Origin: Daucus carota subsp. sativus
Lineage: Eukaryota > Streptophyta > Magnoliopsida > Apiales > Apiaceae
Reading direction: 5' to 3'
DNA length: 64,000 nt
Assembly: GCF_001625215.2 (NCBI RefSeq)
Contig: NC_030383.2
Span: 58,890,949-58,954,948 of the forward strand
Positions 1-64,000 of this stretch are shown one piece after another; within the stretch, counting starts at the first letter, position 1; each line of letters starts with the position of its first letter. Below the pieces are notes generated by a model, which was not told the DNA's origin, did not search any database, and saw only the letters and a program-made list of their open reading frames with translations. A program made the position numbers and the translations under genes.

Positions 1-3000
1 TTTGGTTGGTGAAAGGGGAGGATTTTCTTCTTTTAGGTGTGATTCCATATTCTTTTTATATGGAAGCATCATATTTCTTGTTGTTTAGGTAATAGAAAGC
101 TGACCAGCTTAAAGCATGAGTGGGGTGGTTAAGAATGATATCAGAGTCGCATGAGTATGTAAGAAAAGCAAAAGCTTGGAATCCTCTCTTATCTGACAGA
201 CAACCAAACAAGCCACAGGCGCACAAAGCAGTGGCCTCGGTTACAGGCAGTCCTGACTCCGCTGAGTTTCGAACCCAAAAAATTGAAAAACAGACCTTTC
301 TTGTTCTCTAAATCAATTATTGGTTCGGTTTTTTGGTTTCAGTTCGATTTTGCTCAGAAAATATCGATCACCGACATTTAAGGACAATGAGCGAGATTAA
401 GCTATAGATTGTTTGGTAGGGTTATCTATTCTATTTAAGTTGACATTTTAGTCAGATTAGATAAATGTGTTAAGCACTTGATCTCATTCTCTTTTTGATA
501 TTATAGTTGACATTCTATTTCATGCTAGTCTGCAAACAACCATCACAAATGAGGGGTGGAAATATATGATATCAACTTATTTCATAGACTTTATTTCACT
601 GTTCCTAGTGATGGGATCGCAGGGCGGTATCTGTCGACAAAAGACTGGATGTCAAATTTTCAGGTGTAATGCTCAAAATAACAGATCTGGGAGAAATGGC
701 CCAAAATACCATTTACTAGTGTGTTGATTCTTGGAACAAAACACTAGATCGTGTTGCGTTTAGATCTCAAAATCACTACAAAACGTAACATGATTTGACG
801 TTCTAGGAGTAAAATGCTACATGAAATAGCGTTTAGGGTCTCAAAATGCTAGATCGGTAGTATTAAGAAAGAAAAGAGGATAAACATCGCTTGATCTAGC
901 GTTTTGGATTGTAAAGTGGTATTTGGGACAGTTTTCTTGAAAATTGTGCAGGTGAGAGACAAGACCCATACATATCTTATGTATCGGTTCAATTCTCGCT
1001 CACCTGAAAATAATAAGAGTAGAACCTAGTCTAAAACAAGAACAAGATGAAACAACATTGCAGTGACATGGCAGCACTCTAGTAGATTACCTCCCTGAAA
1101 CAATACATGCATAGTTAATTCTATTCCATTCTTCCTATACCGGTATAAAACATAGTTAAAAAATACAGTTAGAGATGGGATCCATGTTTTGCAGATGTGA
1201 TTGCAGATTCATGATTTAAATTGAGCCATCCTCATTTATATCATCAAATTATACACATAAAAGGCTCCTTCAAGATGCAGATTTTAGTCTCCTACATCAT
1301 CATAATCAATTCACACTACATTATTTGTTTTATATACTTTACTTTGAAGAACATGCCTACCCTTGGACCCTATAAGCCTCATCTGGGGTCCCATAATCTC
1401 TTCAACTTGATCCTTATCATGCACATACACCAAAAGCTATGAAATTATTTTCCTTATATGCAAAAACCAAAATTTTCTTCTTATTTATCAGATCCGCCTC
1501 AGAAATTTATGTACTCACGCACCCGTATTTCGGGTTCGAGCCTTTATAAGTCTTGGATACCTTTAAGGTGTGATCATTACGATAAACCTGCATGTAGCAA
1601 TTAACTATATGTTCTTTAAGTTCTTCCCTTTACAGCTTTATAAAACCATTGATTTCAGCTTTGCCTTTGCTTTAAATCAAATGATACAGCTTTGGTAGAT
1701 ATAATGCATTTTATCATTCTGGTGGTTGCATTTCTATACTTTACTTGCCGTTTAGTTTTACCTGTTCATTACATAACTAATACAATTATATTTGCCATTA
1801 TTTTGAAAGGGCAAACATATAAAGTTACAAGTTTAATATCTTGTCGGACCGGTTCTCAAAAAATTACCGGGTGAGCGAGAATCGAACCAGAATCTGAGAC
1901 GAGGCCCAGACGGGACCAAACCACGAATTTATTAGGTTCATGGAGCTTGCATACTTAAATTTATGATCTGTTCTCCCAACCGCAAATGCATGAATTGCTG
2001 GATATATACACATAAATACATACACACTCACACATTAATTTATTGGCCGTCTGCAAATAATGTATTTTGGGATAGACTGTATTGTATGTTGGGTACATTA
2101 ATTTTGGGCCTATGCTGCAGATAGTGTATTTTTGTATACACTGTATAACATGTGTAAAGACATTATCAATAATCAGCTTCTCTTCATGAGATTTGCACAG
2201 TGCATTCCAAGATCCTAAGATACATTTCCATAACCATTTAAAAACTGCACTGAAAATATTAACTGGCTAGGTACAAGGTTTTATTAACTTTTTTTAAAAT
2301 AGCGGAAAATATTTAAGTCCGAGTTTTTCTCTCTTCAGTGTCATTTCACTCGTCAAGAGTATAAGATGCTTTAAGTAACTGGCGTGGAAGGTCCAACATG
2401 ATCTTATATCGCAGACAGGGTCGGAGAAACTCAAACGTGAACTGATACCATATCAACTAATTAGCTCATCTAAAATCTTAAAGTGTTAAATAAAAATCTT
2501 GAACGCTATGTTAGAATCGGACCATACATATATAATGTGTGAATAATTTTGAAAAATGGGGGACTGAAAATAAAGTATGTAGCTCACATTATTCCCCAGC
2601 TTTTAATCATAGTGTGTATTGGCAGTAGAAGTTGGTGGGTCAACAGTTTGGTTTTAATTTTATGGGGGCACTTCTGAGCCTCTCACTATCATTAATCATC
2701 CCCCATCCCCATTTTAATCTCTTCTGGTTCAATTGTACTTAAAGATTACCCCTTCTGAATTCACTAATCTGACCCTTCTCTAATGGCCTTTAAAACAACA
2801 TTAATTTCATATTTGACTAATTAATTTAATGATTTCTTGCCATGTTCACCTTTGTAACCATGTTACACGCCAAACAATTGGAATAAATTATGAATCTGAG
2901 TTCTGTAGTTTACTTTTTTGGTCAAATAGTACCTAATATTTGTTACTCAGACACTCAGATAGCTTTGTCCAACTGCCATTATATACAATCTTACTTTATA

Positions 3001-3236
3001 TTTTAGTATCTCAGATGAACTGTCATGAAGAGTAAACAAAGAATTCTTGAAGTTCTAACTATTCTTCCAATTTGCTTCTTTCATTAGATCCAAAATTGAG
3101 GTGACAGGCTTGATACTTATAGAATTCTTGCATGGTTGTTGTCAGAAACCTGCTGGAATTCTTCTGATCATTTTTCTTGATTTTTTTTAAGAATCCGAAA
3201 AATTGGGATTTCGGAAAATCATTAGAGTTCAGAGAA
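1..3236. other. Gene-poor intergenic DNA
   Basis: I see no supported gene here. The stretch is AT-rich, has only short chance open frames, and contains one candidate inverted-repeat element (listed separately, 691-936). The last 100 or so bases are the promoter and 5'UTR side of the DUF868 gene. Confidence 0.5.
691..936. repeat. Candidate MITE with imperfect terminal inverted repeats
   Basis: The left end (GAGAAATGGCCCAAAATACC) and the reverse complement of the right end (GAAAACTGTCCCAAATACCA) match imperfectly over about 25 bp. The interior repeats a TAGCGTTT/AACGCTA-type motif several times. Length is about 245 bp. I see no clear target-site duplication, so class and exact ends are uncertain. 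Confidence 0.35.
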
Positions 3237-4139
3237 ATGAGGGATTTTGCAGCATGTTTTAGTGAATATGCAACAGATATTGTGTCTGATGCATCTTGTT
3301 CTAGCTATTCTAACCATTCTTGTATTTCTCCGAGTTTGATCCCTTCTATACAAATCGCGGTCACTTGTCTGTATAAGACCATTCTTTCGAATCACCAGCC
3401 TCTTCTGATCACAGTCACTTGGTGCAAAAACAGCCTCTCCCAAGGCCTGAATATAAGTTTTGGAGATGATTCTGCCACAACATTCAAGCTCAACCCGAAT
3501 TCGCGGTTATTCAGGAAGAAGAAAGGGACTAAAACTATAGAGTTGAGCAATTCCAAGTGTGAAATAATATGGGATCTGTCCACTGCTCAATATAAAACCG
3601 GTCCAGAGCCGGTCCAAGGATACTACATACTGATCATGGTGGATTCAGAACTTGGCCTAATTCTCGGAGACATGGCACAAGAAGCAGTCACCAAGAAAAT
3701 CAAGAATGGCACACATTTGGCTAAATCCACATTAGTCTCTCGAAGAGAGCATTACTCTGGCAACACACATTACTCCACCAAGGCTCAATTCTGCGAGACA
3801 GGGATCTCCCATGACATTTTAATCCGGTGTAGTGGCGACAATGAAGGCCTAAAGTACCCTGTTTTATCAGTCTGCATAGACAAGAAAATGGTCATAAGGG
3901 TAAAAAGGTTACACTTGAATTTCAGAGGCAATCAGTCCATTTTCGTCGATGGCTTGATGGTTGATCTCTTCTGGGATGTCCATGACTGGTTCTTCAACCC
4001 GGGATCAGGCTACGCGGTGTTTATGTTCAGGACTAGAAGTGGACTGGATAGCAGGCTGTGGCTAGAGGAGAAACTGGTGCAGAAAGATGAAGAAAAACTC
4101 GAATTTTCTTTGCTGATCTATGCTTGTAACAGCAGGTGA
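3237..4139 (+). CDS. DUF868 family protein (plant-specific, unknown function)
   Basis: Single-exon gene of 300 aa. The sequence matches the plant DUF868 family from end to end: an N-terminal MRDFAACFSE, a central block QGYYILIMVDSELGLILGDM, then RREHYSGN...YSTKAQF, and a C-terminal block with DLFWDVHDWFFN and GYAVFMFRTRSG before a short tail. Length is typical of the family. The open frame extends 60 bases upstream of this ATG but has no other ATG there, and the family normally begins MRDFA, so this start is chosen. No signal peptide or membrane segment is evident. The biochemical role of DUF868 proteins is not known. The neighbours are far away and say nothing about function. I am confident of the family and have no basis for a function. 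Confidence 0.9.
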   Translation: MRDFAACFSEYATDIVSDASCSSYSNHSCISPSLIPSIQIAVTCLYKTILSNHQPLLITVTWCKNSLSQGLNISFGDDSATTFKLNPNSRLFRKKKGTKTIELSNSKCEIIWDLSTAQYKTGPEPVQGYYILIMVDSELGLILGDMAQEAVTKKIKNGTHLAKSTLVSRREHYSGNTHYSTKAQFCETGISHDILIRCSGDNEGLKYPVLSVCIDKKMVIRVKRLHLNFRGNQSIFVDGLMVDLFWDVHDWFFNPGSGYAVFMFRTRSGLDSRLWLEEKLVQKDEEKLEFSLLIYACNSR

Positions 4140-7100
4140 ACAAGTCTTTTATGAAATTTTTTCACCATAGCTCATGGCAAGAAATACATACTTGAATTCT
4201 TGTATCAATTGTGATATAGCTGCTGCACATCATGATCTTGTTTAGAATTGTAAACCATTTCATGCTCAAATTTCTTTGATTTTGTTTTTTTTTATCAACA
4301 TGGCTTTTGCAAACACTATTCAATCATTGGATTCTTTTTACTCAAATAAATTTTACTAATTTCTCTTGTTAATCTAATATTTTACCACTAATCAGTAATC
4401 ATCAATGTGACTGTTTCACATGCATAAACAACTTAAAGTTAAAAAGTGAAAGATCTCCAAATGGCCCATCTGGGGATTTTTGAGAGATTCCAGTGGAGAT
4501 CTGCCACATTTATAAGTGACTTTGATGGATTTGAGGGAGATGCTGTAGGACAAATACTTTACAGAATGTCCTGATCAAATCAACCAGCAAAATTAGTTTT
4601 AGCATGTTGTCATGCATATAGTATACTAGTTCTCATGGTCTGCAAATGCATGAAATTTCGGAAACTCGTTTTATCGTAAGTTTAAACCAAACCAAACATA
4701 TCCGGTTTATCTCGTTGGTGTGGAAAACATGAAAGTTAGCTTTTGTGTAGGCAGAGAAAAATTATTTCAAAAACAGAAAAGAAAAAATACATGGAATCAC
4801 ATGAAGAAGGTGATAGGGTAAAATGTAGTGTAACAGACCAGAAGAGATGGTAAGAAATAAATGAATGTGCAGGAGTTGCTTGGGCTTTTCCGAGATAACT
4901 AAATGACAATACGGCAAGACAGGATCTTATCATAGTGGGAGTTGTTTTGTCCACCCAATGTTTTAACGGGACCCACATGCATGCTGTCCTTGTTTTTGTT
5001 TTAATAATGAAAAAATAGATTTTTTTAACAAATCCAAACCTAAGTAAAAAGAAAATAAATTTAGTTGGACGGTAAATTTTTAGAAACATAATAAATTAGG
5101 CGACAAAAAAAATCTATTTTCTCTTCGGTAATAAACCTTTTTTCCATTAACATTCATAGTAAATACTCATTCTTTAATAATTACCACAAGCTCATTCTTC
5201 AAACGAACAAATTACATGTGATTCTATTCTTGCTCGTTCTAAATTTTGTTATTAAAAAAAATCATGAGTTGTACTTTTGTTCAAAAAGGGAAGAATTCCA
5301 ATGAGTTAAATACTATACTCCAAACAAATTCTTAATTTCAAATTTGAAGAAAATGTTCAAATTAGTGTTTGATATGGGTTGAAATTTTCTTAAAAATTTA
5401 AGAGCGTCTCCAATATTGTCAGTTAAAAATAGTTGACTAAATTGAGTGTGTAAAAATATTATTAACGGTAAAACATTTGCTTCGATAATACAAGTTATAT
5501 TTATTTGCTATATGTTAAAGTGTTATATTATTATTATTTTATATTTATTATAAATAGAATATATCATCTTAATATAGTAACAAATGATGTAAACTTTGTT
5601 AGGGTTGGAATATATCTTTCCTCTCTTTTAAAACTCTTTAACTTATTTTTGTGAACCGTCCGATGTTGTACAGTTTCTTCCAATACTATTTTAATACATT
5701 CCTTAAATATAAATAAAATATAAATAGAGAGTATGAACAATAGTGTTAAAATTATCGTGTTATTTAATATTTTAACTTATTTAAAATTATGAATTTTATT
5801 ACTTTTAAAAAGAATAATATAGAAAATGGTGGACATTCTCTAACAAACTTATTAGAAGAAGTAAAAAAATTGATACAGGACAATGCAAATTATCTTGGGG
5901 AGGACAATTTTTCTTCAAAAGAACAAAGAATTTCATGGTATCTTTTTTTTTTTTTTGTGTAAGATCTCTTGAACACGTACAAAATTAATAACTATATTTT
6001 CAACTTTGAGATCATATAAAAAATATTTTAAATAGTAATTGAATTGTTTAGTATTTATATATCATTATTGAACAAATGTTAATTTAAAGTCGGACTGAAT
6101 GTTACTAGACAATGGTAGTCCCTACCCCCTCACCGGTACATCAATGTTGTTTGCAGTAGTCACCAATAACCTTGTGCAAACTTTTATTAGATTTTCTTAT
6201 AAATGAAATTAAATACACTTCTTTAAATGATTCTGCACCTGGTTATAGTATCCAATATAACATTACCAAATTATAATAATAATCGACTAATATACTGCCA
6301 ATGATTTTGCAGTTTGGTGCAATATACATCTGATCAATATCAAATACTCTATGGATATTTATTTAAACCATATCGTCCCAAATCATGTATCCGTTTCGTA
6401 CAAATTTATTAAGAAAAATAGTATCTTGTAATATTGTAAGATTCAGAAAAATGACGGTTTAGCTCGAGCTGAGCTAATCACTGAGCATTTGTTAAAAAAT
6501 ATTTTATTAGAACTTTTGATCTAATTAAATTCCGTTAGAACTCGTATAATCCTATCAAAACGTATGTTTGATTAATTTCCACATATTAATGATTTATGAT
6601 TTATTAAAAATGTAATAATAGAAAAAAAATGTTTTATGAGTAATTTACAATTTATGGATAAACTGAAAAAAGTAACTACAGCTAATTTATGACGTTAAGT
6701 GAGTTATTAGCTTATTTTTAATTTTAAACTGACTTCTAACTTATTAGACAAATCAACATTTTTCACATTAAAATTAAAAATTGCCTAAATCCTGAATTTA
6801 TAACCCACACAAACATGCTCCTACATAGAAGTTTTTATTGACAGCAATTCTTGCATATATACAAATATTATTATTAATAAAATTAGAATCGATAAAATCC
6901 GTCATTCAATTAAAAAATGATCGTTCGAAAATCCAATTTTATACTACCACTTGCAAGTTGCAACTAGAGTTCCGGCACTTAATTATGAATAAAATAATGT
7001 TGTGTTAAGTCCATATCTAACAGTTCCTGTAGGCTTCCGAGGCACCAAGACCTCAAGTTTTTGGCATGTTACTACTAGCCAGGGTTGTAGTCAATCACTG

Positions 7101-9073
7101 TATATAGATCCACATTTATGCATATAATTTAAATAATGTATATAAATATGTGTGTTCACTTTGAGCATTTATTTAATCACATGGTTCCACATGAGTACAT
7201 GACACTGAATTGTGTACTGTGTGTGTCTGCATTTGTTATAAATAACTATGAAACTGCACAGTGGAATAAGATTTGACTCGAATTTTATATATTTTAGTTT
7301 TTTTTAGTTGAGGATTTTATACATCTGTGTTTGAGTTTTTCTTCCTCTCATTTTGTTTGAGGAGCGGCTTGCATCGTTGAACAGTGAGTGAGAATAAGAA
7401 TAAAAGATCTGCGAGAATGAGTATTCAGGGATATAAGAAATGATTTATCCGGCAAACGAGAATGACAGTATCATGTTTTAGGGTAAAAAATCTAAAAAGA
7501 ATGTTAATATGGGGTTGTTTGTTTGTAGAACCAGAAACTTTTTCTTCTTGATTCATTTGTATAAATAACTAAAAGCACTTACGAAATTGAGAATGCTACT
7601 TCTCTCTCACCGCTTCTATTTCTTTTCCAAACATTTTATTAACTTATTTATTTTTCATTTTTACTCAACTTCTTTGGTTCAAATAAAGGCTAGGCGCGTG
7701 TAACTGCCTTTTTTTTATGGGAAAAATGACTGCCTTGTTAATAACTTGTTCGATTGACTAACGGATATTCTCGTCTCTATCTCACATATTTTTACAGTTA
7801 TTTCTTATTACTTGACGTGTATTTTAAGGTATAATATAATTTTACAACTGATTTTTAAAAAAAATTCTTTTATATAATTATTTACATATTAAATCTTTAT
7901 TCATAAAAATAGAGTTAAAATAATTTATGAAATTATATTTTAAGAGATTTTAAAATACATATAAAGTAACGTATACAACCTCGTGTACACATGAAGTATA
8001 AATTAAAGGACTAAAATAAGCTAAACTGCTCAAATAGGAATAATAGGATTGTCTCTTTCAAAATTAATTTAATAAATTTTAGAATTATTATAGGTAAATA
8101 TATTCTTACAGTGTATTAGTGAAAGAATATGAATTTTTTTCGAATTCCAAGTCTCCAGATAACCGTTGAACGCTCTTCGAATATATATAGATCTCTTCTG
8201 CACAAGGTTTCGGATGTTGTGTTTGTGTACATAGTCCATTTTGTTATGGACTAGCTTAGTAACATAATAGGCCCACTTTCATGGGCCAAATCCAGGACTA
8301 TATCTCGGTCCAGCAATAGAGTATAGCCCAATATCTGTAGTTTAAAAGTACTGTATTAGCCCCAATGAGTTGGTGGAAATGTTTTTTAGCAATGTAAGTT
8401 ACCTTTTGCTAAATAAATATACTTGATTATTCCTGACAAAAATAAGGGGTCAATTTGGATAAACTTAAAAAAAATGCTTATTGCTTTAAGTAAAAAAATG
8501 GACTAGGAGTGAGGAGTAAATTAAGACATTAAAATGTTTGGAAAGGAGTAGAATACCTCAAACAAAAGGTAAAATTCTCAACTTAATAAAATGCTTCGTG
8601 CTATTTACACAAGCAGGTCAGAAGTAGAAGTGAGCTTCTTATAAACAAAAGTCATAAGCGGCGTTACCCAAACACTCACTGAGTTTGGTTCTCGTTTGAA
8701 TCCTGCTGCTTCTTTTTTTACTTGGAATATGTCAGGTGCAATTACAATACTTATTATAATACTGCGTTCAAATTTTATTTAAAGTAAATCTAGAAATTGA
8801 CAGAGAATCAGCAATGTATACTCTCTGCAACAAGTTTGAAGAGATTGGTATGTCACTTAGTTCAAATTGGTCACTTAGAAACATACATTACAATGTCAAT
8901 GCAACAAAACAAAACAAAAGTTACAAAACAAACAAACAAGATGAGAAACAAAACAAATTACTCACCCGAAAATCACATACAGCAGATCTCAGGCATTATT
9001 TTCGTAATAGGCTCCATTAATACACATATAACATCTAAATATATATGTTGGTGATGGATACAGCTCCGACATA
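4140..9073. other. AT-rich intergenic DNA
   Basis: About 4.9 kb without a recognisable gene. The only structure I can point to is a possible MITE at about 5402-5841, whose ends read GAGCGTCTCCAAT and, reversed, GAGAATGTCCACC. This resembles the GAGCATCTCCAA-type element at 33232-33588. Short open frames here (for example on the minus strand near 4736-5089) have no recognisable protein content. Confidence 0.4.
5402..5841. repeat. Possible MITE with GAGCGTCTCCAA-type ends
   Basis: The two ends are weakly inverted relative to each other (GAGCGTCTCCAATA versus GAGAATGTCCACCA), and the interior is very AT-rich. The end sequence resembles a common plant MITE terminus. No convincing target duplication was found, so this is tentative. 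Confidence 0.3.
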
Positions 9074-9568
9074 TCAGCGTGATTTGGCAAGAACAGCCGG
9101 GAAATCAAGTAGCACGACCTTCTCTATGGCTCCGGAGAAAGTAGCAGAGAATTGGAGATGGTCTGGATGGCTCATGAAAGCAGTGAAGTCTTCTTTGCTG
9201 CTGAATGTCATCAAGAAGGCATGTGTGAAGCCTTGTCTCAGCATGTCCATGCTTTCGACGTCCTGGCCCCTGTCAGATAATTGAGAACCAAATATTAATA
9301 TTTTGCGGAAATAGGTTGCATAAACAAATCTATAACAAAAATCGCCATTCAAAGGACTTGACAATGTCAATTCCTGTCAGATAATTGAGAACCAAATATT
9401 AAAATTTCGCGGAAATAGGTTGCATAAACAGAACTATAACAAAAATCACCATTCGAAGGACTTGACAGTGTCAATTTCTGAAGCAAGTTTCTCCATGCCT
9501 TTGAGGATATCATCCACCACCGCGCCATCCTTGAACTTAGCCACTACCAAATGCTTAAATTCCGCCAT
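9074..9568 (-). CDS. HS1: Stress-response dimeric A/B-barrel protein, HS1-like
   Basis: Two exons on the minus strand, 9450-9568 and 9074-9269, give 104 aa. Exon 1 encodes MAEFKHLVVAKFKDG followed by VVDDILKGMEKLASEIDTV; exon 2 continues GQDVESMDML and RQGFTHAFLMTF, with SHPDH, and ends KVVLLDFPAVLAKSR. This is the dimeric alpha-beta barrel (Dabb) family; Arabidopsis heat-stable protein HS1 is the closest fold I know, and members are small homodimers linked to stress or defence. Phase at the junction gives ...FEW-GQD, as in family members. The 180-bp intron is unusual: a 104-bp tandem duplication (9271-9478) copied the end of exon 1 plus most of the intron, leaving a decayed second exon end inside the intron. 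No catalytic residues can be assigned. Family call firm; symbol by similarity only. Confidence 0.9.
9271..9478 (-). repeat. 104-bp tandem duplication across exon 1 end and intron of the HS1-like gene
   Basis: Two copies, 9271-9374 and 9375-9478, are highly similar. Each contains the exon-1 3' end, the donor region and the intron up to an acceptor CTGACAG. In the copy that now lies inside the intron, the donor reads GC instead of GT. Confidence 0.9.
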
Positions 9569-11708
9569 TTTTGAACCCGGGCAAGTAAGGCAAGATGATC
9601 AGCTACTGTAATAACAGGCAGGACTATATATACTGATACAACATATGAATGTGAATAGCTGAATTATAGATAGTCAAAACCCTAAAGTGAAAATGCCCCA
9701 CTGCAGTTGTCCTAATGTGGGCTTGCTCAATATGTTTTGACAAAGAATATAATGGAGGGTCAGTGGTGCCTGCCATTAGCTTATTGGGAAATGGGAGTTT
9801 TAGGATTGATAAATAATTTACAACAACACTATCATCAGAAAACTGACTCTACATTTGTTGCTGGATTTTACTATATGTCCTTACCATGTGCTTGGTCTGA
9901 TCAGTCTCTGTTTACATTTGAATTAGTTGTTTTTTTTAAAAAATGTACTGTCTATTTGTTTATAAGATTAAATTAAATGTGAGTTAGCTCGAAGAATCTG
10001 AGATGCGGAAGTATTGTAGATTTCGACTGCATTTCTTGGCAGTTCAGGAGCTAAAACAGGAATCTGTTTTCTAAGACTCTTCTGGTACTCATTCGTTAAA
10101 AAAGACATTTAGGCGTCTCGGCATTAGGGGTGTGATTCGGGCTGAGCAAACCGAGTTTCGAGCTGGGCGTAATTCGAGTCGGCTAGCTGGCTCATTTAAC
10201 TTAATCGAGCCAAAACCTCTGCCGAGCTCGACTCGTTTAATTTCACGAGTCGAGTCGGGCCGGCTCGTTTTATTTTACACTTAATGGAACTTAAACCTCT
10301 ACACGAACTCGGCTCGTTTATAATTTCACAAATCGAGTCGAGCCGGCTCGTTTAGTTACAAGCATGAAATCTTGTTCGAGATCGGTTTGTATACGAGCTC
10401 GAGCCGGAACAGGTCTTATTAAACGAGTTCGAGCTCGAGCTGCTCGCGAGCATCCCGACTTTCTTATCCAAACATTGTGCAAGATGATTTTAAGCAAGGC
10501 GGAACTGAGGTCATTTTCAATATAGAGTTCATTTTCATAACTCATAGTAATATTTAGTTAAACATAGTAAATATTTGATTTTCAGTCCCAAACGACCTCT
10601 AAAATTTAGCCATCTACTATTTTCAGTCCCGATTATTTCGGAATCCTTGTTCCACAACTAATTTTAGGTGCATAAACAGTGAAACTGGCTCAAAGGACGA
10701 AAATTTCTCTTACATTCACTATTCAGCACGCACCGAGCAACATTCCATTCCACTTAAGTATTAGCTTCTGCAGCACCTCATACCTCAGATGATCACACAA
10801 CAAAATGATAAAAACGCGACAATTATCGCAAAAGCTTTCGGCTTTGAATGAAGAATATCCATCCAGATCGTCCACTCCAAGTAGTTGCCGACAATCGTCC
10901 TTGTATTCCACGTGCAAATCTTGCAAATCTGACTCTGATTCTTAAACCTGGTCCATCTTTGTTTATGCAGCCAGTGTGACACCTCCACTGTGGGGGTCAT
11001 CATATGGTAGCTCCATAATTGTAGTACTTTTTGTTGGATTTCTGCCCAGAAAATATGCAGGCCCTGCACAAATGTAACATGTAATGTACCCCAATAACTA
11101 ATAAGTGATGCCTTTGAAAAGGTTGGAAGTTGTCACCTTTTAGTCTTATCAATGACATACAATCATGGTCCCAGAAATTGAGAAACTGAACAAAACGGTT
11201 GACCTACCGATTCAGGATTTATAGGGGGTTTATCAAAGATTTTTTCGATAAATCGAGAATTTTTAATCAAATCGGAGTCAAATTGATAAAAGAGGATTTT
11301 AGTCAAAATCAGGGTGAAAGCGATAAATGGTTAAATATTTCTGAAGGATTAATTGGGGATTTTAGAACACTGCATACAGTACTGAAAAATTTGAAGGAAA
11401 TTATTTGAATAAATCAACCTCAGATATATTCATGAAGTTTAAGTAAAAACCTAAGTTATCAATTTATGATCATACAAGATGTTTTATATGGTGATTTTAC
11501 TTCTGCAGAAGAATGCAATTGCCACTGTAAATACTAAAATTGCATGGAATACAAGTACTACAAATATTTAGACATATAATTAACACTCTGCACAAATTCA
11601 AATATAGTATCAAATGCTCCGAGTTTGCAAATTCAGAAATTTCTCATGTATTCTTAAGTATGGGATTCAGTTTCATGAGGGAAGCTCTGATTGATGCAGG
11701 TGCTTTTT
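9569..11708. other. Intergenic region between HS1-like and DLH-like genes
   Basis: Contains the HS1-like promoter side and a GC-richer block at about 10125-10455 (listed separately). Two overlapping minus-strand open frames at 10723-11069 look odd in composition (many Trp, Cys and His) but I recognise no domain. The remainder is AT-rich without a gene I can support. Confidence 0.4.
10125..10455. repeat. Degenerate GAGCTCGAGC/GAGTCGAGCCGG-rich repeat block
   Basis: Within about 330 bp, variants of CGAGCTCGAGC, CGAGTCGAGCC and GGCTCGTTTA recur many times on both strands, in strong contrast to the AT-rich surroundings. The left edge starts near TAGGGGTGTGATTCGGGC and the right edge near GCTCGCGAGCATCCCGA, which are loosely inverted. 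Blocks like this are common in plant genomes and often belong to non-autonomous DNA elements. I could not find a target duplication, so the class is left open. Confidence 0.45.
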
Positions 11709-14700
11709 TCACTTGACGTGTTTGTTGAACCATGTTAGCATGTCTTCATGAGCCTCTTCGGCACTTTTAACAGCATTTTCATCGTTATCGTCATATCTCA
11801 CTGTCCATCCATGCACAGTCCCAGGAAACATCTTCACAAATTTACTGACCTGACAGGTTATCATGTAGGTTTGTATTAAAAATCTATACTTCGTAGCATA
11901 TGATTGGTTAAACAAGGTACTAGACAATGGGTTGATAGGTTCTTAGATAAAAGACTCTCAGAATTCAGATCCTAAGTATTCGCCACATTCAATTGGTAAA
12001 TAATTTGCATTACATTGGATATGAAGTGAATTTCAAGTATTTTCCTGTGTTAAAGCGACATAACTTTTAGCAATGTAATTGATTTCAAAAAACAGAAAAA
12101 GGCGGTGGTTGGCACGATGGTCATATCTTAATTTCAGAAGTCTTTTGATCTGGGGACCCCTGATAAAAACTATACATAGCAATCTAGCCGGGATGCATTG
12201 TTATGATATTGTACATATGAGTATCGACAATAATTTTGCACAGTGGTTGTTTGGTAACATTGGTAACAAAATCTCTGAGCAAACAACTTCTTAATGGAAA
12301 CAGGATTCCCTAATTACTGCAAACTGCAGAAAATGATTGCTCGAAAACATATTTACATTTGCTATCTTACATAATTTAAAATCTGCCTATTAGTCTTTAA
12401 AACTTTTGGAGAAATAAAGATGGCAGTACTCTAGCTATCATGTTGTCAAAAGTATTCATTATGAGCTTTAAAGATATTTACCTCAGATTTAGCTGATAAA
12501 GCTTCATCAAATTGCTTCAAGACTTCCGGTGGACAGTACTGATCAACCTCAGCTCCCAGGATAGCAATAGGCACTTGAACCTCTGGGATAAAAATATATA
12601 AATATCGCAAATCCAACATCACAACTGTTTTTATTTCAGTGTACCTTTCATTTCATCCAGAGTAATAAATGAAGGATGCAACATAACTGCAGCATCAACG
12701 CAATCGGAACTTGCAAGTTGAACTACCACCTTGGCTGATAAAAAGTAGCAAATTGTAAGAGAAAAGGCAACTACAATGGCAATGATAATAATAAGCTTGC
12801 CATGAATTAATATAGACTAATAATGGATCTAAGATATTAATAGACAATAATCTCACCGCCCCAGCAAAAGCCTGCAGCTCCAAACTTAGATATGCCATTA
12901 CTCTTCATAGCATTAATTACAGCTTTTGCATCTTCAAATTCTTTTTCCTACATAAATATATAATGAGTAAAAAAATTAATTATATTTTTTTAATATGTAA
13001 CTAGAGAAGGATTATATGATTTTGGATTGTTATTTTCTTTTTAATAGGCACTATTATATGTATTTTTCTGTTGTTCTTTCAAAAGTGTGCTTTGAATTCA
13101 TGGCGACAAGAATTATGCAGAAAAGCAATTAGTTATATTAGGCGTAACTGTCCAGAGACTAGGTATGGGTTCCTTTTAATAATAAGAAAGATCAACAACC
13201 CCTGTATGGAAAGTTCTCCAGACTGCCAGAGGCTTCTCAGGGTTATCCCAAGAAAAAGGATCACCACGGAAGAAGTCGGGAACCACTACATAGAATCCGG
13301 CTGCTGCAACCTTGTCTGCAAGCTTCCTTCAAAATGAAATTGAGAACGAAAAGTAAGTTAACAAGTTTAATTAAATAATGTAAAACAAGTATCTTGTATC
13401 GTGACAAGTGATCATCCCCCCTCCCTCCCTCCCTTCCAAAAATAAACAAGCAAGCAGAAAAATCTGAGCAAATAATAATAGAGAAGTGTTGCATTCAAGT
13501 GGGTTGTTCACATGATAAAGAAGATGATGTTGTTTTTTCTTAGACAGCTTGTCCCGTGGCCTATAAAGTAGTTTTTATATACTCTATTGTAAATTCGGTG
13601 CTTCTTGATATCACTTGGGAATTTAGATCATGTCATGCCATTTTGGCTAAAGTCTCTAATCAGATAAAACTCGTACTAGACTTAATGTATTTATAGATTT
13701 GAAACCACAGCAGAACACCAATTCCTTAAATCCTCTGAAGTATGGCTGTTGCTCTATGCATAACTGAGAAATTCCCAAGGAGCAACCAACTGAAATTCTC
13801 ATAGATTTACTAGTGAGCAGGTTGATACAAGTTCACCTCATATAGTCCATAGGAGCAATGTTTTCTAACTCTGAACCCAGCTGAAATTTCAGCAACTAAA
13901 ATAACCCGGTGTAGCCCCTAATAGTGCATTCACTCCTTTCACATCTCTTTCTTCAGAGTTGCCATGACAGACCTCTCAAATTAGCAAAACTGATAAAAAC
14001 AGTGGACAAGGAGGCTATTTTTTCTCTTTACTGTGTAGAAAATAATTATAACCACAAAAAGTCCGTATTTTTTTCTTTGGATAAGCTAGCATGAATTACA
14101 CACAGAGAACATGAAAAGTCAGTCAGGGGAATTATACCACCAGCAAATCTAGCTGAGTTGTACGATTGATGGTACTATTAATATCTCCCTGATTCCTTCC
14201 ATCTTTTTACAGAAAAATGTTGATGATCTACTAGATAATAAGTATATCATCTCGTTGTTCATTGATATTCATTGTCATCAAGTATATAGCCTATAGAGTC
14301 CTGTAAACAATACCAGTTTGGCATTGACTTCAGCTCTTGTCTATTAGGACAAATTCATCTGCTGAAAATAGTCCAGATTAACGAGAATGAGCTGGAGGCA
14401 ATTTCCCGGTACCGGCAGTGATCAACAACTCATTATCACCCGCCCCAATTTCTTAGACTTGGTGACACTTTATCATAAACTTCATTAATAATCGCAGCAT
14501 TACATGTAAACACATTAGTCACCCAGGATCCACTACAATATTAAGGTTTTTTCTAAACGTGTGAAACATTATACTTCTCCGTAATGTTCTATAAGTTGAC
14601 AGCGTAGGGTTAAAAGCCTCTTTAATTTTCCTTAACATGGAATTCAGTTGGTTCCAAATATCTCCACCATCTACCTGTGCTATGCTCAAAATTCCTTTCC

Positions 14701-15399
14701 CCTGTTTTTCTTGTATAATTATTGACATAAGAGTTTAATTCGGGGATAACCCTTGTCTCATGCGGTATTCTTCCAACTTTCTCCATTCACATGATACCTT
14801 GTTAACTTCAAATATCGAGTACATCATCCCTTGGTCATTTAACACATTCTCTAAGATTATTCTAACATACTTACAAGTTAAAACCTACCATAAAAATCTT
14901 AAGTGAGCACATTGTATCGTAGTACATTAATTGATTGGAAAAATGAGATAAATTTACATCTTTTACATACCTCAACTTTGGAGCTTCATACCCTACAATA
15001 TCCATGAAAATGAACTCTCATCAACAAGTTTCCAAACCAAAAAAACCAACAACTAACTAAGCAATGATCAACTGAAGTTCACCAAACTAAGCACCAAGCA
15101 AAAAACCATTTAAATCAAAGTACTGGATCATAAGTTAAGCTCTTAGTTTTATTGCAAGACATCCATTAAACATCAGATCAAAGTGCAGAACTGGAACATA
15201 AAGTGAAAAAGTAATCAAGAAAATTTAAAGAAAAAAACAAGTGAGTACCAAAAACATCAGAAATGAGAAGAATCCCATGTTTGGATGAAGGAGAGGCAGC
15301 AGAAACATAGGCTTTAAGTCCAGCAATTTCCTGGACACTGCCATCACCACTGCTGGACATCAACACTGGAGGGTTAGTGCAACACTGTGAACCAGCCAT
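11709..15399 (-). CDS. Dienelactone hydrolase family protein (alpha/beta hydrolase)
   Basis: Seven exons: 15249-15399, 14971-14992, 13200-13326, 12857-12947, 12645-12734, 12482-12582 and 11709-11849. They join in phase to give 240 aa, the usual length for plant DLH proteins (often labelled endo-1,3;1,4-beta-glucanase-like). Visible family features are GILLISDVFG near residue 42, GFYVVVPDFFRGDP, the nucleophile elbow GFCWGA with Cys128, Asp174 in GAEVDQY and His207 in GTVHGW. These are the expected Cys-Asp-His triad of dienelactone hydrolases. Exon 2 is only 22 nt. There is no signal peptide, so a cytosolic hydrolase is likely, with substrate unknown. Intron 2 is about 1.6 kb and I see no gene in it. 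Three MITEs lie within 1.2 kb upstream of the start codon. Confidence 0.93.
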
Positions 15400-15582
15400 C
15401 TTGAAAAAGTCACAAATGGAGATTAGATATTGACTGAAGAACTAGTCAGTAGACACACTCTTATGTATAAACAAGAGCAGTTAAAATGCGACAAAACAAG
15501 AAAAATATTGAATGAAGAGCCAGTCAATACACACTGATGTAAATAAACAAGCAAGACCAGTTCTGGGGAGTGATGAAAACTA

Positions 15583-15886
15583 CTCCCTCCGTCCCTTTTT
15601 ATCTGTCCATTTTGGAAAAAAAAACACATACCAAGGAATAATTGATTGTATAAACTTTTTCATTAAATACCTCTAATTAATATATTGAAAATGGTGGAAT
15701 ACCCCTACTTTATGTCATGAAAACATGAATTCAACCAAGTTTTAAATAAGTCAAGCCTTGAAAATTGAAATTATAGAGATATATTTGAAAAACTATCATT
15801 AAATTAGTTTTGAAAGTATAAATGGACAGATAAATAGGGACAAATTTTTACTTCCAAAGTGGACAGATAAATAGGGACGGAGGGAG
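15583..15886. mobile_element. Stowaway-like MITE
   Basis: Terminal inverted repeats begin CTCCCTCCGTCCC and continue for about 25 bp (TTTATCTGTCCA-type), and TA flanks both ends (15581-15582 and 15887-15888). This is the Stowaway (Tc1/mariner-derived) arrangement. About 304 bp, with no coding capacity. Confidence 0.9.
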
Positions 15887-15914
15887 TACATAGGAAAACA
15901 AAAATAAAATCATA

Positions 15915-16216
15915 CTCCCTCCGTCCCAGCCAATTCTTTACGTTTGGTTTGGGCACGGAGGTTAAGAAATATGTATAAAGTAGTGAAAAAGATGAAGAAA
16001 GTGGGTGAAGTGGTGGGACCCGTCAATTTTTAATGAATAAAAGAGAGATAGTGGAGTAAAAGTAGTGTGAAAAGGGAGTAAAAGTAGTGTGAAAAGGGAG
16101 GAAAAGTTGGGAAGTGGTGGGACCCATTGACTATTTTTGGTAAGTTTTGGAATGTAAAGAATTGGATGGGACATCCCAAAAAGGAAACCGTAAAGAATCT
16201 GGTGGGACGGAGGGAG
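15915..16216. mobile_element. Stowaway-like MITE with internal 22-bp tandem repeat
   Basis: Ends begin CTCCCTCCGTCCCA and are flanked by TA (15913-15914, 16217-16218). The subterminal sequence pairs over a further stretch (ATTCTTTACG on the left, CGTAAAGAAT on the right). A 22-bp unit containing GTAAAAGTAGTGTGAAAAGG is tandemly duplicated near 16053-16098. It is a different family from the element 28 bp away, sharing mainly the terminal motif. Confidence 0.9.
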
Positions 16217-16387
16217 TAGTAACTTACTTAAAACTCTGACATGTTTTAAAAAAATTATAAATGAATATTTGCTTCTTTTTTTTACGGAAATTCATTAAGT
16301 ATCTGTTCGAGACGAGAGAACACGTGATATTCAATTCAATAATTCAATAGTAAGCGTTAGATCTTTCAGAAAAATTGAAAATATATA

Positions 16388-16614
16388 CTCCCTATGTCCC
16401 CGTTATTTTTTTACGTTACTTTTTGACACGTATTTTCACACTCATTTAAAAGTATAGTTTCATAATATATTTTTAAATTTTTTTTTCTTTGAATAAAAAT
16501 TTGATGTTTAAACTTTTATTCAAAAAAGAAAAATATTAAAAAAAAGTTATGAAACTATACCTTATACGAATCTCAAAATGCAGTGCGCGTAAACTACTGC
16601 GGGGACAGAGGGAG
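16388..16614. mobile_element. Stowaway-like fold-back MITE
   Basis: The ends read CTCCCTATGTCCCCG and, reversed, CTCCCTCTGTCCCCG, with TA at both flanks. Most of the interior is a long imperfect hairpin: AGTATAGTTTCATAA near 16451 pairs with TTATGAAACTATAC near 16546. Such near-palindromes can give small RNAs if transcribed. Confidence 0.85.
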
Positions 16615-17146
16615 TATTTATTTAGTTATGTGAGATAGCTTAATATAAAATATTTATTATAATGATATTTTTTAACTTTATCTTGCAAAATAATATTTAT
16701 ATCAATAAAAATACTAAAATATTCTAAATTTGACTTTTTGGCAAATTCAATAACTAGACAGCCTCCCTAAATTTAGAAGGCACGTGGCATTTTCCAAATC
16801 TTTTAGAGAGAAAATATCCAAAATATAACTTAATTTATATCAATCTTTTCTCTGAAGAAATTATTATTAATCTTGAAAAGTTAATTTTATAATTTTGTTT
16901 CACAGGTACTGAAATTAACACGTTTACAGGTCCAAATAAGTACTTTTCTGATAAACAAGTCCAAATAAGTACTTGATAAATTATCGTTTCTTTCTTAATA
17001 ATTCTTTTGGAAAGTGGATGTGCAGGTAATGCTCACTTATCAAAAAAAAATAGCAGAAAGACTACAGGGGTATATTTGTAATCTACTCAATTCTTAAACC
17101 TCCTCTTTCAGGAAAGAAACAGTTCACCATTTGCACCTAGTGCTAA

Positions 17147-17533
17147 GGTTCATGTCACAGCGGCATGGGCATGCCATACTAGGCATGCCTAGGCATGCCT
17201 TTTGTCCATTTGGCATGCTTTTTTACTAATTTTTTATATAAATAATAAAATTTATATAAATATTATATCTTATAAATATTAAAAATTTTAAATATAATCC
17301 AACTCCATAGTTAAATATTAGATAAACTATTAATATAAGTTAGTACTGTACTAAGTTCTGTTCTTAATATTTACTAAATTTTGTTATATTTGTAAGTGCA
17401 CTTTAGTATCAATCCTGTAATGATGCAGTAGTTTTTGCTATATTTAATGGAAAATGGCATGCCATTTGGGCATGCTTTTTTGTAAAATACATGCCTATAG
17501 GCATGCCAGTGAAAACTGCCGTCACATGTACCC
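17147..17533. mobile_element. Harbinger/Tourist-like MITE
   Basis: A TAA duplication flanks both ends (17144-17146, 17534-17536). The terminal inverted repeats are imperfect: GGTTCATGTCACAGC versus GGGTACATGTGACGGC reversed. Several GGCATGCC palindromes lie just inside each end and the core is very AT-rich. A 3-bp TAA/TTA target duplication points to PIF/Harbinger. About 387 bp, non-coding. Confidence 0.7.
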
Positions 17534-17768
17534 TAACCAACACACACTACCCTTTCTGCAAAACCCTGATCGGCAAACTACTTACTTATGATCACACACA
17601 TGATTGAAATTTTTTGGGGAAGAGTTTGAGGATTATATTATAATATTATATAGTTTATTTGTGCAAATCTCAAAAAGATTGCAACTTTTTCTTCATTGGT
17701 GTGTGCTTGTTGATCATATATTGCTTTTACAGCTTTTTCTCAAAAACCTACAAATGCTTTAAGAAAAT

Positions 17769-20204
17769 ATGATGTTTTTTCAATTTCGAAGATTTGGGTT
17801 TTTTAAGATTTTTAGTATAGACTTGAAAAATACTAAATTTGCTTCAAGGGTATGTGATTGTTTCCCAGAAATTGATGGTTTAGTTCAAGTTTCAAGCTTT
17901 TATCTGAACTGGGTGTTCCGATTTCCGGGGTTTTATGGTGAAGATTGTTGTGATAGAGTGAGTTTTGCTGCTGCTTCTTCGGCGGTGTTGGTTGATGATA
18001 ATGTGTTTGACTGTATGCCTGTTAGAGGAAGCTTCGTAGGGAAAATATTGAGTGATGATAATGTGGTTGATTCTAGGCTTGGTGGCGGTGATGATGTGTT
18101 AGGAGAGATAGTTGTTCCGGGGAAACGGGTGATTAGGCCTGGAGGTTTGAAGTTATTTGTCATGGTTAGTAGAGTTATTAAAACTTTGAGTTGGCATGCA
18201 GCGAGACGTGTTATTTTTGAGAAGGCTGTTGAGAAATATGGTTTTACGAAATCAATTGATAGCTTTAGGATAATTGTACATGTTTATGCTGTCGCACATA
18301 TGGAAAGCGAGGTTTCTGCATTGCTTAGAGATATTCTTGAGTACTACCAGAGCTCTAATCGTGATTTGTTCAGTTTGTACACCGATATAGTGGCTTCATG
18401 TAGCACAACTTCAAGCTCAGATATTTTGGTTGATACACTTATGAAGGTTGTTGCTTCAAATAAGATGCTTGATCATGCAATCAATGTCTTTGTGCAGAGT
18501 AAGATGCTGGGTGTTACACCAAGCATTAAATCTTGCAATTTCCTGTTGAAGTGTTTGGGAGAGGCAAACAAAGGAGAAAATCTGCTGAATATGTTTGACA
18601 AAATACAGAAGTTTGGACCTGCACCTAATGCCTATACCTATACCATTGTACTGAATTTTTACTGTAAAGGACAAGCAGTAGATATTGGGAAAGCCATTTG
18701 TATTTTTAAAGAAATGGAGAAGAAAGGAGTTGAACCGACTGTTGTGACATACAGCACATTAATATCGGGACTATGTGAAGCTGGACGTCTGGAAGATGCA
18801 ATAGAATTTATCAACGATATGAGATGTACAAAACAGCCTCTCAATAGTTACTGCTATAATCATGTTATGCGTGGGTTTTGCCTGAAAGGTGAACCTCATG
18901 AAGCTTTGAGTATTTTGGAAGACATGAAGAGCTATGGAGTTGCACCAGATATGTATAGTTATGGCGTTTTAATAAATGGGTTCTGCAGAATCGGAAATCT
19001 TGAAAAAGGTCTTGATTTGATTGCGGAAATGGAATCTAATAACCTTAAGCCTTCGCTTGCCTGCTACGGTCCACTGCTGAAAGGTATTAGTGACGATGGA
19101 CTGATTGACATTTCACTGGATGTGTATAACAACCTTAAAAATTTTGGTTACCAATGTGACCAGCATGTTTATAATATCATGATTCGTGGATGTTGTTTGC
19201 AGGCTGATTTTAAATCTGCCTGTCAAATTTTAGAGGAGATGATCAGCAATACTACAACTCCTGATGCTTTAAACTGTAGAAATCTCATTCCTTGTTTTAG
19301 TAAGATGGGTTTTGTGGATAAAGCCAGAGAGTATTACAATATTTTGTTAGAAAGGGATATTTTACCAGATTTGCGGTCGTGCAATTCTATAGTTCAAGCA
19401 TACTGTTATCAAGGGCGTGTTGGAGAAGCTTTGCAGTTTATGGGAGAGATGTGTGAATGTGGCATTGCTCCGAATTGTTATACCTACAATGCAGTCATTA
19501 ACAGGCTTTGCAAAGAAGGACATCCGAAAAGAGCGTTGGAGCTTTTCCCTGTGATGCTAAAGGTGAATGTTTATCCTAATGTTCAAATCTATAGTACCCT
19601 TTTGGATGGTTTCACTAAACAGAAAAATTTTAAAAAACCTTTTGCGCTATATGCAAAAATGTTAATAGCTGGCGTTACTCCTGACAGAATTACATATACA
19701 ATTCTAATCAACGCATTCTGTCAGAGGCAGAAAATGCACAAAGCCTGTATTTTGATGAATGAAATGATGAGAAAAGGTTTCATTCCGGATCTTAAGTCTT
19801 ACACATCAGTTATATCTGGGTTTTGCAAAACTGGAAACATGAAGAAGGCATGGGAAGTGTATAATAAAATGCTACAAAGAGGTATCTTGCCTTCTGTTGT
19901 TACTTATACATGTCTAATTCAAGGATATTGCAAGGTGAACCGTATGGATATTGTCGGCCTGTTGCTAGATGAAATGAGGGAAAAGAATATCTCCCTTGAT
20001 ACAATCACTTATCGTATTCTAATTTCTGCCCACCGTAGGTTGGGACATCTGGATAGAGCTTATGAGTTGTTCAGTGAAATGGGGAAGGAGGGTGTCCTCC
20101 CAGACTTTAGTATCTATAAGATGCTCGACTTAGATACATATAATGTGGTTAGCAAATGTGAGACGGATAATGAATTTGTTAACAATGACCAGGTATGCAA
20201 GTGA
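17769..20204 (+). CDS. P-class pentatricopeptide repeat protein
   Basis: One long open frame of 811 aa. From about residue 250 to 785 it consists of about 15 consecutive 35-aa PPR motifs of the P type, for example units starting APNAYTYTIVL, EPTVVTYSTLI, APDMYSYGVLI, TPDRITYTILI and LPSVVTYTCLI. There is no E, DYW, SMR or other C-terminal domain. P-class PPR proteins bind organellar RNA for stability, splicing or translation. The N-terminus (MMFFQFRRFGFFKIFSIDLK) is rich in Phe, Arg and Lys and poor in acidic residues, consistent with a mitochondrial presequence. The last codons read ...NNDQ, then a good donor (CAG/GTATGC) that is in frame, so the printed C-terminus VCK may be intron read-through if a downstream exon is used. 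The specific orthologue and RNA target cannot be told from sequence. Confidence 0.92.
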   Translation: MMFFQFRRFGFFKIFSIDLKNTKFASRVCDCFPEIDGLVQVSSFYLNWVFRFPGFYGEDCCDRVSFAAASSAVLVDDNVFDCMPVRGSFVGKILSDDNVVDSRLGGGDDVLGEIVVPGKRVIRPGGLKLFVMVSRVIKTLSWHAARRVIFEKAVEKYGFTKSIDSFRIIVHVYAVAHMESEVSALLRDILEYYQSSNRDLFSLYTDIVASCSTTSSSDILVDTLMKVVASNKMLDHAINVFVQSKMLGVTPSIKSCNFLLKCLGEANKGENLLNMFDKIQKFGPAPNAYTYTIVLNFYCKGQAVDIGKAICIFKEMEKKGVEPTVVTYSTLISGLCEAGRLEDAIEFINDMRCTKQPLNSYCYNHVMRGFCLKGEPHEALSILEDMKSYGVAPDMYSYGVLINGFCRIGNLEKGLDLIAEMESNNLKPSLACYGPLLKGISDDGLIDISLDVYNNLKNFGYQCDQHVYNIMIRGCCLQADFKSACQILEEMISNTTTPDALNCRNLIPCFSKMGFVDKAREYYNILLERDILPDLRSCNSIVQAYCYQGRVGEALQFMGEMCECGIAPNCYTYNAVINRLCKEGHPKRALELFPVMLKVNVYPNVQIYSTLLDGFTKQKNFKKPFALYAKMLIAGVTPDRITYTILINAFCQRQKMHKACILMNEMMRKGFIPDLKSYTSVISGFCKTGNMKKAWEVYNKMLQRGILPSVVTYTCLIQGYCKVNRMDIVGLLLDEMREKNISLDTITYRILISAHRRLGHLDRAYELFSEMGKEGVLPDFSIYKMLDLDTYNVVSKCETDNEFVNNDQVCK

Positions 20205-20600
20205 ACCATTTTCCCTTTATATGCTGGGAATATGTGTTTTTCATTCCAAGTGATGTGTATGCTTTATACTTTCCTACTGACCAGATTGCATATAAATGCA
20301 TCGTCTTCAACACGTATCAGTTCCTCTACACATCTATTAAAATTATAAAGCCTACTGCATAAATGGGTATGAAAAGGCTTTGTCCCTCTGTATTCTGTGT
20401 ACATTCAGTACATTGCCACTCTATACAAGCGTATTATACCGTATAAACACGTGGCTATCTCTAAGACACACAATCTGTCATGTATGTACACAGCTCATGT
20501 ACACACAGCAGTACCTCCTTCCAATATTCAAAATCACTGTGCCCTAACCTCTCCCGCCTCAGATCCAATTTTTGTCGCCCCCTTTTCACGAGATTAGATC
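20205..20600. other. 3' flank of the PPR gene
   Basis: AT-rich sequence without a supported gene. It ends where the Helitron-derived material seems to begin; no canonical Helitron 5' terminus was found. Confidence 0.3.
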
Positions 20601-20901
20601 CAATTATTTGGGAGCTGTTTTTCATTTTCTTCTTCTCCGACTATCTGTTCTATGGAAGAGGTTCGTTCTATGTCCTTTATTACAGCTCGATTCGATTTTT
20701 TGTTGTATTATTACATATCATTTTGACATTTGTTCATTTATTATGCAGTTTAATGATGTTCGGCTTCCAGACAAAGATCCTCTCTTAAATTCCTCCTCGC
20801 CTAACAACTGCTCCCCGTTTAATGTCTGTAACTTTTTCAAAGCTCCCCATCTTCGCATATCATCTCTAAGCTTTTGTAGTCCGAGAATCTGATTATGTGT
20901 A

Positions 20902-21290
20902 TCGACCCTTTTTCAGTTGATTATGATACATGGTTGAGGAGGGAGCGGATTAGAAACCACGAATCAACTTTTGGAGATGCCCAGTGTACGTGTCTTTATC
21001 TTTGTTTCATTTTTTGCGAATTTGAAAGATAAAATGTGTTCATATTTTTATTGTGAATTTGTTAGATAAAATGTGTTCTTTTCATCGACCCTTTTTCAGT
21101 TGATTATGATACATGGTTGAGGAGGGAGCGGATTAGAAACCACGAATCAACTTTTGGAGATACCCAGTGTACATGTTTTTATCTTTGTTTCATTTTTTGT
21201 GAATTTGTTTCATAAAATGTGTTCTTCTTTTTATTGTGAATTTCTTAGATAAAATGTGTTCTTTTCATCAGTGTAAATGTGTTAGATAAA
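20902..21290 (+). repeat. 183-bp tandem duplication inside the Helitron 5' part
   Basis: Sequence from 20902 recurs at 21085 with few changes (TCGACCCTTTTTCAGTTGAT in both), and the downstream half (AGATAAAATGTGTTCTT) recurs once or twice more to about 21290. The unit includes an exon-like stretch ending at a GT donor. Confidence 0.85.
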
Positions 21291-21540
21291 ATGTTTTCCG
21301 AGGTTATGCTTCTAAACAATGTTGCCTTCAGTTTCACACATTGATCATCTTGGTCCAGCGGAACAAAGCAGCCCGAAAATGTGTTGGGTGACAAAGTACC
21401 CCCAAAAAAGGGTCCTATGCTCTTTGATGTTTGTATGTAAACTTGGTTTTACGAATTTGATATGCTTAAAAATTTTATCCTCATCTATCCTCATGTTCAT
21501 ATTTCCCCTTAAAATTTGTGTAGTTAACTACGATACCACA

Positions 21541-21577
21541 ATGATGAGGGAACATCAACTGATGAGGGAACATCAAC
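21541..21577 (+). repeat. 18-bp tandem duplication
   Basis: GATGAGGGAACATCAAC is repeated directly, with the second copy immediately after the first, inside the Helitron 5' part. Confidence 0.8.
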
Positions 21578-23019
21578 GGAGTTTCGCAAGTAATGTCATT
21601 TTCTTATTTTTTTTTTCTTTGTACTGTTTTGTGTGTTGAGATGTGATCCATTGTTTACATTTCCTTATCCCCTGGCCATTAATTTGTTATTTTTTTTCAA
21701 TTAGTCACGGATGCAGATGGTATTGAGAATTGCTTCAGCCACACAACACAGGGGACATGTGGACTGTCTACTGAGTTTACAAAAAGGAAAAGAAAATGTG
21801 GAAATGGTGGTTGTAAGTAGTGTTTTTTTGTCAGTGACTATAATATGGAGTCAATCACTATGCCCTGCTTTACTGATTTCTCATTGAACTAATTATCTTA
21901 TACAGCACATTCAAACAAAGAGAACATAGGATCCTCGCATTTAAACCGTTGGCAGTCCCCTCCCTTCAAGAAAGTCATGGAAGATTCATCCACACTGCAT
22001 TCACCACTATCTCCGTTGAACGGTAGCCGTTTCGCTGTAGTTTGTAAGTTGTTTTTACGTATATAAGATTCGACTAATCTTACTAATTACATACTTGGTC
22101 ATGGTACAGAGAATATCATTAACAATGCTACCCCTGGAACATTTGAACCTGCATCTGACCTTGCGAAAAAGAAGAGAAAGTCACCATATCGTCATATTTA
22201 CGCCAATGCCGATAAGGATAACATAGGTTTGCAATTCTGCATAGCTGATTTTCTTTGTAGTTTCTTTCTAGGATTCTTCAGTTGTCAATTATTTGTATTC
22301 TCTTTCCAGGCCTGTCCAAAGAACAAAATTCCACAAGTCATAGGAGGCCTAATAGGAAACCTGTTTCCACAGATGACACTCCTGTTTCAACATTGTGTGA
22401 TATATGTATGTTATTCATATTTTTCATTTGATCAAGCTTTGAAGATAAGTATTTCATTTCTTCTATTTTTCAAGAAATAATTGTTTCCCTGTTTTGAATT
22501 AGTTAATTCAAGTTGCAGAGAATCCACCAATGCTAAGACTTATCTGAAAGATATCTTAGAAGTTCCCTCCGCTGTTGCTTTGGACTTTGAGATGAAAGAT
22601 TCCACGGATGAAAGTTTGCACAGCATGGAAGAAGCAGGTTTTTATACTCTCACAAAAGTTAGAATATTCCCAATATATGACAGTAATCTGTTTTATTTTG
22701 TTTTTGTTTAAATTTTTAGAGTTCTGCCGTGTTACGAATGTACTGGATGACCACGATGAATCTGATATATATGAGCATGATGGTAAGTGTCATGTTTTAG
22801 GATGTATGTTGCCAAGAAAACAGTCACCCTTTGTGATTAATTTGTCGTCAATGAACCATGCAGAGACCCCAGAGACAGAGGATTGCTTTTTATTTCAGAA
22901 TTTGAGAGAAGCTTATTCTCGAAAAAGTAATTCTATCTATTCATTCCCTTTTTTGCACTTACTTACTGCTTACTTTAAGCTGTTCATGAGAGAACCATCA
23001 ATTTTGCAGTACCTGTTGG

Positions 23020-23998
23020 TACGACACATTGGGACCTCCCAATGTCAAGTGTACGAAATGCCAAGCTTGGATGTGGAAGGAGGAGCGTACAAACAAGCAC
23101 AACAAAAAAGGTGTACCCCTATTTACTTTGTGCTGTGTTGATGGTCACATTAGGCTCCCTAAGGAGAAACCGACTCCATCATATATGTGGCAGCTTCTTA
23201 ATGACAAAGAAAAGGGACCTAAATTCAATCCATTCGTGTATACAATAGCCTCTTTGCTTTCACATCTACCGGTGGAAGAGTAGACCATTCTATCAATTGT
23301 GGTGGAGCACCATATATTTATTAGGTTAAACGGGATAAACCATCATTTATTTGGTTCTCTTATCCCTGATACAGGGAAAGACCCTAAATTCTGCCAGCTC
23401 TACATTTATGATACCCAGAATGAAGTACAAAATAGGATGAAATGGGTATGATACCCAGAATGAAGTACAAAATAGGATGAAATGGGTTAATGTCAAAGAT
23501 GGTAGTACTGTACATGCTGAAATTGTTGAAGGTCTGATGAAAATGTTGGATGATACAAATGAGTTGGTACAAGAATTTAGAAGTCACCGTGATCGTTTTG
23601 AGCAAGATAAAGTAGCCGAGCTAGAAATCACATTGAAAATTTCCAGGGCGGAGAATGGTCGAGAAAATTTTGTTTCAAATGCAGATGCTGTTGCTGGTAT
23701 TATGGCTGGTGACCTTGAGGACAATTGTCAATATCGTGACATAGTGATTCACTCCAAAAAAGAAGGTTTGGAAAGGATAACTGATATCCATCCTAAACTA
23801 ATGGCTCTTCAGTATCCTTTGTTGTTTCCTCATGGTGATGATGGTTTCCACATACACCTGAGTTATGGTAGTGAAGATGGGAAAAAGTCGAGGAAGAGGG
23901 CTTTAGTTTCTCAAAAAGAATACTACTCATATAAGTTTCAAGTTCGACATAATGAAGGTATTCCTTGTAAATCCACACAATATTTTATTATTTTGTAG
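23020..23998 (+). pseudogene. Helitron Rep/helicase N-terminal region, decayed
   Basis: The translation matches the conserved stretch just before the Helitron_like_N domain of plant Helitron proteins: GPPNVKCTKCQAWMWKEERT (zinc-finger-like CxxC), FTLCCVDG, PTPSYMWQLLNDKEKGPKF, then in another frame FTSTGGRVDHS with NCGGAPYIYRLNG, INHHLFGSLIPDTG, QLYIYDTQNEVQNRM, VEGLMKMLDDTNELVQEFR, RDIVIHSK, HPKLMALQYPLLFPHGDDG and KEYYSYKFQVR. The frame changes once between KFNPF and FTSTGG, and a 40-bp direct duplication at 23407-23486 disrupts it again. The protein stops at the start of Helitron_like_N, and the Rep catalytic and helicase domains are missing. It cannot be autonomous. Confidence 0.85.
23407..23486 (+). 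repeat. 40-bp perfect tandem duplication in Helitron coding remnant
   Basis: Unit starting TATGATACCCAGAATGAAGT occurs at 23407 and again at 23447 without change. Because 40 is not a multiple of three it shifts the reading frame. The perfect identity suggests a recent event. Confidence 0.95.
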
Positions 23999-24039
23999 CA
24001 GTCTCCAATAATTAATTATTTTGATTCACAGTTGAACTT

Positions 24040-25255
24040 CTAAATTATTATTTGGACCACTCCATAGCTGTATTGGTACATGTGACAAGGCTTCACAACA
24101 ATCTCAATACGTCCTGAAACTCTTGGATTGTGTGAGTTTTGACCTAAAAACCAGGTACGCATCATTACTCGAAAAATTACTTCATGAACGTATATCAATA
24201 TAAAGGCTGACAAGTAAGAAGTCAAATGTAGAAAGTACTATACCAATAGATAATGGCGTTCCAGGGAATAGTACTTCAACAAAGTTATCGTCAAAAAAAG
24301 CTACAGAGCTCATACCATGTTCCTCATAAGTGAAGAGGACCATGTTAAACTGCCTGAAATTCTCAAGGCCTAAAATGGAGCAAAATTTGCTCTGACCTTT
24401 AAATTTACCGCTTTTATGATTATAAACCCCGTCAATCTTCTTCCCATTTCTAAAAACGAAATTCTGATACCCAGGCAAAACGCGAAATGCTCTTTTAAAC
24501 GATGCAGGAGGCTCCTATACAAAAACAGTAGTGTCATGCACGTAAACAAAGCAAAACAAAAAATCTAAGCATGCAAAGTGCAAAAGCCAACTTACAAATT
24601 CATCATAAAGGGGCGACTCCTCTTTGACAAAATACACAAATTTCAAGCCCCCTCTTTCACAGAGACTATGATACAGAGTACCAACAAAGTCAAAGTATAA
24701 ATTTAGGCCAATAATCAATATTTCAAGATATAACAAAAACATAACATACACATTTAAAAAACTACAATAATGGTAAATGAATTTGTAGGAGTCAATTAGA
24801 GGACAATTTTACCAACGCGAGGATGCCCACTCTGCGTATGGTGAAGAACCGGGGGGTACTGTCAGATAAGTGTCAATGACATAAACATTAAAATCACAAG
24901 AACCATCAAACTCAAACACTAACATCTGACCCACTTCAAAAAGGAAGTCATCATACATAGTTGAGAACCCACAGAATGTTCCTTTTTCATGGTTGAAGAC
25001 AGTGGGTATTTCGTAACCATTACGAAATTTCAACAGAATATTTGTTCTAAGCCGATTAACGTATTTGTTAAAAAACTTCGACGGCAATCGCTGCAAATGT
25101 AAAAACATAGCAAACCCATTAAAGACATAATATACATAAAATTAGATACATATGCCATGCAATGAAAAAAAAACACTAACCATCTCATCTGAGTCCATAT
25201 CAGCATTGGTCAGTATTTTAACCCACTTCTCTACAATGACGCCTGCAAACTCCAT
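24040..25255 (-). CDS. REM-like B3-domain protein, probably 3'-truncated captured copy
   Basis: Five exons with good GT/AG sites (25181-25255, 24813-25090, 24596-24665, 24244-24514, 24040-24206) join in phase to 286 aa. Exon 1 encodes MEFAGVIVEKWVKILTNADM. Residues 26-117 are a B3 DNA-binding domain (RLPSKFFNKYVNRLRTNILL ... GQMLVFEFDGSCDFNVYVID). Residues about 147-225 form a second B3-like domain (FRVLPGYQNFVFRNGKKIDG ... FNMVLFTYEEHG). Exon 5 contains RIEIVVKPCHMYQYSYGV, which looks like the first strands of a third B3 domain that is cut off by a stop. The truncation lies next to Helitron coding sequence on the other strand, and a Helitron-like 3' end lies upstream of the gene, so capture by the Helitron is the best explanation. 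Whether it is expressed is unknown. A resident host gene flanked by Helitron debris is the alternative. Confidence 0.65.
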
Positions 25256-25937
25256 TGCTCTGCAAACTTTAGAATATCCCTTTAGACAGCATACGATGGA
25301 TACAAAAAGGGACAAAAAGAACTGAAGTGGGAAAATGAAAGAGCTTACCTGGAGACAGATGAAATCAAAAGTAAATTCCCTCAACTGAAAAGTGTAAACA
25401 AGAAGAATAAGACAGTAGTATATTCTACAGCAAAAAGGGACATATGTAACGATTGGGGAGTAGAAAATAAATGGCAGTTAATGACTAATTAGGTAGGAGT
25501 TACATAAATTTACACAGACATGGTAAGAGTAACTCCCGGGTTGTTTACCAGATGGTTCAAATTTAAAGGGATCTCTGGCTTTATTTTTAATTTTCTTTAT
25601 ATATTGCATACTTTTTTCATAGCTTCAGTAACAATAGTAAAAAATTCGAAAAATTTTAAATTCATTGATATTTTACTACACATTTGAAAATAAAATTTTA
25701 TTTCAACAATAAATAATGTTTTCTATACACGTTTTATTAATATTAGTTATATAGTTTTATAGTAATATGAATTAATAAATAATGCAACCAATAATATTAA
25801 CTTCATTACAAGAATATTTCCAATTTATAATTAAGTTCAAACGAAAAAAAAACAAAAAAACAAAAACAATTTACATTCACTAATCAAATACACTTTTAAG
25901 CGAGCGTAATTTTTATAAAAACATTATTTTTTTATAG

Positions 25938-25965
25938 GCCCATGCGGAGCGGGCAAACATACTAT
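25938..25965 (+). other. Helitron-like 3' terminal hairpin
   Basis: GCCCATGCGGAGCGGGC can form a GC-rich stem-loop 7 bp before CTAT. Plant Helitrons end in such a hairpin about 10 bp before CTRR. The stem is imperfect and the end is not canonical, so this is a degenerate match. Confidence 0.5.
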
Positions 25966-26196
25966 ATCAGTAAATCCAAGATTTTTTTTTTAATTTAAGC
26001 ATGTTTTTCTTGTTACTAGGACATAGTGAGAAGGTACGGTTCAACCCATTTTTCTATCGAGCTATCAATTAGTTTGCAATTTGTTTGGTTTGACATTCAT
26101 TGTATAGAAAACAAGTTGAAGAACAGTTTGAGGATGTATAATTGCCAACTGGCCATTATGCTTTTATCTACAATGATGTATAGATAAATAGGATAT

Positions 26197-27146
26197 GGGT
26201 TAAATGGCTAATTCATAACTAAGCTGGTTAAAAATTTGCAGTTTGGTCATGTTGTTGAAAAAGCTCACAGTCAACTAATGAAGTATTTAAAAACTTGCAT
26301 ATCAGTAATTTCCGTGAACTCTGTTAAAAACATTAACGGAAATAAGCCATCTTTCAAAAAGATCATCGGAACAAGAACAAGAATGCAAAAACATCATCCC
26401 AAACATTGTGCCACTATTATGCATACATAGGTGTCCCTCATCTCCTCCACCTCTCTATCTCCTTCCAACCCCATCTCGTCATTATCATCTGTAACTGTGG
26501 AATCCGCCACGCTATCCCGACTAATCTGAGCTCCACCGCCATCAGTCGCCCCTTCGTTGTCAAACCCAACCCCCCACGCAACAACAACATATACATAAAA
26601 TCAAACCTATCTTAACATATTCCTTTCCGCCGCGAAACTCAACTCCGTGCCCCCGCCGGAATTTTCAACACCGCTGACCTCCCCAACACAACTCCTTCAC
26701 ATCTCAATCAAACTCAAGCAAGTATATACACCGGTAATATACACAGAGATTATAGAGGGAGTGTCGAGCAACAAAATATCAAAGAGTTACCTTTGATTTC
26801 GTTTGATTTTCGATCGGCCGCCCTTTATAATCTTGAACCCTAATTTCCCTCCCATGTTTCCTCAAAACTGCTCGACCGACTACTCTGTAATAGATGTAAT
26901 AAAATGTGGTTTTATGTTTTATTTTGAATTTAGATGTAATTAGGGTTTGGTCAGGTCGGGTAAACGGGTTTTTTAACATAGAACGTTAAAAGTCAATGAC
27001 TTTTAACATTCGTGTAAGTTTCTGTTAGCACGATCGTTTAATTGAAAATTATATGAAGCAAAGTTATGTGTTTGAAAGTTTTTTCAACTAACATGACCAA
27101 ACTGCAAGTATTTAACCAGCTTAGATATGTATTAGCTATTTAACCC
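26197..27146. mobile_element. Mutator-like element (possible Pack-MULE) with long TIRs
   Basis: Terminal inverted repeats of about 75 bp: the left end reads GGGTTAAATGGCTAATTCAT and continues CTAAGCTGGTTAAA ... GCAGTTTGGTCATGTT, and the reversed right end is the same with few changes (GGGTTAAATAGCTAATACAT). Flanking 10-bp duplications differ by one base: AATAGGATAT (26187-26196) and AATAGGACAT (27147-27156). Long TIRs with 9-11-bp duplications are typical of Mutator elements. No transposase is present. The interior (about 26420-26980) is richer in GC and in minus orientation resembles a gene 5' leader (TTAGGGTTCAAGATTATAAA), suggesting a captured host fragment. Confidence 0.8.
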
Positions 27147-27748
27147 AATAGGACATTCTAGTGCACTATAAAGTGAATGAAGGCCGATTATTGAGTTGAT
27201 GTTTATTACATTCAATAAAAAGAAATACAGCTGCATGCTACTTCTACGATTCTGAAGGATTGCCCCTTTTTTTAACCTCTATACAGCTTCATTCCTCTAA
27301 GCTCATGACAGACATCTCAGGGAGCTAGTGGAAATTACGCACTGCTTTGAATCTGAAGTTTGTTCGGTAACTAAAACGCAGGTTGTAGATTGATGTGATA
27401 TCAAAATGTAAGCCATTTACCTAGAGGTCTATGAGGTATTTTTTTTAATTCCTGTTTGCTGGTGATTCATTATAGAAACAATTCTTACCCTCCTTGTTCA
27501 TTTGCTTACTGGTTTTTTGCGGTTGCAGCAGGCGACACTTATAGCATTTTGTTAATACGTAAGGACAAATGCAAAGGCCTGAGGTGTAAAGTTTATTCCT
27601 CTTTTTTACCTCTAAATTTTTTACATTCAATATCCAGAATCTATTAGCCCATGCAAAGTACAGAGTATATGGTACATTCTTTTCTGCAACTTCATGCATA
27701 TAAGTTGAGGATTTCAATTTTCGTAACTATAAAACAATTTGAAATGTC

Positions 27749-27940
27749 ACTGCCTCCGTCTGGTTTATTATGACCAGATTTCCTATTATCTGTCCCAAAA
27801 TTATTGTGCCCATCCATTAAAATGGTAAATTACTTGTTAATTATGTTATTTTGTATGAAAAATAATACAAAGTTTGTTATATGTGATTAAATAAGAGATG
27901 GATACCTGACTGTAGAAAACATGAGAGGGACAGAGGGAGT
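27749..27940. mobile_element. Degenerate Stowaway-like MITE
   Basis: The left end CTGCCTCCGTCTGG and right end GGGACAGAGGGAG are imperfect inverted copies of the CTCCCTCCGTCCC terminus seen at 15.6-16.6 kb, with TA on the right flank. More diverged than those copies. Confidence 0.6.
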
Positions 27941-29280
27941 ATGACTTTTACCTGATTTGACCCAACTTGGCCCCTGTTAATTGTAATCAGTTCCCTAAAT
28001 GATTATTACCTTAATCAAATTGTATTGTTCTAATAAATGGAATCACGTATCATAGTAAATTCATACACTTACTACTTACAACTTATACCACTTACTGTTA
28101 TTCCAAATGACGGGGTCTAAAGTTATTGTTTTTATGTTTTGTAATTGACTATTTTATTTTGGAAACTCAGCTGATCAAATGGATAGCATCTCATGTACTC
28201 ACTTCTTATTGATGAATATATATTTTTTGAATCGTGATTCAGTCGAATCTTGTATTTTATCTATCTTTCTATTGTTCTTCTATTAACTGAACAATGACAT
28301 GGTATTCTTTTAACATTTAGTTTTTGGACAATGCAGATTCCACCAAAACTTTTACTTCCTGGCCTACTTTGGGATGCATTAACATTTAGCTTGGGGATGC
28401 ACATGACTCGTGGTCAGGAAACCAATCCTCTTCAGGAAACCAAACCGACCATTTGCTCAGCCCTAGACCACGGCTCCGGTAATCGTAGATTCAGGATTGG
28501 ATCAGCATACAACCATTTACAGTTTTCAGCTAGATGTGTAAATTATCAAATATTACATAATGTCCTGCGCCATGCTTTCATTCTTTGGGCCACAATGCCA
28601 TATTTTTAATAGAAGTTCGAAACCATGATTTTAATTTGATTATATTTACCAAATAAATTTTTGTGGACCTTGTGATCATTTTCTTTTTGATCTGTTTTCC
28701 TTTTCTGGTCATCAAAAATTTAGCATGATTAAGAAGCTATTGAAGTAAATAACACTTTAGTATGCTAAAAAGACATTAAAATTTATTATCTTAATGTCCC
28801 CGGTCATGTCCTAAACTTTCTTAAATGAAAGGATTACCTCGGTCAAGATATTGTTAAACCATTTCTCCTGAGATTCATTCTTACTAAAAAAAAAATTATG
28901 TCAAGATTTTGCTGAACAATTTCTCTTGAGAACTCAGAAGAAAATAATATAATAGAGCAGAGATTCAGAAGATCCCTTCATGATGTAATTTACAGAAATT
29001 GTTGAATAAGGCCGAAAACGAATTTTCATTTATAAATTAAGAAAATGGACCTCAACTTTATGTTTTATGGTCATGGACTCGTGGAGAAACGAATAAAAAC
29101 TCCAGATAGTTTCAAAAAAAAATATCATTGAATTCCTTTTCTTCCATCAATAAATCCAAAAATAGCAGATGCCACTCAAGATATGGCACTCTGACATTGC
29201 ACTTTAGGTTTTACACCTGTATCAGCATGGCTGTATCTCATCAATGCCACTCAAACATTCACATTTTTTAGTATAAACCT

Positions 29281-32200
29281 CTATTCTGCCTCTTTCTTCT
29301 CTTCACTGCAAAGAATACCAGACTTCCGGAGACTATATATTCTTTTCCGGTGGCCACGGCCCTGCACGTGCTGTTCCCATTCATATTCCCCTCTCAGCAC
29401 TCTATTTCCGCAAGGCTACAAGTAAAAGACAGGAGAAACAGCTTTCAAAATGAGAAATCAATCTCAACAGCATGAGAATAACAATCTTTAGGAGGCATTA
29501 AATACCTTGCATATATGTTGTGTCCACAAGTCTCTCTGGATCATTTTCGATCCTTTAATACCATTACTCGCTGCTGAGTCAGGAAGTAAGCTTTTGTCCT
29601 TATTAAGGTATGAGCTAATTATCAGTGCAGAAGGATCGACAACGTTCTTGAACCATGAAGCATCAGAAAAACCTAAGAAAATTTATTTATTCTAATTAGA
29701 ACTATAATAACACATGAAGAGATAATTTCCTCTGGCAAACAAATGATATGCAGCAAATAATGTGAAAAGGACATACATAATAAGGAATCTGTTGCATCAA
29801 CAAAATGTATGTCCCATCCGAACAATGCTTGCAGTCGGTTAAGCCTCCGTTTCTATGATGCAGAGAAACCATAAGCTGCGGAACTCAAACTAACACTGTT
29901 GATTATTTAAAACAGACGAAAAAGATGATACTATTCTTACTTGACGTCGCACAAGTCTTCGGGTGTTTGCTTTCACATTCTCAATGGAATCTGCTAACAG
30001 TGTTTTCAGTGGGTTGTCCATTTGAGAATTTAGAATTGCACCTATATCTTCTTTCCAGATGTTATTGGATTTCTTTCTTGACATTTTCTGCATAATTTCT
30101 GAAGCATTATCATTTTGATCTTCAAATAGGTAAACTCGTAAAAATTCCTCAAATTCGCGGACACCAATAGCCTGGCGCAAACCTCGTGTATAGTCCATAT
30201 TCAAGCTGTATATATCATAAACTTCATTAAGCAAGCCAGCAGCAACCATGCAATCAACCCTTTGTCCCACATATTCATCTAAAACAGGAATTGATGCATC
30301 CACACATAAAAAACAGCAATTGTATCTGAAATTATCAACACGCCCCCAATTCTGCCCTGCCAAATGCAATATTAGAACATTATATAAGGCATCAGCAGCT
30401 TATTCCATGTTTTACATGCCAAAGGTAAAATTTACCACTTTAAATAGTAATCATGGTATTTAAAATAACTCTTCATCCAAAAGGTTCTTAAATTTCAAGG
30501 AGTATGTTAGAATAAGGAGTGATGACTATGACATAATAGGACTAACCTCCATTGCCTTTCCACGTAGAAGCTTGCTAGGAAGAACCCCAGATCGAGTGTA
30601 CAAGCTTAAGTACTGATTTATCTGCATCATTTTCAATCCACTACAAAAAATCAACTTTAAGAGATTTAAGTATAAAAGTTGAACCATATTACCACAATAA
30701 TGATGTGGTACAACTATAAATACTCACAGCACATAATTTTTCGATAATGTTTACATATCATATTTTCCCCCTCAACATGGAGACCAAGGGCCTGTATAAA
30801 ACTCTATACCACCAACATTCATTATACCATCATAACCACAGATTATCGGTGAAAAAACATTACGACACTAGATGTAAATGGTTCTCCCATAATGTAATAT
30901 TGAATTGAATACTGTATCTGGAATTAGCCATCCCACTTCGCCTCGTATGTACTAAAATTATTTAATATCAAGAGGATGAAAAAGATTACTATGACATTTA
31001 ATAATAAATAAGATGAAAACGGTTTCAGATATTAGTTGGGAGGAGCAATCTCTGCACAACCCAGGATGATAGACAACCAACTGCAACCAAAGAGCAAACA
31101 AATTTTGTGAGCTTTGGGAATATGGGCTAGTAAAAACTGGCTATTCGCCAAACACATTTATGCAATCGCTGCTATATAGAACGTATTGGCTTAACGCGGA
31201 ATGCTGGGATCCAAGGCTGGCATGTGTGTAATATAATTTTCATATATTTAGGCATTTTGCAAGCACCTTATTTATTTATCTATTATAAAAGTGAACAAGT
31301 AATACTATCTTCGCCGCCAGCAATAAGCTTTCAGCTGAACTTTTTGTGCAATCAGCAATGGTCAAAGAATAAGGACAAAGCAAATTTCTTGACATGGCTT
31401 GGTATCAAAACCATACAATTTTGAGCTGCAAGTAAATTGGTGGTTTTCAAGCTTTATATTGTATGAAGAATCATGTGATAATAAGATGGTGTGCCTTACT
31501 TTTCTATGGTCATTTGGATGAATTCTATTGGCTGCTGCTGGATCAAGTTCTTGAAGACGATCATATCTGTGACTTAAAGTGTGACTTAAAGTGTCTCTCT
31601 GAAACTCAAGTTCTAAATCATTCTGTTTATCTCCTGAAAGTAAAAGGATTACAGTAAGCATGAAATAAAAGAGACATGACACATACCAGAGAGTCATTAA
31701 TGATAACAGAGAAAAATCAAAAAATTTACCAGAGAGTTCCCTGGAGACACTTTCATCCATATTTTCCGTTGATTCATCCAGAAGAAATGGGCTCACAAGT
31801 GACTATCAGCAATAACATAATATATTGAACAAACCAAGCCTAGCACGCTACCTTGATCTTAACTAATTTATTTACAACCAAACTTAAGTGAAATTTTCTT
31901 TGAAGTACCTGGATATAGTAATTTGTACCTCCAACAATGACTGGTAAGTGGTTACGGGACAAAATATCATCAATCAGCTGAAAAACAGGTCAATTAATTA
32001 TCCAAAATCAAAACAAGTAGATACAACCAAAACTAACTAAATGAAACTCTAACAGAGCTAACTTCATGTCTAATGAGATAAAAGGGGCAAAAAGGGCTGC
32101 ACGCACCGGAATAGCTTTATCTCGAAAATCTTTAACAGTAAATTCAGCATCAGGACTAACAGTACCCAAAAGATGGTGTGGCACTCCTAATCAGAAGCAT

Positions 32201-32722
32201 ACATAGTACACACAAACAATGAATATCATCTCAATCAAATAAATATGCCCATTAATTTGAAAAATTATATACAGACCTTTTTGTTCATGTAAAGGCACTT
32301 TATTAGTCAAAACATCCAATCCCTGATAAACCTATTCAAATCACAAAAAAGATTTCAACTTTTCATGACCCATAAAAGCTAAATACAACATAAGTGTGTG
32401 TAAACATATATACATACAAAAAATAAAAGAAAAAGATGCATACTTGCATAGAGTCAGCACTGATTATTTCAATGGGGAAATAAGTAGAAAGATCAATTGC
32501 AAGCCTTGATTTGCCTGACCCAGTTGCCCCCATTATCACTACTATGGTTGGCTTTGTTTGATTGACATTGCTTTTAATTTTCAAGATTTGGGGGTTTTCT
32601 TGATCCATTTTTGGAGCAATTAGGGTTTTGATAGTTAGGGGGAGCTTGAAGTTACTGCCCGGGATCCTACTGGGTCGGGTTTTAAATACTCCGTTCTTTA
32701 ACTTTTCTTTTTTGGATGTCAT
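29281..32722 (-). CDS. IPT2: tRNA dimethylallyltransferase (tRNA isopentenyltransferase, IPT2 type)
   Basis: Eleven exons (32444-32722, 32277-32331, 32107-32186, 31909-31977, 31730-31802, 31500-31633, 30547-30621, 29941-30351, 29777-29852, 29506-29672, 29281-29415) join in phase to 517 aa. The enzyme transfers a dimethylallyl group to N6 of adenosine 37 in tRNAs; breakdown of such tRNA yields cis-zeatin type cytokinin. Visible features are the P-loop GATGSGKS (residues 65-72), IISADSMQVYQGLDVLTNK, GVPHHLLGTV, DFRDKAIP, PVIVGGTNYYIQ, ELDPAAANRIHPNDHRK, QYLSLYTRSGVLPS, TRGLRQAIGVREF and a C-terminal matrin/U1-type zinc finger with Cys472, Cys475, His489 and His495. The zinc finger marks the eukaryotic tRNA-IPT (AtIPT2-like) rather than the bacterial-type AtIPT9. 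The N-terminus is about 40 residues longer than I expect; a second Met at residue 39 is an alternative start. Exon 6 contains an in-frame 12-bp duplication (TLSHTLSH). Confidence 0.95.
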
Positions 32723-34213
32723 GTTATGCTGCTCCCTTCTTTAAAACATGTCACCCACTGTTTTGATGCGCATTTATCAATCAGTATATTAATTAAATAT
32801 TTAAAAATCTTAATATTATAAAAGTTAAATGATAAAAGTGTTATAAATCAGTATAGGTAAATGTGATTTACAAGGCTAAAAGTTGATAAAAATAAAGATA
32901 AATATGATTTGCCATGTCAGGATGTTAATCTATATTTTTATGAACAATCAAATATTTTATATACAAAATATTTAATCAATTGTGTTTATTAAAATCTTTT
33001 AAAAGTCATTTATGTTTTTTCGGTCAGGAAAAGTTATTTGTGTTGTTTGTATAAATTTTAGCAAATCATTTTAAGTATGTGCATCAAGAACTAAAAATAA
33101 GCTATAAAACAAGCTATTATAAGAAGCACTTATACATTTATTATATAAAGAATACAAATTGAAGTGACTTTGTAAAAATAAGTTTGGGAGTTAAAAGTTA
33201 ACGAACATACAATTAGTTCATGCTTTATTAAGAGCATCTCCAACCCAAAAATTCTTATCTAAAATTATCTATATGGCATATAGGTGGCACATATAGATTA
33301 TTTAAAAATTATAGCACTCCCATCCTTCATCTCCTTAGCAAAAAATATAACCAACCAAACAAAATTATAGCACTCTAACCCTCCATCTCCTTAGCAAAAA
33401 ATATAGTCAGCCATGTTTGGTTGGCTATATTTGTCGAACCATATTAAAGCTTAGGTATAATTTTACGCAAGCACAATTATACATACTCCCATCGGAACAT
33501 ATACATGTCCCTTAAGCAAAAAATATACATAATCACTTTAGCCAATCAATATAGCCAACCATTATACATATTTCCCTTGAAGATGCTCATATTTCCCTGC
33601 TCTTAAGGTGTTAATTGTCATTGCCAAAAAAGAAAAAAAAAATGTTAATTGGTCTGAGTTGTTAATTGTGTTCGGTTCTGTTCTTAGAAAAAATAGATTG
33701 TGTTAACCAACTATACCAAGTCATTTGCTGCAGTATACTTGAAACTAAAGATTGGAGAAAATATATTGCAAGGACTTCCTGGGTTAGAGCAATGGAGAAG
33801 CCCTAGCTTCTGATTAACTGAATGTATAGTAGACAAATTCAATATTGAAGAAAGTAGGCAATTCTAATACACTATTTTCACACCACTCATAATTTCAAAT
33901 CACAATATCGTAGCATAGAGTAATCTCAGAGAGAGAACAGATAAGCAAACCTATAACGTAAGTTTGCAACAAAATGTCACTCCATTTTTCCTTCAAAATC
34001 ATAAAATTTGGAGTATATAATACAGGAACAAAAACCGGAAGTGTTATATGATTATAAAGGTATAAAAAATCTAACTTTTCACATTCCAGATAACACAAAT
34101 GGATAATGAAATCAACCCAACTACAGTAATCTTTAGAGATTCAATTTAAGATGGACTAGTACTGAAGAATAAACTAGGCTTTCGCAACTTCAGCAGAGAC
34201 ATATGACAGTCTA
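32723..34213. other. Intergenic region between IPT2 and SEC13
   Basis: AT-rich; it contains one MITE (33232-33588, separate entry). The rest is the IPT2 promoter side and the SEC13 3' flank, with no further gene seen. Confidence 0.5.
33232..33588. mobile_element. MITE with GAGCATCTCCAA termini
   Basis: The left end GAGCATCTCCAACCC and reversed right end GAGCATCTTCAAGGG form short TIRs. Inside, a segment with TATAGCACTC...CCATCTCCTTAGCAAAAAAT is repeated twice, and GGTTGGCTATAT forms a hairpin with AATATAGTCAGCC. A target duplication is not obvious. This terminus is widespread among plant MITEs. Confidence 0.6.
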
Positions 34214-35119
34214 TTAATCCACAGTTGTCACCTGTTGCCATTCTCCATCAACAGCTTCCTTCCACAAGGTGACATTGTTGTCCCCGGCTGCCACAGCCAA
34301 CAAGTTTCCGGTCAAAGACCACGAGACCCTCCAAACAGGCATCTTAAAGTCATGCAACACTATACCTTCCCAATTATCACCTTCCTTCGCCACAGTCCAA
34401 ATGACAACTGTACCATCCTGCGATGCACTTGCAATTGTAGACTTTGGAAGCCCCAAGTTGGGGGCCCAAGCTACATCTCTCACCCAATCATTATGCTTCT
34501 GAAGGGCAGGGAAGCAGTCCATCTTCCAAGTCCCATTGGACAGCTTCCACACCTTCACAGTATTGTCACAGCCACCTGACGCCAGCTTCTGGACAGGATC
34601 AAGCAAGCCCGATCCAACCAGAGCGCCAGGAGCCATTGAAGGGGCCCATGAAACTGAAGTTACTCCAACAGGGTGTGCTTGATCAATTCTGGTTGTATCC
34701 CAACCACCATCGGGTCTGCCAGTGAAGACGGAGATATTCCCATCAGAAGATCCACAGGCTAGGGAAAGGCCGAGTTCATGAGGTGCCCAAGCAATAGAAT
34801 TGACAGATGATTTGTGTTCACTGAATACATGAAACTGCACCCACTCATTTGGGTTACCTTCTTTCCAGAGTATGACTTTACCATCATATGAACAAGAAGC
34901 CAGGAGGGATCCAAACTTGGGATGAGCCCAAGCAGCCTGCCAAACTGGACCTTGATGACCGGTCAAAGTAGCCAGGTGCTGTGAAGTACCACTATTACTT
35001 ACACCAGTTATCTTGATGGTGCTATCAGATGAAGCTGTTGCCACACGCTTCCCGTAGTAATCCATGACTACATCATGGATGGTGTCACTGTGACCTGTTT
35101 CAATCTTCTGTGCAGGCAT
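34214..35119 (-). CDS. SEC13: SEC13 WD-repeat protein (COPII coat and nuclear pore)
   Basis: Single coding exon of 301 aa, the usual length of plant SEC13. It starts [20 protein letters not shown] and carries six WD-type blades, for example [87 protein letters not shown] and [19 protein letters not shown]13 forms an open beta-propeller completed by a blade from SEC31 in the COPII cage and from NUP145-type partners in the nuclear pore outer ring. The open frame runs 36 bases further upstream but starts inside intron sequence. An acceptor (GTGACAG) lies 10 bases before the ATG, and a matching donor (TTACAG/GTACGC) sits at 36083, giving a 953-bp 5'UTR intron typical of plant SEC13 genes. Confidence 0.96.
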
Positions 35120-35129
35120 CTTCTTGTTT

Positions 35130-36082
35130 CTGTCACAGTTGATATACACAAACAATAAAGCAAAATAATTTCATTCAGCAGACAGTCTGTAATAAGTAAT
35201 AACAATGTGCTATGGAAGTGACAGATACTCTGCAATTTTTCATTAGAATTACAACTAAACGCAGTAAAACTACCACATCAGTCAGTGTCAACGTGTTATA
35301 TATGAACTCGAATTCAGAATGTAGGGCACATTTTTATTCAAAAAAGCTATGTTAGCTATAGTCCCAGTTGCACGTTTAGAAACAGCCCATCGCCCTATAG
35401 TCATCATCTAAAAGCAACAGCAGCACGTTAACTCTACATATCAGGGCCAGCACTTGGATAGCATCAATTAACACACATTTAACACTTAGTTTCACATGCA
35501 ATATCCTTGTGTACGGAGATGCCTAAAAATTTCTAAACAAATTACGGAAACATAAATGTCACAGATTAGTAATTGGGTTATTACTCACAACTTTAATCAC
35601 AAATTTATAACAGATCTTGATAATTTCCTTATCATCACATACTGAACTTTGGTTTATGCAGCTGATACGTTCCAAACTTAGTGAAAGACTCCTTCAAATA
35701 CTACTCTCTCCCTCCCTCCCTCCCTCTCTTCTCTCCCTCCTCCCTCCCTCTATTCTCTCTCTCTCCTCCCTCCCTATCTTCTCTCTGTCTCTCTCTCCCT
35801 CTCTTCTCTCTCTCTCCCTCTATATATGTGTATCATATATTTACGGATGAGATACCCACAAGTAATTCAAGCCAAACACACGAAAATCAAACAACTAACC
35901 CAAAATTAACTAATTCAGAACAATCAATCATCAGCCAACATCATTAGACTACAGATTTCACACACAAGGCACCTCAGATCTAAAGATAACACCCTCAGAT
36001 CATAATTCTTACATATAATTATAAAAATCGGGGATATAAAAGCGCTGATATACACGGAGAGATGCAAATCAAAAGGGCGTAC
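35130..36082 (-). other. 5'UTR intron of SEC13 with CT-rich microsatellite
   Basis: Inferred from the acceptor CTGTGACAG just upstream of the ATG and the donor CAG/GTACGC at 36082. The first, non-coding exon reads about 36083-36180. The intron holds a (CTCC/CT)n low-complexity tract at 35702-35822. No other gene is seen inside it. Confidence 0.65.
35702..35822. repeat. CTCC/CT low-complexity tract
   Basis: About 120 bp of CTCCCTCC and CTCTCTCT runs on the plus strand, GA-rich in the direction of SEC13 transcription. It lies in the SEC13 5'UTR intron. Confidence 0.95.
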
Positions 36083-36183
36083 CTGTAAGAAGCTGATCGA
36101 GAGCAGAAAAGACAGAGACTTGAGAGAGAGAGTGCGAAGGAGAAAATAAGTCGAGGCGTGTGCGAACCAATTACAAACCCTTG

Positions 36184-37444
36184 TTTCGACACATCACTCA
36201 ACTAGGGTCTGTTTGGTTAAGGCCTCGTTTGTATTCTGATTCGTAAAGAAGTCTGTATTTTTTTTTTTTTTGAGAAAACGTAAAGAAGTCTTTCTTTCTT
36301 TTTTTCGAATAAAAAACGTAAAGAAGTCTGTTAATTGATTAATTCACTCCCGAGTAAATCTCAGAAATTATTTTAATTATTTATCAATTACTGATCTGAT
36401 ATTAAAATTTTAATTTATAAAAAAAAATTCGATAAATACTGAATTAATACGCCTATCCTCTATTCTAAAGTCGGCGATTAATCATCAATTAATTCTCCTG
36501 TAACTAACTGAACAGAAATATCCAAGTATTCAATTAATTATTCGATTAATCCCTGATTAATCGTTGTTGCGAGAGTTCACCGATTAAGTCCAGTTCTCGC
36601 TTGTTACTTTAAAATTCTTCCATTATTTCCTACTAGAAATTCTTTTTATTATTTTTCTCTTATGAAAAAATTTATGAAAAAGAATGAGAAAACCGTCCAT
36701 CTTACAAACTTATGGGTGATTTATTTATGAAGATTTAGACCATTTATACCAAATTTTTGGATGGATGAAATCATACATTATCTTTTTCAAATTGTCTCCA
36801 AATTTTTTTAGAACTCCATTATTGAGCCTTGCCTACATGTTATTGATTCAAAACACACTCCAATTTTTCATCAAAATCTTTACTCTAACTCAATTTATAC
36901 GGAAGATTTATTTGTGAGGATTTGGACCATTTATACAAAAATTAGAAAAAAAAATTAGACGGTTGAAATTATATCCTATTCAAAACGTTCTTAAAAATTT
37001 TTAGAAGTCCATTATTGAGTCTTGCCTACATGTTATTGGTTCAAAAAGTGCTCTAATTTTTCATCAAAATCTTTTTCCAAAATAAATTTATCTGCTGTTG
37101 AAATTCTAACATTGATGAGCTGAAATGTTATTCTGCACCATTTTTGATTTGAAATGCCTGTTAACATTCCACTTTTGTTTTTGTAATTTGATTCTAAAGT
37201 CTTCTGCAAGACTTGTAAAATAATTTAAATTTTTATCTCCCTCAAATCTCCATATTTTGTGATTGAAAGGCTATTTCATAGAAAGGGCCCTTGCCATAAT
37301 GAAATAAAATAGTACTAATATCCTCCCAAACATCAACATTTAATCCATATCACACATGACTATGATCCCATCAAAATCAAACACAGATAAAAGCCATTGT
37401 AACTTGCAGAATCATAGAAAATAGTTCACTCAAATAAACAGCCA
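36184..37444. other. Intergenic region with a diverged 193-bp tandem duplication
   Basis: Between the SEC13 first exon and the DUF662 gene 3' end. It holds the 193-bp duplication listed separately and AT-rich sequence with no gene seen. Confidence 0.6.
36712..37085. repeat. 193-bp tandem duplication
   Basis: Landmarks such as GCCTACATGTTATTG (36831 and 37024), GATTTATTTATGAAGATTTA versus GATTTATTTGTGAGGATTTG and TTTTTCATCAAAATCTTT recur with a period of 193 bp. Divergence is moderate, so the duplication is not recent. Confidence 0.85.
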
Positions 37445-38497
37445 TTATAATTTTTTCTTGTTCTTTCCTTTGCCTTTCTTGATATGATTTGCTGAATGTT
37501 CAAATCGTTCTGGCTTCTGGATGGTCCTTCTGGTCTTCCTCAGCCCTTCCATTGTCGAAGATTCAGCATCTTTCTCCGTTTTAATGTCGACTTCTTTATC
37601 TGTAGAAATCAAGTCACTTCCCTGTTCGGTTTCAGATTTTGTTTCAGAATGACCATCAGACAATACAGCCTCGCTCACCTTCTGTGTGCAAATTTAAACC
37701 AGATTATTAATTTGAAATAAAAAAAAAATACATGACAGGCTAAAATGTGAGACATCACCTCCGGTATATTGGTTTCTGGTGCAGCCATTTCCTTAGTAGA
37801 TTCATACTGAGCCTGGTTCAGTTTACAAAATATTTCAAGAGCTTCAAGGGCTTCTCTGTATTTCTTTTCCTAAGCATTTGCAAAAATTATTTGTGTTAAA
37901 AAACAATTAAAAAAAACATTGTTTCCAACAAAATTGTAGAAAATCTTGTGTTAATCATAACCTTCTTGATACAGCTCCATGCCAGAGACTTGTACTCACT
38001 GTTCACCCAGTCATCTTTGTCACCTACACATTCAATAACCCCCTTCCTCACTGGATCCTTAAGAGCTTCAAATTCCTGCGCGTAATCATAATCTTAATCC
38101 GAATCTTTTTGTATTTATAATATATTATGAAAAAAGTGTACTAAATCATTAAAATATCAGTTGCAGCTTGTCTTGGTCATACAGCAATATTCATTTCATG
38201 AAGCCTTCTCGTAAACACGAAAACTTAGCAAAGAAATAAACGTGACATAATTGAACTCACTTTACAAATCACAGCCAATCGCTTAGCATCTTCCTCTACG
38301 CGTCGCAGATGAGCTTCAACCTTCTCCCGAACCTCCATCTTCATCTTCATCAGCTCTTCTTCCCTCGAATAAACCGCAGACAAAGACAACATTTTTCCTG
38401 CCTCCTCCTCATTATTCATAGAAATGTTAGCCATGCCACTGACCAGTTGCTCAACCTGCTCCTTATGAACCTTCTTGAGCCCTTTCCGAGTCACCAT
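37445..38497 (-). CDS. DUF662 protein (RAB6-interacting golgin-like)
   Basis: Four exons (38261-38497, 37962-38075, 37759-37869, 37445-37681) join in phase to 232 aa. The central part matches the plant DUF662/RAB6-interacting golgin family: VYSREEELMKMKMEVREKVE, LRRVEEDAKRLAVI, EFEALKDPVRKG and KKEKKYREALEALE, in the family order and largely coiled coil. The N-terminus (KKVHKEQVEQLVSGMANISM) and a Lys/Glu-rich C-terminal tail ending KKGKGKNKKKL are outside the domain. The last exon may instead begin three bases later (37678), which would drop one Lys; both acceptors keep frame. The family is named for similarity to animal GORAB; a Golgi role in plants is not shown by the sequence. Confidence 0.8.
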
Positions 38498-38773
38498 TGT
38501 TCAGCTTTTCGAACGAAGATTTTTTATTTTCTCCACTTTCCTTTCAAATTCTGCTGTGTTTGTTGTATATAGCCTGTTGGAGATGATGGTTTATAACTTT
38601 ATATAGGCAACTTAATGACTGACTTTTCAGTTCACCTGGGCATTATGTGATTACTATGTGCATGCACTTGGTAGGATAAAAACAAAAGATTTAAGTTCGT
38701 GACTTATCTTCGAAACAACACCATCTACCTACCTAGATAATTGTAAGGGTTATAAAGAAAATAATAATCATTT

Positions 38774-39040
38774 TAACATTTTATAATTGAGAAAGTGTAT
38801 TGTTATATTATATTGTATATCAAAAATATAAAATATAAGAGTGAGAGTCTATTTTTGATTTTCACGGTTAAAAATTTAACCCTATAAACATTATTTTATA
38901 TCATCTTAACATTTTATAACTGAGAAAGTGTATTGTTATATAATATTTTATATCAAAAATATAAAATATAAGGGCTATAGTAATAAACTTTATTTTTCAG
39001 AAAAAAAAACCTATAGAAATAAGGGCGAGAGTCTATTTTT
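38774..39040. repeat. 133-bp tandem duplication
   Basis: TAACATTTTATAA followed by TGAGAAAGTGTATTGTTATA occurs at 38774 and again at 38907, followed in both by ATCAAAAATATAAAATATAA. The copies differ at several positions. Confidence 0.8.
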
Positions 39041-39571
39041 ATTTTTCAGGGTTAAAATTTAAACTCCTATTTGTAACTTCATCTTCTCTGTATCGACAAG
39101 GTTAAAACCAAAACCACGAATAAGTGAATTGGCTTTGTAGCAAAACCCCACTGGGGTCTTGACATTGATCATCTTATGTGCTATGTAAGTTTTGGTATCA
39201 ACTGTCTTCACACCACTTCCTGCCGTTATTTCTCATAATTCCAAGCGGGAAAACTTTTTCTTTAAAAAAGCCCTTTTTTCTCTTTATTTTTACTTACATA
39301 TTTCTCTATGTAATAGGGTTCTTGATTATGTAAAACTATAGATGGCCTCAAAATGTAAAAGGGTTCTTGATTACATAAGCTATAATCTCTTTATGGGTTT
39401 GTATCTGTTCTAATTCTCATTAGGGTTTCATATTTGTTCTCTGTTTTTTTTTTAATTTTTGTTTTTTATTTTTGTGTGTGATTTTGGTGGCGATTTGAAC
39501 TTTATGTGTTTGTGTGTGATTTTATCTATGTGGGTATGTGGTTTATGTAATTCTTGATTAGAGAAACCCTA

Positions 39572-39604
39572 ATGATGAGTGGCGAAAGATACAAGAGGCT
39601 ATAG
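39572..39604 (+). other. Upstream ORF of the XS gene
   Basis: ATGATGAGTGG opens a 10-codon frame (MMSGERYKRL, then stop) 17 bases before the chosen start of the XS protein, in a different frame. If it is in the mRNA it could reduce translation of the main frame. Confidence 0.5.
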
Positions 39605-39620
39605 GCATTGTTTTCGGGAT

Positions 39621-42600
39621 ATGAGTATGGAGGATCAGGCTTTGAGGTTGTCGCGGTACAGTGAGAGTTTAGGGAATAGGAATTCGACTTCTATGAAGTT
39701 TGACTGGATGCAGCTTCTAGGTGATCCCGCGAAATCGGGTACTAATGATGGGGGGAGATTGGGTAGGAATGATGAGGGTGGGAGTTTAAGAGAATGTGAT
39801 TTAGAAGATAATGCAATTAGACTGAATTTTGATGGAAAATGTTATGGGGATGGTGATTTCTCGGGTTTGGGTGGGTTTGAAGGGAAGTTAGTGGATGAGA
39901 ATCCAGGACCTGGGCTTGCATTGTCATCACGGAGTTTAGGCGACCCTGTGAAATCGGTTGGTAATGACAAGATTTGTAGCTTAATGGAACTTGATATGAA
40001 CGATTGTTGTAGTGCACAAGCTATTAGATTGGATTCTGAGAGAAAACGTTACACGGGAAGCGAGTATTCTGGTTTGGGTAGGTTTGAGAAGAAGTTGATA
40101 GATGAGAATCCCAAACCTGGGTTTACAGTGTCATCACGGGGTTCAGATGACTCAGTTGTTCATCAATCATTAGCAAGAGAGAACTACAGGGAGAAAAATT
40201 TTTCCTTTAGGTATTTACAAGATGATAATTATTCTATGGAACAGTCAAGGGCACGACGGCTATCTAGCTTTGGCACAGGATCTCTGGCATTACTGGAGAA
40301 GGAATATCCTGGTTCACTTAGAAGTCATTCTCGCATTTCTTCTGGTACAGATATGCTTAATGCCGAGATGATAGATTCAACTATTGTCCACAATGCACTT
40401 GATGATAATATGTGTCTCAAATCCAGTGTCCCCAGGACTTATTTACCTGCAGAGAATATTCCTGTTGGAGAAGAACATGAGAATGATACTTACAATGAAA
40501 GTTTGAGAATTAGAATAGGGAATGTGTTTCAAGAATCTGATTATTTTCATGTAAGTGCCAGTGTTCCTGAAGATTATAGCTATGACTATTTTGATTCTAC
40601 TCTGGACAAGAACAATGAATGTTATTATGAAGATCTTTCTGGAGAGAGTAGGGTGTGGTGCGATGATTCTTTTCTTGAGGGACACAAGATTCTGGGCAAC
40701 AATGATCTGAACTTGTCACGCACACAAAAATGGGATAAGGACATTGTGGATCGTAGAAATGCTTATAGAAGAGAACAATATGTCAACCAGAGAAGCCCTG
40801 TTTCAGGAGATGACATTTATGAGAGATCAGAACTGGCACCATGGAGTGAATATGGTCAATACAATGTAAATAATGGTCACGGAAGTCTTCTTTTGGAAGA
40901 AGGTCATGTTTATGAAAGATCAGGGACTATCCCGTTTGTGGAAAATGACGAAGAATTTGATGGTGATTACTGGGAGAGGTTGGCAGATAGTGAATCATGT
41001 TTGATTAACACAGCACTAGTGCTCAAAAGAAAACACTATATGGATGACATATCAACCAACATTTATAGTGGAAACATAATACCAAGTAATGACGAGAGAG
41101 GTGAAAAGAATTACTATCAAGGTGTTCCATCAGAACAATTGTCTGCTGATGATAGAGAGGGTTTTAATTTGTCTAAAAAGCTGAAATCTAGCAACTCACG
41201 ATCTGAGAGGGTGCCCTATCGCGTAATAGAACACAATTCCTCTGGTAAGGACATAACGAAACGCCTTGGCCCTCGACGTCAAGATATTAATGCCTCTCCA
41301 TCACACCTTGTGAGCACACCAGAATCTTCGGTTAAAAAGCGTTTGGGACCGGTGAAGACGTCTAAACCTTCAGTCAAGCAGCGGTTGGGACCTGCTCCTA
41401 AATATAATCAAACTGATTTCCGATTGAAAATCCAGAATTCTGGGAAGCTCTATCAAAGAGCTTATGATGATAATTATTTAGTTCAACTAGAAGAAGCCTC
41501 TATCGGTGGTATGATTTCTACCAATGTCGAGCCTCATAAAAATTCTGAGGAGTTCAAGCAGCTGGTGCATTATGCGTATTTCAGGTTTGTCAAGCAGTTG
41601 AATGAGAACTCTGCCCAAAGAAGAAGAATCTTGGAGCAAGGAAGAGCTGGTCGTTTGAAGTGCATCGTATGTGGAAGGTCAGTATTCGATAGCATTAAAG
41701 TTTCTAGAAATGCTGTGATGCATAAATGTTGTTATACTCAACGAGTTAATTTTTCATTTCCATTTATTTGTTTCTCATAAATGTACCTGAACTTTACTTT
41801 TCTATGTGACCATTTGCTCGCTATGTAATTGGTATTGCATCTGGTCTGTTGGGATGTTTTTGGGCGCCCATCCTAGTATAAAAAAACTGTAACACCAAAA
41901 TAATTACTTTTATAGTCATTTAGGGATTGAGTGCTTTATGATAAGTTTTCTTTTATTTATTTTTTATTTTTTCTTGTCATTTGCAGTATGTTAATAGTTT
42001 TGAATAAATTCTTTAAGAATCCAGTTCCTTGCCCACACACGTCCTAGCCATATAAAGAGGCATGCACCATTGACATGTCCATTAGGATATCGTTCATGAA
42101 TATTCATTAGTGTGTCGTGATAACGGGACATGTTGAACTTCACATTTCATATCATCAACTGCAATTTGTTCTGGAATGGACTTATTTAAGGTAATTGCTT
42201 TGTAAATGGACTTCTTGCGGCTTGGCTTGTTTGTTGAGGTTATGTTATATGGTGACTTTCAGTAAAAGTACAACACATCCTTTTTTTCTCCTTTCATGCA
42301 TTTGCCCATCTGCCTGGGTATTGTGAGAACTAATAGCATGTTAGGGTCCAGTCATTCTTGTGCATTATTGTCATCCTAGCTGGTAATTTAACACTCCCGG
42401 TATTCTTTAATTTTTTGTTATTCTTTGCACTACCTTCAGGTACTAAATTCTGGATCAGATGTTGTCCCTGGCATATATATGTTTTATCTATTTTAAATTA
42501 TACAAAACGCCAGTAGTATGCTAGAGTAACATGATTGATGATTATGCAGTTAAACTATGTGTACCCTTTTTTTATCAAGAAAGCTAACTTTTTAGGTTGT

Positions 42601-43938
42601 AATATAAACTTATGACTGCAACGAGCTCCCTTTCTTCTGATGATCTCTATTTTCTATTATTCTTGCCGTCTTTTGTTACTTCTGTTTGGTTGTTTTCTTG
42701 TTTCAGCAACTCCAAAGAGTTTCTAGATACGAAGAGTTTGGTGGAGCACACATTCTATTCTCAAAAGGTTGGAGACAGAGCGCTGCACTTGGGATTTCAT
42801 CGAGCACTTTGCATGTTAATGGGATGGAAGAACAGAACTGCTGGTGGTCGCAAGTGGTTTTGTGAGTTGTTATCTGATAGTGAAGCATCGTCATTAAAGG
42901 AAGACCACATTATCTGGCCCCCAATTGTGATCATTCACAATATCTCTTTGAATAGCAATAATTTTGATGAGCGCGTTATTGTATCTATTGAAGAACTTGC
43001 CTCTATACTGAGAGGTAAGTTATTTCAATGTTTGACCGTTGACGATAAGGATTAATTTACATGAGCTGCTTAGGAAATTGAATGAACACAATTTATCTTT
43101 GAATCTGTGTCGCTTTATTACTTTTTACCCCTAATATCCATGGGCTTAAAGGGTTATATGCCTTGCTACCAGTAGTCATAACTTTGTTGGTGATGATAAA
43201 TGGCCGTACAGGAACATGATACTTGACATAAATTTCTTGTTATGATCCTCTTTCACAATTGAGACCCTCTACGAATGAGAGAGCAATGTTAAAGTATCAG
43301 GTCATAAAGATATTACTACCCAAATAATGGACCAGAAAAGGGCCTCAGCTTCTATGATAAAATATGGAGTAGATTAGTGGGCCGCGTTCAGATATCATGT
43401 TGGTGAAAATCCACTTATGATTTTTTTTTCCTTTTTAGTTTTGCTTTTGGGCATGTTGATGATTGTGCTATGGTGTTGCATATTTTTGTTGCTTTTATTA
43501 ATCCGTCACACCTGCCTTCATATTACAGTATATCTTTATATTAGTGAACCTTGGTTTTCCTTTTTTACTGTCACCTTATTTTAATTCACAGGAATGGGGT
43601 TTGAGGAGAGGGTTAAGGTATGCCGTGGGAGACCTGCGAATCACAGTATCATGGCAGTTATATTTAACAGCACGTTATCTGGGCTAAAAGCTGCAGAGAG
43701 GCTTCATAACTTCTACTCTGAGACCAGACACGGAAGATCTGATTTTGAGAATATCAGAATTTGTAGCAGCAGCAGGCGCACTGGAGAAACATCAAAGGCA
43801 TCAGAAAAGAAGGCTGAGCATGTCCTCTATGGCTACCTGGGAATTGCTGAGGACTTGGATAAACTTGAATACGAGACCAAGAAGCGTTGTTTGGTGAAGA
43901 GCAAGAAGGAGATCGAGAACATTGCCATGCCGATGTAA
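39621..43938 (+). CDS. XS-domain protein with XS-type zinc finger
   Basis: Three exons (39621-41677, 42707-43014, 43592-43938) join in phase to 903 aa. The first ATG in frame, MSMEDQALRLSRYSESLG, is taken as start; the open frame continues upstream without an ATG. Exon 1 encodes a long, low-complexity, acidic and Ser-rich region with a Lys/Arg-rich repeat motif KRLGP (seen three to four times near the end), then LVHYAYFRFVKQLNENSAQR and a zinc finger LKCIVCGR...FLDTKSLVEHTFYS. Exons 2 and 3 encode the XS domain: WPPIVIIHN, GMGFEERVKVCRGRPANHS and MAVIFNSTLSGLKAAERLHN, ending with a coiled tail. XS domains bind RNA in SGS3 and related plant proteins involved in small-RNA pathways. This protein is not SGS3 itself, which is shorter and differently built; its precise role is unknown. 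Confidence 0.88.
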
Positions 43939-45000
43939 AAAAATCGAATGCGAGTATATGCGCATAACGGTCATGTAGAAATTTTGCTGACACTCTTGCT
44001 CTCTTCAAGCTTATGCTACACACTGGAACAGATATCCAGAATTTGGAACCATGTCATGCGTTCATGGATCGTTAGGGGATGCGATCCTTTTTAGCACATT
44101 TGGAAAAAATTGGCTTGTTTTAGCACATACATATGCGTGCATTGCTATCGTCGCACAACCCCTGTAACACATCAAAATATGTGTTTCTTTCGATAGCAAA
44201 AAAAATGCATGAAAATCTGTTCACTTGTGATGCATTTTAAATGCATTATGGTGGTGCTAAAATGAGACAAGTTTTTCGTTTGTGCGATTTTTGAGACAAA
44301 TTCTGGTTACGGATTCTTTTGATGAACCTCGTTGAGGATTCTTTAGATGTTTCTTTTGATGAACCTCGTTAAGGATTCTTTAGATATTTCTTTTGATGAA
44401 CACGATGAATGTAAATCTTGATTTTGGTTACCTCGATGCTTCTTCTGGTTTCTATTTACCTGATCACTTGGCCTTATGGATAAACTTACTTGCAGTGTCT
44501 ACTTTGTTGGAACTGATTATTCTTTTGCAGCTAACAGAAACATAGGTTATGTACTTGTTTTGGTGAAGTTGAAGCGTGTCTGGACTGAGTGGACTCTACA
44601 GAGCTCTTTAAGTATAATAAAAGGATACATTTCCTTGTGCAAAATGCAAAAGATATATTCCAATATTTTTTATATATAAACAATGTTTTATTAAAAATTA
44701 TAGGTAGTTCTGTTTTCTTGGGAACCCCCTTTTTTCCAGCAGAGACCAATTATTTTCCAAAATATTCGTCACTCTTAAAAGCATCGATTATTTGGTACAC
44801 ATATAATATGATTTTTGAGTAAAAATTGTGTCAAATCTCGAAAATGGTAGTAAAAGTATTATTACATCATCGTCTAATTTCTGTAATTTCACAGTGCATA
44901 AATATAATTTTCAGATTAAAATTAATACTATAAATAGTGTTAGCTGTAAACTAATACAGTAGGGTAGCTTATTTTTTCCATAAAAGAAAGAAAGAAAAAG
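43939..45000. other. Intergenic DNA downstream of the XS gene
   Basis: 3'UTR/flank of the XS gene, a 37-bp tandem repeat (44317-44403, separate entry) and AT-rich sequence. No gene seen. Confidence 0.5.
44317..44403. repeat. 37-bp tandem repeat, about 2.3 copies
   Basis: TTTTGATGAACCTCGTT recurs at a period of 37 bp (starts near 44317, 44354 and 44391). The third copy is partial. Confidence 0.9.
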
Positions 45001-45138
45001 CGAAAAGAAAAGTAAGCGACATATATATTCCGATAATCCAGCATTGCAACTCTCTCATTTCCTCGTTTCTCTGAATCTAAGAGCTCTCAATTCTCTCCTG
45101 CCGCTAGGGTTTGCTTATTCATCTACACAATCAGGTCA

Positions 45139-45192
45139 TCTCTCTCTCTCTCTCTCCCTCCTCCCCCCTCTCTCCCCCCCTCCCTCTCTCTG
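45139..45192. repeat. CT/CCCT microsatellite
   Basis: A run of CTCTCTCT followed by C-rich CTCCCCCC variants, directly after the putative leader donor site. Confidence 0.9.
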
Positions 45193-46509
45193 TCAATTTC
45201 TCTCCTAAATCGGTTGACTCTTGCTTAATAATCTGTTGGTTTGATGTTTTGTAAATATCATTTTTACAGTGTTTTTTATATCTGAATCTTGTTCTGTGTA
45301 GATACAGTTAATTGAAGCTATTGCAGATCTCTTAATTGAAATCCGATTACCGGTCGATTTATGTGCTTTGTTGATGCATATGTTCTGTAGTTACGGTTAA
45401 TAGTTTCTGAACGAGCTTGGTTGTTTATGGATTTGAGTGTCGTATGCGATTAAATGAATTTTGGTGCTTGTTGAATTCTTTAAGGCTTTAGTTCATAAAA
45501 GGGGATTTAGCTTATTGGAGAATATAATAGGGGATTTAACTTGTTGGGAATAAGAATAGGGGATTTAAATTCAAGCTTATTGATTCACTGAATTTTGGTA
45601 CTTACTGATTTCGTGGAGTCTTTAGTGATTAGGAGATTTCAGTGTCGTGGCTGTGGTTAAATGAGAGTGTTACTAGGTTTTCAATTGAAAATTTTGAAGT
45701 TTCTTGGGTCTTTCTGATGTGTAATCACGTTATAAAAATACTGAATTGGCTGCAGTGAAGCTAGCAATTTTGGGATGGTTTTAGCAATTTTATAGAAGTT
45801 CGTTTTGGTTTAACTATTTATGGAGAGAAACAAGAGATGAGTGATGAGCAAACCTGGTATTTGGAAGAGTACTTGATGTGTATAATTAAAATGTTGGTCA
45901 TAAGAGTATGTTCCTCTATATTGTGATAATACTTTTAAACTAATGTAGCTATATGTGTTTACTAATTTGAAGTCTTTAAGACACTTTGCATATCAATCAA
46001 TGTCTTGAGTTGGGAAATATTACAAAGAGAATGTTGTGCACAGAGTTTGAGATTGTATTAACCCTCGCATATGCTTTAAGGTCTAAGTTATCATCTTGTA
46101 GCGTTTAGGATTGTCCTCGTCTCAGTGTGGCAAGTATGGTTCCTGGAATTTGCTTTTTGAGTCTTGATAGAGGTATTTTTATCTGATGAGGTGTATATAA
46201 TTTACCCAGGGAAGATAAACCTTTGGTTCTATATAAGTAATTAACTACGAGCCTTTTTGACTTTTCTGATCTCCCTTCGTCTCCCCTCTTCTTCTGCCCT
46301 CTTCGGTCTTCTGCCCCCGTTGTCCCTTGCCAAACTTCATCCTGCAGCCATATACATAATACAACTACCATTTACGACTTGAGAACTCTTTCCGACAACC
46401 TGCAGAAGATTTCCGGCGATGACAACGAAGGATCCGATTGCCCATAGACGAGTATGGAAGTAAAACAGGTTCTGACCGATTCATTTTAAGTTTGTTTTTT
46501 TTGAAAAAA

Positions 46510-46640
46510 AGTTGCTGTAAATTACGAATTGTGCCACTCCCGCACCCCCATCGTTGCCTCCACCGATACGCCACGTGGCGTATCCCGTACGCACTCCGCC
46601 GCACCCCGCGCACCCCCGCACTACGGAGTATCCGATACGC
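46510..46640. other. GC-rich island with perfect 20-bp G-box palindrome
   Basis: About 130 bp of C-rich sequence in the COX7a-like leader intron. It contains GATACGCCACGTGGCGTATC (46565-46584), a perfect palindrome centred on a G-box CACGTG. Related GTATCCGATACGC and GTATCCCGTACGC motifs follow within 60 bp. Origin unknown: a repeat fragment or a regulatory island. Confidence 0.6.
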
Positions 46641-47313
46641 AGTTCTTCGTTAAACTGAAGTATCCCTGCTTTCTAGGTATAGATATACTAGTACTTGCCA
46701 ATTGGTAGCACTTACATTTACACAAATTTTTAACTGGTCATTAGCTCATATTTTCCTCGTTTTCCTTTACGCTTGAAATTTGATGGCATAATCTTAATAT
46801 TACATTTGAGTAATAAGATTTGGTGAATGAAAATTCACACTGCAATATACCCACTTAAAGAGCCTTCTAACCATTCTGCCTGCATGCAAGCAAGAAGCTA
46901 GAGTCTTTTTCTATTTGGAATATCATATAACCTCCACTACATTATTAGTTAGTGGCTTCAGTACAAACATTAAGATAGTAGACTGATTTAGCTAATGTTT
47001 TGAAGGGAAAATAATATGATTTTTTGCCATCCCTTCAGTATGTAGATTAAGTTTGAATAGCTTTCTTTGTCCTTAGAAAATGATTTACATTTATATTGAA
47101 ATAATTTGTTTACAATGGCAAAGTTGCTGTATGAATTGAAAATTCCTTTTTTTTTTTAAATAGCTGATGTCTATGGTTTTGTGAAGGTGTTCAGACTTGT
47201 TCTTACATTATTGCTTGAAAAGTCTTAATCTTCACAAAAGTGAAAGGACTACGCATTATGTAAGGAGGGAAGCTTTGTTAGATGTAATAACTCATTAAAA
47301 GAATTGTTGCAGG

Positions 47314-47674
47314 ATGTCTACGGAAGCCCCTTTCACACCAAGAGAAAAGCTCTTTGAGAAGCAAAAGTTCTATCAAAGTATTCATAAGCATACCTATCTG
47401 AAAGGCCCTATGGATAGAGTTACCTCTGTTGCCATTCCTGCTGCCTTGGCAGCTACTTCTCTCTTCATGATTGTGAGTGTTTGATGCTTATTTTTGTTAC
47501 TATTATAATATTATTTCTTGTATCGGCTCCCATAAGACGGCCCTTAAATATATTGTAACATTTTGTCTATTACTTATAAAGGCTTAGTCTGGTAACCCTC
47601 TAACAAATATAATAACCTTTTGCCAGGCACGGGGTATCTATAACATGTCTCACGGGATCGGAAAGAAAGAATGA
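47314..47674 (+). CDS. Cytochrome c oxidase subunit 7a-like small protein
   Basis: Two exons (47314-47472 and 47627-47674) join in phase to 68 aa. The protein reads MSTEAPFTPREKLFEKQKFY, then QSIHKHTYLKGPMDRVTSVA, a hydrophobic segment IPAALAATSLFMI, ARGIYNMSHGIG and a basic tail KKE. This is the small plant protein annotated as cytochrome c oxidase subunit 7a-like, with one transmembrane helix (about residues 39-54), part of complex IV in the mitochondrial inner membrane. No cleavable presequence is needed for this class. The first exon ends ATG ATT/GTGAGT and the second starts after TTTGCCAG. It is too short to stand out as an open frame, but identity to the family is clear by eye along its whole length. 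Confidence 0.88.
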
Positions 47675-48408
47675 TATTTGCATATGGTGTATTGAATTCG
47701 TTACAAGCCTTTAAAGTCTTCAAGTTCTTCAGCTGTACCAAGACTTTTCGTTATTTAATAATTGTCTAGTTGCACTCATGCTGGATGTGTATCAGTACAT
47801 TGCTCTGCTACTTGATTGATTGTGTTGCAATACTTCTTACTGTTTTCCTTTTGGCTTAGCATCAAGGTGAAAAAAAATACAGTTTGCCTGTCGGAAATAT
47901 TGTTTCTTCTGTTATTTATTTTGATTATTTTTGTGAATGGCATATACAATGGAACCGGAAAATTTGTATGGAATATGGATAAAATTTTCTTACTAATTGA
48001 CATTGTTCTACAAATACCTAATTTTTTTGATTAATCTTTAAAAATTATTTAGCTGATTCACGGATTAAACTCTGATTTGACTAAAAATCTTTGTGTTGTC
48101 AAAATTTCTTGTTTAATCCTGAATGTTCCGAACTTCTCCAGTTTCTACGATCGTGAAAAAACTTTTTTCTCATAATATCTAAAGCTTTACTCAAACGAAG
48201 AGAATTCTACAACAATGATGATGAACAAGAATAGGGTATTGAAATTGATTTCACGGCAAATATTGAAATATCTCAGTCTTATTTCTTATTGGAAAACATA
48301 AAATCATTCTTCGATCAACCAAACAAAGACTACCACTCAACAATAAAATCAAACAGGAAACAAAGCATCATAACTGGAGAGAGAGAACTGCTGCGGCCAT
48401 CCGAAGCT
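47675..48408. other. Convergent intergenic region, COX7a-like and first P2 gene
   Basis: About 730 bp between two 3' ends. AT-rich, with no gene or repeat recognised; it must contain both polyadenylation regions. Confidence 0.5.
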
Positions 48409-49218
48409 TTAATCGTCACCAAACAGATTCATAATAGGTTCCTGCAACAATCAAGATACAAGAGTTAAGACCATTCTTGCAGAGTTCAATACAAAAACAG
48501 TAGAGTAAATTATCAACACAGAAGAGTTTAACTAGAAGACTCACATCATCAGACTCCTCCTCTTCTTTCTGTTCAGCAACCTTCTCCTCTTTCTTCCCTT
48601 CTACCTTCTCCGCTATCTTCACCTCCACCGCACCACTGCCAACACCACCACCGCCACCACAGCCAGATAAGGCCGAAGCCATCTTCTCTCTTCCAGATGC
48701 AATCAGTTCATTGATGTCTTTTCCCTTCATATTAGAGAGCAGCAACTCAAGCATCTCATCATTAGCATCTGCTCCAACTGCATTAATAAACAAGATTTAT
48801 AATATCTGTAACTTAAAATACTTTCAATTCACAATATTAACTCTCACAGTTTCTAATACGTTACACAAAGCACATTAACAATATTTATGTATATACATGG
48901 TTCATGACCAGAGTTGGATCAGGATTCAAGGTTAAAATCACGTAGGAGAATGATACAACCGTCAATATTTAGACACGGAATTTAAAAAAACGGAAGCCTG
49001 ACGTTTTTTCACCATTATAAATTCTCAAAAAAATCATAACATTAGAGTCCGAACTAAAAGATTACGAAAAAAATTAATACTACTACACAAAGTCAGGATC
49101 ACCGGAACAAATTAAAGAATAAATAGTTACCTGAACCAAGAATATCTTTCAAATCCTGCGCAGTTGGAGAGCTGTTGCCACCAAGAACAGCCAGCAAATA
49201 TGCAGCAACTTCCTTCAT
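48409..49218 (-). CDS. RPP2: 60S acidic ribosomal protein P2, divergent C-terminus
   Basis: Three exons (49131-49218, 48545-48777, 48409-48441) join in phase to 117 aa. Residues 1-65 are a standard P2 dimerisation domain: [49 protein letters not shown] and [15 protein letters not shown]2 pairs with P1 on P0 to form the ribosomal stalk that recruits translation GTPases. Two parts are unusual. The hinge, usually Ala-rich, is Gly-rich (SGCGGGGGVGSG). The terminal exon encodes EPIMNLFGDD instead of the near-invariant DMGFSLFD found in the paralogue 4.9 kb upstream on the same strand. Splice sites are normal and the frame is open, so it is not an obvious pseudogene. A telo-box and TATA box precede it. 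Confidence 0.85.
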
Positions 49219-49322
49219 TGTGCCTCCTGCAAAAAACTTACAACCCCTTGTTCTTTTATCTTGAAAGAAACGAGTTTCGAACGTGATTAGGGTTGTTACC
49301 TCATGCACAATGCGTGTCAAGG

Positions 49323-49359
49323 TATATATAGACCTCTGAATATATTTCTAATAGGGTTT
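49323..49359 (-). promoter_or_regulatory. TATA box and telo-box of first P2 gene
   Basis: On the minus strand a TATATATA (49323-49330) lies about 105 bp upstream of the ATG, and a telo-box AAACCCTA (49352-49359) lies just beyond it. Telo-boxes are common in plant ribosomal-protein promoters. Confidence 0.6.
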
Positions 49360-49564
49360 GGAGTTATCAGGGCCGATTTTTCATACGAGGCCTAAAAAAT
49401 CTTTGCTTAGGGCCCAAGTATTCGAGGGTATGTAAGATTGTAAATTATTATGGTTACTATAGATTTAACTAACTTATAACATGTGCCATCTATGATATAT
49501 TTTTAAAATATATATTTATTTTAATAATTTATATACTGTATGAATATTTTTAAAATATATATTC

Positions 49565-49566
<2 letters not shown>

Positions 49567-49598
<32 letters not shown>
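49567..49598. repeat. (TA)n microsatellite
   Basis: About 16 TA units in a row in very AT-rich sequence. Confidence 0.95.
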
Positions 49599-49601
<3 letters not shown>

Positions 49602-51565
49602 ATTATATTATTTATTTTATATTATGAATTATCTTACTAATATTTAAAGTGCCGATTTATACACAACTAGAGTCAAGAATATTTTCAAGTGAGTGAAAAT
49701 AGAAGAATTTAGTAATGATTTAACAATTATATTTGAATTAGAATATAGAATAAAAATAGAAAAATAGTTATGACTCTTATAATAAGAATCATATACTACT
49801 TACAAAATCTTCTTCTATTTGAGTTTAAACACAAAAAAGAATAAGAATCATATTCTAATTACAAAACCTTTTTCTTATTATTTTTTTCAAAATCGTGTAT
49901 TTGTATTTTGTTTATAAATTAAAAAGAGTAGGGGAAATAAGCTATTCACTGTACCTTCTTCAAATTGATTTAGAGTGTCGAAAGTATAATATAGTTTTTA
50001 CATTTAAATATTATATATAAATATTTTTTATGAACATAATCATTTACTCCTATAAAACTTCTTTTCTTCGAGATTATGAAGGAACCTTCCCTATATTTGT
50101 AGGTTTGCAAAAATCATATCCGGCTTGCTTTTCTGAATGGAACACTCAAGAGTCAAGACTATCTTACATCTCCTATGTACTTTAAATTTGGAACAATAAA
50201 TAATATGAAACAAAATCAGATTCTGAAACTTGCTTCTAATATATCTGAAACTAAAAAAGATAGTTCTGATTTTTGATATTTTTCATCCAAAATTTTCATA
50301 AAATTAGAAAAATAGAACGGAGCGATATGAGAGACGCCAACTACACACCCCTTGCTTCTCCTTTATATAAGTATATTGATGATTGATTGATGATTGATAT
50401 ATTGATTTAAATTTGGAACAATTTTGTCCCAAATCATTCCAACTGACTAATAAATTTTCCCAATTTTTAGATTGATGAATAGTACTGATCTAAATTTGTA
50501 TCACTAATATTCACTAATCCAAATTTTTTTAATATTAAAATATTATTACTTTTATTATTAAAAATTTTGTTAATGTTATTAAAATAGATTGACTAAGATA
50601 GAATATAATTAAAACGATTATTAGTTATAAATTAAAATTTAAGATACATAATACAACATAGATAATTAAGTGATAAAATAACTTTAAATAAAAACTAAAT
50701 TATCAATTTAGTCGTCGGCTAAATTAGTTCTTGTTTCTTCGAGATAATGAAAATAAGTCCCATAGTTATTTTGAGATCATTTAGTTTCTTATTCAGATGT
50801 TTTAGGAAGAATATATTAATTCTGAAAATTAGTATTTTAATGCTTTTAATTTATTTTAATGTATCGTTTTAATATTTCGAATTATTTTTTAACATTTTAT
50901 CTTTATCTAATTTTTGATTTTATTAATATAATTAATAATAATATTAGTTATATTTTTATAAATATTTATAATCTATTTATATGAATATAATAATGATGAA
51001 TGAATTTGGATCTATATTTGAATCACATGATTGGAATAGAAATTGAATTCCAAACTAAATTTGGACCATTTGGTTATCCAAATTTGAATTGTGTATAATT
51101 TTTATCAATTCAACCATTTTATTTTAAACTATTTGAATCAGAAATCTTACGAGAAAATGCCCACTGATATTCAAGAACCATGTGCCCAAAATATCAGATT
51201 TCGATATCAGTATCCTTTTTACCCAATCACCCACACATCCTTTAAATGCGTATTTGTGTTTGAATTGAGGCTCATGTGGCTGATGCTGGAGTCATTAGGC
51301 CTAACAGAAGAGAGGAAGACATTAGTTGGGTTAGCCTATGAGGAGCTGCCATACAGTTAAACTCCTACCCTGTTTGTCCCAATTCAGACCACGCTATGGG
51401 ACTAGCAGCACACACTGGTTCCAGCCTTTTAACCATCCTCTATCAAAACAACACAAGAGGCTTGCAAATATTCAAGGAAGGAACTGGCTAGTTCACAGTC
51501 CAGCCACACACTGGGGTTTTGATAGTAAACATAGATGATCTAATGCACATTATTTTTGGTATCGT

Positions 51566-51627
51566 TATCAAGGACTACGCATATCCTGTATGCGTGTATC
51601 AAGGACTACGCATTTCATGTATGCGTG
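51566..51627. repeat. 31-bp tandem repeat with inverted ACGCATA/TATGCGT
   Basis: TATCAAGGACTACGCAT recurs after 31 bp. Each unit contains CTACGCAT followed by TATGCGTG, so each can form a small hairpin; a related GCGCATACAAGATATGCGT lies at about 51680. Confidence 0.8.
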
Positions 51628-52055
51628 TGGCCTATTTTTTCAGGCTAATGATATAAAAAAGATGATGAAGTTGTAACTTGCGCATACAAGATATGCGTTT
51701 ACAAGTCGATATATCAGGCACTATTTGCGCGTGTTGTCATTTTGGGTACTGTAAAATGAAATTGTGTTATAAAGGACATTCACCCTAATCTAACCCCCGT
51801 GTTTTGGAATGAATATTCATTCTATTTATTCATAACATAATATTTTCTTTCAATTTTCATAATAAAAAAATTGACCCACTTCATATCTAAGCCACTACTT
51901 TCTCCTCTTCCGTCCAACGGTCAAGACTCAACCTTAGTATTTCTTCGACCACTCCATAAACTTCTTTATATTAGTTCTTCCCCCATTCAATTAGCATTTT
52001 TTGATCACACACGTCAAACATATTTGTAGATATATTAAATTAAATATAATTGTCA

Positions 52056-52473
52056 AGAGTTAAGTTCTATGGAGTACATAAAAACATTGGAGTATTGGAG
52101 TATAAATCATAATTTTTTAGTTTGATCCTATATAATATCTTTGATTATCCAAATTTTGATATAATCTATCATTTATAAGTTGTCTTGCACATAATTGTCA
52201 ATTAATCATTAATATCTTTCAACTTTAACAAGTATTAAGATTATTGTTCTACTTATTAGTTATATTGCAGAACATAGAGTCACATGATTTATAAAAGTAA
52301 TTATTCTACCATTTGATCACGATGTTTATGTTGCAGAATATAATGTGCAGGTTGTCAAATATTTACCAATATTACTGGAAAAAAAAATTGAAATTTAGAT
52401 GACTAGATTACATTTTATTAAACTTTGTACTTCAATACTCCAATTTTTTTTGTACTCCATAGAACTTAACTCT
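52056..52473. mobile_element. MITE with 8-bp TSD (hAT or Mutator type)
   Basis: Terminal inverted repeats of about 45 bp begin AGAGTTAAGTTCTATGGAGT and continue ACA...ATTGGAGTATT. The flanks carry an exact 8-bp duplication AATTGTCA (52048-52055 and 52474-52481). There is no coding capacity in 418 bp. The 8-bp duplication suggests hAT, while the TIR length would also fit Mutator-derived elements. Confidence 0.85.
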
Positions 52474-52887
52474 AATTGTCAATGCTAGTACTTATTTGTT
52501 CAACTAATATAAAAATAAATACTTTAATTTTAATCTTCGACAAATTTTAAAAATAAAAATAAATATTTCAATTCTAATTTCCTATTTTCCTTTCAAAATA
52601 ATAGCACATTTTTGACTTATGCAAATCAATTTTTCAATTGGAAATTGTCAATTACCTTTCTATAAGTTTTAAAAACTAGAAAGAAACATTTTAGAAAAAT
52701 TACATACATATAGAATTTTTTAAAATATTTTTATTTATACTAATATGTATAAAATTTAATCATTTAATCAACTTGCCCAGAAAATTTTGCATTTTAGAAG
52801 CCCTTATTTTACTCTAATCTGTAAACAAGAATTGTCTTGTATTATCAGGCAGGTCACAGAAACTCTGCTCTGTACTATAGAGAATTA

Positions 52888-52967
52888 CGGTATTGTTCTT
52901 TTCTGTATTGGGGGTTGGCAAATGTTCCGGTATTGTTCTTTTCTGTATTGGGGGTTGGCAAATGTTC
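52888..52967. repeat. 40-bp perfect tandem duplication
   Basis: Unit CGGTATTGTTCTTTTCTGTA continuing through GGCAAATGTTC is repeated twice without change (52888-52927, 52928-52967). Confidence 0.95.
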
Positions 52968-53280
52968 CAGTATGATCGCCATTAACTAGGGGATGTCAGC
53001 TATGCGACAACTCCACTGCTATATGAACAGTTGAACACATACAACTCCCAGGATATTTGAACAATATTCAACACCTCAAGGCTCAAGCAATACATGAATC
53101 ATATGTTCGCTGCAGAACTTCGAAAGATAAATGTCGTTTACAACTTCACTTTACTGCAAAGAAAGTATCTAACCAAACCTCAGGCGTCAAACTACAAGTG
53201 ATTACACCAGAGAATCAAAAATGCCTATTGCCCCAAATCAAAGAATTGTGATTTGAGCAAGGAGTCTGCTATTAAACACC

Positions 53281-55990
53281 CTAATCAAAGAGACTGAAGC
53301 CCATGTCCTGCAACAAATTATATAAAATCAAGTTAGAAACGTTATATTCTTAAAGCACAATATATATCCTATAGTTCTTTATCTTCTAAAAGTCTTTTAA
53401 AGAAAATGCAAGACTCACATCATCTGACTCTTCCTTCTCTTCAACTTTCTCCTCTTTCTTGGCTTCAGCAGCAGGTGCAGCGGCACCACCAGCCCCACCA
53501 GAAGCTGCGGCAGCAACAGCAACACCACCACCACCTGATGGTACAGACGCCAACTTTTCCCTTCCAGATGCAATCAATTCTGTGATGTCCTTTCCTTTAA
53601 CTTCAGAAAGTAGAAGCTCAATCCTATCATCATCAGCATCAGCTCCAACTGCAAATCCAACAGGCTTACTTGGTTATAACAAGAGATAACAAGACCATTT
53701 CATCACATGTCACAACATAATACTTTGGATGAAGAGAAACAGATGACTAAATTGTAAAAACAAACAGGCAACTGTAATATTTCCATTCACTAAGAAAGAA
53801 TATAAAGAATATTAAAGAACCTTTAAACAAATACTATATGTTTGAAATCATGCAACACAAATAGATGAAAGAGTTTTAAATAACATAAGAAGTGTCACTG
53901 GACAGAACAAACAGCAAAAGCTCAAGTCTCAGACATCCAAGGAAGGAACAGAGCAGCATAATCTCTCAAGCCTGGCGAAGGCGAAAGATCTTAGACGGCC
54001 ACTGCGAATGTTTCTGAGAAACAAGCCTTAGAATTCTCATCATCGAGAGGAGAAACTTAATAAAGCAAACTCAAGACTAAAAAGTAAACAGGAAATGGCA
54101 TGAATCAAGATGAAATAATCAATTCGATTAGAAAAAACAAGCAGCCAACAAAGTAAAAGATGACAAGATTGTAAATCAGGAGGGACCAAAAAATAAATTT
54201 ACATGATATATTCAAGACACACACACAGGCAAGCATAGAGATAGTTACATAAAGAATATAAATATAGAAGGTCTCAGACATCCAAGGAAGAAAAAGAGCA
54301 GCATAATCTCTCAAGCCTGGCGAAGGCGAAGATCTTAGGCGGCCACTGCGAATGTTTTGAGAAACAAGCCTTAAAATTGTCATCATCGAAAGCTAGAACT
54401 TTTATACTATGCTCAAGAATATTAAACAATATCAAACTAAACCATACAAGAGAAAATAAATATATTATATTCTAAATGAATGCCGACAAGAAAAGGGAGC
54501 CATCAAACTTAATAGTATAAACACGTTATAATTGACATTTCGTTATTTGTTACACTTTAAACATAGAGGCATGTAAACACATAGACAGAAAGAGAGAATT
54601 CTGGGGGTGTCTCAGACATCCAAGGAAGGAACAAAGCAGCATTATCTCTCAAGCCTGGCGAAGGCGAAAGATCTTAGACGGCCACTGCGAATGTTTCTGA
54701 GAAACAAGCCTTAGGATTCTCATCAGTGACAGTAGTTCAAAATTTTGGTTCTCAAACAATATCAAAATTACAATCCGTTTGAGCTAACAATGAAATTTAA
54801 TCTTTATATAATTTTTAATCAGCGACATCAACAGTAAAAAGTTAAAAAAAAGGCAAATATAAAATGAATTTCATGCCATGACCACTGCAGGGATTACAAG
54901 AATAGCAGTTTAATTGATAAAAAACTTCCAAAGACCACTAAATTCAATTAAAATAGGAAAAAACAAAATAAAATCTTCATTTTTGGTGGCAACGTTTATA
55001 CTATGAACATACATATATCTATCTCCTACAACAGATAAACATGCACATAGTAAATGATATGGACTGGGAATCTCAGACATCCAAGGAAGGATAAAACAGC
55101 ATTATCTCTCAAGCCTGGCGAAGGCGAAAGATCTTGGGCGGCCACTGCGAATGTCTCTGAGAAACAAGCCTTAACTAATATCATCACAGAACCCAGCCTT
55201 GACTTGAACCAACAAACAACTCTTCCAATTCACATGAGATCAAACAAAATGAATCCATTTGGACCATAACAAGACCAACTATGCAATTACACGTGCATAC
55301 ACATGGAAAAACACATATACGAAAATGAATACACTAGGGGTCTCAGACATCCAAGGAAGGATAAAACAGCATAATCTCTCAAGCCCGGCGAAAGGCGAAA
55401 GATCTTAGGCGGCCACTGCGAATGTCTCTGAGAAACAAGCCTTAACAAAAATCATCACCGACCCCACATCTTACTCCAACCATAATACAACTCACAAATC
55501 ACCACCTAATAACAATCCGCAAATTCACTCATAAACAAAAAAAAAATCAATAACCACAATTCAACATAACAAAACCAAGTCATCAATCCACAATCACACA
55601 TAATGACCCAATCTAATAATCATTTCAACAAGTTACCAATTGTCTCTCTCTCTCCCAATCTCTCCCTCCATCCCTCTCCCACTCTCTCCTACCTCCTCTC
55701 ACAACACACATCATTTCAACCAAACTAATAATCATTTCTACCGTCACACAATCAAATTGATAATGAATTCATGTCACATTTTCTTGTAATTATCTGTAGT
55801 AGTGACAATTCAATTCAATCCAATTCACAACAACACCACAATCACACATATATACAGATATACATACACATATACATACACATAAACAGCTACAAAAAGT
55901 ACCTGAGCCGAGAATGTTCTTCAAATCCTCAGCAGTAGGGCATGTATTCCCGCCAAGCACAGCCAACAAATAAGCAGCCACAACCTTCAT
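53281..55990 (-). CDS. RPP2: 60S acidic ribosomal protein P2
   Basis: Three exons (55903-55990, 53419-53648, 53281-53307) join in phase to 114 aa. The N-terminal dimerisation domain reads [49 protein letters not shown] and [14 protein letters not shown]. An Ala/Gly-rich hinge ([20 protein letters not shown]) follows, then the acidic tail [16 protein letters not shown], which is the conserved P-protein C-terminus that contacts elongation factors. Exon structure is identical in phase to the paralogue at 48.4-49.2 kb, so the pair arose by duplication. Intron 1 is very long (2254 bp) and holds five U14-like box C/D snoRNA copies in the same orientation. The promoter carries telo-boxes and site II elements typical of ribosomal-protein genes. 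Confidence 0.95.
53926..54046 (-). ncRNA. U14: U14 box C/D snoRNA, intronic copy 1
   Basis: On the minus strand: C box ATGATGA (54037-54043), guide CATTCGCAGT (54001-54010) and D box CTGA (53929-53932), with 115 nt from C to D box. The guide is complementary to the ACTGCGAATG segment near the 5' end of 18S rRNA, the hallmark of U14 domain A. U14 is needed for early 18S rRNA processing. This copy is the closest to the 3' splice site of its host intron. Confidence 0.85.
54271..54389 (-). ncRNA. U14: U14 box C/D snoRNA, intronic copy 2 (partly degenerate)
   Basis: C box ATGATGA (54380-54386), guide CATTCGCAGT (54345-54354) and D box CTGA (54274-54277) are kept. Compared with the other copies it lacks single bases in two places, one of them in the internal GTTTC/GAAAC hairpin, so it may be a weaker or decaying copy. 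Confidence 0.75.
54609..54730 (-). ncRNA. U14: U14 box C/D snoRNA, intronic copy 3
   Basis: C box CTGATGA (54720-54726; first base not the usual purine), guide CATTCGCAGT (54684-54693) and D box CTGA (54612-54615). A short terminal stem, TGTC with GACA, closes the ends. Confidence 0.8.
55070..55190 (-). ncRNA. U14: U14 box C/D snoRNA, intronic copy 4
   Basis: C box GTGATGA (55181-55187), guide CATTCGCAGT (55144-55153) and D box CTGA (55073-55076), with the same 115-nt C-to-D spacing as copies 1 and 3. Confidence 0.83.
55337..55464 (-). ncRNA. U14: U14 box C/D snoRNA, intronic copy 5
   Basis: C box GTGATGA (55452-55458), guide CATTCGCAGT (55415-55424) and D box CTGA (55343-55346). This copy has the best terminal stem, GGGGTC pairing with GACCCC just outside the boxes, as expected for box C/D maturation. 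It is the closest to the 5' splice site. Confidence 0.87.
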
Positions 55991-56152
55991 CTTGCTCCCT
56001 GCAAATGTAAACACACACAAATCAGCCACATATACACACACCTATACATACAACTATACACACATTTCATGTATGTAGAGATTCTCACCTTGTGAGTGAT
56101 GATGCTTGAGATTACAGATGCGATGCTTGAGGCGGCGAGTGCTTGTGCAATT

Positions 56153-56327
56153 CTAGGGTTTTTATATTTGTCTGCGCATGTTTCTAGGGTTTTCTCGATT
56201 TTCTGTTGTTTTACTATTTTGCCCTTCGTTGCCGCTCGGCCCATTCAGAGTCTATGTGGTGTTAATTCTTCACGCCCGCTATTCAGAGCATCAGCTATGT
56301 AAAGCCCATTCTAATTTATCTGGCCCA
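56153..56327 (-). promoter_or_regulatory. Ribosomal-protein-type promoter of second P2 gene
   Basis: On the minus strand two telo-boxes AAACCCTAG (56153-56161 and 56184-56192) are followed upstream by three site II motifs TGGGCY (56238-56243, 56303-56308 and 56322-56327). This combination is characteristic of plant genes for ribosomal proteins and other growth-linked genes. It would also drive the intronic snoRNAs. Confidence 0.75.
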
Positions 56328-56842
56328 TTAATATCCCAAGGTCATTTGATAAATCTGGTCAAAACTTATGAGTGGTATTTTTGAACGAGTCGGACCATTT
56401 ATTTGAGTTTTTTTTTTTCTAAATATTTATTTGAGTTATTTAACTGTTCTTAATCATATTTTCTAGATAAATTATAATAAATATATCATATTTAAATTTT
56501 AAAAAATTAAACAAACTATGATTACTTATGCAATATGTTTAAACATTAATGTTAGCAATTAGCTATATAAACACTTCATATTATCTAAATGATTTTGTTT
56601 AACTTCTTTGTTGGTTATAAATTTTATAATTAATTTTAAATATGTAATAAAAATACTAATTATTATAAAAGATAATCATTTTATAGCGAGCATAGTAATT
56701 AGGCGGTTCAAATTTGATTTTTCAATTGATAATTAATTCTATATTAGTGATTAAATTAATTAATAATTTATAAAACATCTCAAACTATTTTAATAATGTT
56801 GTTGGCACCAACGATGTGATGAACTGTTTGCGGTCCATTCGT

Positions 56843-56992
56843 CCGAACAAATTTTGGTTCACCCATAATCTAAAATGATTAAGATAAAAAAGCTTGATGA
56901 CTCTTTCTCTCTCGTATCCGAACAAATTTTAGTTCATTCGTAATTTAAAATGATAAAATGAAAGAGCTTGATGACACTCTCTCTCGTATCAT
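56843..56992. repeat. 75-bp tandem duplication
   Basis: CCGAACAAATTTTGGTTCA and CCGAACAAATTTTAGTTCA start copies 75 bp apart; both continue to GCTTGATGAC and CTCTCTCGTAT. Confidence 0.85.
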
Positions 56993-57852
56993 CAGGATTG
57001 ACTCATTCACTGGCATGAGATGACTCCCAAGTCCCAAGCCCCACATAAGAGATGGACATGGGTTGAAGGATATGCCAAACTCGTGTAAATCATTATTTAT
57101 GTTATTCTTTTTTCAAATGAATACAATGATAGAAAATTGGGGAAAATAATAAATTATTTGAAGACAGTGCATTGGCCAGGCTTGAAGGTGATTCTAAACA
57201 ATTTTTTTTAATCTATTCCAATATTGTACTTTCATGATCCTTTTCACATGTCCGATGCAATATGGTCTCGTCTTAAACATACTTTTACAGCCACCTAACG
57301 TGTGAAGCAGATTCATTGGATATGATTTAAGATTTAGTCTTTTGATTTGAAGTGAAGTAAATTCGATGGGAGATTAATTAAAAAAAAACTCATTTATCAC
57401 ATTTTTAAAGGATAATATTCCAAACATCACTTTGCCAAAAAATATCTGAAAATGTCATTTTTCAATCCAATGAGATATGTTATGTTGTACACACACTGTG
57501 TGATTATAAGATCATGCATGTATTAAATTAATTAAACAATTAATATCTAAACACCTCATCTTTATAAACTACTTTTTATGTTATTTTCAAATTTTTTTAT
57601 GTGCATGTCAATCAGGAATGAGTTGGATTTAGTTACATTGATCTACATTTGCTATATACATGCTTGTTTGTGATAACATAACTATCTAAATTACGTATTA
57701 TCTACAACTGTTATCAATCAATTAGTTGTAAGACCATTGTCTTGATCAAACGAGTTGTATTTACATAAGGGAGATAATAAAGAAGAAAGATGTTACTACG
57801 ACAAAAAAAAGAAGAAGAGAGCAAGATGTTACCTGTTGAATAGAACTAATTT

Positions 57853-57924
57853 GATAAAGACCCCAGTCTTTATTTGAAGAACTAAATTGATAAAGACCCC
57901 AGTCTTTATTTGAAGAACTAAATT
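57853..57924. repeat. 36-bp tandem duplication
   Basis: GATAAAGACCCCAGTCTTTA followed by TTTGAAGAACTAAATT occurs twice in a row (57853 and 57889) almost unchanged. AAAGACCCCAGTCTTT is itself nearly palindromic. Confidence 0.95.
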
Positions 57925-59220
57925 TGTACAATGATAAAGATTTATAATGTTAAAAATTAATTCTTTCAACATTTTGATTAGATTAAATTTATTATAAAAT
58001 AATGTAGTTCAAAATTCACAGCGACAAGACATACTTAAATCGGTGAAGATGTAATATAGAGAAATCAAGTGAATAAATTTCAAGAAGAATATATTGAGTA
58101 TGTTTGGGCAAAATTTTCTTTTCAAATTTTTAGAAATGAGAAATGCATAGAAGGAAATTATTTTTAACAAATTCTTAACCTCCTGTCATTTATTTAGTAG
58201 CTCCATATGTTAATAAGGAGTTCTTAACACATTAATCGAGATAATAGATAATAAACGTGTACAACTGATTTGAGATCCATTATTGGGGAATCTCAATGAA
58301 GGAATTCTGTATCAGGAAAATTCAAATTTGTTGGACATAATTGAAATTTACAATAATAGTTGGTTTATGCAAAATTCAAAATTCTTGGATGTAATTAAAA
58401 TTTACAATTATAGCTCATTGCAAAAAAAGTTGTTAAGGTGTGATAATTTTGTGTTTGTCGAGTCTCAGATTAAATGGAATCAGAACTGTTTATGATATTC
58501 CAATTTTCGATTTTTAATCGCCTATATATGTGTGTGAATATATATGGATACATAGAATTTAATATCTAAGTCATTCTATGTCCTGAGCGACAAGAAATTT
58601 GGATTTCTTTGCGGTGATCAAAGCACTTATTAAAAAAGTTATAAATACAAGCACGCCGATTAATGAGATAACTCATCAGAATAGATGACATATTTTTTTA
58701 TAATAAAAATTTAGAAATATGATCACTCATAAATCGACATAAAAAGAATATATAAAAATACATAATAAATGATCACAAATCATGATGAGATTATTTTTAA
58801 ACCTAGCACTTTTAACAATTTACAAGGAATGAGATTTCTTCTCGAATAAATTAGTAGAGGATATTCAACAAAATATTTATAGTAAACTTTTATTTTCATT
58901 TCTGTTGCGTGTTTATATAACAATAATCCAGTTCTTATCAATGAAAATTATAACAAAACATATGTTTATTATATTTAAAATAATTATATGTCATTTACAA
59001 AGAGAGAGCGCTGAAAAAATGGTGGGGACTACTCAAATTAGCTAAATAAACCGAAGAAGTTAAAATGCAAGTTGATGTGAAGGTTGGTTAAGGGTGCAAA
59101 CTGTTCGCTTTTAAAATATCGGCTCCAGACTGTCTTTAAAATAAAGCTGTGATCCCAAAGTGCAAATAGATCATATTTTCCCCTCTTCTAAAAAACAAAC
59201 AAAAAGAGAGTGAAAGAAAA

Positions 59221-59230
59221 GGCGGGAAAA
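59221..59230 (+). promoter_or_regulatory. E2F-type site upstream of DNA polymerase epsilon
   Basis: GGCGGGAAAA matches the E2F consensus (TTTSSCGC on the other strand), 110 bp before the ATG. S-phase replication genes are classic E2F targets. Confidence 0.65.
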
Positions 59231-59338
59231 TCTTCATAGTCGGTGAAAACCTCACACACACTCACACAGTCGCCGCTCCTTCTCAATTCATCTCAAATCA
59301 TCATCTCCAGATCTCTCTCTCCCAGTCTCCTCTCAAAA

Positions 59339-62300
59339 ATGAACGGCGGCGATTATCGCCGGCGAGGATTCGACCGGAAAGACAGCAAGATCTCGAAGAA
59401 GCAGAAACTTATTCTCTCCGCCGAGGAAAAACTCGAATCGAAGCTCGGTTACGATCTCTTCAGTGAAGGCGATAAGCGTCTCGGATGGCTCCTCACTTTC
59501 TCCTCTGTAAGTATACATTCTAGACACAGTGTTACATGTATATGGCTTCGATGTCAGCTCGAATTAAAACAATTGAATTTGACCTAATAAAAAGTTAATT
59601 GAATGTTTTTATGTTCTCAGTAGTAAGTGTATATGCGTGCTTTGTATGGACCGGTGTGTTTGGACTTGAATTTAGCTCTATTTGTGGTTCGATTTTAGTT
59701 TGGTGTGAAAAATTAGATTATAACCTAAAAAGAAACTGAAATGGAAAGTAATTATAGGAATAATGAATTTATCCGTATATATAGTTCGAGTTTGGATGAA
59801 GGTTCATATATGCTCATCGGTAAGTGTATATGTCTATCTATATGTATCGCTAGTTTGAGGTGAAACAGTTGATTTAACCTAAAAAGAAAATTAAATGGGA
59901 AGTTATTATTGGTATGACGGATTTATATCTGTTTATGTACTTTGAGTTTGCATTTGAATCGGAAAATATGAATTTGTCTTGAAAATGAATGAACTGAATG
60001 AGTTGTATTTGTTTCCATGTTTTATAGTCGTCCTGGGAAGACGAAGAGACAAGGAAAGTGTATAGCTGTGTAGATCTCTACTTTGTTTGCCAGGTATGAT
60101 TGTTACCATTCTATTTTTCTAAAATAATAGGTTTTACTGTTTTTTTAAGCTTTGTTCGATGTGCTGATTGTAAATTATGTTTTTGGTAAAAGGATGGTTC
60201 GACTTTCAAATCAAAGTACAAGTTTCGGCCTTATTTTTATGTGGCGACGAAGGTACGCAGTAGTTAGTGTTAATACGGTACTTTATTTTGGTATGATGTT
60301 TGTGTAAGGATTATGTTTGGTGTAGTAGTTGTATTTGAGTTTATATTTTTGTTGATGTAGGATAAGACGGAAATGGACGTTGATGCGTATTTAAGGCGAC
60401 GATATGAAGGTCAAATTGCCGATATTGAGATTGTAGATAAAGAAGACCTTAATCTTGTACGGTTGATATTGATTTCCTCTTAAGTTGTGTTATGTGTTTG
60501 TGCTATTCAGGGTAGTAACATATTTGAGGTTATAGTTCTGTTAGTATTTCAAGATTATGTTCTTCATATTTCTCTAGAATAGAGCACACTAAAAAATAAA
60601 TGTTGCATCTTTGGTTAACTCACACTTAAGGTGGTTGTACGTCGCAATGTGTTTCTTACTACCTTTTTCCTTATCAGCTCTTCATCTTCTGAATGCAGAA
60701 AAATCATCTTTCAGGCATTCGGAAGACGTATTTAAAGATATCTTTCGACACAGTCCAACAATTGATGAACGTAAAGAGTGATCTAGTGCATGTTGTCAAG
60801 AGAAATCAGGCAGAATTTGATGCTGCACAAGCATATGAATCCATACTGGCAGGGAGAAGGTATGTGTTTCCTAGGTCATATCTGATATTAATTGAGTAGC
60901 TAGTGCCAAATTGCCAATTATATTTATGTATCAACTTTTGCCAACACCAAAAAACAAATCTAAAAGATATCCTAGACGCTACACTATTGTCTATTGGTAC
61001 TCGTTATTATTTTAGTTAGTATATGTACTGTATAGTGCGGAAATCTAAGTTTGAGATGATTTGGTGTTGATCTACAGCAAACAACGAACCCAAGATTTTA
61101 TAGATTACATCAGCGATCTGCGAGAGTACGATGTCCCTTACCATATTCGTTTTGCCATTGATAAAGGTCATAAATACGACTGACTCAGTTCCTATTTATT
61201 TAAAACTTATTTAGTTTGTATAGTTTGTTTCTCAAAGTTTTAACTTCAATTTCAGATGTAAGATCGGGGCAGTGGTATGATGTTAGCGTGTCTAGTACTG
61301 GAGTCACGCTGGAAAGGAGGACTGATCTTCTGCAACGTGCTGAAGTTCATGTTTGCGCTTTTGATATTGAGACCACAAAGTTGCCTTTAAAGTTTCCTGA
61401 TGCCGAATATGACTCAGTAATGATGATCTCGTATATGATTGATGGACGTGGTTATCTAATCATTAACAGAGAGGTGCACATGATTTAGTGAATTTTGTCT
61501 GTTATATTTTACTTTTTAAGGGACTTTTGCCTGCGGCAGAAAATGTTTCATAAAAGGGTAGTGTTCTTAAAAATAAATTTAAATAATTAAATTATTTATG
61601 TAAATTTTAAAAATATAAATTATCAAGGAAAGGTAATATATAATGGTTGATACAACCATTTAGAGTGTTAGGAAGTTAACCAGGAAGTGAGGCTGCAACA
61701 AATTGGTACCGCAGTGCACTTTCTTTGCCAATGTTTCAATTAGCTTAACTATCTTGGTACTATCTACAACATTTTGTCCAGAAATGCATTCTCAAATGAA
61801 CTTGCTACTTACCTTCCAATTTACTTCAGTGTGTTGGAGAAGATATCGAAGATCTGGAGTACACTCCAAAGCCTGAATTTGAAGGGTGCTTCAAAGTCAC
61901 AAATGTTAAAAATGAGGTAAAATATATATTCTACTATTGTCCACACTGAGTTGTTTAATTACATTATTCATTTTCTTTTTCTAATTTTCTTACTCTTGCA
62001 GAAAGAACTTATCTGTCAGTGGTTTACCCACATGCAAGAGTTGAAGCCTGGTATTTATGTAACATACAATGGGGACTTTTTTGACTGGCCCTTTCTCGAA
62101 AGAAGAGCTGCGTATCATGGGATGCAAATGAATGATGTATGATCATATTCTTAATAATTTGTTAAATAATTTACTACAAGTTGCAGATTGTCAATTAAGC
62201 TACTTTATTGATGTTGATGTAGAGGCTGTCAATGTGTGTTTTCTCGGACATAATTTGTTTCTTATGAATATTTGTATATTTTATACATAGATTATATAAA

Positions 62301-63995
62301 TATATAAGAGAAGTGCTAGGTAAAGTTTCTGCTGCGATAAAGAATTTAGAATATAATGGAAGTGCGAAAGAGAAAAATGTGCAAGATGATTAAAAGCATA
62401 ATATGGTGAACGCTAGACCTCTTTTTTAGTAACTGATTTGCTATTAGCATTAACCAGCGCTCATCAATTGCATCATGTCAAAGCTTTTCTAGATTAAGAT
62501 GTTGTAGGTTGGTTCCGAAAGCCGACGTACTTATAAGGTTAAGCACAAGAATTAAAGAATATAACTGTATTTTTTGTCTAAGATTTAAAGTGTAAGAAGC
62601 ATGACTAAAGCATTTTTACTTTATTGCACTTGCATATATTGCATCCTTTATGTTAATAAAGTATATGTAAGAGCTCATGTATAAACAACCAAGTCAATGA
62701 CAAAATGATTTTCTTGGATCTTACACCAGCATGACATGTGAGTATTCATATATCCTCACCTTTGTGTTTTTTTTACAAGGATTATTCAGGTTATAATGAA
62801 CAGCCCAAGTATCAATGATCAAACTAAAACTGCATCTAATTTGTAATTACTGGTGACGTCTTCTATCAGTATACTACATGAACAAGTTCCAGAGTTAATT
62901 AGCCAGAAGAAAACACAATTTTAGAGTTATAACCTTTTGTTTTTAATGTACTTACAAATTTATAATTACAGTGTCCTAATGTTTGTGCAGAACAATATGG
63001 CCTACTATGATTTATAAGTTTATTGTTAATGATTACATTCAAATTCGTCTGCATCCTACTGCAGGAACTAGGATTTCAATGTGACATGAATCAAGGGGAA
63101 TGTCGTGCGAAGTTTGCTTGCCATCTCGATTGTTTCGCTTGGGTCAAACGTGATAGCTATCTTCCTCAAGGGAGCCAGGGCCTCAAGGTGCATGTTTTTA
63201 ACTGTTGAATGGCTTATTTCAGCAATAACATTTGTGTTTAATGACGTTTTTTCTTTGTTTAAGGCTGTTACTAAGGCAAAATTAGGGTATGACCCATTGG
63301 AGGTGAACCCCGAGGATATGGTTCGTTTTGCGATGGAAAATCCCCAGGTTGGATATCCTTGCATACATTCATTCAGTTGTGCATTTGTTGCTTCTTCCGA
63401 AAGTATCATTTTATAGTTTTGCAGGAAAAGAAGATTAATGTACATGATCTGCAAATTTTTTTGAAGAAAAATACTTTGAGTTTCTTATGAGTTGATCCAA
63501 ATAATGGCATAGAGTACCTTGTACATGATCATGAATAAATTGTCAAAGTCGGCGGTTGTTTGCTAAACTATTATAATTTTTGTTTGACCTATATGTAACT
63601 TTTGTATAGTATCATGTATCATATTGGATGTGTAGTTGTTAGCCCAAAACACCTTGATGTAATAATCAATCATCATATCACACATACTATTCTCATTAAT
63701 GGGAATGAGCACATGTATTTTTGTTTTAAATTATTTATGAGTGATTACATCCTATTTTTAGGGCATATCTGTTGGATTTTTCTTTTTTTGTCTTATGTGC
63801 ATTGACTTGTGCTGGAAAATTATACTACAGATGATGGCGTCGTACTCTGTATCTGATGCTGTCTCCACTTACTACTTGTATATGACATATGTTCATCCTT
63901 TCATTTTCTCCCTTGCAACAATAATACCCATGCCACCTGACGAGGTTCTGCGAAAAGGAAGTGGAACCCTTTGTGAAATGCTACTCATGGTCCAG
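59339..63995 (+). CDS. POL2A: DNA polymerase epsilon catalytic subunit, N-terminal part (runs off window)
   Basis: Twelve exons in phase (59339-59506, 60028-60093, 60193-60252, 60361-60456, 60699-60859, 61078-61166, 61256-61473, 61830-61916, 62002-62136, 63065-63187, 63264-63347, 63831-63995) give the first 484 residues; the last exon ends at a GT donor 5 bases before the window edge. The start [20 protein letters not shown] leads to [20 protein letters not shown], the typical epsilon N-terminus. The 3'-5' exonuclease motifs are intact: Exo I FDIETTK (249-255), Exo [11 protein letters not shown] (338-346) and Exo [14 protein letters not shown] (from 434). The enzyme is the leading-strand replicase in the nucleus; Arabidopsis has POL2A (essential) and POL2B, and the symbol is by analogy. 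The polymerase domain and zinc fingers lie beyond the window. An E2F-type site lies upstream. Confidence 0.95.
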
Positions 63996-64000
63996 GTATG

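Follow-up and report, generated by a model that had tools for sequence, protein, structure and literature searches.

Five copies of the small nucleolar RNA U14 lie within a single predicted intron of a ribosomal P2 gene in the 64,000-nucleotide stretch of the Daucus carota subsp. sativus genome that was analyzed here (the window), and the arrangement is very probably an intronic U14 cluster of the polycistronic type, hosted by a plant ribosomal-protein gene. This assignment draws on features of the DNA itself, namely the U14 identity of the copies, their boxes and guides, the reading frame of the host gene and the motifs upstream of it. The copies, designated c1 to c5 in the order of the host transcript (Table 1), are all carried on the sense strand of the host, such that several snoRNAs are found in one intron of a ribosomal-protein gene.

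U14 copies and their host gene

In a covariance-model search with Rfam 15, all five blocks match the U14 (SNORD14) family RF00016 on the minus strand, with scores of 62.8–78.4 bits in comparison with a gathering score of 64, which is passed by four of the five (c1, c2, c3 and c5) and not by c4. The first-pass annotation, which had placed five U14 blocks on the host strand and had named this family as the check, is borne out on both counts. At the gathering score, a search of the entire window returned four matches in total, all assigned to SNORD14/U14 and located on the minus strand within 53925–55463, and the c4 block was added by a permissive search of positions 53300–56300. The E-values of the five copies range from 1.1e-16 to 2.1e-12 (3-kb search). 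The exact 10-mer guide CATTCGCAGT occurs five times in the window, every time within a U14 block, and when up to one mismatch is allowed there are seven matches (two of them outside the blocks) versus 2.28 expected, a number that none of 100 shuffles attained. A chance origin of the blocks is ruled out by these E-values and shuffles.

The dimensions of the array also agree closely with those first reported. The earlier outer coordinates (53926–55464) are one base off the Rfam bounds, the distances from box C to box D (115, 114, 114, 112 and 114 nt for c1–c5, inclusive) fall within the 109–116 nt originally given, and the spacers between the Rfam bounds of neighboring copies (146, 337, 216 and 221 nt) are near the earlier estimate of about 155–345 nt. 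When the minus strand of the window was scanned strictly for a RUGAUGA with a CUGA after it, 12 pairs emerged, 7 of which are within the P2 gene; four of these 7 are U14 copies, and the other three share the RUGAUGA at position 53706. As a further snoRNA, the stretch 53603–53706 on the minus strand was set aside, with its three possible CUGA partners reaching into P2 exon 2 and no Rfam match. Weak Rfam matches to snoR9_plant (21.3 versus 43), SNORD26 (19.7 versus 44) and SNORD123 (16.9 versus 45) were taken as chance. Elsewhere, a U14 pattern composed of guide A, a gap, guide B and box D was found at 0 loci in viral contigs and at 0 in the genome contigs collection, as expected because U14 is a eukaryotic RNA.

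Table 1. Positions in the window of the U14 copies, the exons and introns of the host P2 gene, its upstream motifs and the tandem paralogue.
Feature	Position	Strand	Basis or remark
Tandem P2-like paralogue	48409..49218	-	tblastn of P2 against the window
P2 coding exon 3	53281..53307	-	tail DMGFSLFD and stop
P2 coding exon 2	53419..53648	-	splice motifs and frame, tblastn
Host intron	53649..55902	-	2254 nt, GT...AG; junctions restore the P2 frame; holds all five copies
U14 copy c5 (3'-most in host transcript)	53925..54048	-	RF00016, 64.2 bits
U14 copy c4 (weakest)	54270..54391	-	RF00016, 62.8 bits, below the gathering score of 64
U14 copy c3	54608..54731	-	RF00016, 74.3 bits
U14 copy c2	55069..55192	-	RF00016, 77.1 bits
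U14 copy c1 (5'-most in host transcript)	55339..55463	-	RF00016, 78.4 bits
P2 coding exon 1	55903..55990	-	splice motifs and frame, tblastn
P2 5'-UTR intron, putative	55999..56088	-	read from splice motifs
Two telo boxes, AAACCCTA	56154..56192	-	start 171 and 202 nt upstream of the P2 ATG
Three site II motifs, TGGGCY	56238..56327	-	start 253, 318 and 337 nt upstream of the P2 ATG

The exon bounds of the P2 gene all rest on splice motifs and the reading frame, and the three coding exons, when joined, give an intact 114-aa protein that matches Pfam PF00428 (E 7.1e-27) and whose best match among 29 solved sequences is the acidic ribosomal protein P2 (4v7e_Cs, E 1.2e-47). The U14 host is on this reading an intact predicted gene for the 60S stalk protein P2. 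Its U14-bearing intron extends for 439 nt before c1 and for 276 nt after c5. The description of this intron as intron 1 of P2 holds in that it is a P2 intron and the first to split the coding sequence; however, judging by splice motifs, an intron in the 5'-UTR appears to precede it.

The region upstream of the host gene carries motifs that are familiar from other genes of this kind. In PMC3022908, telo boxes at 0–280 nt and site II motifs at 80–400 nt upstream are illustrated for Arabidopsis and rice ribosomal-protein genes, and genes with intron-nested snoRNA clusters are described as sharing these motifs. Both telo boxes and all three upstream site II motifs of P2 fall in the published ranges, and the combination of at least two telo boxes and at least two site II motifs in these ranges was encountered at 5 of 2520 sampled window positions. 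By its motifs, the putative P2 promoter is laid out like those of plant ribosome-biogenesis genes, with telo boxes and site II motifs.

The tandem P2 paralogue and its surroundings

A second P2-like gene is located in tandem with the U14 host, and its exons (49218–49131, 48777–48545 and 48441–48409) combine to an open frame of 117 aa whose C-terminal tail is altered (EPIMNLFGDD versus DMGFSLFD in the host protein). Over 107 aligned codons, the two genes differ by a dN of 0.20 and a dS of 1.34 (Nei-Gojobori), the latter being near saturation. The first coding intron of the paralogue (49130–48778) is in the same position as the U14 host intron and is 353 nt long. This 353-nt intron contains no UGAUGA and resembles the U14 intron no more than would be expected by chance (best E 1.2); positions 48300–49400, searched permissively with Rfam, gave no U14 match. 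The 600 nt upstream of the paralogue ATG contain a single telo box and a single site II motif. The U14-free neighbor constitutes a built-in control; the array may have been gained by one paralogue or lost by the other.

Other open frames occur in the window, for which the Pfam scan of long frames covered 10 of 15. An 813-codon frame at 17763–20201 (+) is full of pentatricopeptide repeats (PF13041), a plant DUF868 protein (PF05910), which like the telo boxes is indicative of a plant genome, is encoded at 3168–4136 (+), and two frames at 29893–31802 (-) match IPP transferase (PF01715) and are perhaps exons of one isopentenyltransferase gene. The frame at 34217–35170 (-) is of the WD40 type, with PF00400 over the cut-off and partial matches to the THOC3 and WDR3 propeller models under theirs. 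A 733-codon open frame at 39579–41777 (+) has no Pfam match at 0.001, and downstream of it, at 42603–43052, is a weak XS-domain match under the cut-off.

Guides, history and quality of the copies

All five copies contain a box C (UGAUGA) and a box D (CUGA), with the strict form RUGAUGA in four; the exception, c3, has CUGAUGA and was missed by the strict scan. Pairing with 18S rRNA was evaluated with hand-entered 18S fragments, and against these letters guide A gives a 10-nt match in every copy. Following CATTCGCAGT, all five copies have GG versus UU in the Rfam consensus, and the pairing of guide A ends at 10 nt because of this replacement. Canonical U14 domain A pairs with 18S rRNA over 13 nt. 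Domain A thus appears shortened in all five copies (10 versus 13 nt). Guide B, which adjoins box D, has a longest Watson-Crick 18S match of 14 nt in four copies and of 13 nt in c4, where it too reaches 14 nt once a G-U pair is counted, in comparison with maxima of 10 nt (guide B target) and 9 nt (guide A target) in 300 single-base shuffles of c1 for each target. Furthermore, all five copies have a G as the fifth base before box D, opposite an 18S C, as expected for Cm, and AtU14 is listed for Cm416 in a table of PMC3511168. The match of 13–14 nt next to box D is likely the methylation guide of these U14 copies; it had been left unmentioned when U14 was said to be defined by its invariant 10-nt guide, a description that was in this respect incomplete. 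Roles of U14 in both 18S processing and methylation are described in PMC7277114.

Sequence variation among the copies is distributed unevenly. Only 1 of 34 columns varies within box C, box D and the two guides, versus 18 of 82 in the rest of the stretch bounded by the boxes (Fisher p 0.0075; gaps were counted as changes and the functional set was picked with the alignment in view), and in the flanks 17 of 20 and 14 of 16 columns vary, in accordance with the earlier statement that the core is conserved and the ends have diverged. The copies form two groups, each of them composed of neighbors, with identities of 92% for c1–c2, 89–94% among c3–c5 and 86–87% between the groups.

The pattern of the copies is consistent with tandem duplication and selection on the core, although gene conversion may also have contributed to their history. 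The stepwise nature of the duplication, as first proposed, finds agreement in the two neighbor groups but not in the spacers and 80-nt flanks, which show no clear homology; of 20 flank comparisons with single-base shuffles, four gave values at or below 0.05 (0.003, 0.017, 0.017 and 0.040), a result that was not read as clear homology in view of the low complexity of these flanks. Decayed spacers are therefore indistinguishable from duplication of the snoRNA alone. That the copies arose through insertion of the snoRNA by itself (retroposition or similar), rather than through tandem duplication of a longer unit, would account for similarity that stops close to boxes C and D and for spacers that are unequal in length and without clear homology. 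Insertion of this type is nevertheless rather unlikely, given that neighboring copies group together and that the intron of the tandem paralogue, at a dS of about 1.3, is also without similarity, which indicates that old spacers would be unrecognizable in any case. The copies themselves are of unequal quality. The terminal stems of c1 and c2 are plausible in folds, c3 having a short one and c4 and c5 no clear one: c1 has a 6-bp stem (GGGGUC/GACCCC) that is present in the whole-copy fold too, c2 has a stem of unlike sequence in its whole-copy fold, and c3 has a 4-bp run by the boxes that is absent from the whole-copy fold. It is quite possible, though not the favored reading, that c1 and c2, perhaps with c3, are the only fully working copies, that decay or poor processing affects c4 and perhaps c5, and that much of the plant's U14 comes from other loci. 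In support of such a division, a terminal stem is seen in the whole-copy folds of c1 and c2 only, c4 is under the gathering score with c5 just above it, and c4 is the most altered copy, with a C to T change at the edge of guide B (leaving a G-U pair), single-base losses in the internal stem and before guide A. Flank-only folds point the same way, with equally good folds in fractions of 0.02, 0.023, 0.04, 0.31 and 0.047 of 300 shuffles for c1–c5, values in which linker bases joined the pairing in c2, c4 and c5. However, c5 retains its boxes and guides and is 94% identical to c3, and by the length of the uninterrupted pair runs adjoining the boxes (6, 5, 4, 2 and 5 for c1–c5) c2 and c5 are equal. 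Weak terminal stems are also common among functional box C/D RNAs, which likewise counts against such a division. Against the reading as a U14 cluster itself, alongside the low score of c4, the CUGAUGA of c3 and the short domain A pairing, no copy has an outstanding terminal stem by run length, a run of 6 being attained by 505 of 5000 randomly paired intron 16-mers, and whole-copy folding energies are not clearly more stable than those of shuffles (z of -0.81, -0.85, 0.09, 0.88 and -1.42).

Alternatives also bear on how the copies would be transcribed. Transcription of the copies from promoters of their own within the intron, independently of P2, has precedents in Neurospora, where an intronic U14 homologue is preceded by a putative promoter (PMC2780460), and in the snRNA promoter elements used by abundant plant snoRNAs including U14 (PMC7762058), and five TATA-like matches are present on the host strand of the intron, although the same pattern occurs 176 times per strand in the AT-rich window. 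It is nonetheless very improbable in this case: telo box, site II and exact USE motifs are absent from both strands of the host intron, the exact plant USE motif is absent from both strands of the window, and upstream of the ATG are located both telo boxes and, of four site II matches near the gene, three, the fourth being at 53303 in the last exon. Competition between the two products of the host gene, P2 mRNA and U14, is highly improbable as well. Were plant endonucleases to cut U14 from unspliced pre-mRNA, each cut transcript would be lost for P2, the host would be a U14-first gene, and the stalk protein would be supplied by the U14-free paralogue or other P2 genes; the two duties would in that event have been divided when, following the gene duplication, the array was gained or lost.

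Expression of the array and comparison with known snoRNA hosts

For the favored case of a polycistronic array expressed with its host, we infer transcription, splicing, processing, assembly and function as follows. RNA polymerase II would transcribe the P2 gene from its telo-box/site II promoter, splicing would produce the P2 mRNA, and the excised intron, or pre-mRNA cut by endonuclease, would be processed by trimming into as many as five U14 box C/D RNAs that C/D proteins protect. Guide A would then pair with 18S rRNA in the service of 18S processing, and guide B would pair with 18S rRNA to direct one 2'-O-methylation (Cm416 in Arabidopsis numbering), with the several copies per intron raising the U14 yield of each transcript. 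A single transcript yielding both P2 and U14 might thereby couple the supply of the 40S and 60S subunits, as first proposed, the promoter being common to both only by position.

Plant snoRNA genes are mostly polycistronic and the intronic ones are a minority (PMC5122169 and PMC8351944), which counts against an intronic reading. Among the intronic loci of rice, estimated at 31, 15 are in ribosomal-protein genes with intronic snoRNA genes or clusters (PMC3022908), and most plant intronic snoRNA hosts encode ribosomal or ribosome-biogenesis proteins, at loci that can be polycistronic (PMC4660826). Compared with the rice clusters, in the text of which (PMC3022908) U14 has no occurrence, the carrot intron contains one snoRNA five times, and its host is P2, which is not named as a host in the available portions of PMC3022908 and PMC4660826. 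U14 in a P2 intron is also unnamed among the matches listed from the open-licence literature.

Human U14 copies lie in introns of RPS13, and the clustered U14 genes of plants described in 1994 are reportedly those of maize and potato. These closely linked genes are presented as polycistronic units (Leader et al., 1994, as cited in PMC7464842) and resemble the present array in their linked copies, with a protein host gene unmentioned in the citing passage of PMC7464842. In the vertebrate hsc70 gene, the introns hold three U14 copies (PMC7277114), so that several copies in introns of one protein gene are common to both systems; hsc70, however, is a chaperone gene with its copies spread across several introns, in contrast to five in one intron of a ribosomal-protein gene. 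The kind of arrangement is thus already described in plants and animals, and the P2-U14 array is a further case, a clear one in which a single transcription unit brings together a protein of the 60S stalk and an RNA for 18S processing, and for which the general principle is already known. To the known systems it adds a U14-free tandem P2 paralogue, copies of unequal quality and a domain A that appears shortened in all five copies, the last of these being a point for comparison across plants.
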